Source of the DNA: Brachyhypopomus gauderio
Taxonomy: Eukaryota; Chordata; Actinopteri; Gymnotiformes; Hypopomidae
Assembly (NCBI RefSeq): GCF_052324685.1
Contig: NW_027507056.1
Coordinates: 108,501 to 172,500 of the forward strand
Direction of reading: 5' to 3'
DNA length: 64,000 nucleotides
Shown: piece by piece, positions 1 through 64,000 of the stretch
Layout of the letters: every line of letters starts with the position of its first letter
Numbering within the stretch: position 1 is the stretch's first letter
Position numbers and translations under genes: made by a program
Notes under the pieces: model-generated
Told to the model about the DNA's origin: nothing
The model's database searches: none
Seen by the model: only the letters and a program-made list of their open reading frames with translations

Positions 1-702
1 AAGTACTCTGAATCATTGTGCCTGCAAGGAGGTGGTAAAAAGAACACATTGTGGTGATATTGACTCACTGTTGCCACTCCTCTTTTACCATCGTCAGTTT
101 GTGGACTTATGATAGGAAAAACTCAAAGAATCTTGGTGACCTACAAGTTTGATTCATCTGCCTTCCTAGTTAAGTCATGCAAACCATTTGCTGCAAAATT
201 GGCTTTAGCTACATTGGCAATTCATTTTGTCTTCGTATTCCAGTGCATTGTACCGAACTGCAATATCCATCTTAGATCAACTGAGATTTTGCATTTCTCT
301 CTTTCCCACATGCAAGTTCTGAATTTCTTGGCACACATTACTGCTTTGCATCTACTAAAAGCACTCCAGAGAAAGCTTCACTTCATACCTTCATGAGGTA
401 GGTGTCGTTTGTACTTGTATTTTGGTGGTATTTTTGTTTTTTTTTTTGTTTGTGCGCGTTGTTTGTCTACTCTTGGAACATCCTGTGATTGGTTAGGGTA
501 GGATTAGAGTTTAATTACGTTGGCCTCAGATTCTGGTTAATTCCAGGCTTCTTGTGCTAACCTTGTTGTTTGTTAGCTGTTGTTGGCAGTAATTAGTTGC
601 TGCAGGTGCACTTGCCGCCATGCTCCAAGGAGTGAATTGGGGGCGGATACATTTTTTCTCCAGCTTTGTTAGTTCTTCCTCAGCCTCGCTTCTTCTTTCC
701 TA

Positions 703-775
703 GCCTCGTTAGCGCAGTAGGTAGCGCGTCAGTCTCATAATCTGAAGGTCGTGAGTTCGACCCTCACACGGGGCA
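703..775 (+). tRNA. tRNA-Met-CAT: tRNA-Met(CAT), elongator, unit 1
   Basis: Elongator methionine tRNA, 73 nt, no intron, CCA not encoded. The acceptor stem GCCTCGT pairs with ACGGGGC with a T4-G69 wobble, the D stem is GCGC/GCGC, the anticodon loop reads CTCATAA with anticodon CAT, and the T stem is GTGAG/CTCAC. Box A (TAGCGCAGTAGG) and box B (GAGTTCGACCC) are intact, so Pol III transcription from the internal promoter is expected. It differs from the common vertebrate gene mainly at T-loop position 60 (C for T). It is not the initiator tRNA, which has a different acceptor and anticodon stem. A T4 terminator follows at 785-788. Confidence 0.98.
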
Positions 776-784
776 GCAGAAGCA

Positions 785-788
785 TTTT
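785..788 (+). terminator. Pol III terminator of tRNA-Met, unit 1
   Basis: T4 run 10 bp after the tRNA 3' end. Units 1 and 4 have AGCATTTTG here; the others have AGCTTTTTG (T5), a stronger Pol III stop. Confidence 0.75.
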
Positions 789-1358
789 GAAAAGATTGAC
801 GAGCCCCCAAAAGATGCTCAAACGCTCTTTCCTTATTCACTCGCATGCTGAGCACACCCCCTACCTGAAAATAGTATTGGCACATGACTCTTACAGGTCA
901 TCCCTAGTTGATTCAAGCTGTGCTTTTTCTTTTGTAAATTCGCGTGTACACAGCAAGTTGTGTTGCATCCAATTCAATTCTCTCCACTGACCGTTCAGTC
1001 AATACCTTGATGGCGTCTGTATTGACACCTCTACTGAGACATCAAGCTGCCTCTTTGGAGCATGTTCGCTCCCAGATCAAACTGCAGTGTCGTGGTGCCA
1101 ACACAGAATAATGGACCACGTCGGACACTTTTCACTTTTGATTCTTTTTGATTCACTTTTGATGACACGCTTTTGAATACCTGATCACCTGGAATTGGTA
1201 CCAGCTTGAAGTTAATAGTGAGTAGACTTATGGAGATTCATTTATTTGAATTTTCTTCTCAAGCCATTTGCAACTCAGAAGCAATGACACTTGTGCACTC
1301 ATCATTGAGCTTGAGGAAGTCCAAGGAATTGATCTCTATGTTACTCTCGCTCCGCCGA

Positions 1359-1440
1359 GCTGCGATGGCCGAGAGGTTAAGGCGTTGGACTTGAAATCCA
1401 ATGGGGTTTCCCCGCGCAGGTTCGACTCCTGCTTGCAGCG
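1359..1440 (+). tRNA. tRNA-Ser-TGA: tRNA-Ser(TGA), unit 1
   Basis: Serine tRNA, 82 nt, reading UCA codons. The acceptor GCTGCGA pairs with TTGCAGC (one G-T wobble) and the discriminator is G73, a serine identity feature. The anticodon stem TTGGA/TCCAA encloses loop CTTGAAA with anticodon TGA. The long class II variable arm TGGGGTTTCCCCG is present. The T stem is GCAGG/CCTGC. Box A (TGGCCGAGAGG) and box B (GGTTCGACTCC) are intact. The first downstream T4 is 56 nt away, giving an unusually long 3' trailer that contains a hairpin. Confidence 0.98.
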
Positions 1441-1496
1441 TGAGTGTCTTGTTGGGCGTGTGGAAAGAGAGAGTGTGCTCTCTTCCTGCTAGCCAG

Positions 1497-1500
1497 TTTT
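1497..1500 (+). terminator. Pol III terminator of tRNA-Ser, unit 1
   Basis: First T4 run after tRNA-Ser. The 56-nt trailer before it contains an inverted repeat at 1462-1486: GGAAAGAGAG against CTCTCTTCC, with one bulged A and a short AGTGTG-type loop. Confidence 0.6.
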
Positions 1501-1594
1501 AAATATGCTTCTCATGCCATTTGCAACTTTGTGCTGCCAAACTTTAGCAGTCCTAACTGATCCTGAAATAGTCCCAGGAATTGAGTTACAAATG

Positions 1595-1650
1595 GCTGCT
1601 TCGTCGTTACAATGTGTTGGCATGGAAATGCAGTGGGGTCTCTTGCAGCG
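1595..1650 (+). pseudogene. Decayed tRNA-Ser relic 236 bp downstream of tRNA-Ser (in every unit)
   Basis: The segment starts GCTGC and ends TTGCAGCG like the intact gene. Its middle, GTTGGCATGGAAATGCAGTG, aligns with the anticodon arm and variable-arm start, with about 26 nt lost from the D and T arms. The flank also matches: TTCTCATGCCATTTGCAACT (near 1508) and GTCCCAGGAATTGAG (1571 on) echo TTCTCAAGCCATTTGCAACT and GTCCAAGGAATTGAT before the intact gene, about 252-254 bp apart. I infer an old local duplication of the tRNA-Ser gene whose second copy decayed before the array amplified. It recurs at the same offset in all full units (234 bp in unit 3). Confidence 0.6.
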
Positions 1651-1834
1651 TAGAGGATTAACTTGCCTCTCTAATGTGATTTGTGATGAGACCTTATGCC
1701 ACCAGTGGGGAGAGCTCGCACTCACAGGTGCTTCATCCAAAGATCTTCATGCAACATAGCGATGTCTTGTTTCAGGTAAAAGAAAAAGTGCCACATTCTT
1801 TCATGGCCGGTCACTGGTTGCTCCGCCTTGCGCT

Positions 1835-1838
1835 AAAA
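1835..1838 (-). terminator. Pol III terminator of tRNA-Asp, unit 1
   Basis: AAAA on the plus strand is T4 for the minus-strand tRNA-Asp, 6 bp after its 3' end. It is kept in all units. Confidence 0.75.
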
Positions 1839-1844
1839 GAGGGT

Positions 1845-1916
1845 CTCCCCGTCGGGGAATCTAACCCCGGTCTTCTGCGTGACAGGCGGAGATACTATCC
1901 ACTATACTAACGAGGA
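1845..1916 (-). tRNA. tRNA-Asp-GTC: tRNA-Asp(GTC), unit 1, probably defective
   Basis: Aspartate tRNA, 72 nt, anticodon GTC in loop CTGTCAC. Relative to most copies it has two damaging changes. C56A turns the T loop TTCGATT into TTAGATT, removing the invariant residue of box B that also pairs with G19. G41A breaks a C29-G41 anticodon-stem pair. Transcription by Pol III and folding should both suffer. Unit 4 carries the same pair of changes. Confidence 0.9.
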
Positions 1917-2678
1917 CACGTGCTGTGTCTCGCAGTGATGCTGAGTCAGGTGACGTGCACTTGTCCCCTTGATTTTAAAGTACTCTGAATCATTGTGCCT
2001 GCAAGGAGGTGGTAAAAAGAACACATTGTGGTGATATTGACTCACTGTTGCCACTCCTCTTTTACCATCGTCAGTTTGTGGACTTATGATAGGAAAAACT
2101 CAAAGAATCTTGGTGACCTACAGGTTTGATTCATCTGCCTTCCTAGTTAAGTCATGCAAACCATTTGCTGCAAAATTGGCTTTAGCTACATTGGCAATTC
2201 ATTTTGTCTTCGTATTCCAGTGCATTGTACCGAACTGCAATATCCATCTTAGATCAACTGAGATTTTGCATTTCTCTCTTTCCCACATGCAAGTTCTGAA
2301 TTTCTTGGCACACATTACTGCTTTGCATCTACTAAAAGCACTCCAGAGAAAGCTTCACTTCATACCTTCATGAGGTAGGTGTCGTTTGTACTTGTATTTT
2401 GGTGGTATTTTTGTTTTTTTTTTGTTTGTGTGCGTTGTTTGTCTACTCTTGGAACATCCTGTGATTGGTTAGGGTAGGATTAGAGTTTAATTACGTTGGC
2501 CTCAGATTCTGGTTAATTCCAGGCTTCTTGTGCTAACCTTGTTGTTTGTTAGCTGTTGTTGGCAGTAATTAGTTGCTGCAGGTGCACTTGCCGCCATGCT
2601 CCAAGGAGTGAATTGGGGGCGGATACATTTTTTCTCCAGCTTTGTTAGTTCTTCCTCAGCCTCGCTTCTTCTTTCCTA

Positions 2679-2751
2679 GCCTCGTTAGCGCAGTAGGTAG
2701 CGCGTCAGTCTCATAATCTGAAGGTCGTGAGTTCGACCCTCACACGGGGCA
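2679..2751 (+). tRNA. tRNA-Met-CAT: tRNA-Met(CAT), unit 2
   Basis: Body as in the 703-775 copy; T5 terminator at 2760-2764. Confidence 0.98.
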
Positions 2752-3334
2752 GCAGAAGCTTTTTGAAAAGATTGACGAGCCCCCAAAAGATGCTCAAACG
2801 CTCTTTCCTTATTCACTCGCATGCTGAGCACACCCCCTACCTGAAAATAGTATTGGCACATGACTCTTACAGGTCATCCCTAGTTGATTCAAGCTGTGCT
2901 TTTTCTTTTGTAAATTCGCGTGTACACAGCAAGTTGTGTTGCATCCAATTCAATTCTCTCCACTGACCGTTCAGTCAATACCTTGTTGGCGTCTGTATTG
3001 ACACCTTTACTGAGACATCAAGCTGCCTCTTTGGAGCATGTTCGCTCCCAGATCAAACTGCAGTGTCGTGGTGCCAACACAGAATAATGGACCACGTCGG
3101 ACACTTTTCACTTTTGATTCTTTTTGATTCACTTTTGATGACACGCTTTTGAATACCTGATCACTTGGAATTGGTACCAGCTTGAAGTTAATAGTGAGTA
3201 GACTTATGGAGATTCATTTATTTGAATTTTCTTCTCAAGCCATTTGCAACTCAGAAGCAATGACACTTGTGCACTCATCATTGAGCTTGAGGAAGTCCAA
3301 GGAATTGATCTCTATGTTACTCTCGCTCCGCCGA

Positions 3335-3416
3335 GCTGCGATGGCCGAGAGGTTAAGGCGTTGGACTTGAAATCCAATGGGGTTTCCCCGCGCAGGTTCG
3401 ACTCCTGCTTGCAGCG
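3335..3416 (+). tRNA. tRNA-Ser-TGA: tRNA-Ser(TGA), unit 2
   Basis: Body as in the 1359-1440 copy; same long trailer. Confidence 0.98.
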
Positions 3417-3820
3417 TGAGTGTCTTGTTGGGCGTGTGGAAAGAGAGAGTGTGCTCTCTTCCTGCTAGCCAGTTTTAAATATGCTTCTCATGCCATTTGC
3501 AACTTTGTGCTGCCAAACTTTAGCAGTCCTAACTGATCCTGAAATAGTCCCAGGAATTGAGTTACAAATGGCTGCTTCGTCGTTACAATGTGTTGGCATG
3601 GAAATGCAGTGGGGTCTCTTGCAGCTTAGAGGATTAACTTGCCTCTCTAATGTGATTTGTGATGAGACCTTATGCCACCAGTGGGGAGAGCTTGCACTCA
3701 CAGGTGCTTCATCCAAAGATCTTCATGCAACATAGTGATGTCTTGTTTCAGGTAAAAGAAAAAGTGCCACATTCTTTCATGGCCGGTCACTGGTTGCTCC
3801 GCCTTGCGCTAAAAGAGGGT

Positions 3821-3892
3821 CTCCCCGTTGGGGAATCGAACCCCGGTCTTCCGCGTGACAGGCGGAGATACTATCCACTATACTAACGAGGA
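3821..3892 (-). tRNA. tRNA-Asp-GTC: tRNA-Asp(GTC), unit 2, T-stem mismatch
   Basis: Box B TTCGATT is intact, but G65 is A, so the outermost T-stem pair C49-G65 becomes a C-A mismatch. Shared with unit 5. Mildly destabilising. Confidence 0.95.
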
Positions 3893-4655
3893 CACGTGCT
3901 GTGTCTCGCAGTGATGCTGAGTCAGGTGACGTGCACTTGTCCCCTTGATTTTAAAGTACTCTGAATCATTGTGCCTGCAAGGAGGTGGTAAAAAGAACAC
4001 ATTGTGGTGATATTGACTCACTGTTGCCACTCCTCTTTTACCATCGTCAGTTTGTGGACTTATGATAGGAAAAACTCAAAGAATCTTGGTGACCTACAAG
4101 TTTGATTCATCTGCCTTCCTAGTTAAGTCATGCAAACCATTTGCTGCAAAATTGGCTTTAGCTACATTGGCAATTCATTTTGTCTTCGTATTCCAGTGCA
4201 TTGTACCGAACTGCAATATCCATCTTAGATCAACTGAGATTTTGCATTTCTCTCTTTCCCACATGCAAGTTCTGAATTTCTTGGCACACATTACTGCTTT
4301 GCATCTACTAAAAGCACTCCAGAGAAAGCTTCACTTCATACCTTCATGAGGTAGGTGTCGTTTGTACTTGTATTTTGGTGGTATTTTTGTTTTTTTTTTT
4401 GTTTGTGTGCGTTGTTTGTCTACTCTTGGAACATCCTGTGATTGGTTAGGGTAGGATTAGAGTTTAATTACGTTGGCCTCAGATTCTGGTTAATTCCAGG
4501 CTTCTTGTGCTAACCTTGTTGTTTGTTAGCTGTTGTTGGCAGTAATTAGTTGCTGCAGGTGCACTTGCCGCCATGCTCCAAGGAGTGAATTGGGGGCGGA
4601 TACATTTTTTCTCCAGCTTTGTTAGTTCTTCCTCAGCCTCGCTTCTTCTTTCCTA

Positions 4656-4728
4656 GCCTCGTTAGCGCAGTAGGTAGCGCGTCAGTCTCATAATCTGAAG
4701 GTCGTGAGTTCGACCCTCACACGGGGCA
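4656..4728 (+). tRNA. tRNA-Met-CAT: tRNA-Met(CAT), unit 3
   Basis: Intact body; T5 terminator follows. Confidence 0.98.
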
Positions 4729-5311
4729 GCAGAAGCTTTTTGAAAAGATTGACGAGCCCCCAAAAGATGCTCAAACGCTCTTTCCTTATTCACTCGCATG
4801 CTGAGCACACCCCCTACCTGAAAATAGTATTGGCACATGACTCTTACAGGTCATCCCTAGTTGATTCAAGCTGTGCTTTTTCTTTTGTAAATTCGCGTGT
4901 ACACAGCAAGTTGTGTTGCATCCAATTCAATTCTCTCCACTGACCGTTCAGTCAATATCTTGATGGCGTCTGTATTGACACCTCTACTGAGACATCAAGC
5001 TGCCTCTTTGGAGCATGTTCGCTCCCAGATCAAACTGCAGTGTCGTGGTGCCAACACAGAATAATGGACCACGTCGGACACTTTTCACTTTTGATTCTTT
5101 TTGATTCACTTTTGATGACACGCTTTTGAATACCTGATCACCTGGAATTGGTACCAGCTTGAAGTTAATAGTGAGTAGACTTATGGAGATTCATTTATTT
5201 GAATTTTCTTCTCAAGCCATTTGCAACTCAGAAGCAATGACACTTGTGCACTCATCATTGAGCTTGAGGAAGTCCAAGGAATTGATCTCTATGTTACTCT
5301 CGCTCCGCCGA

Positions 5312-5393
5312 GCTGCGATGGCCGAGAGGTTAAGGCGTTGGACTTGAAATCCAATGGGGTTTCCCCGCGCAGGTTCGACTCCTGCTTGCAGCG
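5312..5393 (+). tRNA. tRNA-Ser-TGA: tRNA-Ser(TGA), unit 3
   Basis: Intact body. The downstream trailer lost 2 bp of its GAGA run, shortening the hairpin, and has a C-to-T nearby (GGGTGTGTGG). Confidence 0.98.
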
Positions 5394-5795
5394 TGAGTGT
5401 CTTGTTGGGTGTGTGGAAAGAGAGTGTGCTCTCTTCCTGCTAGCCAGTTTTAAATATGCTTCTCATGCCATTTGCAACTTTGTGCTGCCAAACTTTAGCA
5501 GTCCTAACTGATCCTGAAATAGTCCCAGGAATTGAGTTACAAATGGCTGCTTCGTCGTTACAATGTGTTGGCATGGAAATGCAGTGGGGTCTCTTGCAGC
5601 GTAGAGGATTAACTTGCCTCTCTAATGTGATTTGTGATGAGACCTTATGCCACCAGTGGGGAGAGCTCGCACTCACAGGTGCTTCATCCAAAGATCTTCA
5701 TGCAACATAGCGATGTCTTGTTTCAGGTAAAAGAAAAAGTGCCACATTCTTTCATGGCCGGTCACTGGTTGCTCCGCCTTGCGCTAAAAGAGGGT

Positions 5796-5867
5796 CTCCC
5801 CGTCGGGGAATCGAACCCCGGTCTTCCGCGTGACAGGCGGAGATACTATCCACTATACTAACGAGGA
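5796..5867 (-). tRNA. tRNA-Asp-GTC: tRNA-Asp(GTC), unit 3
   Basis: Intact form, the reference copy for this gene in the window. Acceptor TCCTCGT pairs with ACGGGGA with a T4-G69 wobble, discriminator is G73, anticodon stem TCCGC/GCGGA, T stem CGGGG/CCCCG and box B GGTTCGATTCC. The T27-A43 pair replaces the C-G of the common vertebrate gene, a compensated change. Confidence 0.98.
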
Positions 5868-6630
5868 CACGTGCTGTGTCTCACAGTGATGCTGAGTCAG
5901 GTGACGTGCACTTGTCCCCTTGATTTTAAAGTACTCTGAATCATTGTGCCTGCAAGGAGGTGGTAAAAAGAACACATTGTGGTGATATTGACTCACTGTT
6001 GCCACTCCTCTTTTACCATCGTCAGTTTGTGGACTTATGATAGGAAAAACTCAAAGAATCTTGGTGACCTACAAGTTTGATTCATCTGCCTTCCTAGTTA
6101 AGTCATGCAAACCATTTGCTGCAAAATTGGCTTTAGCTACATTGGCAATTCATTTTGTCTTCGTATTCCAGTGCATTGTACCGAACTGCAATATCCATCT
6201 TAGATCAACTGAGATTTTGCATTTCTCTCTTTCCCACATGCAAGTTCTGAATTTCTTGGCACACATTACTGCTTTGCATCTACTAAAAGCACTCCAGAGA
6301 AAGCTTCACTTCATACCTTCATGAGGTAGGTGTCGTTTGTACTTGTATTTTGGTGGTATTTTTGTTTTTTTTTTTGTTTGTGCGCGTTGTTTGTCTACTC
6401 TTGGAACATCCTGTGATTGGTTAGGGTAGGATTAGAGTTTAATTACGTTGGCCTCAGATTCTGGTTAATTCCAGGCTTCTTGTGCTAACCTTGTTGTTTG
6501 TTAGCTGTTGTTGGCAGTAATTAGTTGCTGCAGGTGCACTTGCCGCCATGCTCCAAGGAGTGAATTGGGGGCGGATACATTTTTTCTCCAGCTTTGTTAG
6601 TTCTTCCTCAGCCTCGCTTCTTCTTTCCTA

Positions 6631-6703
6631 GCCTCGTTAGCGCAGTAGGTAGCGCGTCAGTCTCATAATCTGAAGGTCGTGAGTTCGACCCTCACACGGG
6701 GCA
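6631..6703 (+). tRNA. tRNA-Met-CAT: tRNA-Met(CAT), unit 4
   Basis: Intact body; T4 terminator as in unit 1. Confidence 0.98.
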
Positions 6704-7286
6704 GCAGAAGCATTTTGAAAAGATTGACGAGCCCCCAAAAGATGCTCAAACGCTCTTTCCTTATTCACTCGCATGCTGAGCACACCCCCTACCTGAAAAT
6801 AGTATTGGCACATGACTCTTACAGGTCATCCCTAGTTGATTCAAGCTGTGCTTTTTCTTTTGTAAATTCGCGTGTACACAGCAAGTTGTGTTGCATCCAA
6901 TTCAATTCTCTCCACTGACCGTTCAGTCAATACCTTGATGGCGTCTGTATTGACACCTCTACTGAGACATCAAGCTGCCTCTTTGGAGCATGTTCGCTCC
7001 CAGATCAAACTGCAGTGTCGTGGTGCCAACACAGAATAATGGACCACGTCGGACACTTTTCACTTTTGATTCTTTTTGATTCACTTTTGATGACACGCTT
7101 TTGAATACCTGATCACCTGGAATTGGTACCAGCTTGAAGTTAATAGTGAGTAGACTTATGGAGATTCATTTATTTGAATTTTCTTCTCAAGCCATTTGCA
7201 ACTCAGAAGCAATGACACTTGTGCACTCATCATTGAGCTTGAGGAAGTCCAAGGAATTGATCTCTATGTTACTCTCGCTCCGCCGA

Positions 7287-7368
7287 GCTGCGATGGCCGA
7301 GAGGTTAAGGCGTTGGACTTGAAATCCAATGGGGTTTCCCCGCGCAGGTTCGACTCCTGCTTGCAGCG
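7287..7368 (+). tRNA. tRNA-Ser-TGA: tRNA-Ser(TGA), unit 4
   Basis: Intact body. Confidence 0.98.
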
Positions 7369-7772
7369 TGAGTGTCTTGTTGGGCGTGTGGAAAGAGAGA
7401 GTGTGCTCTCTTCCTGCTAGCCAGTTTTAAATATGCTTCTCATGCCATTTGCAACTTTGTGCTGCCAAACTTTAGCAGTCCTAACTGATCCTGAAATAGT
7501 CCCAGGAATTGAGTTACAAATGGCTGCTTCGTCGTTACAATGTGTTGGCATGGAAATGCAGTGGGGTCTCTTGCAGCGTAGAGGATTAACTTGCCTCTCT
7601 AATGTGATTTGTGATGAGACCTTATGCCACCAGTGGGGAGAGCTCGCACTCACAGGTGCTTCATCCAAAGATCTTCATGCAACATAGCGATGTCTTGTTT
7701 CAGGTAAAAGAAAAAGTGCCACATTCTTTCATGGCCGGTCACTGGTTGCTCCGCCTTGCGCTAAAAGAGGGT

Positions 7773-7844
7773 CTCCCCGTCGGGGAATCTAACCCCGGTC
7801 TTCTGCGTGACAGGCGGAGATACTATCCACTATACTAACGAGGA
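7773..7844 (-). tRNA. tRNA-Asp-GTC: tRNA-Asp(GTC), unit 4, probably defective
   Basis: Carries the C56A box B change and G41A stem change seen in unit 1, so it was copied by the 5.9-kb duplication. Confidence 0.9.
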
Positions 7845-8606
7845 CACGTGCTGTGTCTCGCAGTGATGCTGAGTCAGGTGACGTGCACTTGTCCCCTTGA
7901 TTTTAAAGTACTCTGAATCATTGTGCCTGCAAGGAGGTGGTAAAAAGAACACATTGTGGTGATATTGACTCACTGTTGCCACTCCTCTTTTACCATCGTC
8001 AGTTTGTGGACTTATGATAGGAAAAACTCAAAGAATCTTGGTGACCTACAGGTTTGATTCATCTGCCTTCCTAGTTAAGTCATGCAAACCATTTGCTGCA
8101 AAATTGGCTTTAGCTACATTGGCAATTCATTTTGTCTTCGTATTCCAGTGCATTGTACCGAACTGCAATATCCATCTTAGATCAACTGAGATTTTGCATT
8201 TCTCTCTTTCCCACATGCAAGTTCTGAATTTCTTGGCACACATTACTGCTTTGCATCTACTAAAAGCACTCCAGAGAAAGCTTCACTTCATACCTTCATG
8301 AGGTAGGTGTCGTTTGTACTTGTATTTTGGTGGTATTTTTGTTTTTTTTTTGTTTGTGTGCGTTGTTTGTCTACTCTTGGAACATCCTGTGATTGGTTAG
8401 GGTAGGATTAGAGTTTAATTACGTTGGCCTCAGATTCTGGTTAATTCCAGGCTTCTTGTGCTAACCTTGTTGTTTGTTAGCTGTTGTTGGCAGTAATTAG
8501 TTGCTGCAGGTGCACTTGCCGCCATGCTCCAAGGAGTGAATTGGGGGCGGATACATTTTTTCTCCAGCTTTGTTAGTTCTTCCTCAGCCTCGCTTCTTCT
8601 TTCCTA

Positions 8607-8679
8607 GCCTCGTTAGCGCAGTAGGTAGCGCGTCAGTCTCATAATCTGAAGGTCGTGAGTTCGACCCTCACACGGGGCA
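8607..8679 (+). tRNA. tRNA-Met-CAT: tRNA-Met(CAT), unit 5
   Basis: Intact body; T5 terminator. Confidence 0.98.
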
Positions 8680-9262
8680 GCAGAAGCTTTTTGAAAAGAT
8701 TGACGAGCCCCCAAAAGATGCTCAAACGCTCTTTCCTTATTCACTCGCATGCTGAGCACACCCCCTACCTGAAAATAGTATTGGCACATGACTCTTACAG
8801 GTCATCCCTAGTTGATTCAAGCTGTGCTTTTTCTTTTGTAAATTCGCGTGTACACAGCAAGTTGTGTTGCATCCAATTCAATTCTCTCCACTGACCGTTC
8901 AGTCAATACCTTGTTGGCGTCTGTATTGACACCTTTACTGAGACATCAAGCTGCCTCTTTGGAGCATGTTCGCTCCCAGATCAAACTGCAGTGTCGTGGT
9001 GCCAACACAGAATAATGGACCACGTCGGACACTTTTCACTTTTGATTCTTTTTGATTCACTTTTGATGACACGCTTTTGAATACCTGATCACTTGGAATT
9101 GGTACCAGCTTGAAGTTAATAGTGAGTAGACTTATGGAGATTCATTTATTTGAATTTTCTTCTCAAGCCATTTGCAACTCAGAAGCAATGACACTTGTGC
9201 ACTCATCATTGAGCTTGAGGAAGTCCAAGGAATTGATCTCTATGTTACTCTCGCTCCGCCGA

Positions 9263-9344
9263 GCTGCGATGGCCGAGAGGTTAAGGCGTTGGACTTGAAA
9301 TCCAATGGGGTTTCCCCGCGCAGGTTCGACTCCTGCTTGCAGCG
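9263..9344 (+). tRNA. tRNA-Ser-TGA: tRNA-Ser(TGA), unit 5
   Basis: Intact body. Confidence 0.98.
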
Positions 9345-9748
9345 TGAGTGTCTTGTTGGGCGTGTGGAAAGAGAGAGTGTGCTCTCTTCCTGCTAGCCAG
9401 TTTTAAATATGCTTCTCATGCCATTTGCAACTTTGTGCTGCCAAACTTTAGCAGTCCTAACTGATCCTGAAATAGTCCCAGGAATTGAGTTACAAATGGC
9501 TGCTTCGTCGTTACAATGTGTTGGCATGGAAATGCAGTGGGGTCTCTTGCAGCTTAGAGGATTAACTTGCCTCTCTAATGTGATTTGTGATGAGACCTTA
9601 TGCCACCAGTGGGGAGAGCTTGCACTCACAGGTGCTTCATCCAAAGATCTTCATGCAACATAGTGATGTCTTGTTTCAGGTAAAAGAAAAAGTGCCACAT
9701 TCTTTCATGGCCGGTCACTGGTTGCTCCGCCTTGCGCTAAAAGAGGGT

Positions 9749-9820
9749 CTCCCCGTTGGGGAATCGAACCCCGGTCTTCCGCGTGACAGGCGGAGATACT
9801 ATCCACTATACTAACGAGGA
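9749..9820 (-). tRNA. tRNA-Asp-GTC: tRNA-Asp(GTC), unit 5, T-stem mismatch
   Basis: G65A as in unit 2, giving C49-A65. Confidence 0.95.
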
Positions 9821-10583
9821 CACGTGCTGTGTCTCGCAGTGATGCTGAGTCAGGTGACGTGCACTTGTCCCCTTGATTTTAAAGTACTCTGAATCATTGT
9901 GCCTGCAAGGAGGTGGTAAAAAGAACACATTGTGGTGATATTGACTCACTGTTGCCACTCCTCTTTTACCATCGTCAGTTTGTGGACTTATGATAGGAAA
10001 AACTCAAAGAATCTTGGTGACCTACAAGTTTGATTCATCTGCCTTCCTAGTTAAGTCATGCAAACCATTTGCTGCAAAATTGGCTTTAGCTACATTGGCA
10101 ATTCATTTTGTCTTCGTATTCCAGTGCATTGTACCGAACTGCAATATCCATCTTAGATCAACTGAGATTTTGCATTTCTCTCTTTCCCACATGCAAGTTC
10201 TGAATTTCTTGGCACACATTACTGCTTTGCATCTACTAAAAGCACTCCAGAGAAAGCTTCACTTCATACCTTCATGAGGTAGGTGTCGTTTGTACTTGTA
10301 TTTTGGTGGTATTTTTGTTTTTTTTTTTGTTTGTGTGCGTTGTTTGTCTACTCTTGGAACATCCTGTGATTGGTTAGGGTAGGATTAGAGTTTAATTACG
10401 TTGGCCTCAGATTCTGGTTAATTCCAGGCTTCTTGTGCTAACCTTGTTGTTTGTTAGCTGTTGTTGGCAGTAATTAGTTGCTGCAGGTGCACTTGCCGCC
10501 ATGCTCCAAGGAGTGAATTGGGGGCGGATACATTTTTTCTCCAGCTTTGTTAGTTCTTCCTCAGCCTCGCTTCTTCTTTCCTA

Positions 10584-10656
10584 GCCTCGTTAGCGCAGTA
10601 GGTAGCGCGTCAGTCTCATAATCTGAAGGTCGTGAGTTCGACCCTCACACGGGGCA
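10584..10656 (+). tRNA. tRNA-Met-CAT: tRNA-Met(CAT), unit 6
   Basis: Intact body. Confidence 0.98.
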
Positions 10657-11239
10657 GCAGAAGCTTTTTGAAAAGATTGACGAGCCCCCAAAAGATGCTC
10701 AAACGCTCTTTCCTTATTCACTCGCATGCTGAGCACACCCCCTACCTGAAAATAGTATTGGCACATGACTCTTACAGGTCATCCCTAGTTGATTCAAGCT
10801 GTGCTTTTTCTTTTGTAAATTCGCGTGTACACAGCAAGTTGTGTTGCATCCAATTCAATTCTCTCCACTGACCGTTCAGTCAATATCTTGATGGCGTCTG
10901 TATTGACACCTCTACTGAGACATCAAGCTGCCTCTTTGGAGCATGTTCGCTCCCAGATCAAACTGCAGTGTCGTGGTGCCAACACAGAATAATGGACCAC
11001 GTCGGACACTTTTCACTTTTGATTCTTTTTGATTCACTTTTGATGACACGCTTTTGAATACCTGATCACCTGGAATTGGTACCAGCTTGAAGTTAATAGT
11101 GAGTAGACTTATGGAGATTCATTTATTTGAATTTTCTTCTCAAGCCATTTGCAACTCAGAAGCAATGACACTTGTGCACTCATCATTGAGCTTGAGGAAG
11201 TCCAAGGAATTGATCTCTATGTTACTCTCGCTCCGCCGA

Positions 11240-11321
11240 GCTGCGATGGCCGAGAGGTTAAGGCGTTGGACTTGAAATCCAATGGGGTTTCCCCGCGCAG
11301 GTTCGACTCCTGCTTGCAGCG
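11240..11321 (+). tRNA. tRNA-Ser-TGA: tRNA-Ser(TGA), unit 6
   Basis: Intact body. Confidence 0.98.
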
Positions 11322-11725
11322 TGAGTGTCTTGTTGGGCGTGTGGAAAGAGAGAGTGTGCTCTCTTCCTGCTAGCCAGTTTTAAATATGCTTCTCATGCCA
11401 TTTGCAACTTTGTGCTGCCAAACTTTAGCAGTCCTAACTGATCCTGAAATAGTCCCAGGAATTGAGTTACAAATGGCTGCTTCGTCGTTACAATGTGTTG
11501 GCATGGAAATGCAGTGGGGTCTCTTGCAGCGTAGAGGATTAACTTGCCTCTCTAATGTGATTTGTGATGAGACCTTATGCCACCAGTGGGGAGAGCTTGC
11601 ACTCACAGGTGCTTCATCCAAAGATCTTCATGCAACATAGCGATGTCTTGTTTCAGGTAAAAGAAAAAGTGCCACATTCTTTCATGGCCGGTCACTGGTT
11701 GCTCCGCCTTGCGCTAAAAGAGGGT

Positions 11726-11797
11726 CTCCCCGTCGGGGAATCGAACCCCGGTCTTCCGCGTGACAGGCGGAGATACTATCCACTATACTAACGAGGA
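11726..11797 (-). tRNA. tRNA-Asp-GTC: tRNA-Asp(GTC), unit 6
   Basis: Intact form. Confidence 0.98.
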
Positions 11798-12559
11798 CAC
11801 GTGCTGTGTCTCGCAGTGATGCTGAGTCAGGTGACGTGCACTTGTCCCCTTGATTTTAAAGTACTCTGAATCATTGTGCCTGCAAGGAGGTGGTAAAAAG
11901 AACACATTGTGGTGATATTGACTCACTGTTGCCACTCCTCTTTTACCATCGTCAGTTTGTGGACTTATGATAGGAAAAACTCAAAGAATCTTGGTGACCT
12001 ACAGGTTTGATTCATCTGCCTTCCTAGTTAAGTCATGCGAACCATTTGCTGCAAAATTGGCTTTAGCTACATTGGCAATTCATTTTGTCTTCGTATTCCA
12101 GTGCATTGTACCGAACTGCAATATCCATCTTAGATCAACTGAGATTTTGCATTTCTCTCTTTCCCACATGCAAGTTCTGAATTTCTTGGCACACATTACT
12201 GCTTTGCATCTACTAAAAGCACTCCAGAGAAAGCTTCACTTCATACCTTCATGAGGTAGCTGTCGTTTGTACTTGTATTTTGGTGGTATTTTTGTTTTTT
12301 TTTTGTTTGTGTGCGTTGTTTGTCTACTCTTGGAACATCCTGTGATTGGTTAGGGTAGGATTAGAGTTTAATTACGTTGGCCTCAGATTCTGGTTAATTC
12401 CAGGCTTCTTGTGCTAACCTTGTTGTTTGTTAGCTGTTGTTGGCAGTAATTAGTTGCTGCAGGTGCACTTGCCGCCATGCTCCAAGGAGTGAATTGGGGG
12501 CGGATACATTTTTTCTCCAGCTTTGTTAGTTCTTCCTCAGCCTCGCTTCTTCTTTCCTA

Positions 12560-12632
12560 GCCTCGTTAGAGCAGTAGGTAGCGCGTCAGTCTCATAATCT
12601 GAAGGTCGTGAGTTCGACCCTCACACGGGGTA
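12560..12632 (+). tRNA. tRNA-Met-CAT: tRNA-Met(CAT), unit 7, likely weakened
   Basis: C11A converts TAGCGCAG to TAGAGCAG, which breaks D-stem pair C11-G24 and alters a box A base. C72T makes the first acceptor pair a G-T wobble. No other unit has the C11A change. Confidence 0.93.
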
Positions 12633-13215
12633 GCAGAAGCTTTTTGAAAAGATTGACGAGCCCCCAAAAGATGCTCAAACGCTCTTTCCTTATTCACTCG
12701 CATGCTGAGCACACCCCCTACCTGAAAATAGTATTGGCACATGACTCTTACAGGTCATCCCTAGTTGATTCAAGCTGTGCTTTTTCTTTTGTAAATTCGC
12801 GTGTACACAGCAAGTTGTGTTGCATCCAATTCAATTCTCTCCACTGACCGTTCAGTCAATACCTTGATGGCGTCTGTATTGACACCTCTACTGAGACATC
12901 AAGCTGCCTCTTTGGAGCATGTTCGCTCCCAGATCAAACTGCAGTGTCGTGGTGCCAACACAGAATAATGGACCACGTCGGACACTTTTCACTTTTGATT
13001 CTTTTTGATTCACTTTTGATGACACGCTTTTGAATACCTGATCACCTGGAATTGGTACCAGCTTGAAGTTAATAGTGAGTAGACTTATGGAGATTCATTT
13101 ATTTGAATTTTCTTCTCAAGCCATTTGCAACTCAGAAGCAATGACACTTGTGCACTCATCATTGAGCTTGAGGAAGTCCAAGGAATTGATCTCTATGTTA
13201 CTCTCGCTCCGCCGA

Positions 13216-13297
13216 GCTGCGATGGCCGAGAGGTTAAGGCGTTGGACTTGAAATCCAATGGGGTTTCCCCGCGCAGGTTCGACTCCTGCTTGCAGCG
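13216..13297 (+). tRNA. tRNA-Ser-TGA: tRNA-Ser(TGA), unit 7
   Basis: Intact body. Confidence 0.98.
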
Positions 13298-13701
13298 TGA
13301 GTGTCTTGTTGGGCGTGTGGAAAGAGAGAGTGTGCTCTCTTCCTGCTAGCCAGTTTTAAATATGCTTCTCATGCCATTTGCAACTTTGTGCTGCCAAACT
13401 TTAGCAGTCCTAACTGATCCTGAAATAGTCCCAGGAATTGAGTTACAAATGGCTGCTTCGTCGTTACAATGTGTTGGCATGGAAATGCAGTGGGGTCTCT
13501 TGCAGCGTAGAGGATTAACTTGCCTCTCTAATGTGATTTGTGATGAGACCTTATGCCACCAGTGGGGAGAGCTTGCACTTGCAGGTGCTTCATCCAAAGA
13601 TCTTCATGCAACATAGCGATGTCTTGTTTCAGGTAAAAGAAAAAGTGCCACATTCTTTCATGGCCGGTCACTGGTTGCTCCGCCTTGCGCTAAAAGAGGG
13701 T

Positions 13702-13773
13702 CTCCCCGTCGGGGAATCGAACCCCGGTCTTCCGCGTGACAGGCGGAGATACTATCCACTATACTAACGAGGA
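13702..13773 (-). tRNA. tRNA-Asp-GTC: tRNA-Asp(GTC), unit 7
   Basis: Intact form. Confidence 0.98.
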
Positions 13774-14219
13774 CACGTGCTGTGTATCGCAGTGATGCTG
13801 AGTCAGGTGACGTGCACTTGTCCCCTTGATTTTAAAGTACTCTGAATCATTGTGCCTGCAAGGAGGTGGTAAAAAGAACACATTGTGGTGATATTGACTC
13901 ACTGTTGCCACTCCTCTTTTACCATCGTCAGTTTGTGGACTTATGATAGGAAAAACTCAAAGAATCTTGGTGACCTACAGGTTTGATTCATCTGCCTTCC
14001 TAGTTAAGTCATGCGAACCATTTGCTGCAAAATTGGCTTTAGCTACATTGGCAATTCATTTTGTCTTTGTATTCCAGTGCATTGTACCGAACTGCAATAT
14101 CCATCTTAGATCAACTGAGATTTTGCATTTCTCTCTTTCCCACATGCAAGTTCTGAATTTCTTGGCACACATTACTGCTTTGCATCTAGTTCTTCCTCAG
14201 CCTCGCTTCTTCTTTCCTA

Positions 14220-14292
14220 GCCTCGTTAGCGCAGTAGGTAGCGCGTCAGTCTCATAATCTGAAGGTCGTGAGTTCGACCCTCACACGGGGCA
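14220..14292 (+). tRNA. tRNA-Met-CAT: tRNA-Met(CAT), unit 8 (short unit)
   Basis: Intact body. The ~316-bp spacer deletion ends about 31 bp upstream, leaving only the immediate 5' flank. Confidence 0.98.
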
Positions 14293-14876
14293 GCAGAAGC
14301 TTTTTGAAAAGATTGACGAGCCCCCAAAAGATGCTCAAACGCTCTTTCCTTATTCACTCGCATGCTGAGCACACCCCCTACCTGAAAATAGTATTGGCAC
14401 ATGACTCTTACAGGTCATCCCTAGTTGATTCAAGCTGTGCTTTTTCTTTTTGTAAATTCGCGTGTACACAGCAAGTTGTGTTGCATCCAATTCAATTCTC
14501 TCCACTGACCGTTCAGTCAATACCTTGATGGCGTCTGTATTGACACCTCTACTGAGACATCAAGCTGCCTCTTTGGAGCATGTTCGCTCCCAGATCAAAC
14601 TGCAGTGTCGTGGTGCCAACACAGAATAATGGACCACGTCGGACACTTTTCACTTTTGATTCTTTTTTATTCACTTTTGATGACACGCTTTTGAATACCT
14701 GATCACCTGGAATTGGTACCAGCTTGAAGTTAATAGTGAGTAGACTTATGGAGATTCATTTATTTGAATTTTCTTCTCAAGCCATTTGCAACTCAGAAGC
14801 AATGACACTTGTGCACTCATCATTGAGCTTGAGTAAGTCCAAGGAATTGATCTCTATGTTACTCTCACTCCGCCGA

Positions 14877-14958
14877 GCTGCGATGGCCGAGAGGTTAAGG
14901 CATTGGACTTGAAATCCAATGGGGTTTCCCCGCGCAGGTTCGACTCCTGCTTGCAGCG
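14877..14958 (+). tRNA. tRNA-Ser-TGA: tRNA-Ser(TGA), unit 8
   Basis: G26A at the D/anticodon-stem hinge (AAGGCATTGG); otherwise intact. Shared with unit 11. Confidence 0.97.
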
Positions 14959-15362
14959 TGAGTGTCTTGTTGGGCGTGTGGAAAGAGAGAGTGTGCTCTC
15001 TTCCTGCTAGCCAGTTTTAAATATGCTTCTCATGCCATTTGCAACTTTGTGCTGCCAAACTTTAGCAGTCCTAACTGATCCTGAAATAGTCCCAGGAATT
15101 GAGTTACAAATGGCTGCTTCGTCGTTACAATGTGTTGGCATGGAAATGCAGTGGGGTCTCTTGCAGCGTAGAGGATTAACTTGCCTCTCTAATGTGATTT
15201 GTGATGAGACCTTATGCCACCAGTGGGGAGAGCTTGCACTCACAGGTGCTTCATCCAAAGATCTTCATGCAACATAGCGATGTCTTGTTTCAGGTAAAAG
15301 AAAAAGTGCCACATTCTTTCATGGCCGGTCACTGGTTGCTCCGCCTTGCGCTAAAAGAGGGT

Positions 15363-15434
15363 CTCCCCGTCGGGGAATCGAACCCCGGTCTTCCGCGTGA
15401 CAGGCGGAGATACTATCCACTATACTAACGAGGA
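15363..15434 (-). tRNA. tRNA-Asp-GTC: tRNA-Asp(GTC), unit 8
   Basis: Intact form. Confidence 0.98.
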
Positions 15435-15880
15435 CACGTGCTGTGTATCGCAGTGATGCTGAGTCAGGTGACGTGCACTTGTCCCCTTGATTTTAAAGTA
15501 CTCTGAATCATTGTGCCTGCAAGGAGGTGGTAAAAAGAACACATTGTGGTGATATTGACTCACTGTTGCCACTCCTCTTTTACCATCGTCAGTTTGTGGA
15601 CTTATGATAGGAAAAACTCAAAGAATCTTGGTGACCTACAGGTTTGATTCATCTGCCTTCCTAGTTAAGTCATGCAAACCATTTGCTGCAAAATTGGCTT
15701 TAGCTACATTGGCAAATCATTTTGTCTTTGTATTCCAGTGCATTGTACCGAACTGCAATATCCATCTTAGATCAACTGAGATTTTGCATTTCTCTCTTTC
15801 CCACATGCAAGTTCTGAATTTCTTGGCACACATTACTGCTTTGCATCTAGTTCTTCCTCAGCCTCGCTTCTTCTTTCCTA

Positions 15881-15953
15881 GCCTCGTTAGCGCAGTAGGT
15901 AGCGCGTCAGTCTCATAATCTGAAGGTCGTGAGTTCGACCCTCACACGGGGCA
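15881..15953 (+). tRNA. tRNA-Met-CAT: tRNA-Met(CAT), unit 9 (short unit)
   Basis: Intact body; deleted upstream spacer. Confidence 0.98.
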
Positions 15954-16536
15954 GCAGAAGCTTTTTGAAAAGATTGACGAGCCCCCAAAAGATGCTCAAA
16001 CGCTCTTTCCTTATTCACTCGCATGCTGAGCACACCCCCTACCTGAAAATAGTATTGGCACATGACTCTTACAGGTCATCCCTAGTTGATTCAAGCTGTG
16101 CTTTTTCTTTTGTAAATTCGCGTGTACACAGCAAGTTGTGTTGCATCCAATTCAATTCTCTCCACTGACCGTTCAGTCAATACCTTGATGGCGTCTGTAT
16201 TGACACCTCTACTGAGACATCAAGCTGCCTCTTTGGAGCATGTTCGCTCCCAGATCAAACTGCAGTGTCGTGGTGCCAACACAGAATAATGGACCACGTC
16301 GGACACTTTTCACTTTTGATTCTTTTTGATTCACTTTTGATGACACGCTTTTGAATACCTGATCACCTGGAATTGGTACCAGCTTGAAGTTAATAGTGAG
16401 TAGACTTATGGAGATTCATTTATTTGAATTTTCTTCTCAAGCCATTTGCAACTCAGAAGCAATGACACTTGTGCACTCATCATTGAGCTTGAGTAAGTCC
16501 AAGGAATTGATCTCTATGTTACTCTCACTCCGCCGA

Positions 16537-16618
16537 GCTGCGATGGCCGAGAGGTTAAGGCGTTGGACTTGAAATCCAATGGGGTTTCCCCGCGCAGGTT
16601 CGACTCCTGCTTGCAGCG
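16537..16618 (+). tRNA. tRNA-Ser-TGA: tRNA-Ser(TGA), unit 9
   Basis: Intact body. Confidence 0.98.
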
Positions 16619-17022
16619 TGAGTGTCTTGTTGGGCGTGTGGAAAGAGAGAGTGTGCTCTCTTCCTGCTAGCCAGTTTTAAATATGCTTCTCATGCCATTT
16701 GCAACTTTGTGCTGCCAAACTTTAGCAGTCCTAACTGATCCTGAAATAGTCCCAGGAGTTGAGTTACAAATGGCTGCTTCGTCGTTACAATGTGTTGGCA
16801 TGGAAATGCAGTGGGGTCTCTTGCAGCGTAGAGGATTAACTTGCCTCTCTAATGTGATTTGTGATGAGACCTTATGCCACCAGTGGGGAGAGCTTGCACT
16901 CACAGGTGCTTCATCCAAAGATCTTCATGCAACATAGCGATGTCTTGTTTCAGGTAAAAGAAAAAGTGCCACATTCTTTCATGGCCGGTCACTGGTTGCT
17001 CCGCCTTGCGCTAAAAGAGGGT

Positions 17023-17094
17023 CTCCCCGTCGGGGAATCGAACCCCGGTCTTCCGCGTGACAGGCGGAGATACTATCCACTATACTAACGAGGA
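17023..17094 (-). tRNA. tRNA-Asp-GTC: tRNA-Asp(GTC), unit 9
   Basis: Intact form. Confidence 0.98.
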
Positions 17095-17856
17095 CACGTG
17101 CTGTGTCTCGCAGTGATGCTGAGTCAGGTGACGTGCACTTGTCCCCTTGATTTTAAAGTACTCTGAATCATTGTGCCTGCAAGGAGATGGTAAAAAGAAC
17201 ACATTGTGGTGATATTGACTCACTGTTGCCACTCCTCTTTTACCATCGTCAGTTTGTGGACTTATGATAGGAAAAACTCAAAGAATCTTGGTGACCTACA
17301 GGTTTGATTCATCTGCCTTCCTAGTTAAGTCATGCGAACCATTTGCTGCAAAATTGGCTTTAGCTACATTGGCAATTCATTTTGTCTTCGTATTCCAGTG
17401 CATTGTACCGAACTGCAATATCCATCTTAGATCAACTGAGATTTTGCATTTCTCTCTTTCCCACATGCAAGTTCTGAATTTCTTGGCACACATTACTGCT
17501 TTGCATCTACTAAAAGCACTCCAGAGAAAGCTTCACTTCATACCTTCATGAGGTAGCTGTCGTTTGTACTTGTATTTTGGTGGTATTTTTGTTTTTTTTT
17601 TGTTTGTGTGCGTTGTTTGTCTACTCTTGGAACATCCTGTGATTGGTTAGGGTAGGATTAGAGTTTAATTACGTTGGCCTCAGATTCTGGTTAATTCCAG
17701 GCTTCTTGTGCTAACCTTGTTGTTTGTTAGCTGTTGTTGGCAGTAATTAGTTGCTGCAGGTGCACTTGCCGCCATGCTCCAAGGAGTGAATTGGGGGCGG
17801 ATACATTTTTTCTCCAGCTTTGTTAGTTCTTCCTCAGCCTCGCTTCTTCTTTCCTA

Positions 17857-17929
17857 GCCTCGTTAGCGCAGTAGGTAGCGCGTCAGTCTCATAATCTGAA
17901 GTTCGTGAGTTCGACCATCACACGGGGTA
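17857..17929 (+). tRNA. tRNA-Met-CAT: tRNA-Met(CAT), unit 10, probably defective
   Basis: Three changes: a G-to-T in the variable loop (GAAGTTCG), C61A (GACCATCAC), and C72T at the acceptor end. C61 pairs with G53 and is the last conserved base of box B, so TFIIIC binding and the T arm should both be impaired. The same triple occurs in units 13 and 18. Confidence 0.9.
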
Positions 17930-18512
17930 GCAGAAGCTTTTTGAAAAGATTGACGAGCCCCCAAAAGATGCTCAAACGCTCTTTCCTTATTCACTCGCAT
18001 GCTGAGCACACCCCCTACCTGAAAATAGTATTGGCACATGACTCTTACAGGTCATCCCTAGTTGATTCAAGCTGTGCTTTTTCTTTTGTAAATTCGCGTG
18101 TACACAGCAAGTTGTGTTGCATCCAATTCAATTCTCTCCACTGACCGTTCAGTCAATACCTTGATGGCGTCTGTATTGACACCTCTACTGAGACATCAAG
18201 CTGCCTCTTTGGAGCATGTTCGCTCCCAGATCAAACTGCAGTGTCGTGGTGCCAACACAGAATAATGGACCACGTCGGACACTTTTCACTTTTGATTCTT
18301 TTTGATTCACTTTTGATGACACGCTTTTGAATACCTGATCACCTGGAATTGGTACCAGCATGAAGTTAATAGTGAGTAGACTTATGGAGATTCATTTATT
18401 TGAATTTTCTTCTCAAGCCATTTGCAACTCAGAAGCAATGACACTTGTGCACTCATCATTGAGCTTGAGGAAGTCCAAGGAATTGATCTCTATGTTACTC
18501 TCCCTCCGCCGA

Positions 18513-18594
18513 GCTGCGATGGCCGAGAGGTTAAGGCGTTGGACTTGAAATCCAATGGGGTTTCCCCGCGCAGGTTCGACTCCTGCTTGCAGCG
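18513..18594 (+). tRNA. tRNA-Ser-TGA: tRNA-Ser(TGA), unit 10
   Basis: Intact body; the immediate upstream base differs (CCCTCC for CGCTCC). Confidence 0.98.
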
Positions 18595-18998
18595 TGAGTG
18601 TCTTGTTGGGCGTGTGGAAAGAGAGAGTGTGCTCTCTTCCTGCTAGCCAGTTTTAAATATGCTTCTCATGCCATTTGCAACTTTGTGCTGACAAACTTTA
18701 GCAGTCCTAACTGATCCTGAAATAGTCCCAGGAATTGAGTTACAAATGGCTGCTTCGTCGTTACAATGTGTTGGCATGGAAATGCAGTGGGGTCTCTTGC
18801 AGCGTAGAGGATTAACTTGCCTCTCTAATGTGATTTGTGATGAGACCTTATGCCACCAGTGGGGAGAGCTCGCACTCACAGGTGCTTCATCCAAAGATCT
18901 TCATGCAACATAGCGATGTCTTGTTTCAGGTAAAAGAAAAAGTGCCACATTCTTTCATGGCCAGTCACTGGTTGCTCCGCCTTGCGCTAAAAGAGGGT

Positions 18999-19070
18999 CT
19001 CCCCGTCGGGGAATCGAACCCCGGTCTTCCGCGTGACAGGCGGAGATACTATCCACTATACTAACGAGGA
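18999..19070 (-). tRNA. tRNA-Asp-GTC: tRNA-Asp(GTC), unit 10
   Basis: Intact form. Confidence 0.98.
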
Positions 19071-19516
19071 CACGTGCTGTGTCTCGCAGTGATGCTGAGT
19101 CAGGTGACGTGCACTTGTCCCCTTGATTTTAAAGTACTCTGAATCATTGTGCCTGCAAGGAGGTGGTAAAAAGAACACATTGTGGTGATATTGACTCACT
19201 GTTGCCACTCCTCTTTTACCATCGTCAGTTTGTGGACTTATGATAGGAAAAACTCAAAGAATCTTGGTGACCTACAGGTTTGATTCATCTGCCTTCCTAG
19301 TTAAGTCATGCAAACCATTTGCTGCAAAATTGGCTTTAGCTACATTGGCAATTCATTTTGTCTTTGTATTCCAGTGCATTGTACCGAACTGCAATATCCA
19401 TCTTAGATCAACTGAGATTTTGCATTTCTCTCTTTCCCACATGCAAGTTCTGAATTTCTTGGCACACATTACTGCTTTGCATCTAGTTCTTCCTCAGCCT
19501 CGCTTCTTCTTTCCTA

Positions 19517-19589
19517 GCCTCGTTAGCGCAGTAGGTAGCGCGTCAGTCTCATAATCTGAAGGTCGTGAGTTCGACCCTCACACGGGGCA
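19517..19589 (+). tRNA. tRNA-Met-CAT: tRNA-Met(CAT), unit 11 (short unit)
   Basis: Intact body; deleted upstream spacer. Confidence 0.98.
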
Positions 19590-20173
19590 GCAGAAGCTTT
19601 TTGAAAAGATTGACGAGCCCCCAAAAGATGCTCAAACGCTCTTTCCTTATTCACTCGCATGCTGAGCACACCCCCTACCTGAAAATAGTATTGGCACATG
19701 ACTCTTACAGGTCATCCCTAGTTGATTCAAGCTGTGCTTTTTCTTTTTGTAAATTCGCGTGTACACAGCAAGTTGTGTTGCATCCAATTCAATTCTCTCC
19801 ACTGACCGTTCAGTCAATACCTTGATGGCGTCTGTATTGACACCTCTACTGAGACATCAAGCTGCCTCTTTGGAGCATGTTCGCTCCCAGATCAAACTGC
19901 AGTGTCGTGGTGCCAACACAGAATAATGGACCACGTCGGACACTTTTCACTTTTGATTCTTTTTTATTCACTTTTGATGACACGCTTTTGAATACCTGAT
20001 CACCTGGAATTGGTACCAGCTTGAAGTTAATAGTGAGTAGACTTATGGAGATTCATTTATTTGAATTTTCTTCTCAAGCCATTTGCAACTCAGAAGCAAT
20101 GACACTTGTGCACTCATCATTGAGCTTGAGTAAGTCCAAGGAATTGATCTCTATGTTACTCTCGCTCCGCCGA

Positions 20174-20255
20174 GCTGCGATGGCCGAGAGGTTAAGGCAT
20201 TGGACTTGAAATCCAATGGGGTTTCCCCGCGCAGGTTCGACTCCTGCTTGCAGCG
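20174..20255 (+). tRNA. tRNA-Ser-TGA: tRNA-Ser(TGA), unit 11
   Basis: G26A as in unit 8. Confidence 0.97.
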
Positions 20256-20659
20256 TGAGTGTCTTGTTGGGCGTGTGGAAAGAGAGAGTGTGCTCTCTTC
20301 CTGCTAGCCAGTTTTAAATATGCTTCTCATGCCATTTGCAACTTTGTGCTGCCAAACTTTAGCAGTCCTAACTGATCCTGAAATAGTCCCAGGAATTGAG
20401 TTACAAATGGCTGCTTCGTCGTTACAATGTGTTGGCATGGAAATGCAGTGGGGTCTCTTGCAGCGTAGAGGATTAACTTGCCTCTCTAATGTGATTTGTG
20501 ATGAGACCTTATGCCACCAGTGGGGAGAGCTTGCACTCACAGGTGCTTCATCCAAAGATCTTCATGCAACATAGCGATGTCTTGTTTCAGGTAAAAGAAA
20601 AAGTGCCACATTCTTTCATGGCCGGTCACTGGTTGCTCCGCCTTGCGCTAAAAGAGGGT

Positions 20660-20731
20660 CTCCCCGTCGGGGAATCGAACCCCGGTCTTCCGCGTGACAG
20701 GCGGAGATACTATCCACTATACTAACGAGGA
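20660..20731 (-). tRNA. tRNA-Asp-GTC: tRNA-Asp(GTC), unit 11
   Basis: Intact form. Confidence 0.98.
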
Positions 20732-21177
20732 CACGTGCTGTGTATCGCAGTGATGCTGAGTCAGGTGACGTGCACTTGTCCCCTTGATTTTAAAGTACTC
20801 TGAATCATTGTGCCTGCAAGGAGGTGGTAAAAAGAACACATTGTGGTGATATTGACTCACTGTTGCCACTCCTCTTTTACCATCGTCAGTTTGTGGACTT
20901 ATGATAGGAAAAACTCAAAGAATCTTGGTGACCTACAGGTTTGATTCATCTGCCTTCCTAGTTAAGTCATGCAAACCATTTGCTGCAAAATTGGCTTTAG
21001 CTACATTGGCAAATCATTTTGTCTTTGTATTCCAGTGCATTGTACCGAACTGCAATATCCATCTTAGATCAACTGAGATTTTGCATTTCTCTCTTTCCCA
21101 CATGCAAGTTCTGAATTTCTTGGCACACATTACTGCTTTGCATCTAGTTCTTCCTCAGCCTCGCTTCTTCTTTCCTA

Positions 21178-21250
21178 GCCTCGTTAGCGCAGTAGGTAGC
21201 GCGTCAGTCTCATAATCTGAAGGTCGTGAGTTCGACCCTCACACGGGGCA
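21178..21250 (+). tRNA. tRNA-Met-CAT: tRNA-Met(CAT), unit 12 (short unit)
   Basis: Intact body. Confidence 0.98.
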
Positions 21251-21833
21251 GCAGAAGCTTTTTGAAAAGATTGACGAGCCCCCAAAAGATGCTCAAACGC
21301 TCTTTCCTTATTCACTCGCATGCTGAGCACACCCCCTACCTGAAAATAGTATTGGCACATGACTCTTACAGGTCATCCCTAGTTGATTCAAGCTGTGCTT
21401 TTTCTTTTGTAAATTCGCGTGTACACAGCAAGTTGTGTTGCATCCAATTCAATTCTCTCCACTGACCGTTCAGTCAATACCTTGATGGCGTCTGTATTGA
21501 CACCTCTACTGAGACATCAAGCTGCCTCTTTGGAGCATGTTCGCTCCCAGATCAAACTGCAGTGTCGTGGTGCCAACACAGAATAATGGACCACGTCGGA
21601 CACTTTTCACTTTTGATTCTTTTTGATTCACTTTTGATGACACGCTTTTGAATACCTGATCACCTGGAATTGGTACCAGCTTGAAGTTAATAGTGAGTAG
21701 ACTTATGGAGATTCATTTATTTGAATTTTCTTCTCAAGCCATTTGCAACTCAGAAGCAATGACACTTGTGCACTCATCATTGAGCTTGAGTAAGTCCAAG
21801 GAATTGATCTCTATGTTACTCTCACTCCGCCGA

Positions 21834-21915
21834 GCTGCGATGGCCGAGAGGTTAAGGCGTTGGACTTGAAATCCAATGGGGTTTCCCCGCGCAGGTTCGA
21901 CTCCTGCTTGCAGCG
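21834..21915 (+). tRNA. tRNA-Ser-TGA: tRNA-Ser(TGA), unit 12
   Basis: Intact body. Confidence 0.98.
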
Positions 21916-22319
21916 TGAGTGTCTTGTTGGGCGTGTGGAAAGAGAGAGTGTGCTCTCTTCCTGCTAGCCAGTTTTAAATATGCTTCTCATGCCATTTGCA
22001 ACTTTGTGCTGCCAAACTTTAGCAGTCCTAACTGATCCTGAAATAGTCCCAGGAATTGAGTTACAAATGGCTGCTTCGTCGTTACAATGTGTTGGCATGG
22101 AAATGCAGTGGGGTCTCTTGCAGCGTAGAGGATTAACTTGCCTCTCTAATGTGATTTGTGATGAGACCTTATGCCACCAGTGGGGAGAGCTTGCACTCAC
22201 AGGTGCTTCATCCAAAGATCTTCATGCAACATAGCGATGTCTTGTTTCAGGTAAAAGAAAAAGTGCCACATTCTTTCATGGCCGGTCACTGGTTGCTCCG
22301 CCTTGCGCTAAAAGAGGGT

Positions 22320-22391
22320 CTCCCCGTCGGGGAATCGAACCCCGGTCTTCCGCGTGACAGGCGGAGATACTATCCACTATACTAACGAGGA
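22320..22391 (-). tRNA. tRNA-Asp-GTC: tRNA-Asp(GTC), unit 12
   Basis: Intact form. Confidence 0.98.
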
Positions 22392-23153
22392 CACGTGCTG
22401 TGTCTCGCAGTGATGCTGAGTCAGGTGACGTGCACTTGTCCCCTTGATTTTAAAGTACTCTGAATCATTGTGCCTGCAAGGAGATGGTAAAAAGAACACA
22501 TTGTGGTGATATTGACTCACTGTTGCCACTCCTCTTTTACCATCGTCAGTTTGTGGACTTATGATAGGAAAAACTCAAAGAATCTTGGTGACCTACAGGT
22601 TTGATTCATCTGCCTTCCTAGTTAAGTCATGCGAACCATTTGCTGCAAAATTGGCTTTAGCTACATTGGCAATTCATTTTGTCTTCGTATTCCAGTGCAT
22701 TGTACCGAACTGCAATATCCATCTTAGATCAACTGAGATTTTGCATTTCTCTCTTTCCCACATGCAAGTTCTGAATTTCTTGGCACACATTACTGCTTTG
22801 CATCTACTAAAAGCACTCCAGAGAAAGCTTCACTTCATACCTTCATGAGGTAGCTGTCGTTTGTACTTGTATTTTGGTGGTATTTTTGTTTTTTTTTTGT
22901 TTGTGTGCGTTGTTTGTCTACTCTTGGAACATCCTGTGATTGGTTAGGGTAGGATTAGAGTTTAATTACGTTGGCCTCAGATTCTGGTTAATTCCAGGCT
23001 TCTTGTGCTAACCTTGTTGTTTGTTAGCTGTTGTTGGCAGTAATTAGTTGCTGCAGGTGCACTTGCCGCCATGCTCCAAGGAGTGAATTGGGGGCGGATA
23101 CATTTTTTCTCCAGCTTTGTTAGTTCTTCCTCAGCCTCGCTTCTTCTTTCCTA

Positions 23154-23226
23154 GCCTCGTTAGCGCAGTAGGTAGCGCGTCAGTCTCATAATCTGAAGTT
23201 CGTGAGTTCGACCATCACACGGGGTA
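23154..23226 (+). tRNA. tRNA-Met-CAT: tRNA-Met(CAT), unit 13, probably defective
   Basis: Same variable-loop, C61A and C72T changes as unit 10. Confidence 0.9.
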
Positions 23227-23809
23227 GCAGAAGCTTTTTGAAAAGATTGACGAGCCCCCAAAAGATGCTCAAACGCTCTTTCCTTATTCACTCGCATGCT
23301 GAGCACACCCCCTACCTGAAAATAGTATTGGCACATGACTCTTACAGGTCATCCCTAGTTGATTCAAGCTGTGCTTTTTCTTTTGTAAATTCGCGTGTAC
23401 ACAGCAAGTTGTGTTGCATCCAATTCAATTCTCTCCACTGACCGTTCAGTCAATACCTTGATGGCGTCTGTATTGACACCTCTACTGAGACATCAAGCTG
23501 CCTCTTTGGAGCATGTTCGCTCCCAGATCAAACTGCAGTGTCGTGGTGCCAACACAGAATAATGGACCACGTCGGACACTTTTCACTTTTGATTCTTTTT
23601 GATTCACTTTTGATGACACGCTTTTGAATACCTGATCACCTGGAATTGGTACCAGCATGAAGTTAATAGTGAGTAGACTTATGGAGATTCATTTATTTGA
23701 ATTTTCTTCTCAAGCCATTTGCAACTCAGAAGCAATGACACTTGTGCACTCATCATTGAGCTTGAGGAAGTCCAAGGAATTGATCTCTATGTTACTCTCC
23801 CTCCGCCGA

Positions 23810-23891
23810 GCTGCGATGGCCGAGAGGTTAAGGCGTTGGACTTGAAATCCAATGGGGTTTCCCCGCGCAGGTTCGACTCCTGCTTGCAGCG
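23810..23891 (+). tRNA. tRNA-Ser-TGA: tRNA-Ser(TGA), unit 13
   Basis: Intact body. Confidence 0.98.
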
Positions 23892-24295
23892 TGAGTGTCT
23901 TGTTGGGCGTGTGGAAAGAGAGAGTGTGCTCTCTTCCTGCTAGCCAGTTTTAAATATGCTTCTCATGCCATTTGCAACTTTGTGCTGACAAACTTTAGCA
24001 GTCCTAACTGATCCTGAAATAGTCCCAGGAATTGAGTTACAAATGGCTGCTTCGTCGTTACAATGTGTTGGCATGGAAATGCAGTGGGGTCTCTTGCAGC
24101 GTAGAGGATTAACTTGCCTCTCTAATGTGATTTGTGATGAGACCTTATGCCACCAGTGGGGAGAGCTCGCACTCACAGGTGCTTCATCCAAAGATCTTCA
24201 TGCAACATAGCGATGTCTTGTTTCAGGTAAAAGAAAAAGTGCCACATTCTTTCATGGCCAGTCACTGGTTGCTCCGCCTTGCGCTAAAAGAGGGT

Positions 24296-24367
24296 CTCCC
24301 CGTCGGGGAATCGAACCCCGGTCTTCCGCGTGACAGGCGGAGATACTATCCACTATACTAACGAGGA
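24296..24367 (-). tRNA. tRNA-Asp-GTC: tRNA-Asp(GTC), unit 13
   Basis: Intact form. Confidence 0.98.
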
Positions 24368-25128
24368 CACGTGCTGTGTCTCGCAGTGATGCTGAGTCAG
24401 GTGACGTGCACTTGTCCCCTTGATTTTAAAGTACTCTGAATCATTGTGCCTGCAAGGAGGTGGTAAAAAGAACACATTGTGGTGATATTGACTCACTGTT
24501 GCCACTCCTCTTTTACCATCGTCAGTTTGTGGACTTATGATAGGAAAAACTCAAAGAATCTTGGTGACCTACAGGTTTGATTCATCTGCCTTCCTAGTTA
24601 AGTCATGCAAACCATTTGCTGCAAAATTGGCTTTAGCTACATTGGCAATTCATTTTGTCTTTGTATTCCAGTGCATTGTACCGAACTGCAATATCCATCT
24701 TAGATCAACTGAGATTTTGCATTTCTCTCTTTCCCACATGCAAGTTCTGAATTTCTTGGCACACATTACTGCTTTGCATCTACTAAAAGCACTCCAGAGA
24801 AAGCTTCACTTCATACCTTCATGAGGTAGGTGTCGTTTGTACTTGTATTTTGGTGGTATTTTTGTTTTTTTTTGTTTGTGTGCGTTGTTTGTCTACTCTT
24901 GGAACATCCTGTGATTGGTTAGGGTAGGATTAGAGTTTAATTACGTTGGCCTCAGATTCTGGTTAATTCCAGGCTTCTTGTGCTAACCTTGTTGTTTGTT
25001 AGCTGTTGTTGGCAGTAATTAGTTGCTGCAGGTGCACTTGCCGCCATGCTCCAAGGAGTGAATTGGGGGCGGATACATTTTTTCTCCAGCTTTGTTAGTT
25101 CTTCCTCAGCCTCGCTTCTTCTTTCCTA

Positions 25129-25201
25129 GCCTCGTTAGCGCAGTAGGTAGCGCGTCAGTCTCATAATCTGAAGGTCGTGAGTTCGACCCTCACACGGGGC
25201 A
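25129..25201 (+). tRNA. tRNA-Met-CAT: tRNA-Met(CAT), unit 14
   Basis: Intact body. Confidence 0.98.
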
Positions 25202-25784
25202 GCAGAAGCTTTTTGAAAAGATTGACGAGCCCCCAAAAGATGCTCAAACGCTCTTTCCTTATTCACTCGCATGCTGAGCACACCCCCTACCTGAAAATAG
25301 TATTGGCACATGACTCTTACAGGTCATCCCTAGTTGATTCAAGCTGTGCTTTTTCTTTTGTAAATTCGCGTGTACACAGCAAGTTGTGTTGCATCCAATT
25401 CAATTCTCTCCACTGACCGTTCAGTCAATACCTTGTTGGCGTCTGTATTGACACCTTTACTGAGACATCAAGCTGCCTCTTTGGAGCATGTTCGCTCCCA
25501 GATCAAACTGCAGTGTCGTGGTGCCAACACAGAATAATGGACCACGTCGGACACTTTTCACTTTTGATTCTTTTTGATTCACTTTTGATGACACGCTTTT
25601 GAATACCTGATCACTTGGAATTGGTACCAGCTTGAAGTTAATAGTGAGTAGACTTATGGAGATTCATTTATTTGAATTTTCTTCTCAAGCCATTTGCAAC
25701 TCAGAAGCAATGACACTTGTGCACTCATCATTGAGCTTGAGGAAGTCCAAGGAATTGATCTCTATGTTACTCTCGCTCCGCCGA

Positions 25785-25866
25785 GCTGCGATGGCCGAGA
25801 GGTTAAGGCGTTGGACTTGAAATCCAATGGGGTTTCCCCGCGCAGGTTCGACTCCTGCTTGCAGCG
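25785..25866 (+). tRNA. tRNA-Ser-TGA: tRNA-Ser(TGA), unit 14
   Basis: Intact body. Confidence 0.98.
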
Positions 25867-26270
25867 TGAGTGTCTTGTTGGGCGTGTGGAAAGAGAGAGT
25901 GTGCTCTCTTCCTGCTAGCCAGTTTTAAATATGCTTCTCATGCCATTTGCAACTTTGTGCTGCCAAACTTTAGCAGTCCTAACTGATCCTGAAATAGTCC
26001 CAGGAATTGAGTTACAAATGGCTGCTTCGTCGTTACAATGTGTTGGCATGGAAATGCAGTGGGGTCTCTTGCAGCGTAGAGGATTAACTTGCCTCTCTAA
26101 TGTGATTTGTGATGAGACCTTATGCCACCAGTGGGGAGAGCTCGCACTCACAGGTGCTTCATCCAAAGATCTTCATGCAACATAGCGATGTCTTGTTTCA
26201 GGTAAAAGAAAAAGTGCCACATTCTGTCATGGCCGGTCACTGGTTGCTCCGCCTTGCGCTAAAAGAGGGT

Positions 26271-26342
26271 CTCCCCGTCGGGGAATCGAACCCCGGTCTT
26301 CCGCGTGACAGGCGGAGATACTATCCACTATACTAACGAGGA
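26271..26342 (-). tRNA. tRNA-Asp-GTC: tRNA-Asp(GTC), unit 14
   Basis: Intact form; a T-to-G in the downstream spacer (CTGTCATGG, near 26226) marks this unit type. Confidence 0.98.
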
Positions 26343-27104
26343 CACGTGCTGTGTCTCGCAGTGATGCTGAGTCAGGTGACGTGCACTTGTCCCCTTGATT
26401 TTAAAGTACTCTGAATCATTGTGCCTGCAAGGAGGTGGTAAAAAGAACACATTGTGGTGATATTGACTCACTGTTGCCACTCCTCTTTTACCATCGTCAG
26501 TTTGTGGACTTATGATAGGAAAAACTCAAAGAATCTTGGTGACCTACAGGTTTGATTCATCTGCCTTCCTAGTTAAGTCATGCGAACCATTTGCTGCAAA
26601 ATTGGCTTTAGCTACATTGGCAATTCATTTTGTCTTCGTATTCCAGTGCATTGTACCGAACTGCAATATCCATCTTAGATCAACTGAGATTTTGCATTTC
26701 TCTCTTTCCCACATGCAAGTTCTGAATTTCTTGGCACACATTACTGCTTTGCATCTACTAAAAGCACTCCAGAGAAAGCTTCACTTCATACCTTCATGAG
26801 GTAGGTGTCGTTTGTACTTGTAGTTTGGTGGTATTTTTGTTTTTTTTTTGTTTGTGTGCGTTGTTTGTCTACTCTTGGAACATCCTGTGATTGGTTAGGG
26901 TAGGATTAGAGTTTAATTACGTTGGCCTCAGATTCTGGTTAATTCCAGGCTTCTTGTGCTAACCTTGTTGTTTGTTAGCTGTTGTTGGCAGTAATTAGTT
27001 GCTGCAGGTGCACTTGCCGCCATGCTCCAAGGAGTGAATTGGGGGCGGATACATTTTTTCTCCAGCTTTGTTAGTTCTTCCTCAGCCTCGCTTCTTCTTT
27101 CCTA

Positions 27105-27177
27105 GCCTCGTTAGCGCAGTAGGTAGCGCGTCAGTCTCATAATCTGAAGGTCGTGAGTTCGACCCTCACACGGGGCA
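27105..27177 (+). tRNA. tRNA-Met-CAT: tRNA-Met(CAT), unit 15
   Basis: Intact body. Confidence 0.98.
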
Positions 27178-27758
27178 GCAGAAGCTTTTTGAAAAGATTG
27201 ACGAGCCCCCAAAAGATGCTCAAACGCTCTTTCCTTATTCACTCGCATGCTGAGCACACCCCCTACCTGAAAATAGTATTGGCACATGACTCTTACAGGT
27301 CATCCCTAGTTGATTCAAGCTGTGCTTTTTCTTTTGTAAATTCGCGTGTACACAGCAAGTTGTGTTGCATCCAATTCAATTCTCTCCACTGACCGTTCAG
27401 TCAATACCTTGATGGCGTCTGTATTGACACCTCTACTGAGACATCAAGCTGCCTCTTTGGAGCATGTTCGCTCCCAGATCAAACTGCAGTGTCGTGGTGC
27501 CAACACAGAATAATGGACCACGTCGGACACTTTTCACTTTTGATTCTTTTTGATTCACTTTTGATGACACGCTTTTGAATACCTGATCACCTGGAATTGG
27601 TACCAGCATGAAGTTAATAGTGAGTAGACTTATGGAGATTCATTTATTTGAATTTTCTTCTCAAGCCATTTGCAACTCAGAAGCAATGACACTTGTGCAC
27701 TCATCATTGAGCTTGAGGAAGTCCAAGGAATTGATCTCTGTTACTCTCGCTCCGCCGA

Positions 27759-27840
27759 GCTGCGATGGCCGAGAGGTTAAGGCGTTGGACTTGAAATCCA
27801 ATGGGGTTTCCCCGCGCAGGTTCGACTCCTGCTTGCAGCG
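27759..27840 (+). tRNA. tRNA-Ser-TGA: tRNA-Ser(TGA), unit 15
   Basis: Intact body. The 5' flank lost 2 bp (GATCTCTGTTACTC), also in units 20 and 22. Confidence 0.98.
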
Positions 27841-28244
27841 TGAGTGTCTTGTTGGGCGTGTGGAAAGAGAGAGTGTGCTCTCTTCCTGCTAGCCAGTTTT
27901 AAATATGCTTCTCATGCCATTTGCAACTTTGTGCTGACAAACTTTAGCAGTCCTAACTGATCCTGAAATAGTCCCAGGAATTGAGTTACAAATGGCTGCT
28001 TCGTCGTTACAATGTGTTGGCATGGAAATGCAGTGGGGTCTCTTGCAGCGTAGAGGATTAACTTGCCTCTCTAATGTGATTTGTGATGAGACCTTATGCC
28101 ACCAGTGGGGAGAGCTCGCACTCACAGGTGCTTCATCCAAAGATCTTCATGCAACATAGCGATGTCTTGTTTCAGGTAAAAGAAAAAGTGCCACATTCTT
28201 TCATGGCCAGTCACTGGTTGCTCCGCCTTGCGCTAAAAGAGGGT

Positions 28245-28316
28245 CTCCCCGTCGGGGAATCGAACCCCGGTCTTCCGCGTGACAGGCGGAGATACTATCC
28301 ACTATACTAACGAGGA
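28245..28316 (-). tRNA. tRNA-Asp-GTC: tRNA-Asp(GTC), unit 15
   Basis: Intact form. Confidence 0.98.
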
Positions 28317-29077
28317 CACGTGCTGTGTCTCGCAGTGATGCTGAGTCAGGTGACGTGCACTTGTCCCCTTGATTTTAAAGTACTCTGAATCATTGTGCCT
28401 GCAAGGAGGTGGTAAAAAGAACACATTGTGGTGATATTGACTCACTGTTGCCACTCCTCTTTTACCATCGTCAGTTTGTGGACTTATGATAGGAAAAACT
28501 CAAAGAATCTTGGTGACCTACAGGTTTGATTCATCTGCCTTCCTAGTTAAGTCATGCAAACCATTTGCTGCAAAATTGGCTTTAGCTACATTGGCAATTC
28601 ATTTTGTCTTCGTATTCCAGTGCATTGTACCGAACTGCAATATCCATCTTAGATCAACTGAGATTTTGCATTTCTCTCTTTCCCACATGCAAGTTCTGAA
28701 TTTCTTGGCACACATTACTGCTTTGCATCTACTAAAAGCACTCCAGAGAAAGCTTCACTTCATACCTTCATGAGGTAGGTGTCGTTTGTACTTGTATTTT
28801 GGTGGTATTTTTGTTTTTTTTTGTTTGTGTGCGTTGTTTGTCTACTCTTGGAACATCCTGTGATTGGTTAGGGTAGGATTAGAGTTTAATTACGTTGGCC
28901 TCAGATTCTGGTTAATTCCAGGCTTCTTGTGCTAACCTTGTTGTTTGTTAGCTGTTGTTGGCAGTAATTAGTTGCTGCAGGTGCACTTGCCGCCATGCTC
29001 CAAGGAGTGAATTGGGGGCGGATACATTTTTTCTCCAGCTTTGTTAGTTCTTCCTCAGCCTCGCTTCTTCTTTCCTA

Positions 29078-29150
29078 GCCTCGTTAGCGCAGTAGGTAGC
29101 GCGTCAGTCTCATAATCTGAAGGTCGTGAGTTCGACCCTCACACGGGGCA
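29078..29150 (+). tRNA. tRNA-Met-CAT: tRNA-Met(CAT), unit 16
   Basis: Intact body. Confidence 0.98.
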
Positions 29151-29733
29151 GCAGAAGCTTTTTGAAAAGATTGACGAGCCCCCAAAAGATGCTCAAACGC
29201 TCTTTCCTTATTCACTCGCATGCTGAGCACACCCCCTACCTGAAAATAGTATTGGCACATGACTCTTACAGGTCATCCCTAGTTGATTCAAGCTGTGCTT
29301 TTTCTTTTGTAAATTCGCGTGTACACAGCAAGTTGTGTTGCATCCAATTCAATTCTCTCCACTGACCGTTCAGTCAATACCTTGTTGGCGTCTGTATTGA
29401 CACCTTTACTGAGACATCAAGCTGCCTCTTTGGAGCATGTTCGCTCCCAGATCAAACTGCAGTGTCGTGGTGCCAACACAGAATAATGGACCACGTCGGA
29501 CACTTTTCACTTTTGATTCTTTTTGATTCACTTTTGATGACACGCTTTTGAATACCTGATCACTTGGAATTGGTACCAGCTTGAAGTTAATAGTGAGTAG
29601 ACTTATGGAGATTCATTTATTTGAATTTTCTTCTCAAGCCATTTGCAACTCAGAAGCAATGACACTTGTGCACTCATCATTGAGCTTGAGGAAGTCCAAG
29701 GAATTGATCTCTATGTTACTCTCGCTCCGCCGA

Positions 29734-29815
29734 GCTGCGATGGCCGAGAGGTTAAGGCGTTGGACTTGAAATCCAATGGGGTTTCCCCGCGCAGGTTCGA
29801 CTCCTGCTTGCAGCG
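29734..29815 (+). tRNA. tRNA-Ser-TGA: tRNA-Ser(TGA), unit 16
   Basis: Intact body. Confidence 0.98.
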
Positions 29816-30219
29816 TGAGTGTCTTGTTGGGCGTGTGGAAAGAGAGAGTGTGCTCTCTTCCTGCTAGCCAGTTTTAAATATGCTTCTCATGCCATTTGCA
29901 ACTTTGTGCTGCCAAACTTTAGCAGTCCTAACTGATCCTGAAATAGTCCCAGGAATTGAGTTACAAATGGCTGCTTCGTCGTTACAATGTGTTGGCATGG
30001 AAATGCAGTGGGGTCTCTTGCAGCGTAGAGGATTAACTTGCCTCTCTAATGTGATTTGTGATGAGACCTTATGCCACCAGTGGGGAGAGCTCGCACTCAC
30101 AGGTGCTTCATCCAAAGATCTTCATGCAACATAGCGATGTCTTGTTTCAGGTAAAAGAAAAAGTGCCACATTCTGTCATGGCCGGTCACTGGTTGCTCCG
30201 CCTTGCGCTAAAAGAGGGT

Positions 30220-30291
30220 CTCCCCGTCGGGGAATCGAACCCCGGTCTTCCGCGTGACAGGCGGAGATACTATCCACTATACTAACGAGGA
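30220..30291 (-). tRNA. tRNA-Asp-GTC: tRNA-Asp(GTC), unit 16
   Basis: Intact form. Confidence 0.98.
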
Positions 30292-30737
30292 CACGTGCTG
30301 TGTCTCGCAGTGATGCTGAGTCAGGTGACGTGCACTTGTCCCCTTGATTTTAAAGTACTCTGAATCATTGTGCCTGCAAGGAGGTGGTAAAAAGAACACA
30401 TTGTGGTGATATTGACTCACTGTTGCCACTCCTCTTTTACCATCGTCAGTTTGTGGACTTATGATAGGAAAAACTCAAAGAATCTTGGTGACCTACAGGT
30501 TTGATTCATCTGCCTTCCTAGTTAAGTCATGCAAACCATTTGCTGCAAAATTGGCTTTAGCTACATTGGCAAATCATTTTGTCTTTGTATTCCAGTGCAT
30601 TGTACCGAACTGCAATATCCATCTTAGATCAACTGAGATTTTGCATTTCTCTCTTTCCCACATGCAAGTTCTGAATTTCTTGGCACACATTACTGCTTTG
30701 CATCTAGTTCTTCCTCAGCCTCGCTTCTTCTTTCCTA

Positions 30738-30810
30738 GCCTCGTTAGCGCAGTAGGTAGCGCGTCAGTCTCATAATCTGAAGGTCGTGAGTTCGACCCTC
30801 ACACGGGGCA
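30738..30810 (+). tRNA. tRNA-Met-CAT: tRNA-Met(CAT), unit 17 (short unit)
   Basis: Intact body; last of the five short units. Confidence 0.98.
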
Positions 30811-31393
30811 GCAGAAGCTTTTTGAAAAGATTGACGAGCCCCCAAAAGATGCTCAAACGCTCTTTCCTTATTCACTCGCATGCTGAGCACACCCCCTACC
30901 TGAAAATAGTATTGGCACATGACTCTTACAGGTCATCCCTAGTTGATTCAAGCTGTGCTTTTTCTTTTGTAAATTCGCGTGTACACAGCAAGTTGTGTTG
31001 CATCCAATTCAATTCTCTCCACTGACCGTTCAGTCAATACCTTGATGGCGTCTGTATTGACACCTCTACTGAGACATCAAGCTGCCTCTTTGGAGCATGT
31101 TCGCTCCCAGATCAAACTGCAGTGTCGTGGTGCCAACACAGAATAATGGACCACGTCGGACACTTTTCACTTTTGATTCTTTTTGATTCACTTTTGATGA
31201 CACGCTTTTGAATACCTGATCACCTGGAATTGGTACCAGCTTGAAGTTAATAGTGAGTAGACTTATGGAGATTCATTTATTTGAATTTTCTTCTCAAGCC
31301 ATTTGCAACTCAGAAGCAATGACACTTGTGCACTCATCATTGAGCTTGAGTAAGTCCAAGGAATTGATCTCTATGTTACTCTCACTCCGCCGA

Positions 31394-31475
31394 GCTGCGA
31401 TGGCCGAGAGGTTAAGGCGTTGGACTTGAAATCCAATGGGGTTTCCCCGCGCAGGTTCGACTCCTGCTTGCAGCG
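31394..31475 (+). tRNA. tRNA-Ser-TGA: tRNA-Ser(TGA), unit 17
   Basis: Intact body. Confidence 0.98.
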
Positions 31476-31879
31476 TGAGTGTCTTGTTGGGCGTGTGGAA
31501 AGAGAGAGTGTGCTCTCTTCCTGCTAGCCAGTTTTAAATATGCTTCTCATGCCATTTGCAACTTTGTGCTGCCAAACTTTAGCAGTCCTAACTGATCCTG
31601 AAATAGTCCCAGGAATTGAGTTACAAATGGCTGCTTCGTCGTTACAATGTGTTGGCATGGAAATGCAGTGGGGTCTCTTGCAGCGTAGAGGATTAACTTG
31701 CCTCTCTAATGTGATTTGTGATGAGACCTTATGCCACCAGTGGGGAGAGCTTGCACTCACAGGTGCTTCATCCAAAGATCTTCATGCAACATAGCGATGT
31801 CTTGTTTCAGGTAAAAGAAAAAGTGCCACATTCTTTCATGGCCGGTCACTGGTTGCTCCGCCTTGCGCTAAAAGAGGGT

Positions 31880-31951
31880 CTCCCCGTCGGGGAATCGAAC
31901 CCCGGTCTTCCGCGTGACAGGCGGAGATACTATCCACTATACTAACGAGGA
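31880..31951 (-). tRNA. tRNA-Asp-GTC: tRNA-Asp(GTC), unit 17
   Basis: Intact form. Confidence 0.98.
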
Positions 31952-32713
31952 CACGTGCTGTGTCTCGCAGTGATGCTGAGTCAGGTGACGTGCACTTGTC
32001 CCCTTGATTTTAAAGTACTCTGAATCATTGTGCCTGCAAGGAGATGGTAAAAAGAACACATTGTGGTGATATTGACTCACTGTTGCCACTCCTCTTTTAC
32101 CATCGTCAGTTTGTGGACTTATGATAGGAAAAACTCAAAGAATCTTGGTGACCTACAGGTTTGATTCATCTGCCTTCCTAGTTAAGTCATGCGAACCATT
32201 TGCTGCAAAATTGGCTTTAGCTACATTGGCAATTCATTTTGTCTTCGTATTCCAGTGCATTGTACCGAACTGCAATATCCATCTTAGATCAACTGAGATT
32301 TTGCATTTCTCTCTTTCCCACATGCAAGTTCTGAATTTCTTGGCACACATTACTGCTTTGCATCTACTAAAAGCACTCCAGAGAAAGCTTCACTTCATAC
32401 CTTCATGAGGTAGCTGTCGTTTGTACTTGTATTTTGGTGGTATTTTTGTTTTTTTTTTGTTTGTGTGCGTTGTTTGTCTACTCTTGGAACATCCTGTGAT
32501 TGGTTAGGGTAGGATTAGAGTTTAATTACGTTGGCCTCAGATTCTGGTTAATTCCAGGCTTCTTGTGCTAACCTTGTTGTTTGTTAGCTGTTGTTGGCAG
32601 TAATTAGTTGCTGCAGGTGCACTTGCCGCCATGCTCCAAGGAGTGAATTGGGGGCGGATACATTTTTTCTCCAGCTTTGTTAGTTCTTCCTCAGCCTTGC
32701 TTCTTCTTTCCTA

Positions 32714-32786
32714 GCCTCGTTAGCGCAGTAGGTAGCGCGTCAGTCTCATAATCTGAAGTTCGTGAGTTCGACCATCACACGGGGTA
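32714..32786 (+). tRNA. tRNA-Met-CAT: tRNA-Met(CAT), unit 18, probably defective
   Basis: Third copy of the C61A/C72T/variable-loop variant. A C-to-T in the 5' flank (CAGCCTTGC) is private to this unit. Confidence 0.9.
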
Positions 32787-33369
32787 GCAGAAGCTTTTTG
32801 AAAAGATTGACGAGCCCCCAAAAGATGCTCAAACGCTCTTTCCTTATTCACTCGCATGCTGAGCACACCCCCTACCTGAAAATAGTATTGGCACATGACT
32901 CTTACAGGTCATCCCTAGTTGATTCAAGCTGTGCTTTTTCTTTTGTAAATTCGCGTGTACACAGCAAGTTGTGTTGCATCCAATTCAATTCTCTCCACTG
33001 ACCGTTCAGTCAATACCTTGATGGCGTCTGTATTGACACCTCTACTGAGACATCAAGCTGCCTCTTTGGAGCATGTTCGCTCCCAGATCAAACTGCAGTG
33101 TCGTGGTGCCAACACAGAATAATGGACCACGTCGGACACTTTTCACTTTTGATTCTTTTTGATTCACTTTTGATGACACGCTTTTGAATACCTGATCACC
33201 TGGAATTGGTACCAGCATGAAGTTAATAGTGAGTAGACTTATGGAGATTCATTTATTTGAATTTTCTTCTCAAGCCATTTGCAACTCAGAAGCAATGACA
33301 CTTGTGCACTCATCATTGAGCTTGAGGAAGTCCAAGGAATTGATCTCTATGTTACTCTCCCTCCGCCGA

Positions 33370-33451
33370 GCTGCGATGGCCGAGAGGTTAAGGCGTTGGA
33401 CTTGAAATCCAATGGGGTTTCCCCGCGCAGGTTCGACTCCTGCTTGCAGCG
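33370..33451 (+). tRNA. tRNA-Ser-TGA: tRNA-Ser(TGA), unit 18
   Basis: Intact body. Confidence 0.98.
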
Positions 33452-33855
33452 TGAGTGTCTTGTTGGGCGTGTGGAAAGAGAGAGTGTGCTCTCTTCCTGC
33501 TAGCCAGTTTTAAATATGCTTCTCATGCCATTTGCAACTTTGTGCTGACAAACTTTAGCAGTCCTAACTGATCCTGAAATAGTCCCAGGAATTGAGTTAC
33601 AAATGGCTGCTTCGTCGTTACAATGTGTTGGCATGGAAATGCAGTGGGGTCTCTTGCAGCGTAGAGGATTAACTTGCCTCTCTAATGTGATTTGTGATGA
33701 GACCTTATGCCACCAGTGGGGAGAGCTCGCACTCACAGGTGCTTCATCCAAAGATCTTCATGCAACATAGCGATGTCTTGTTTCAGGTAAAAGAAAAAGT
33801 GCCACATTCTTTCATGGCCAGTCACTGGTTGCTCCGCCTTGCGCTAAAAGAGGGT

Positions 33856-33927
33856 CTCCCCGTCGGGGAATCGAACCCCGGTCTTCCGCGTGACAGGCGG
33901 AGATACTATCCACTATACTAACGAGGA
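33856..33927 (-). tRNA. tRNA-Asp-GTC: tRNA-Asp(GTC), unit 18
   Basis: Intact form. Confidence 0.98.
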
Positions 33928-34688
33928 CACGTGCTGTGTCTCGCAGTGATGCTGAGTCAGGTGACGTGCACTTGTCCCCTTGATTTTAAAGTACTCTGAA
34001 TCATTGTGCCTGCAAGGAGGTGGTAAAAAGAACACATTGTGGTGATATTGACTCACTGTTGCCACTCCTCTTTTACCATCGTCAGTTTGTGGACTTATGA
34101 TAGGAAAAACTCAAAGAATCTTGGTGACCTACAGGTTTGATTCATCTGCCTTCCTAGTTAAGTCATGCAAACCATTTGCTGCAAAATTGGCTTTAGCTAC
34201 ATTGGCAATTCATTTTGTCTTTGTATTCCAGTGCATTGTACCGAACTGCAATATCCATCTTAGATCAACTGAGATTTTGCATTTCTCTCTTTCCCACATG
34301 CAAGTTCTGAATTTCTTGGCACACATTACTGCTTTGCATCTACTAAAAGCACTCCAGAGAAAGCTTCACTTCATACCTTCATGAGGTAGGTGTCGTTTGT
34401 ACTTGTATTTTGGTGGTATTTTTGTTTTTTTTTGTTTGTGTGCGTTGTTTGTCTACTCTTGGAACATCCTGTGATTGGTTAGGGTAGGATTAGAGTTTAA
34501 TTACGTTGGCCTCAGATTCTGGTTAATTCCAGGCTTCTTGTGCTAACCTTGTTGTTTGTTAGCTGTTGTTGGCAGTAATTAGTTGCTGCAGGTGCACTTG
34601 CCGCCATGCTCCAAGGAGTGAATTGGGGGCGGATACATTTTTTCTCCAGCTTTGTTAGTTCTTCCTCAGCCTCGCTTCTTCTTTCCTA

Positions 34689-34761
34689 GCCTCGTTAGCG
34701 CAGTAGGTAGCGCGTCAGTCTCATAATCTGAAGGTCGTGAGTTCGACCCTCACACGGGGCA
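34689..34761 (+). tRNA. tRNA-Met-CAT: tRNA-Met(CAT), unit 19
   Basis: Intact body. Confidence 0.98.
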
Positions 34762-35344
34762 GCAGAAGCTTTTTGAAAAGATTGACGAGCCCCCAAAAGA
34801 TGCTCAAACGCTCTTTCCTTATTCACTCGCATGCTGAGCACACCCCCTACCTGAAAATAGTATTGGCACATGACTCTTACAGGTCATCCCTAGTTGATTC
34901 AAGCTGTGCTTTTTCTTTTGTAAATTCGCGTGTACACAGCAAGTTGTGTTGCATCCAATTCAATTCTCTCCACTGACCGTTCAGTCAATACCTTGTTGGC
35001 GTCTGTATTGACACCTTTACTGAGACATCAAGCTGCCTCTTTGGAGCATGTTCGCTCCCAGATCAAACTGCAGTGTCGTGGTGCCAACACAGAATAATGG
35101 ACCACGTCGGACACTTTTCACTTTTGATTCTTTTTGATTCACTTTTGATGACACGCTTTTGAATACCTGATCACTTGGAATTGGTACCAGCTTGAAGTTA
35201 ATAGTGAGTAGACTTATGGAGATTCATTTATTTGAATTTTCTTCTCAAGCCATTTGCAACTCAGAAGCAATGACACTTGTGCACTCATCATTGAGCTTGA
35301 GGAAGTCCAAGGAATTGATCTCTATGTTACTCTCGCTCCGCCGA

Positions 35345-35426
35345 GCTGCGATGGCCGAGAGGTTAAGGCGTTGGACTTGAAATCCAATGGGGTTTCCCCG
35401 CGCAGGTTCGACTCCTGCTTGCAGCG
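35345..35426 (+). tRNA. tRNA-Ser-TGA: tRNA-Ser(TGA), unit 19
   Basis: Intact body. Confidence 0.98.
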
Positions 35427-35830
35427 TGAGTGTCTTGTTGGGCGTGTGGAAAGAGAGAGTGTGCTCTCTTCCTGCTAGCCAGTTTTAAATATGCTTCTCA
35501 TGCCATTTGCAACTTTGTGCTGCCAAACTTTAGCAGTCCTAACTGATCCTGAAATAGTCCCAGGAATTGAGTTACAAATGGCTGCTTCGTCGTTACAATG
35601 TGTTGGCATGGAAATGCAGTGGGGTCTCTTGCAGCGTAGAGGATTAACTTGCCTCTCTAATGTGATTTGTGATGAGACCTTATGCCACCAGTGGGGAGAG
35701 CTCGCACTCACAGGTGCTTCATCCAAAGATCTTCATGCAACATAGCGATGTCTTGTTTCAGGTAAAAGAAAAAGTGCCACATTCTGTCATGGCCGGTCAC
35801 TGGTTGCTCCGCCTTGCGCTAAAAGAGGGT

Positions 35831-35902
35831 CTCCCCGTCGGGGAATCGAACCCCGGTCTTCCGCGTGACAGGCGGAGATACTATCCACTATACTAACGAG
35901 GA
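35831..35902 (-). tRNA. tRNA-Asp-GTC: tRNA-Asp(GTC), unit 19
   Basis: Intact form. Confidence 0.98.
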
Positions 35903-36664
35903 CACGTGCTGTGTCTCGCAGTGATGCTGAGTCAGGTGACGTGCACTTGTCCCCTTGATTTTAAAGTACTCTGAATCATTGTGCCTGCAAGGAGGTGGTA
36001 AAAAGAACACATTGTGGTGATATTGACTCACTGTTGCCACTCCTCTTTTACCATCGTCAGTTTGTGGACTTATGATAGGAAAAACTCAAAGAATCTTGGT
36101 GACCTACAGGTTTGATTCATCTGCCTTCCTAGTTAAGTCATGCGAACCATTTGCTGCAAAATTGGCTTTAGCTACATTGGCAATTCATTTTGTCTTCGTA
36201 TTCCAGTGCATTGTACCGAACTGCAATATCCATCTTAGATCAACTGAGATTTTGCATTTCTCTCTTTCCCACATGCAAGTTCTGAATTTCTTGGCACACA
36301 TTACTGCTTTGCATCTACTAAAAGCACTCCAGAGAAAGCTTCACTTCATACCTTCATGAGGTAGGTGTCGTTTGTACTTGTAGTTTGGTGGTATTTTTGT
36401 TTTTTTTTTGTTTGTGTGCGTTGTTTGTCTACTCTTGGAACATCCTGTGATTGGTTAGGGTAGGATTAGAGTTTAATTACGTTGGCCTCAGATTCTGGTT
36501 AATTCCAGGCTTCTTGTGCTAACCTTGTTGTTTGTTAGCTGTTGTTGGCAGTAATTAGTTGCTGCAGGTGCACTTGCCGCCATGCTCCAAGGAGTGAATT
36601 GGGGGCGGATACATTTTTTCTCCAGCTTTGTTAGTTCTTCCTCAGCCTCGCTTCTTCTTTCCTA

Positions 36665-36737
36665 GCCTCGTTAGCGCAGTAGGTAGCGCGTCAGTCTCAT
36701 AATCTGAAGGTCGTGAGTTCGACCCTCACACGGGGCA
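36665..36737 (+). tRNA. tRNA-Met-CAT: tRNA-Met(CAT), unit 20
   Basis: Intact body. Confidence 0.98.
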
Positions 36738-37318
36738 GCAGAAGCTTTTTGAAAAGATTGACGAGCCCCCAAAAGATGCTCAAACGCTCTTTCCTTATTC
36801 ACTCGCATGCTGAGCACACCCCCTACCTGAAAATAGTATTGGCACATGACTCTTACAGGTCATCCCTAGTTGATTCAAGCTGTGCTTTTTCTTTTGTAAA
36901 TTCGCGTGTACACAGCAAGTTGTGTTGCATCCAATTCAATTCTCTCCACTGACCGTTCAGTCAATACCTTGATGGCGTCTGTATTGACACCTCTACTGAG
37001 ACATCAAGCTGCCTCTTTGGAGCATGTTCGCTCCCAGATCAAACTGCAGTGTCGTGGTGCCAACACAGAATAATGGACCACGTCGGACACTTTTCACTTT
37101 TGATTCTTTTTGATTCACTTTTGATGACACGCTTTTGAATACCTGATCACCTGGAATTGGTACCAGCATGAAGTTAATAGTGAGTAGACTTATGGAGATT
37201 CATTTATTTGAATTTTCTTCTCAAGCCATTTGCAACTCAGAAGCAATGACACTTGTGCACTCATCATTGAGCTTGAGGAAGTCCAAGGAATTGATCTCTG
37301 TTACTCTCGCTCCGCCGA

Positions 37319-37400
37319 GCTGCGATGGCCGAGAGGTTAAGGCGTTGGACTTGAAATCCAATGGGGTTTCCCCGCGCAGGTTCGACTCCTGCTTGCAGCG
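37319..37400 (+). tRNA. tRNA-Ser-TGA: tRNA-Ser(TGA), unit 20
   Basis: Intact body; 2-bp deletion in the 5' flank as in unit 15. Confidence 0.98.
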
Positions 37401-37804
37401 TGAGTGTCTTGTTGGGCGTGTGGAAAGAGAGAGTGTGCTCTCTTCCTGCTAGCCAGTTTTAAATATGCTTCTCATGCCATTTGCAACTTTGTGCTGACAA
37501 ACTTTAGCAGTCCTAACTGATCCTGAAATAGTCCCAGGAATTGAGTTACAAATGGCTGCTTCGTCGTTACAATGTGTTGGCATGGAAATGCAGTGGGGTC
37601 TCTTGCAGCGTAGAGGATTAACTTGCCTCTCTAATGTGATTTGTGATGAGACCTTATGCCACCAGTGGGGAGAGCTCGCACTCACAGGTGCTTCATCCAA
37701 AGATCTTCATGCAACATAGCGATGTCTTGTTTCAGGTAAAAGAAAAAGTGCCACATTCTTTCATGGCCAGTCACTGGTTGCTCCGCCTTGCGCTAAAAGA
37801 GGGT

Positions 37805-37876
37805 CTCCCCGTCGGGGAATCGAACCCCGGTCTTCCGCGTGACAGGCGGAGATACTATCCACTATACTAACGAGGA
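37805..37876 (-). tRNA. tRNA-Asp-GTC: tRNA-Asp(GTC), unit 20
   Basis: Intact form. Confidence 0.98.
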
Positions 37877-38637
37877 CACGTGCTGTGTCTCGCAGTGATG
37901 CTGAGTCAGGTGACGTGCACTTGTCCCCTTGATTTTAAAGTACTCTGAATCATTGTGCCTGCAAGGAGGTGGTAAAAAGAACACATTGTGGTGATATTGA
38001 CTCACTGTTGCCACTCCTCTTTTACCATCGTCAGTTTGTGGACTTATGATAGGAAAAACTCAAAGAATCTTGGTGACCTACAGGTTTGATTCATCTGCCT
38101 TCCTAGTTAAGTCATGCAAACCATTTGCTGCAAAATTGGCTTTAGCTACATTGGCAATTCATTTTGTCTTCGTATTCCAGTGCATTGTACCGAACTGCAA
38201 TATCCATCTTAGATCAACTGAGATTTTGCATTTCTCTCTTTCCCACATGCAAGTTCTGAATTTCTTGGCACACATTACTGCTTTGCATCTACTAAAAGCA
38301 CTCCAGAGAAAGCTTCACTTCATACCTTCATGAGGTAGGTGTCGTTTGTACTTGTATTTTGGTGGTATTTTTGTTTTTTTTTGTTTGTGTGCGTTGTTTG
38401 TCTACTCTTGGAACATCCTGTGATTGGTTAGGGTAGGATTAGAGTTTAATTACGTTGGCCTCAGATTCTGGTTAATTCCAGGCTTCTTGTGCTAACCTTG
38501 TTGTTTGTTAGCTGTTGTTGGCAGTAATTAGTTGCTGCAGGTGCACTTGCCGCCATGCTCCAAGGAGTGAATTGGGGGCGGATACATTTTTTCTCCAGCT
38601 TTGTTAGTTCTTCCTCAGCCTCGCTTCTTCTTTCCTA

Positions 38638-38710
38638 GCCTCGTTAGCGCAGTAGGTAGCGCGTCAGTCTCATAATCTGAAGGTCGTGAGTTCGACCCTC
38701 ACACGGGGCA
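38638..38710 (+). tRNA. tRNA-Met-CAT: tRNA-Met(CAT), unit 21
   Basis: Intact body. Confidence 0.98.
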
Positions 38711-39293
38711 GCAGAAGCTTTTTGAAAAGATTGACGAGCCCCCAAAAGATGCTCAAACGCTCTTTCCTTATTCACTCGCATGCTGAGCACACCCCCTACC
38801 TGAAAATAGTATTGGCACATGACTCTTACAGGTCATCCCTAGTTGATTCAAGCTGTGCTTTTTCTTTTGTAAATTCGCGTGTACACAGCAAGTTGTGTTG
38901 CATCCAATTCAATTCTCTCCACTGACCGTTCAGTCAATACCTTGTTGGCGTCTGTATTGACACCTTTACTGAGACATCAAGCTGCCTCTTTGGAGCATGT
39001 TCGCTCCCAGATCAAACTGCAGTGTCGTGGTGCCAACACAGAATAATGGACCACGTCGGACACTTTTCACTTTTGATTCTTTTTGATTCACTTTTGATGA
39101 CACGCTTTTGAATACCTGATCACTTGGAATTGGTACCAGCTTGAAGTTAATAGTGAGTAGACTTATGGAGATTCATTTATTTGAATTTTCTTCTCAAGCC
39201 ATTTGCAACTCAGAAGCAATGACACTTGTGCACTCATCATTGAGCTTGAGGAAGTCCAAGGAATTGATCTCTATGTTACTCTCGCTCCGCCGA

Positions 39294-39375
39294 GCTGCGA
39301 TGGCCGAGAGGTTAAGGCGTTGGACTTGAAATCCAATGGGGTTTCCCCGCGCAGGTTCGACTCCTGCTTGCAGCG
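39294..39375 (+). tRNA. tRNA-Ser-TGA: tRNA-Ser(TGA), unit 21
   Basis: Intact body. Confidence 0.98.
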
Positions 39376-39779
39376 TGAGTGTCTTGTTGGGCGTGTGGAA
39401 AGAGAGAGTGTGCTCTCTTCCTGCTAGCCAGTTTTAAATATGCTTCTCATGCCATTTGCAACTTTGTGCTGCCAAACTTTAGCAGTCCTAACTGATCCTG
39501 AAATAGTCCCAGGAATTGAGTTACAAATGGCTGCTTCGTCGTTACAATGTGTTGGCATGGAAATGCAGTGGGGTCTCTTGCAGCGTAGAGGATTAACTTG
39601 CCTCTCTAATGTGATTTGTGATGAGACCTTATGCCACCAGTGGGGAGAGCTCGCACTCACAGGTGCTTCATCCAAAGATCTTCATGCAACATAGCGATGT
39701 CTTGTTTCAGGTAAAAGAAAAAGTGCCACATTCTGTCATGGCCGGTCACTGGTTGCTCCGCCTTGCGCTAAAAGAGGGT

Positions 39780-39851
39780 CTCCCCGTCGGGGAATCGAAC
39801 CCCGGTCTTCCGCGTGACAGGCGGAGATACTATCCACTATACTAACGAGGA
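39780..39851 (-). tRNA. tRNA-Asp-GTC: tRNA-Asp(GTC), unit 21
   Basis: Intact form. Confidence 0.98.
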
Positions 39852-40614
39852 CACGTGCTGTGTCTCGCAGTGATGCTGAGTCAGGTGACGTGCACTTGTC
39901 CCCTTGATTTTAAAGTACTCTGAATCATTGTGCCTGCAAGGAGGTGGTAAAAAGAACACATTGTGGTGATATTGACTCACTGTTGCCACTCCTCTTTTAC
40001 CATCGTCAGTTTGTGGACTTATGATAGGAAAAACTCAAAGAATCTTGGTGACCTACAGGTTTGATTCATCTGCCTTCCTAGTTAAGTCATGCGAACCATT
40101 TGCTGCAAAATTGGCTTTAGCTACATTGGCAATTCATTTTGTCTTCGTATTCCAGTGCATTGTACCGAACTGCAATATCCATCTTAGATCAACTGAGATT
40201 TTGCATTTCTCTCTTTCCCACATGCAAGTTCTGAATTTCTTGGCACACATTACTGCTTTGCATCTACTAAAAGCACTCCAGAGAAAGCTTCACTTCATAC
40301 CTTCATGAGGTAGGTGTCGTTTGTACTTGTAGTTTGGTGGTATTTTTGTTTTTTTTTTTGTTTGTGTGCGTTGTTTGTCTACTCTTGGAACATCCTGTGA
40401 TTGGTTAGGGTAGGATTAGAGTTTAATTACGTTGGCCTCAGATTCTGGTTAATTCCAGGCTTCTTGTGCTAACCTTGTTGTTTGTTAGCTGTTGTTGGCA
40501 GTAATTAGTTGCTGCAGGTGCACTTGCCGCCATGCTCCAAGGAGTGAATTGGGGGCGGATACATTTTTTCTCCAGCTTTGTTAGTTCTTCCTCAGCCTCG
40601 CTTCTTCTTTCCTA

Positions 40615-40687
40615 GCCTCGTTAGCGCAGTAGGTAGCGCGTCAGTCTCATAATCTGAAGGTCGTGAGTTCGACCCTCACACGGGGCA
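40615..40687 (+). tRNA. tRNA-Met-CAT: tRNA-Met(CAT), unit 22
   Basis: Intact body. Confidence 0.98.
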
Positions 40688-41268
40688 GCAGAAGCTTTTT
40701 GAAAAGATTGACGAGCCCCCAAAAGATGCTCAAACGCTCTTTCCTTATTCACTCGCATGCTGAGCACACCCCCTACCTGAAAATAGTATTGGCACATGAC
40801 TCTTACAGGTCATCCCTAGTTGATTCAAGCTGTGCTTTTTCTTTTGTAAATTCGCGTGTACACAGCAAGTTGTGTTGCATCCAATTCAATTCTCTCCACT
40901 GACCGTTCAGTCAATACCTTGATGGCGTCTGTATTGACACCTCTACTGAGACATCAAGCTGCCTCTTTGGAGCATGTTCGCTCCCAGATCAAACTGCAGT
41001 GTCGTGGTGCCAACACAGAATAATGGACCACGTCGGACACTTTTCACTTTTGATTCTTTTTGATTCACTTTTGATGACACGCTTTTGAATACCTGATCAC
41101 CTGGAATTGGTACCAGCATGAAGTTAATAGTGAGTAGACTTATGGAGATTCATTTATTTGAATTTTCTTCTCAAGCCATTTGCAACTCAGAAGCAATGAC
41201 ACTTGTGCACTCATCATTGAGCTTGAGGAAGTCCAAGGAATTGATCTCTGTTACTCTCGCTCCGCCGA

Positions 41269-41350
41269 GCTGCGATGGCCGAGAGGTTAAGGCGTTGGAC
41301 TTGAAATCCAATGGGGTTTCCCCGCGCAGGTTCGACTCCTGCTTGCAGCG
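41269..41350 (+). tRNA. tRNA-Ser-TGA: tRNA-Ser(TGA), unit 22
   Basis: Intact body; 2-bp 5'-flank deletion as in units 15 and 20. Confidence 0.98.
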
Positions 41351-41754
41351 TGAGTGTCTTGTTGGGCGTGTGGAAAGAGAGAGTGTGCTCTCTTCCTGCT
41401 AGCCAGTTTTAAATATGCTTCTCATGCCATTTGCAACTTTGTGCTGACAAACTTTAGCAGTCCTAACTGATCCTGAAATAGTCCCAGGAATTGAGTTACA
41501 AATGGCTGCTTCGTCGTTACAATGTGTTGGCATGGAAATGCAGTGGGGTCTCTTGCAGCGTAGAGGATTAACTTGCCTCTCTAATGTGATTTGTGATGAG
41601 ACCTTATGCCACCAGTGGGGAGAGCTCGCACTCACAGGTGCTTCATCCAAAGATCTTCATGCAACATAGCGATGTCTTGTTTCAGGTAAAAGAAAAAGTG
41701 CCACATTCTTTCATGGCCAGTCACTGGTTGCTCCGCCTTGCGCTAAAAGAGGGT

Positions 41755-41826
41755 CTCCCCGTCGGGGAATCGAACCCCGGTCTTCCGCGTGACAGGCGGA
41801 GATACTATCCACTATACTAACGAGGA
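41755..41826 (-). tRNA. tRNA-Asp-GTC: tRNA-Asp(GTC), unit 22
   Basis: Intact form. Confidence 0.98.
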
Positions 41827-42587
41827 CACGTGCTGTGTCTCGCAGTGATGCTGAGTCAGGTGACGTGCACTTGTCCCCTTGATTTTAAAGTACTCTGAAT
41901 CATTGTGCCTGCAAGGAGGTGGTAAAAAGAACACATTGTGGTGATATTGACTCACTGTTGCCACTCCTCTTTTACCATCGTCAGTTTGTGGACTTATGAT
42001 AGGAAAAACTCAAAGAATCTTGGTGACCTACAGGTTTGATTCATCTGCCTTCCTAGTTAAGTCATGCAAACCATTTGCTGCAAAATTGGCTTTAGCTACA
42101 TTGGCAATTCATTTTGTCTTTGTATTCCAGTGCATTGTACCGAACTGCAATATCCATCTTAGATCAACTGAGATTTTGCATTTCTCTCTTTCCCACATGC
42201 AAGTTCTGAATTTCTTGGCACACATTACTGCTTTGCATCTACTAAAAGCACTCCAGAGAAAGCTTCACTTCATACCTTCATGAGGTAGGTGTCGTTTGTA
42301 CTTGTATTTTGGTGGTATTTTTGTTTTTTTTTGTTTGTGTGCGTTGTTTGTCTACTCTTGGAACATCCTGTGATTGGTTAGGGTAGGATTAGAGTTTAAT
42401 TACGTTGGCCTCAGATTCTGGTTAATTCCAGGCTTCTTGTGCTAACCTTGTTGTTTGTTAGCTGTTGTTGGCAGTAATTAGTTGCTGCAGGTGCACTTGC
42501 CGCCATGCTCCAAGGAGTGAATTGGGGGCGGATACATTTTTTCTCCAGCTTTGTTAGTTCTTCCTCAGCCTCGCTTCTTCTTTCCTA

Positions 42588-42660
42588 GCCTCGTTAGCGC
42601 AGTAGGTAGCGCGTCAGTCTCATAATCTGAAGGTCGTGAGTTCGACCCTCACACGGGGCA
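42588..42660 (+). tRNA. tRNA-Met-CAT: tRNA-Met(CAT), unit 23
   Basis: Intact body; the telomere-most Met gene. Confidence 0.98.
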
Positions 42661-43243
42661 GCAGAAGCTTTTTGAAAAGATTGACGAGCCCCCAAAAGAT
42701 GCTCAAACGCTCTTTCCTTATTCACTCGCATGCTGAGCACACCCCCTACCTGAAAATAGTATTGGCACATGACTCTTACAGGTCATCCCTAGTTGATTCA
42801 AGCTGTGCTTTTTCTTTTGTAAATTCGCGTGTACACAGCAAGTTGTGTTGCATCCAATTCAATTCTCTCCACTGACCGTTCAGTCAATACCTTGTTGGCG
42901 TCTGTATTGACACCTTTACTGAGACATCAAGCTGCCTCTTTGGAGCATGTTCGCTCCCAGATCAAACTGCAGTGTCGTGGTGCCAACACAGAATAATGGA
43001 CCACGTCGGACACTTTTCACTTTTGATTCTTTTTGATTCACTTTTGATGACACGCTTTTGAATACCTGATCACTTGGAATTGGTACCAGCTTGAAGTTAA
43101 TAGTGAGTAGACTTATGGAGATTCATTTATTTGAATTTTCTTCTCAAGCCATTTGCAACTCAGAAGCAATGACACTTGTGCACTCATCATTGAGCTTGAG
43201 GAAGTCCAAGGAATTGATCTCTATGTTACTCTCGCTCCGCCGA

Positions 43244-43325
43244 GCTGCGATGGCCGAGAGGTTAAGGCGTTGGACTTGAAATCCAATGGGGTTTCCCCGC
43301 GCAGGTTCGACTCCTGCTTGCAGCG
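43244..43325 (+). tRNA. tRNA-Ser-TGA: tRNA-Ser(TGA), unit 23
   Basis: Intact body. Confidence 0.98.
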
Positions 43326-43729
43326 TGAGTGTCTTGTTGGGCGTGTGGAAAGAGAGAGTGTGCTCTCTTCCTGCTAGCCAGTTTTAAATATGCTTCTCAT
43401 GCCATTTGCAACTTTGTGCTGCCAAACTTTAGCAGTCCTAACTGATCCTGAAATAGTCCCAGGAATTGAGTTACAAATGGCTGCTTCGTCGTTACAATGT
43501 GTTGGCATGGAAATGCAGTGGGGTCTCTTGCAGCGTAGAGGATTAACTTGCCTCTCTAATGTGATTTGTGATGAGACCTTATGCCACCAGTGGGGAGAGC
43601 TTGCACTCACAGGTGCTTCATCCAAAGATCTTCATGCAACATAGCGATGTCTTGTTTCAGGTAAAAGAAAAAGTGCCACATTCTTTCATGGCCGGTCACT
43701 GGTTGCTCCGCCTTGCGCTAAAAGAGGGT

Positions 43730-43801
43730 CTCCCTGTCGGGGAATCGAACCCCGGTCTTCCGCATGACAGGCGGAGATACTATCCACTATACTAACGAGG
43801 A
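43730..43801 (-). tRNA. tRNA-Asp-GTC: tRNA-Asp(GTC), unit 23, two private changes
   Basis: Telomere-most tRNA of the array. C38T changes the anticodon loop to CTGTCAT, and G68A makes acceptor pair C5-G68 a mismatch. Box B is intact, so it may be transcribed but fold less well. Confidence 0.93.
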
Positions 43802-43862
43802 CACGTGCTGTGTCTCGCAGTGATGCTGAGTCAGGTGACGTGCACTTGTCCCCTTGATTTTA

Positions 43863-44383
43863 AAGTACTCTGAATCATTGTGCCTGCAAGGAGGTGGTAA
43901 AAAGAACACATTGTGGTGATATTGACTCACTGTTGCCACTCCTCTTTTACCATCATCAGTTTGTGGACTTATGATAGGAAAAACTCAAAGAATCTTGGTG
44001 ACCTACAGGTTTGATTCATCTGCCTTCCTAGTTAAGTCATGCGAACCATTTGCTGCAAAATTGGCTTTAGCTACATTGGCAATTCATTTTGTCTTCGTAT
44101 TCCAGTGCATTGTACCGAACTGCAATATCCATCTTAGATCAACTGAGATTTTGCATTTCTCTCTTTCCCACATGCAAGTTCTGAATTTCTTGGCACACAT
44201 TACTGCTTTGCATCTACTAAAAGCACTCCAGAGAAAGCTTCACTTCATACCTTCATGAGGTAGGTGTCGTTTGTACTTGTATTTTGGTGGTATTTTTGTT
44301 TTTTTTTGTTTGTGTGCGTTGTTTGTCTACTCTTGGAACATCCTGTGATTGGTTAGGGTAGGATTAGAGTTTAATTACGTTGG
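43863..44383 (+). repeat. Truncated 24th array unit
   Basis: Follows the array consensus until ACGTTGG, then leaves it for TTAGGG repeats. It stops before the tRNA-Met gene, so it holds no tRNA. Confidence 0.95.
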
Positions 44384-44426
44384 GTTAGGGTTAGGGTTAG
44401 GGTTAGGGTTAGGGTTAGGGTAGGGG
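44382..44426 (+). repeat. Interstitial telomere repeat, six TTAGGG copies
   Basis: Six perfect TTAGGG copies at 44385-44420, then TAGGGG, in the same orientation as the terminal telomere. They sit exactly at the array breakpoint. Confidence 0.97.
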
Positions 44427-44526
44427 TCAATATTGTGAAAATGGTATTTTGCCATAGACATATGATGAAGAGGGTACAGATTAGATACACGTCCTTGACC
44501 CTAACTTTTCCTATAGGTTTTAGCAT

Positions 44527-44558
44527 GGACATGTCCATGATATATCATGAACTTGTCC
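44527..44558. promoter_or_regulatory. p53-type response element (two consensus half-sites, 12-bp spacer)
   Basis: GGACATGTCC (44527-44536) and GAACTTGTCC (44549-44558) both fit RRRCWWGYYY perfectly. The 12-bp spacer is within the 0-13 bp the family tolerates and is itself a perfect palindrome, ATGATATATCAT. Binding is inferred, not shown. Confidence 0.45.
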
Positions 44559-44559
44559 G

Positions 44560-44573
44560 CAGATAGGGGGCGC
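44560..44573 (+). promoter_or_regulatory. CTCF-like motif, plus orientation
   Basis: CAGATAGGGGGCGC matches the AGGGGGCGC core of CCASYAGRKGGCRS (about 11 of 14) and is followed by TG. It is opposite in orientation to the CTCF-like motifs found distally. Confidence 0.35.
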
Positions 44574-44730
44574 TGTGGTCAACTTTCCTGGACACTTTGC
44601 TAATAGGACAACTTAATAATAATAACCTTTTACACACTAACCCACTAGGACTGATATATAATAAGAGTATGTTACACACTAACCCACCTATAGCGCCACA
44701 TAGTGGCCATTCATCTATGGCTTATACCTC

Positions 44731-46979
44731 AGGGTAGGAAGGGGCTAGGAGGACGGGGGTTGCTGTGGGGGGGTCCTCGGGACCCCCTCGGGGCAGGGGT
44801 AGAGTCTTGGACCCCCACCCCAAAGTTGCCCCATCGGGTTAGGGTCTATAATTTTAAAGTGTCTTACGCTAGTTTTTCCACTAGTGTCAAAGTGGTATGA
44901 GTGGGTTTCAATAGGGGCTTCGGTTCCTCCGGCGCCCCCTAGCGGGGGCCTTGGAAAGGGGCCCTGGGGGCCCTCCTTTGGGGCGTGGTTAAGCTCAGGG
45001 ACCAGGATGGTTCCAAGTTCCATCCGGGTTAGGGTCCCTAACATGAAGGTGTCTTTCCCTTATTAGCAAAGTGGTATGAATGGAATCTAATGGAGATAGC
45101 GCCACCTAGCGGCAGGTTGAACTAAGGGGTTTAACTCGGGGTAGGAAGGGGCTAGGAGGACGGGGGTTGCTGTGGGGGGGGTCCTCGGGACCCCCTCGGG
45201 GCTGGGGTAGAGTCTAAGACCCACACCTCAAAGTAGCCATATCAGGTTAGGTTCCGCATCGTCAAGGTGTCTCTAAGTCTTTTTTCCCTCCCATAGGTTT
45301 ATATTGCCTTGTGTCCAAATTTCAAACGTCCGCCGCGCCCACGCCGTTCGACCTAGGGCTCCGCGGCTCGGATATGTCCGTCGTGGCCGGAGACCGGTCG
45401 AGAATCTATAATTGGGTGGGGCTACGCGGTACGGTTGCCCCGCCCGAACCCCAAACGAGTCGCAGCTGACCTTTGCGACCCGGGCCTAAAAAAAAGCCCT
45501 TTTTTGGCTGCCGTTCGGCGCCCTTTTGGCGTAGGGGTACGAAACTCGGTGAGCCCCTTCAGGGCATGGCCCCGACCGACACTCTGTGGTTCGGCGCGTC
45601 TCGGCCCGACGGTCGGCCCGCAGCGCCCCCTGGCCTACTGCATTTTTTCCTCCATTAGGTCTACATTGCCTGCCATTCAAATTTAAAACGTCAGCCACGC
45701 CCAAGCCGTTCGACCCAGGGCTCTGCGGCTTCGATATGTCCGTCGTGGCTCGGTACCGGACGATAATCTATGATCGGGTGGGGCTACGCCGTACGGTTGC
45801 CCCGCCCGAACCCCGAACGTGTTGCGGTTGACCCGTGTGACCCGGGCCTAAAAAAAAGCACATTTTCAGCTGCCTTTCGGCCCCCTTTGCACGTAGGGGT
45901 ACGAAACTCGGTGAGCCTCTTTAGGGCACGGTCCCGACCGACACTCTCCGATTCGGTGCGTTTCGGCGTGGCGGTTGGCCCGCGGCCAACCCTAACCCTA
46001 GGTTGTTAGGCCTACATTGACTGGCATACGATTTTGAAACGCCAGCCACGCCCACGCCGTTTGACCCAGGGGTCCGCGGCTTCGATATGTCGGTCCTGGC
46101 GGGCGGCCCATCGAGAATCTATGATTCGGTGGCGCTGCGCCGCACGGTCGGCCGGCGGCAATCCTCAACGTGCGTTTTCTCTCTTCTAACACCCTCTAAG
46201 TCCCACAGGACATTTTTCGGCTTTGAAAAGTTGCTGGGTGCGCGCCCGTTCGAGCCGGGGGTCCGAAATTCGGTGGGCCCCATTGGGGTATAGCCCCGAC
46301 CGACACTCTACGGTTCGGCGACGTTCGGCGCCGCGGTCGGCCCGCCGTGCGCCGTTTTTCACCACAGTAAGTGTCTATTGACTTGAATTGAAACTTTAAA
46401 CGTTTGGCCCCGCCCATGCCGTTGTTGCCAGGGGTCCGAGACTTCGATATGTCGGGCGCGGGGCGGGGGGGAAAGAGAATCTATAGTTTGGTGCGGCTGC
46501 GTTCGGCGGTTGGACTTGGAGAGCCCTTCGAAATTTGAATTTTTCTTGCTAACAGTGAGAAAAAATTAGCATCGGGTTAGTGTCTTCATCGTGTATTTGG
46601 ACTCTCATATCACCAAAGTGTCTTTGAGTACTATTACGCCACATAGTGGCCGTTTGAAGTAAGGGGTATAACTCGGGGTAGGAAGGGGGTAGGACGACGG
46701 GGGTCGCTGCGGGGGGGTCCTCCCGACCCCCTCGGGGCAGCCCCAGAGTCTGGGACCCCCGCCCCAAAGTTGCCCCATCGGGTTAGGGTCTATATTTTTA
46801 AAGTGTCTTACGCTAGTTTTTCCACTAGTGTCAAAGTGGTATGAATGGGTTTCAATGGGGCTTCGGTTCCTCTGGCGCCCCCTAGCGGGGGCCTTGGAAA
46901 GGGGCCCTGGGGGCCCTCCTTTGGGGCGTGGTTAAGCTCAGGGACCAGGATGGTTCCAAGTTTCATCCGGGTTAGGGTC
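44731..46979 (+). repeat. 2.35-kb subtelomeric block, copy 1
   Basis: Nearly identical to 47080-49328 with an offset of 2349-2350 bp; a short junction segment between them is itself a repeat of 45060-45130. It contains G-rich modules around a CpG-rich core. Open frames here match between copies only because the DNA is duplicated. Confidence 0.9.
45284..46560. repeat. CpG-rich core, four degenerate ~350-bp repeats, copy 1
   Basis: Starts near 45284, 45641, 46006 and 46361 share ACGCC-GTTCGACC-like segments, GATATGTC and GAGAATCTAT. CpG is very dense compared with flanks, so this would score as a CpG island. No protein family recognised in any frame. Confidence 0.7.
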
Positions 46980-47079
46980 CCTAACATGAAGGTGTCTTTC
47001 CCTTATTAGCAAAGTGGTATGAATGGAATCTAATGGAGATAGCGCCACCTAGCGGCAGGTTGAACTAAGGGGTTTAACT

Positions 47080-49328
47080 CGGGGTAGGAAGGGGCTAGGA
47101 GGACGGGGGTTGCTGTGGGGGGGTCCTCGGGACCCCCTCGGGGCAGGGGTAGAGTCTTGGACCCCCACCCCAAAGTTGCCCCATCGGGTTAGGGTCTATA
47201 ATTTTAAAGTGTCTTACGCTAGTTTTTCCACTAGTGTCAAAGTGGTATGAGTGGGTTTCAATAGGGGCTTCGGTTCCTCCGGCGCCCCCTAGCGGGGGCC
47301 TTGGAAAGGGGCCCTGGGGGCCCTCCTTTGGGGCGTGGTTAAGCTCAGGGACCAGGATGGTTCCAAGTTCCATCCGGGTTAGGGTCCCTAACATGAAGGT
47401 GTCTTTCCCTTATTAGCAAAGTGGTATGAATGGAATCTAATGGAGATAGCGCCACCTAGCGGCAGGTTGAACTAAGGGGTTTAACTCGGGGTAGGAAGGG
47501 GCTAGGAGGACGGGGGTTGCTGTGGGGGGGTCCTCGGGACCCCCTCGGGGCAGGGGTAGAGTCTGGGACCCACACCTCAAAGTAGCCATATCAGGTTAGG
47601 GTCCGCATCGTCAAGGTGTCTCTAAGTCTTTTTTCCCTCCCATAGGTTTATATTGCCTTGTGTCCAAATTTCAAACGTCCGCCGCGCCCACGCCGTTCGA
47701 CCTAGGGCTCCGCGGCTCGGATATGTCCGTCGTGGCCGGAGACCGGTCGAGAATCTATAATTGGGTGGGGCTACGCCGTACGGTTGCCCCGCCCGAACCC
47801 CAAACGAGTCGCAGCTGACCTTTGTGACCCGGGCCTAAAAAAAAGCCCTTTTTTGGCTGCCGTTCGGCCCCCTTTTGGCGTAGGGGTACGAAACTCGGTG
47901 AGCCCCTTCAGGGCATGGCCCCGACCGACACTCTGTGGTTCGGCGCGTCTCGGCCCGACGGTCGGCCCGCAGCGCCCCCTGGCCTACTGCATTTTTTCCT
48001 CCATTAGGTCTACATTGCCTGCCATTCAAATTTTAAACGTCAGCCACGCCCAAGCCGTTCGACCCAGGGCTCTGCGGCTTCGATATGTCCGTCGTGGCTC
48101 GGTACCGAACGATAATCTATGATCGGGTGGGGCTACGCCGTACGGTTGCCCCGCCCGAACCCCGAACGTGTTGCGGTTGACCCTTGTGACCCGGGCCTAA
48201 AAAAAAGCACATTTTCAGCTGCCTTTCGGCCCCCTTTGCACGTAGGGGTATGAAACTCGGTGAGCCTCTTCAGGGCACGGTCCCGACCGACACTCTCCGA
48301 TTCGGTGCGTTTCGGCGCGGCGGTTGGCCCGCGGCCAACCCTAACCCTAGGTTGTTAGGCCTACATTGACTGGCATACGATTTTGAAACGCCAGCCACGC
48401 CCACGCCGTTCGACCCAGGGGTCCGCGGCTTCGATATGTCGGTCCTGGCGGGCGGCCCATCGAGAATCTATGATTCGGTGGCGCTGCGCCGCACGGTCGG
48501 CCGGCGGCAATCCTCAACGTGCGTTTTCTCTCTTCTAACACCCTCTAAGTCCCACAGGACATTTTTCGGCTTCGAAAAGTTGCTGGGTGCGCGCCCGTTC
48601 GAGCCGGGGGTCCGAAATTCGGTGGGCCCCATCGGGGTATAGCCCCGAACGACACTCTACGGTTCGGCGACGTTCGGCGCCGCGGTTGGCCCGCCGTGCG
48701 CCGTTTTTCACCACAGTAAGTGTCTATTGACTTGAATTGAAACTTTAAACGTTTGGCCACGCCCATGCCGTTGTTGCCAGGGGTCCGAGACTTCGATATG
48801 TCGGGCGCGGGGCGGGGGGGAAAGAGAATCTATAGTTTGGTGCGGCTGCATTCGGCGGTTGGACTTGGAGAGCCCTTCGAAATTTGAATTTTTCTTGCTA
48901 ACAGTGAGAAAAAATTAGCATCGGGTTAGTGTCTTCATCGTGTATTTGGACTCTCATATCACCAAAGTGTCTTTGAGTACTATTACGCCACATAGTGGCC
49001 GTTCGAAGTAAGGGGTATAACTCGGGGTAGGAAGGGGGTAGGACGACGGGGGTCGCTGCGGGGGGGTCCTCCCGACCCCCTCGGGGCAGCCCCAGAGTCT
49101 GGGACCCCCACCCCAAAGTTGCCCCATCGGGTTAGGGTCTATATTTTTAAAGTGTCTTACGCTAGTTTTTCCACTAGTGTCAAAGTGGTATGAATGGGTT
49201 TCAATGGGGCTTCGGTTCCTCTGGCGCCCCCTAGCGGGGGCCTTGGAAAGGGGCCCTGGGGGCCCTCCTTTGGGGCGTGGTTAAGCTCAGGGACCAGGAT
49301 GGTTCCAAGTTCCATCCGGGTTAGGGTC
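47080..49328 (+). repeat. 2.35-kb subtelomeric block, copy 2
   Basis: Second copy of the block at 44731-46979 with scattered single-base differences. The CpG-rich core is at about 47633-48909. Confidence 0.9.
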
Positions 49329-49860
49329 TTTATCATGAAGATGTCTTCAAAGACACCTATATGATATGGGATTTTAATGGGTGTGACGCCCCCTGGTGGA
49401 CATCCAACTCGGGGTCGTAACTCGGGCCCTGGGGGGGGTAGGACCATGGGGGTCGCTGTGCGGGGGTACGGTGCACCCCCTCGGGGCAGGGGAAGAGTCT
49501 TGGACCCATACCCCAAAGTTGCCCCATCGGGTTAGGGTCTATATTTTTTAAGTGTCTTACACTAGTTTTTCACTATTGTCAAAGTGGTATGAATGGGTTT
49601 CAATGGGCGGGGCTCCTTGTCTATTGCGCCCCCTGGTGGAGATCAAACTCGGGGTCATATCTCGGGCCCTGGGGGGGGTAGGACCACGGGGTTTGCTCTG
49701 CGGGGGTACAGTGCACCCCCTCAGGGCAGGGGTAGAGTCTGGTACCCCCACCCCAAAGTTGCCCCATCGGGTTAGGGTCTTTATCATGAAGGTGTCTTCA
49801 GAGACACTTTTATGATATTTGAATGGGATCCAATGGAGATGGCGCCACCTAGCGGAGGTC
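49329..49860 (+). repeat. Mosaic of ~240/217-bp G-rich modules
   Basis: Modules share GGGTTAGGGTC, a CAAAGTGGTATGAATGG-like box, a GCGCC-type CTCF-like motif and a G-run/C-run inverted repeat. They are ancestral-looking relatives of the 240-bp array further on. Confidence 0.7.
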
Positions 49861-51150
49861 CCACCGGGTCCCTGGGGGCCCTTTTTGGGGGCGTGGTCAA
49901 GCTTTGAGGCCCCTAGGTTAGGGTCCTTATCATGAAGGTGTCTTACACATAGCGGTGAAAGTGGTATCAGGTTGCGGGGCTAGGGTGCACCTTTTTGGGG
50001 GAAGATTTTTGACTCGGAGGGGTAGCTATGGAAGTCCGTTCAACCCCCGTTTTTTTTCTAAGTTCCAATTTTGGTTAGGGTCAATATCATGAAGGTGTCC
50101 TTCCCATAGCGGTGAAAGTGGTATCGGCTTGCGGGCCCAGGGTGCACCTTCTTGGGGGAACATTTTTGGCTCGGAGGGGGTGGGTATGGAAGTCCACCCA
50201 CCCTCTAGCGCCACCTAGGTCTGCCCAGTCTCGGGCTCACAACTCGGGCTAGGAAGGGGCCAGGACCATGGGGGTCACTGCCCGGGGGTATGGTGCACCC
50301 CCTCGGGGCAGCCCCAGAGTCTGGGACCCCCACCCCAAAGTTGCCCCATCGGGTTAGGATCTATATTTTTAAAGAGTCTCACACTAGTTTTTCACTATTG
50401 TCAAAGTGGTATGAATGGGTTTCAATGGGCGGGAGCTCCTGCACTATAGCGCCACCTAGGGCTGCCCAGTCTCGGGCTCACAACTCGGGCTAGGAAGGGG
50501 CTAGGACCATGGGGTTCACTGCCCGGGGGTCCTGGGGACCCACTCGGGGCAGCCCCAGAGTCTGGGACCCCCACCTCAAAGTCGACATCTCGGGTTAGGG
50601 TCTTGATCATGAAGGTGTCTTTAGGGACGTCTTCATGATATTTGAATGGGGGCCAATGGGGACTGCGCCACCTAGAGGACGTCACACCGGGCCCCTGGGG
50701 GCCCTTTTTGGGGGCGTGGTCAAGGTTCGAGGCCCCTAGGTTAGGGTCAATATCATGAAGGCGTCTTTCCCATAGCGGTGAAAGTGGTATCGGCTTGCGG
50801 GCCCAGGGTGCACCTTTTTGGGGGAAGATTTTTGACTCGGAGGGGTAGCTATGGAAGTCCGTTCAACCCCCGTTTTTTTTCTAAGTTCCAATTTTGGTTA
50901 GGGTCAATATCATGAAGGTGTCTTTCCCATAGCGGTGAAAGTGGTATCGGCTTGCGGGCCCAGGGTGCACCTTCTTGGGGGAACATTTTTGGCTTGGAGG
51001 GGGTGGGTATGGAAGTCCACCCACCCTCTAGCGCCACCTAGGTCTGCCCAGTCTCGGGCTCACAACTCGGGCTAGGAAGGGGCCACGACCATGGGGGTCA
51101 CTGCCCGGGGGTCCTGGGGACCCACTCGGGGCAGCCCCAGAGTCTCATAC
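49861..51150 (+). repeat. 823-bp tandem duplication
   Basis: Segments around 50026-50214 and 50849-51037 are nearly identical at 823-bp offset. Both contain CATAGCGGTGAAAGTGGTATC boxes, a T8 run near 50050/50873 and a CTAGCGCCACCTAGG site. Confidence 0.8.
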
Positions 51151-51160
51151 CCCCTCCCCA

Positions 51161-54100
51161 AAGTTGCCCCATCGGGTTAGGGTCTATATTTTTAAAGAGT
51201 CTTACACTAGTTATTCACTATTGTCAAAATGGTATGAATGGGTTTCAATGGGCGGGGCTCCTTGACTATTGCGCCCCCTGGTGGAGCTCAAACTTGGGGT
51301 CATAACTCGGGCCCTGGGGGGGGTACGACGACGGGGTTTGCTCTGCGGGGGTATGGTGCACCCCCTCGGGGCAGGGGTAGAGCCTCATACCCCCTCCCCA
51401 AAGTTGCCCCATCGGGTTAGGGTCTATATTTTTAAAGAGTCTTACACTAGTTTTTCACTATTGTCAAAGTGGTATGAATGGGTTTCAATGGGCGGGGCTC
51501 CTTGACTATTGCGCCCCCTGGTGGAGCTCAAACTTGGGGTCATAACTCGGGCCCTGGGGGGGGTACGACGACGGGGTTTACTCTGCGGGGGTATGGTGCA
51601 CCCCCTCGGGGCAGGGGTAGAGTCTCAGACCCCCTCCCCAAAGTTGCCCCATCGGGTTAGGGTCTATATTTTTTAAGAGTCTTACACTAGTTTTTCAATA
51701 TTGTCAAAGTGGTATGAATGGGTTTCAATGGGCGGGGCTCCTTGACTATTGCGCCCCCTGGTGGAGCTCAAACTTGGGGTCATAACTCGGGCCCTGGGGG
51801 GGGTACGACGACGGGGTTTGCTCTGCGGGGGTATGGTGCACCCCCTCGGGGCAGGGGTAGAGCCTCATACCCCCTCCCCAAAGTTGCCCCATTGGGTTAG
51901 GGTCTATATTTTTAAAGAGTCTTACACTAGTTTTTCACTATTGTCAAAGTGGTATGAATGGGTTTCAATGGGCGGGGCTCCTTGACTATTGCGCCCCCTG
52001 GTGGAGCTCAAACTTGGGGTCATAACTCGGGCCCTGGGGGGGGTACGACGACGGGGTTTACTCTGCGGGGGTATGGTGCACCCCCTCGGGGCAGGGGTAG
52101 AGTCTCAGACCCCCTCCCCAAAGTTGCCCCATCGTGTTAGGGTCTATATTTTTAAAGAGTCTTACACTAGTTTTTCAATATTGTCAAAGTGGTATGAATG
52201 GGTTTCAATGGGCGGGGCTCCTTGACTATTGCGCCCCCTTGTGGAGCTCAAACTTGGGGTCATAACTCGGGCCCTGGGGGGGGTACGACGACGGGGTTTG
52301 CTCTGCGGGGGTATGGTGCACCCCCTCGGGGCAGGGGTAGAGCCTCATACCCCCTCCCCAAAGTTGCCCCATCGGGTTAGGGTCTATATTTTTAAAGAGT
52401 CTTACACTAGTTTTTCACTATTGTCAAAGTGGTATGAATGGGTTTCAATGGGCGGGGCTCCTTGACTATTGCGCCCCCTGGTGGAGCTCAAACTTGGGGT
52501 CATAACTCGGGCCCTGGGGGGGGTACGACGACGGGGTTTACTCTGCTGGGGTATGGTGCACCCCCTCGGGGCAGGGGTAGAGTCTCAGACCCCCTCCCCA
52601 AAGTTGCCCCATCGGGTTAGGGTCTATATTTTTAAAGAGTCTTACACTAGTTTTTCACTATTGTCAAAGTGGTATGAATGGGTTTCAATGGGCGGGGCTC
52701 CTTGACTATTGCGCCCCCTGGTGGAGCTCAAACTTGGGGTCATAACTCGGGCCCTGGGGGGGGTATGACGACGGGGTTTACTCTGCGGGGGTATGGTGCA
52801 CCCCCTCGGGGCAGGGGTAGAGTCTCAGACCCCCTCCCCAAAGTTGCCCCATCGGGTTAGGGTCTATATTTTTTAAGAGTCTTACACTAGTTTTTCAATA
52901 TTGTCAAAGTGGTATGAATGGGTTTCAATGGGCGGGGCTCCTTGACTATTGCGCCCCCTGGTGGAGCTCAAACTTGGGGTCATAACTCGGGCCCTGGGGG
53001 GGGTACGACGACGGGGTTTGCTCTGCGGGGGTATGGTGCACCCCCTCGGGGCAGGGGTAGAGCCTCATACCCCCTCCCCAAAGTTGCCCCATCGGGTTAG
53101 GGTCTATATTTTTAAAGAGTCTTACACTAGTTTTTCACTATTGTCAAAGTGGTATGAATGGGTTTCAATGGGCGGGGCTCCTTGACTATTGCGCCCCCTG
53201 GTGGAGCTCAAACTTGGGGTCATAACTCGGGCCCTGGGGGGGGTACGACGACGGGGTTTACTCTGCGGGGGTATGGTGCACCCCCTCGGGGCAGGGGTAG
53301 AGTCTCAGACCCCCTCCCCAAAGTTGCCCCATCGGGTTAGGGTCTATATTTTTTAAGAGTCTTACACTAGTTTTTCAATATTGTCAAAGTGGTATGAATG
53401 GGTTTCAATGGGCGGGGCTCCTTGACTATTGCGCCCCCTGGTGGAGCTCAAACTTGGGGTCATAACTCGGGCCCTGGGGGGGGTACGACGACGGGGTTTG
53501 CTCTGCGGGGGTATGGTGCACCCCCTCGGGGCAGGGGTAGAGCCTCATACCCCCTCCCCAAAGTTGCCCCATCGGGTTAGGGTCTATATTTTTAAAGAGT
53601 CTTACACTAGTTTTTCACTATTGTCAAAGTGGTATGAATGGGTTTCAATGGGCGGGGCTCCTTGACTATTGCGCCCCCTGGTGGAGCTCAAACTTGGGGT
53701 CATAACTCGGGCCCTGGGGGGGGTACGACGACGGGGTTTACTCTGCGGGGGTATGGTGCACCCCCTCGGGGCAGGGGTAGAGTCTCAGACCCCCTCCCCA
53801 AAGTTGCCCCATCGGGTTAGGGTCTATATTTTTTAAGAGTCTTACACTAGTTTTTCAATATTGTCAAAGTGGTATGAATGGGTTTCAATGGGCGGGGCTC
53901 CTTGACTATTGCGCCCCCTGGTGGAGCTCAAACTTGGGGTCATAACTCGGGCCCTGGGGGGGGTACGACCACGGGGTTTGCTCTGCGGGGGTATGGTGCA
54001 CCCCCTCGGGGCAGGGGTAGAGCCTCATACCCCCTCCCCAAAGTTGCCCCATCGGGTTAGGGTCTATATTTTTAAAGAGTCTTACACTAGTTTTTCACTA

Positions 54101-55248
54101 TTGTCAAAGTGGTATGAATGGGTTTCAATGGGCGGGGCTCCTTGACTATTGCGCCCCCTGGTGGAGCTCAAACTTGGGGTCATAACTCGGGCCCTGGGGG
54201 GGGTACGACGACGGGGTTTACTCTGCGGGGGTATGGTGCACCCCCTCGGGGCAGGGGTAGAGTCTCAGACCCCCTCCCCAAAGTTGCCCCATCGGGTTAG
54301 GGTCTATATTTTTAAAGAGTCTTACACTAGTTTTTCACTATTGTCAAAGTGGTATGAATGGGTTTCAATGGGCGGGGCTCCTTGACTATTGCGCCCCCTT
54401 GTGGAGCTCAAACTTGGGGTCATAACTCGGGCCCTGGGGGGGTACGACGACGGGGTTTACTCTGCGGGGGTATGGTGCACCCCCTCGGGGCAGGGGTAGA
54501 GTCTCATACCCCCTCCCCAAAGTTGCCCCATCGGGTTAGGGTCTATATTTTTAAAGAGTCTTACACTAGTTTTTCACTATTGTCAAAGTGGTATGAATGG
54601 GTTTCAATGGGCGGGGCTCCTTGACTATTGCGCCCCCTGGTGGAGCTCAAACTTGGGGTCATAACTCGGGCCCTGGGGGGGGTACGACGACGGGGTTTAC
54701 TCTGCGGGGGTATGGTGCACCCCCTCGGGGCAGGGGTAGAGTCTCAGACCCCCTCCCCAAAGTTGCCCCATCGGGTTAGGGTCTATATTTTTAAAGAGTC
54801 TTACACTAGTTTTTCAATATTGTCAAAGTGGTATGAATGGGTTTCAATGGGCGGGGCTCCTTGACTATTGCGCCCCCTGGTGGAGCTCAAACTTGGGGTC
54901 ATAACTCGGGCCCTGGGGGGGGTACGACGATGGGGTTTACTCTGCGGGGGTATGGTGCACCCCCTCGGGGCAGGGGTAGAGTCTCAGACCCCCTCCCCAA
55001 AGTTGCCCCATCGGGTTAGGGTCTATATTTTTAAAGAGTCTTACACTAGTTTTTCAATATTGTCAAAGTGGTATGAATGGGTTTCAATGGGCGGGGCTCC
55101 TTGACTATTGCGCCCCCTGGTGGAGCTCAAACTTGGGGTCATAACTCGGGCCCTGGGGGGGGTACGACGACGGGGTTTGCTCTGCGGGGGTATGGTGCAC
55201 CCCCTCGGGGCAGGGGTAGAGCCTCATACCCCCACCCCAAAGTAGGCA
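51161..55248 (+). repeat. 240-bp tandem array, 17 copies
   Basis: Exact 240-bp period with one 239-bp step near 54440. Two subtypes, AGCCTCATAC and AGTCTCAGAC, mostly alternate, giving a 480-bp higher-order period that is broken near 52561-52801 and distally. Each copy has one GGGTTAGGGTC, one GC box and one CTCF consensus. The period is a multiple of 3, which creates recurrent 60- and 78-codon open frames that I do not consider genes. Confidence 0.95.
51271..55123 (-). promoter_or_regulatory. 17 regularly spaced CTCF consensus sites with adjacent GC boxes
   Basis: On the minus strand each unit reads CCACCAGGGGGCGC, a full match to CCASYAGRKGGCRS. Starts are 51271 and every 240 bp to 54391, then 54630, 54870 and 55110. 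The copies at 52231 and 54391 read CCACAAGGGGGCGC. A GC box GGGCGGGGC begins 21 bp upstream on the plus strand (51250 in the first copy). Confidence 0.65.
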
Positions 55249-55323
55249 TGTCGGGTTAGGGTCCATATTATCAAGGTGTCTTTCCATTATCAGCAAAGTG
55301 GTATGAATGGAATCTAATGGAGG

Positions 55324-55570
55324 TGACTAATAAGTGCCTAACAATGAACTAATAAACAATTAATAAGCTGATAATAGGCTAATAATAAACTAATAAGTGC
55401 CTAATAATTAACTAATAATTTAATAATAAGCTAATATTAGCCTAATAATGAACGAATAGATAATTAATAAGCTAATATTAGGCTATTAATGAACTAATAA
55501 GTGACTAATAATGAACCAATAAACAAATATTAGGCTAATAATAGGCTAATAAATTGCTAATAAGTCACTA
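55324..55570. repeat. AT-rich CTAATAATGAACTAATAAG-type repeat, first block
   Basis: Degenerate TAAT-rich tandem repeat between two G-rich arrays. It includes the palindromic GCTAATATTAGC-like motif. Confidence 0.85.
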
Positions 55571-55675
55571 ATAACTCAAGCTAGAAAGGGGTACATAAAC
55601 GGGGGTCATTGAGGGGGGGTCTGGTGGACCCCCTCAAGGCATGGGTAGAGTCTGGGACCCCCCACCCCAAAGTTG

Positions 55676-57060
55676 TGCCCCGGGTTAGGCTCGATATAAT
55701 CAAGGTGGTATATCCGTATTATGAAAGTGTCTTAGAGTCTCCTGTTAAGCCCTGGGGCACAACTCGGGGTCTGCCGACTGGGGTCACTAGGAGGCGGGCC
55801 CACCCCCTCGGGTAGGGGTAAAATCTGGTTCCCCGACCCCAAAGTTGTGCCCCGGGATAGGGTCGATATAATCAAGGTGGTATACCCGTATTATGAAAGT
55901 GTCTTAGGGTCTCCTGTTAAGGCCTGGGGCACAACTCGGGGTCTGCCGAGTGGGGTCACTAGGAGGCGGGCCCACCCCCTCGGGTAGGGGTAAAATCTGG
56001 TTCCCCGACCCCAAAGTTGTGCCCCGGGATAGGGTCGATATAATCAAGGTGGTATACCCGTATTATGAAAGTGTCTTAGGGTCTCCTGTTAAGGCCTGGG
56101 GCACAACTCGGGGTCTGCCGAGTGGGGTCACTAGGAGGCGGGCCCACCCCCTCGGGTAGGGGTAAAATCTGGTTCCCCGACCCCAAAGTTGTGCCCCGGG
56201 ATAGGGTCGATATAATCAAGGTGGTATATCCGTATTATGAAAGTGTCTTAGAGTCTCCTGTTAAGCCCTGGGGCACAACTCGGGGTCTGCCGAGTGGGGT
56301 CACTAGGAGGCGGGCCCACCCCCTCGGGTAGGGGTAAAATCTGGTTCCCCGACCCCAAAGTTGTGCCCCGGGATAGGGTCGATATAATCAAGGTGGTATA
56401 TCCGTATTATGAAAGTGTCTTAGAGTCTCCTGTTAAGCCCTGGGGCACAACTCGGGGTCTGCCGACTGGGGTCACTAGGAGGCGGGCCCACCCCCTCGGG
56501 TAGGGGTAAAATCTGGTTCCCCGACCCCAAAGTTGTGCCCCGGGATAGGGTCGATATAATCAAGGTGGTATACCCGTATTATGAAAGTGTCTTAGGGTCT
56601 CCTGTTAAGGCCTGGGGCACAACTCGGGGTCTGCCGAGTGGGGTCACTAGGAGGCGGGCCCACCCCCTCGGGTAGGGGTAAAATCTGGTTCCCCGACCCC
56701 AAAGTTGTGCCCCGGGATAGGGTCGATATAATCAAGGTGGTATACCCGTATTATGAAAGTGTCTTAGGGTCTCCTGTTAAGGCCTGGGGCACAACTCGGG
56801 GTCTGCCGAGTGGGGTCACTAGGAGGCGGGCCCACCCCCTCGGGTAGGGGTAAAATCTGGTTCCCCGACCCCAAAGTTGTGCCCCGGGATAGGGTCGATA
56901 TAATCAAGGTGGTATATCCGTATTATGAAAGTGTCTTAGAGTCTCCTGTTAAGCCCTGGGGCACAACTCGGGGTCTGCCGAGTGGGGTCACTAGGAGGCG
57001 GGCCCACCCCCTCGGGTAGGGGTAAAGTTCGGTTCCCTGACCCCAAAGTTGTGCCTCGGG
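55676..57060 (+). repeat. 172-bp tandem array, 8 copies
   Basis: Exact 172-bp period. Subtypes a (TATATCCG, TTAAGCCC) and b (TATACCCG, TTAAGGCC) run a-b-b-a-a-b-b-a, so the higher-order unit is four copies (688 bp) present twice. No CTCF-like motif found here. Recurrent 69-codon frames are repeat artefacts. Confidence 0.95.
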
Positions 57061-57128
57061 TTAGGCTCGATATCATTGAGGTGTCTTTCCATTATTAGCA
57101 AAGTGGTATGAATGGAATCAAATGGAGG

Positions 57129-57855
57129 TGACTAATAAGTGCCTAATAATGAATTAATAAATAATAATAAGCTAATAATAGGCTAATAATGAAATAATAA
57201 ATGATTAATAAGCTAATATTAGCCTAATAATGAACGAATAAGTCTCTAATAATGAACTAATAATTTATTAATAAGCTAATATTAGGCTAATAATGAACTA
57301 ATAAGTGTCTAATAATGAACTAATAATTTATTAATAAGCTAATATTAGGCTAATTGTGAACTAATAAGTGCCTAATAATTAACTAATAATTTAATAATAA
57401 GCTAATATTAGCCTAATAATGAACTAATAAGTCTCTAATAATGAACTAATAATTTATTAATAAGCTAATATTAGGCTAATAATGAAATAATAAGTGCCTA
57501 ATAATGAACTAATAATTTATTAATAATCTAATATGTGTCTAATAATGAACGAATAATTTAATAATAAGCTAATATTAGCCAAATAATGAACTAATAAGTC
57601 TCTAATAATGAACTAATAATTTATTAATAATCTAATATTAGGCTAATAATGAACTAATAAGTGTCTAATAATGAACTAATAATTTATTAATAATCTAATA
57701 TTAGGCTAATAATGAACTAATAAGTGCCTAATAATGAACTAATACTTTATTAATAAGCTAATATTAGCCTAATAATGAACTAATAAGTGCCTAATAATGA
57801 ACCAAATAAACTAATATTAGGCTAATAATATGCTAATAAATTGCTAATAAGTCAC
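57129..57855. repeat. AT-rich ~63-bp tandem repeat, second block
   Basis: Repeats of CTAATAATGAACTAATAA and TTATTAATAAGCTAATATTAGG with about 63-bp spacing (57275 to 57338, for example). Almost free of CpG, in sharp contrast to neighbours. Confidence 0.9.
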
Positions 57856-58015
57856 TAATAACTCATGTAAGAAAGGTGTTACATAGATGGGGGTTACTGC
57901 GGGGGGGTCCTCTGGACCCCCTCGGGGCAGGGGTAGAGTCTGGGACCCCCACCTCAAAATAGACATTTCAGGTTAGGGTCCATATCATCAATGTGTCTCA
58001 GACATCAATATGATA
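57856..58015 (+). repeat. Single G-rich module
   Basis: One module with GGGGGTCC-TCT-GGACCCCC and CAGGTTAGGGTCC, related to the modules at 58437-59098. Confidence 0.7.
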
Positions 58016-58023
58016 TGAATGCA

Positions 58024-58165
58024 AAAAGTGACTAATAGTGAGCTAATAAACCCATACTATTGAGCTAATAGTTGGATATCAAAGAACTAATAAGTGACTA
58101 ATAAGCTAATAATTGACTAATAATGAGTTGATAAGTGACTAAGTAGTTAATAAGTGACTAATGTA
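58024..58165. repeat. AT-rich repeat, third block
   Basis: CTAATAAGTGACTAATAAG-type sequence, more diverged than the first two blocks. Confidence 0.7.
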
Positions 58166-58436
58166 TAACCCTAAAAACCCACTTCTATGCTATTTCCATT
58201 CATACCACTTTGCTAATATCATTCGTACAGTTCATACCACTTTGATGATACTCAAATTGGTTCTTATGGATAACCCTAAAAACCCACTTTGGTGATACCA
58301 GTCATACCACTTTGATGATACGTGAATTGGTTGTTGTGGATAACCCTAAAAACCCACTTCTACGCTATTTCCATTCATACCACTTTGGTAATACCATTCA
58401 TACCATTCATACCACTTTGCTGATACATTCATACCA
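58166..58436 (-). repeat. Inverted fragments of the subtelomeric CAAAGTGG box
   Basis: CCATTCATACCACTTTG and shortened forms recur (near 58196, 58229, 58302, 58373, 58400). This is the reverse complement of the CAAAGTGGTATGAATGG box carried by the G-rich modules. TAACCCTAAAAACCCACTT also appears three times (58167, 58272, 58342). Confidence 0.75.
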
Positions 58437-59098
58437 TTACCAGGTGAGGGTCCATATCATTAAGGTGTCTTTCCTGTATTGGCAAAGTGGTATGAATGGA
58501 ACCTAATGGAGATAGCGCCACATAGTGGCCGTTCGAAGTAAGGGGTATAACTCGGGGTAGGAAGGGGGTTGGATGACAGGTGTCACTGCGGGGGGGTCCG
58601 GTGGACCCCCTCAGGGTAGGGGTAGAGTCTGGGACCCCCACCTCAAAATAGACATTTCAGGTTATTGTCCATATCATCAAGGTGTCTTTCCTTTATTAGC
58701 AAAGTGGTATGAATGGAACCTAATGGAGATAGCGCCACATAGTGGCCATTCGAAAAAAGGAGTATAACTCGGGGTAGGAAGGGGGTAGGTGGGTGGGGGT
58801 CACTGCGGGGGGGTCCTCCCAACCCCCTCGGGGTAGGGGTAGAGTCTGGGACCCCCAACTCAAAATAGACATTTCAGGTTAGGGTCCATATCATCAAGGT
58901 GTTTTCCCTTATTGACAAAGTGGTATGAATGAAATCTAATGGAGATAGCGCCACATAGTGGCCGTTCGAACTAAGGGGTATAACTCGGGGTAGGAAGGGG
59001 GTTGGATGATGGGGGTCACTGCGGGGGGGTCCTACGGACCCCCTCGGGGCAGGGGTAGAGTCTGGGACCCCCACCTCAAAATAGACATTTCAGGTTAG
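58437..59098 (+). repeat. ~217-bp tandem repeat, three copies
   Basis: CAGGT-beginning modules start near 58440, 58657, 58875, with the next partial at 59092. Each has a CAAAGTGGTATGAATG box, a CCACTATGTGGCGC CTCF-like motif (58515, 58732, 58948, minus strand) and a GGGGGTCC/GGACCCCC-type inverted repeat. Confidence 0.9.
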
Positions 59099-59136
59099 TG
59101 TTAAGGGTTAGGCGCTGTTAAGATTTTTCAAAGTCC

Positions 59137-59560
59137 AAGAATATACCAGCAGCATAGACACTTAGAATAAAAAAGAGGCCGTTTTAAATAAAATATACCA
59201 GTAGCATAGACACTTAGAAAAAAATAGAGGCCGTTTTAAATTAAATATACCAGTAGCATAGACACTTAGAAAAAAAATAGAGGCCTTTTTAAATTAAATA
59301 TACCAGAGGCATAGACACTTAGAAAAAAATAGAGGCCTTTTTAAATTAAATATACCAGAGGCATAGACACTTAGAAAAAAATAGAGGCCTTTTTAAATTA
59401 AATATACCAGAGGCATAGACACTTAGACTAAAATAGAGGTCTGTTTAAATGAAATATACCAGTAGAAAAGACACTTTGAGTAAAAAAGGCCATTTTAAAT
59501 AAAATATACCATGGCCAAATGAACTTAGAATAAAAGAGGAGAGTTTAGTTTAAATTATAC
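59137..59560 (+). repeat. 52-bp tandem array, about 8 copies
   Basis: ATACCAG-AGGCATAGACACTTAGA boxes recur at 59143, 59195, 59247, 59300, 59352, 59404 and 59456, then decay. Units contain an A-run followed by GAGGCC. Confidence 0.9.
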
Positions 59561-60082
59561 CATGGTTAAATGCTGTTAGAAAAAAAGTGCACAGTTTAAT
59601 CTTATTTGGAAGGCGCATTGACTCTTAAAGTCCACAAGATGTCACCGGTACTCCATCGTTTTTTTTCTGTTATACCATATGTACGTGCCACTGGGTGGAC
59701 CCTCCAGACACCTCAGCCTAGTTGAAGTGTCCGATGAAGGTGCACTCATCTGGGCATGAGGTAAAGTTATTATACCAACATCATGTGGAGGTTTTCAAGT
59801 CAGAAATTGCACAAAGTCCCTAAATATACCAGAAGCATGGAGTTTTATGAGTGAATTAGTCTATGTCCCTTACTTTGTTAGACCATACACAAGATATTTT
59901 CTTCAGGAAATGCACAGAGTCCAATGCTATAACATTGCCAGGTGGTGGCTTTAAGGGAAAAAAGCATAAAAGTGTCCGAAAAACATGCTCTTTAGCTCGG
60001 GTACATCCCCAGGATCAAGAAAAATTGTCAGTTTTTTTTTCTATTTTGCTTAGAAATAGGTGTAAATTGACTCTGAAGTGTC
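59561..60082. other. Diverged spacer with TATACCA motifs
   Basis: No gene seen. It holds scattered TATACCA and GCACAGAGTCC motifs related to the flanking arrays. 59686-59760 (GGGTGGACCCTCCAGA, GTGCAC) resembles 60690-60760. Confidence 0.5.
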
Positions 60083-60500
60083 ATATCAGGCAATGCACAG
60101 AGTCCTTAAATATACCAGTAGCATGAGGTTTTTGTTGGAAATTAGTCTATTTCCCTTCCTGAGTTAGACCATATACAAGTAGTAATCTTCAGGCAATGCA
60201 CAGAGTCCTTAAATTTACCAGTAGCATGAGGTTTTTGTTGGAAATTAGTCTATTTCCCTTCCTGAGTTAGACCATATACAAGTAGTAATCTTCAGGCAAT
60301 GCACAGAGTCCTTAAATTTACCAGTAGCATGAGGTTTTTGTTGGAAATTAGTCTATTTCCCTTCCTGAGTTAGACCATATACAAGTAGTAATCTTCAGGC
60401 AATGCACAGAGTCCTTAAATTTACCAGTAGCATGAGGTTTTTGTTGGAAATTAGTCTATTTCCCTTCCTGAGTTAGACCATATACAAGTAGTAATCTTCA
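60083..60500 (+). repeat. 103-bp tandem array A, about 4 copies
   Basis: AGGCAATGCACAGAGTCC starts at about 60088, 60191, 60294 and 60397. Copies are nearly identical and end in a diverged AGAATATGCACAAAGTCC. Confidence 0.93.
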
Positions 60501-60930
60501 GAATATGCACAAAGTCCATAAATATACCAGCAGCACGAAGTTTTCAAGTGGAAAATATTCTATGTCGCTTCATTTGGTATACCATAGGCGTCAGTTTTCG
60601 GCGAAAATAATTCTATGTCGATAAAAATGTTATACCATACGTATGATTTTGTGTTCAAAAATCGCACTATGTTCCAATTTTGACCAAGGGGTGGATCATC
60701 CAGAGGCCTCGATCCTCTGACAGTGCCCGCCGAATGTGCACCCAGACGGACATGCATCTCATTCCCCCTGTCTGGATGATTTTATGAATGGGTGATATGC
60801 AAACACCTACCATCAGGTATATAGGGGAGAGGGTCTTCTGAAAGCCACATATATGGTATACCATAAATGAAGACAAGGATTATGGCGCACGCTTTGCCCG
60901 ACCAAAGGTCACTCCCTGGGCATTTTAGAG
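60501..60930. other. Diverged subtelomeric spacer
   Basis: No coding signal I trust. It carries TATACCA motifs and a distant copy of the 59.69-59.76-kb segment. Confidence 0.5.
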
Positions 60931-60933
60931 GAT

Positions 60934-61425
60934 TTGACAGGCCTCTTTATGGATCTCACAAACGATCCATGCATGGAATTTTGCACACTTTATCCGAATA
61001 AAGTGCACTTTTGGGCTTATGAGAGTAGGTTGGTATGCCTCTCTCTGGATGTGAGGAAGGATCCAGGAATAAAGGCATGTAATGCCACACAATTTATCCG
61101 ACTAAATGACACTCTTGGGCTTATGAGAGAGGATGAGGGGCCTCTCTGTGGATGTCAGAAAGGCTCCATGCATGAAAGCATGTAATGTCACACACTTTAT
61201 CCGATTAAAGTGCACATTTGGGCTTATGATTAAGCATGAGGGCCCTATGTGTGGATGTCAGAAAGGCTCCATGCATGAAAGCATGTAATGTCACACACTT
61301 TATCCGATTAAAGTGCACATTTGGGCTTATGATTAAGCATGAGGGCCCTATGTATGGATGTCGGAAAGGTTCCAGGCTTAAAGGCATGTAATGCCACACA
61401 CTTTATCCGATTAAAGTTCACATTT
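60934..61425 (+). repeat. 103-bp tandem array B, about 5 copies, adjoining the telomere
   Basis: The box TTTATCCGATTAAAGTGCAC has its CGATTA (or variant) at 60995, 61099, 61202, 61305 and 61408, steps of 103-104 bp. The last copy is cut by the telomere at TTTGGG. Confidence 0.93.
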
Positions 61426-64000
61426 GGGTTAGGGTTAGGGTTAGGGTTAGGGTTAGGGTTAGGGTTAGGGTTAGGGTTAGGGTTAGGGTTAGGGTTAGGG
61501 TTAGGGTTAGGGTTAGGGTTAGGGTTAGGGTTAGGGTTAGGTTAGGGTTAGGGTTAGGGTTAGGGTTAGGGTTAGGGTTAGGGTTAGGGTTAGGGTTAGG
61601 GTTAGGGTTAGGTTAGGGTTAGGGTTAGGGTTAGGGTTAGGGTTAGGGTTAGGGTTAGGGTTAGGGTTAGGGTTAGGGTTAGGGTTAGGGTTAGGGTTAG
61701 GGTTAGGGTTAGGGTTAGGGTTAGGGTTAGGGTTAGGGTTAGGGTTAGGGTTAGGGTTAGGGTTAGGGTTAGGGTTAGGGTTAGGGTTAGGGTTAGGGTT
61801 AGGGTTAGGGTTAGGGTTAGGGTTAGGGTTAGGGTTAGGGTTAGGGTTAGGGTTAGGGTTAGGGTTAGGGTTAGGGTTAGGGTTAGGGTTAGGGTTAGGG
61901 TTAGGGTTAGGGTTAGGGTTAGGGTTAGGGTTAGGGTTAGGGTTAGGGTTAGGGTTAGGGTTAGGGTTAGGGTTAGGGTTAGGGTTAGGGTTAGGGTTAG
62001 GGTTAGGGTTAGGGTTAGGGTTAGGGTTAGGGTTAGGGTTAGGGTTAGGGTTAGGGTTAGGGTTAGGGTTAGGGTTAGGGTTAGGGTTAGGGTTAGGGTT
62101 AGGGTTAGGGTTAGGGTTAGGGTTAGGGTTAGGGTTAGGGTTAGGGTTAGGGTTAGGGTTAGGGTTAGGGTTAGGGTTAGGGTTAGGGTTAGGGTTAGGG
62201 TTAGGGTTAGGGTTAGGGTTAGGGTTAGGGTTAGGGTTAGGGTTAGGGTTAGGGTTAGGGTTAGGGTTAGGGTTAGGGTTAGGGTTAGGGTTAGGGTTAG
62301 GGTTAGGGTTAGGGTTAGGGTTAGGGTTAGGGTTAGGGTTAGGGTTAGGGTTAGGGTTAGGGTTAGGGTTAGGGTTAGGGTTAGGGTTAGGGTTAGGGTT
62401 AGGGTTAGGGTTAGGGTTAGGGTTAGGGTTAGGGTTAGGGTTAGGGTTAGGGTTAGGGTTAGGGTTAGGGTTAGGGTTAGGGTTAGGGTTAGGGTTAGGG
62501 TTAGGGTTAGGGTTAGGGTTAGGGTTAGGGTTAGGGTTAGGGTTAGGGTTAGGGTTAGGGTTAGGGTTAGGGTTAGGGTTAGGGTTAGGGTTAGGGTTAG
62601 GGTTAGGGTTAGGGTTAGGGTTAGGGTTAGGGTTAGGGTTAGGGTTAGGGTTAGGGTTAGGGTTAGGGTTAGGGTTAGGGTTAGGGTTAGGGTTAGGGTT
62701 AGGGTTAGGGTTAGGGTTAGGGTTAGGGTTAGGGTTAGGGTTAGGGTTAGGGTTAGGGTTAGGGTTAGGGTTAGGGTTAGGGTTAGGGTTAGGGTTAGGG
62801 TTAGGGTTAGGGTTAGGGTTAGGGTTAGGGTTAGGGTTAGGGTTAGGGTTAGGGTTAGGGTTAGGGTTAGGGTTAGGGTTAGGGTTAGGGTTAGGGTTAG
62901 GGTTAGGGTTAGGGTTAGGGTTAGGGTTAGGGTTAGGGTTAGGGTTAGGGTTAGGGTTAGGGTTAGGGTTAGGGTTAGGGTTAGGGTTAGGGTTAGGGTT
63001 AGGGTTAGGGTTAGGGTTAGGGTTAGGGTTAGGGTTAGGGTTAGGGTTAGGGTTAGGGTTAGGGTTAGGGTTAGGGTTAGGGTTAGGGTTAGGGTTAGGG
63101 TTAGGGTTAGGGTTAGGGTTAGGGTTAGGGTTAGGGTTAGGGTTAGGGTTAGGGTTAGGGTTAGGGTTAGGGTTAGGGTTAGGGTTAGGGTTAGGGTTAG
63201 GGTTAGGGTTAGGGTTAGGGTTAGGGTTAGGGTTAGGGTTAGGGTTAGGGTTAGGGTTAGGGTTAGGGTTAGGGTTAGGGTTAGGGTTAGGGTTAGGGTT
63301 AGGGTTAGGGTTAGGGTTAGGGTTAGGGTTAGGGTTAGGGTTAGGGTTAGGGTTAGGGTTAGGGTTAGGGTTAGGGTTAGGGTTAGGGTTAGGGTTAGGG
63401 TTAGGGTTAGGGTTAGGGTTAGGGTTAGGGTTAGGGTTAGGGTTAGGGTTAGGGTTAGGGTTAGGGTTAGGGTTAGGGTTAGGGTTAGGGTTAGGGTTAG
63501 GGTTAGGGTTAGGGTTAGGGTTAGGGTTAGGGTTAGGGTTAGGGTTAGGGTTAGGGTTAGGGTTAGGGTTAGGGTTAGGGTTAGGGTTAGGGTTAGGGTT
63601 AGGGTTAGGGTTAGGGTTAGGGTTAGGGTTAGGGTTAGGGTTAGGGTTAGGGTTAGGGTTAGGGTTAGGGTTAGGGTTAGGGTTAGGGTTAGGGTTAGGG
63701 TTAGGGTTAGGGTTAGGGTTAGGGTTAGGGTTAGGGTTAGGGTTAGGGTTAGGGTTAGGGTTAGGGTTAGGGTTAGGGTTAGGGTTAGGGTTAGGGTTAG
63801 GGTTAGGGTTAGGGTTAGGGTTAGGGTTAGGGTTAGGGTTAGGGTTAGGGTTAGGGTTAGGGTTAGGGTTAGGGTTAGGGTTAGGGTTAGGGTTAGGGTT
63901 AGGGTTAGGGTTAGGGTTAGGGTTAGGGTTAGGGTTAGGGTTAGGGTTAGGGTTAGGGTTAGGGTTAGGGTTAGGGTTAGGGTTAGGGTTAGGGTTAGGG
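61426..64000 (+). repeat. Terminal telomere, (TTAGGG)n, 2.57 kb
   Basis: About 429 copies of the G-strand repeat running to the window end, oriented as a right chromosome end. Two units are shortened to TTAGG (near 61537-61541 and 61607-61611); the remaining ~2.39 kb looks perfect. Confidence 0.98.

What the first reader, a model, noticed from the sequence alone, without database searches (positions are those of the whole stretch)
44693..58961. About 37 same-facing CTCF consensus sites in one subtelomere
Nearly every G-rich module carries a minus-strand CCNNYAKRKGGCGC-type motif, and 17 lie in a row at 240 bp. All have one orientation, which in the loop-extrusion model stops cohesin arriving from the chromosome interior. 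A single opposite site sits at the inner edge (44560). This looks like an amplified boundary element between tRNA array and telomere.
Basis: partly seen in the sequence, partly recalled or inferred. Interest (0 to 1): 0.78.

Follow-up and report, generated by a model that had tools for sequence, protein, structure and literature searches.

The report
Mostly one-way CTCF sites near telomere
The repeated DNA just inside a chromosome end, apparently of a bony fish, carries dozens of well-preserved landing sites for the genome-folding protein CTCF, nearly all the strong ones pointing away from the telomere, but whether CTCF really sits there has not been tested.

Summary
The motif array is real. 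A recalled CTCF matrix finds 32 minus-strand and 0 plus-strand sites (p<1e-5) in 44500-59200, against about 0.3 per strand in Markov controls; 17 lie in the 240-bp array.

The window's own genome is held (796.5 Mb). It encodes CTCF with near-human zinc fingers. The modules recur on other contigs, one strand per contig in the 100 of 208 places listed.

Equal spacing and shared strand follow from tandem copying. But between diverged modules the motif varies where the CTCF matrix tolerates it (p 0.0001-0.0032), and its CpG survives where most others decayed. That favours a kept binding site over a passenger, without proving occupancy.

Best reading: a subtelomeric satellite with inward-facing CTCF sites, working like DXZ4 arrays or human subtelomeric CTCF sites; cohesin stopping is inferred only. 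The human 17p family is described as pointing toward the telomere instead. New variant of a known kind; interest 0.5.

The parts
44691..45115 (-). First modules; CTCF sites at 44691, 44930, 45097 (scores 17.3, 15.9, 19.8)
   Evidence: matrix scan
45261..46560 (.). About 362-bp repeats, CpG o/e 1.20, a GCGCCCCCTG core at 45623 below the p<1e-4 cut
46575..47600 (-). 407-bp-type modules; CTCF sites at 46873, 47040, 47280, 47447, weaker at 46634
47601..48920 (.). Second block of about 362-bp repeats, CpG o/e 1.20
48924..51170 (-). Mixed modules of 146-280 bp; CTCF sites at 49222, 49384, 49624, 49840, 50663; weaker at 48983 and 50447
51120..55269 (-). 240-bp tandem array, 17 CTCF sites at 51269 to 55108, plus a weaker second minus-strand match (9.0) in the units
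55659..57073 (+). 172-bp tandem array with eight plus-strand CTCF-like sites (score 11.2) at 55781 to 56985
   Evidence: 30 places on 4 contigs
58441..59098 (-). 217-bp array; CTCF sites at 58513, 58730, 58946, all with T at a near-invariant matrix position
44382..44425 (.). Short interstitial TTAGGG tract at the inner edge, next to the tRNA array
61426..64000 (+). Telomere tract (GGGTTA)n

Best explanation
This is a subtelomeric satellite built of modules of about 150-280 bp: a TTAGGGTC box, an AAAGTGGTATGAATGG box, a CTCF site, an AACTCGGG box and a GC-rich palindrome, in one polarity relative to the telomere (not every module has every box). Shown: the site matches the CTCF matrix, the host encodes CTCF with the same fingers, and between modules the site varies mostly in ways CTCF tolerates. 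Inferred: CTCF occupies many of these sites, which keeps their CpG from methylation decay. Inferred further: with the consensus pointing inward, bound CTCF presents its N-terminal side to the chromosome interior and stalls cohesin extruding outward, making a one-sided, redundant barrier and loop anchor before the telomere. Since most modules have their own site, the barrier would survive the copy-number changes usual in subtelomeres. The weaker outward-facing sites of the 172-bp array could make the outer edge two-sided. My estimates: motif kept as a CTCF site 0.75; bound in vivo 0.65; acts as cohesin barrier or anchor 0.45.
For: 32 minus / 0 plus sites at p<1e-5 in the region against about 0.3 per strand in 100 Markov versions; 9 of 14 non-redundant modules hit against a mean of 0.11 for 300 column-permuted matrices. 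Of 140 anchors found by a box outside the motif, 118 have a site of 13.15 or more. Variation inside the motif follows matrix information content over 26 distinct 19-mers (rho 0.73, p 0.0004; core rho 0.59, p 0.011). The 14 distinct core substitution types cost on average 3.0 bits against 4.6 for all 42 possible; p 0.0014, 0.0030 if matched for transitions; 0.0001-0.0032 over four assumed ancestors. Motif CpG kept in 12 of 13 modules while nine other CpG columns keep 23-54%. CTCF finger exons 82-98% identical to human in tblastn pieces, one further stretch identical by eye. CCACCAGAGGGCGC 899 times genome-wide, 0 for the reversed control. On contig C92, 51 minus / 0 plus at score 11 or more in 14 kb.
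Against: No ChIP, methylation or contact data. Concerted evolution makes modules non-independent, so the p values are optimistic. Other boxes are as conserved or more (motif window ranks 20th of 203), and the AACTCGGG CpG is kept too (10 of 10), so constraint is not special to the CTCF motif. CpG depletion suggests germ-line methylation of the modules. The 217-bp variant has T at a near-invariant position. Eight sites point the other way. Four true module boxes are followed by no site. One column-permuted matrix hit 7 of 14 modules by accident. C19's modules have the wrong strand for a left end, if it is one.
Confidence: 0.5

Rival explanations
1. Passenger motif. The satellite's founder module happened to contain a CTCF-like sequence, as other repeats in this genome do; unequal exchange and gene conversion copied it with the rest. 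Strand and spacing are by-products; methylated, compacted subtelomeric DNA leaves the sites mostly unbound.
For: One founding event explains strand and spacing. Modules are CpG-depleted. An interspersed repeat (L007, L008) carries CTCF-like sites too. Other boxes of the module are equally or better conserved.
Against: Tolerated-change pattern inside the motif and survival of its CpG beside decayed ones are not expected of a mere passenger.
Confidence: 0.33
2. TERRA control. CTCF sites and the CpG-rich 362-bp blocks form start sites for transcription toward the telomere, as at human subtelomeres.
For: Human 17p-family CTCF sites drive TERRA (PMC5727389, passages). CpG-island-like blocks lie among the modules (o/e 1.20). 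The 172-bp sites face the telomere.
Against: The strong sites face inward, opposite to the human description; the CpG-rich blocks are 12-16 kb from TTAGGG; no RNA data.
Confidence: 0.12
3. Another factor. The kept core is read by a different zinc-finger protein or serves recombination or replication of the satellite, and only resembles a CTCF site.
For: The genome has many C2H2 genes (305 matches); other boxes of unknown use are kept as well.
Against: The match extends over the 14-bp CTCF core and the tolerated changes follow the CTCF matrix.
Confidence: 0.05

Closest known systems
Human subtelomeric CTCF/cohesin sites (17p family) beside TERRA start sites
   Same: CTCF motifs in tandem inside homology blocks shared by several chromosome ends (PMC5727389, passages)
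   Different: [quoted passage not shown] Here: dozens, about 2.5-17 kb from TTAGGG, strong ones pointing away; binding untested.
DXZ4/Dxz4 macrosatellite
   Same: Tandem repeat with CTCF motifs in tandem orientation; inverting the mouse locus redirects long-range contacts (PMC5899087, passages). The same paper says human DXZ4 has two sets of motifs in opposite orientation, as here at lower stringency.
   Different: A single X-linked locus with CTCF binding shown; here subtelomeric, on several contigs, far shorter units, binding untested.
Human 1q23.3 tRNA tandem repeat bound by CTCF
   Same: tRNA tandem array associated with CTCF; [quoted passage not shown]
   Different: There the CTCF site is inside the tRNA unit; here the tRNA array has no match at p<1e-4 and the sites are in the neighbouring satellite.
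CTCF sites carried by interspersed repeats
   Same: A repeat family that carries and spreads CTCF motifs; an example is in this genome (L007, L008)
   Different: That example has both strands and is interspersed; this family is tandem and on one strand per contig in the listed places.

Membership tests
CTCF binding site (sequence level) | Match to the CTCF matrix above chance | tested here: met
   32 minus-strand sites at p<1e-5 against about 0.3 expected per strand; matrix recalled from memory
CTCF binding site (sequence level) | Host CTCF with conserved DNA-reading zinc fingers | tested here: met
CTCF binding site (sequence level) | Occupancy by CTCF in cells | not testable with these tools
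   No ChIP or CUT&RUN data
Tandem CTCF array (DXZ4-like) | Tandem repeat with a same-strand CTCF site in each unit | tested here: met
   240-bp array: 17 sites, all minus
Tandem CTCF array (DXZ4-like) | Motifs unidirectional over the whole locus (as described for mouse Dxz4, not for human DXZ4) | tested here: not met
   8 plus-strand sites of score 11.2 in the 172-bp array
Tandem CTCF array (DXZ4-like) | Orientation-dependent long-range contacts | not testable with these tools
   No Hi-C or Micro-C
Human-type subtelomeric CTCF/TERRA element | CTCF motif within a few kb of TTAGGG, pointing to the telomere | tested here: not met
   Nearest module site at p<1e-5 (58946) is about 2.5 kb away but points inward; the outward 172-bp sites score 11.2 and lie 4.4-5.6 kb away
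Human-type subtelomeric CTCF/TERRA element | CpG island at the CTCF sites | tested here: inconclusive
   362-bp blocks have CpG o/e 1.20 but lie 12-16 kb from TTAGGG; modules 0.42-0.58
Domain boundary / insulator | Cohesin enrichment and contact insulation | not testable with these tools
   No RAD21 or contact data

The most novel reading that the evidence does not exclude
Chromosome ends of this species have evolved a redundant, directional cohesin barrier: a fast-changing subtelomeric satellite in which only a few boxes, the CTCF core among them, are held constant, so that tens of inward-facing CTCF sites per end keep loop extrusion out of the telomere whatever the copy number.
Probability: 0.25. 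Interest if true: 0.8.

Novelty: new variant of a known kind. Interest (0 to 1): 0.5.

Why it matters
If CTCF occupies these modules, this genome offers natural arrays of tens of same-facing CTCF sites next to a telomere, with natural variants (strong, one-substitution, costly G>T, reversed). One could then ask directly whether dense one-way CTCF arrays stop cohesin before telomeres, and whether subtelomeric satellites are selected for boundary function rather than merely tolerated. It would also give a non-mammalian comparison, apparently of opposite polarity, for human subtelomeric CTCF sites.

Tried and rejected
Counting all sites as independent evidence was rejected: the region is tandem repeats, so tests were redone on 14 non-redundant modules and on distinct motif variants and substitution types. 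A first module cut used fuzzy anchors that split 240-bp units wrongly; it was redone with fixed anchors. One search's first variability test mixed in non-homologous sites, chiefly CTGCCCCGAGGGGGTGCAC; it was repeated with box-anchored sites, where 13 of the 17 anchors scoring under 8.42 are off-target and 4 are true boxes with no site. Of the C19 loci only L010 of four, of C37 seven of 17 and of C30 five of eight (enough to cover the stretch) went into. One search's flank comparison is not used: modules were chosen for diverged flanks, so it is partly circular, and 2 of its 14 rows are not homologous sites. Rfam on 41000-64000 gave 5 tRNA matches only. Taking the genome-wide counts (11,983 against 242 reversed; 899 against 0) as proof of CTCF use was rejected: some hits are in repeats, and both reversed controls contain one CpG more than the pattern.

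Paper searches: from the listed titles and abstract starts I saw no report of CTCF arrays in fish subtelomeres; most lists were capped (for example 12 of 42, 10 of 60), one search found none, and only open-licence papers are held. Deng et al. 2012 is not held and is known here only as cited in PMC7760354 (passages).

Full report
What is there. From the inside outward: a tRNA array of 23 units (Met, Ser, Asp), a short interstitial TTAGGG tract (44382-44425), G-rich modules (44.7-55.3 kb) interrupted by two blocks of CpG-rich 362-bp repeats, an AT-rich array, a 172-bp array, a second AT-rich array, a 217-bp array, a subterminal region and the telomere. Repeats in the fetched loci look teleostean to me; that is recall, not a test.

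The observation. The simple pattern gives 29 matches, all on one strand, 0.07 expected. A 19-column CTCF matrix, recalled as MA0139.1, gives 32 minus-strand sites at p<1e-5 in 44500-59200, 24 of them at 16.95 (p<1e-6) or more, and none on the plus strand; 100 Markov versions of the region average 0.30-0.33 per strand. Seventeen sites sit in the 240-bp array. The tRNA array has no match even at p<1e-4, though its 23 units are near-copies. The site called opposite at 44560 scores 9.0.

How much is independent. Modules are copies, so strand and spacing come free. Cut at the TTAGGGTC box there are 46 modules, 14 of them non-redundant. Nine of the 14 have a minus-strand site at p<1e-5, none a plus-strand one; 300 column-permuted matrices average 0.11 modules hit (284 hit none, one reached 7), and 300 Markov sets average 0.19, largest 2.

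Is the motif kept? Against: among the 14 modules the motif window ranks 20th of 203 in conservation; the TTAGGGTC and AAAGTGGTATGAATGG boxes rank higher. For: of 11 CpG columns examined (those with CG in at least 3 modules and 8 or more letters), the motif CpG survives in 12 of 13 modules and the AACTCGGG CpG in 10 of 10, while the other nine survive in 23-54%, in four of them mainly replaced by TpG or CpA. With sites from the window, C37, C30, C92, C6 and C19, located by a box outside the motif, 118 of 140 anchors have a site of 13.15 or more and 17 fall under 8.42 (13 off-target anchors, 4 true boxes with no site). Over 26 distinct 19-mers, variability by position follows matrix information content (rho 0.73, p 0.0004; core rho 0.59, p 0.011), and the 15 variant cores lose 77.8 bits in all against 153.5 (sd 14.2) under random placement, 0 of 2000 simulations doing as well. 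Collapsed to 14 distinct core substitution types the mean cost is 3.0 bits against 4.6 for all 42 possible changes, p 0.0014, or 0.0030 matched for transitions; four choices of ancestor give p from 0.0001 to 0.0032. None of these tests models concerted evolution, so the p values are optimistic.

Is there a reader? On the fetched 5 kb pieces align at 93% (55 of 59), 98% (45 of 46) and 82% (58 of 71), and a stretch from SGEKPYECYICHARF to IARKSDL is identical by eye inside a longer alignment that runs through introns. The human matrix is therefore a fair guide. CCACCAGAGGGCGC occurs 899 times in the genome, 0 for the reversed control, which has one CpG more; some come as same-strand pairs 4-5 kb apart and may sit in repeats.

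Other ends. The box-plus-motif pattern occurs 208 times (97 forward, 111 reverse; control 0). The 100 places listed are on one strand per contig: C6 1, C19 4, C30 8 and C37 21 forward; C48 26, C55 1 and C92 39 reverse. C37's forward modules lie near its right end, which holds a TTAGGG tract (L039), as in the window; these are the only two ends checked directly. The first 1500 bases of C48 and of C92 read N, and C30's last 1500 bases hold no TTAGGG. C19's four forward modules lie 12.7-54.5 kb from the left end of a 16.2-Mb contig whose first 1500 bases hold no telomere tract: single modules in what looks like a 13.8-kb unit, and an exception to the polarity if that end is a true chromosome end. 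On C92, 14 kb holds 51 minus and 0 plus sites at 11 or more, read with the telomere to the right as inferred from module order. A second pattern (motif plus ACTCGGG) gives 175 places, control 0; several of the 100 listed are in chromosome interiors, some plainly unrelated to the module. The 172-bp plus-strand site occurs 30 times on four contigs: C37 8, C92 7, C212 8, C247 7. A 421-bp subterminal piece is near-identical in all 40 scored of 248 candidates, on 24 contigs. So this is a homogenised subtelomeric repeat family with some internal fragments.

Mechanism. If bound, tens of sites would make a redundant one-way stop, with the weaker outward-facing 172-bp sites perhaps stopping cohesin from the telomere side. 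[quoted passage not shown] the strong sites here have the opposite polarity if that paper uses the usual convention, which the passage does not state. Mouse Dxz4, with mostly unidirectional tandem motifs, shows that inversion redirects contacts (PMC5899087, passages). The human 1q23.3 tRNA repeat binds CTCF and keeps to mouse only tRNA genes and a CTCF motif (PMC4041453, abstract and section 17).

Verdict. A real motif array, ordinary in its tandem regularity, unusual in density and place, with moderate evidence that the CTCF core is kept. Occupancy and boundary function are untested.

Noticed in passing
window 45261-46560 and 47601-48920: Two blocks of about 362-bp repeats with CpG o/e 1.20 inside CpG-depleted modules; CpG-island-like, possible promoter.
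   Followed up: partly
window 60560-60980 and 24 contigs of G000: A 421-bp subterminal piece is near-identical in all 40 scored places; on several contigs copies lie about 20-24 kb apart, suggesting large tandem subtelomeric units.
   Followed up: no
window 1-43801: tRNA array with two unit lengths, about 1976 and about 1660 bp, with the same three tRNA genes.
   Followed up: no
window 58196-58440: Cluster of the AAAGTGGTATGAATGG box in the opposite orientation, unlike the other module boxes found.
   Followed up: no
L007 and L008 (C1:917455-922320): An interspersed repeat with several strong CTCF-like sites, mostly one strand with some opposite.
   Followed up: partly
L010-L013 (C19:11242-56016): Single CTCF modules repeated every 13.8-14.1 kb near the left end of a 16.2-Mb contig, forward strand.
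   Followed up: partly
L039 (C37 right end): The TTAGGG tract decays into G-rich and then GTTAAAG-like sequence up to the contig end; looks like a read or assembly artefact.
   Followed up: partly
C1 places listed: Many canonical CTCF-core matches come in same-strand pairs 4-5 kb apart, as paired repeats such as long terminal repeats would give.
   Followed up: no
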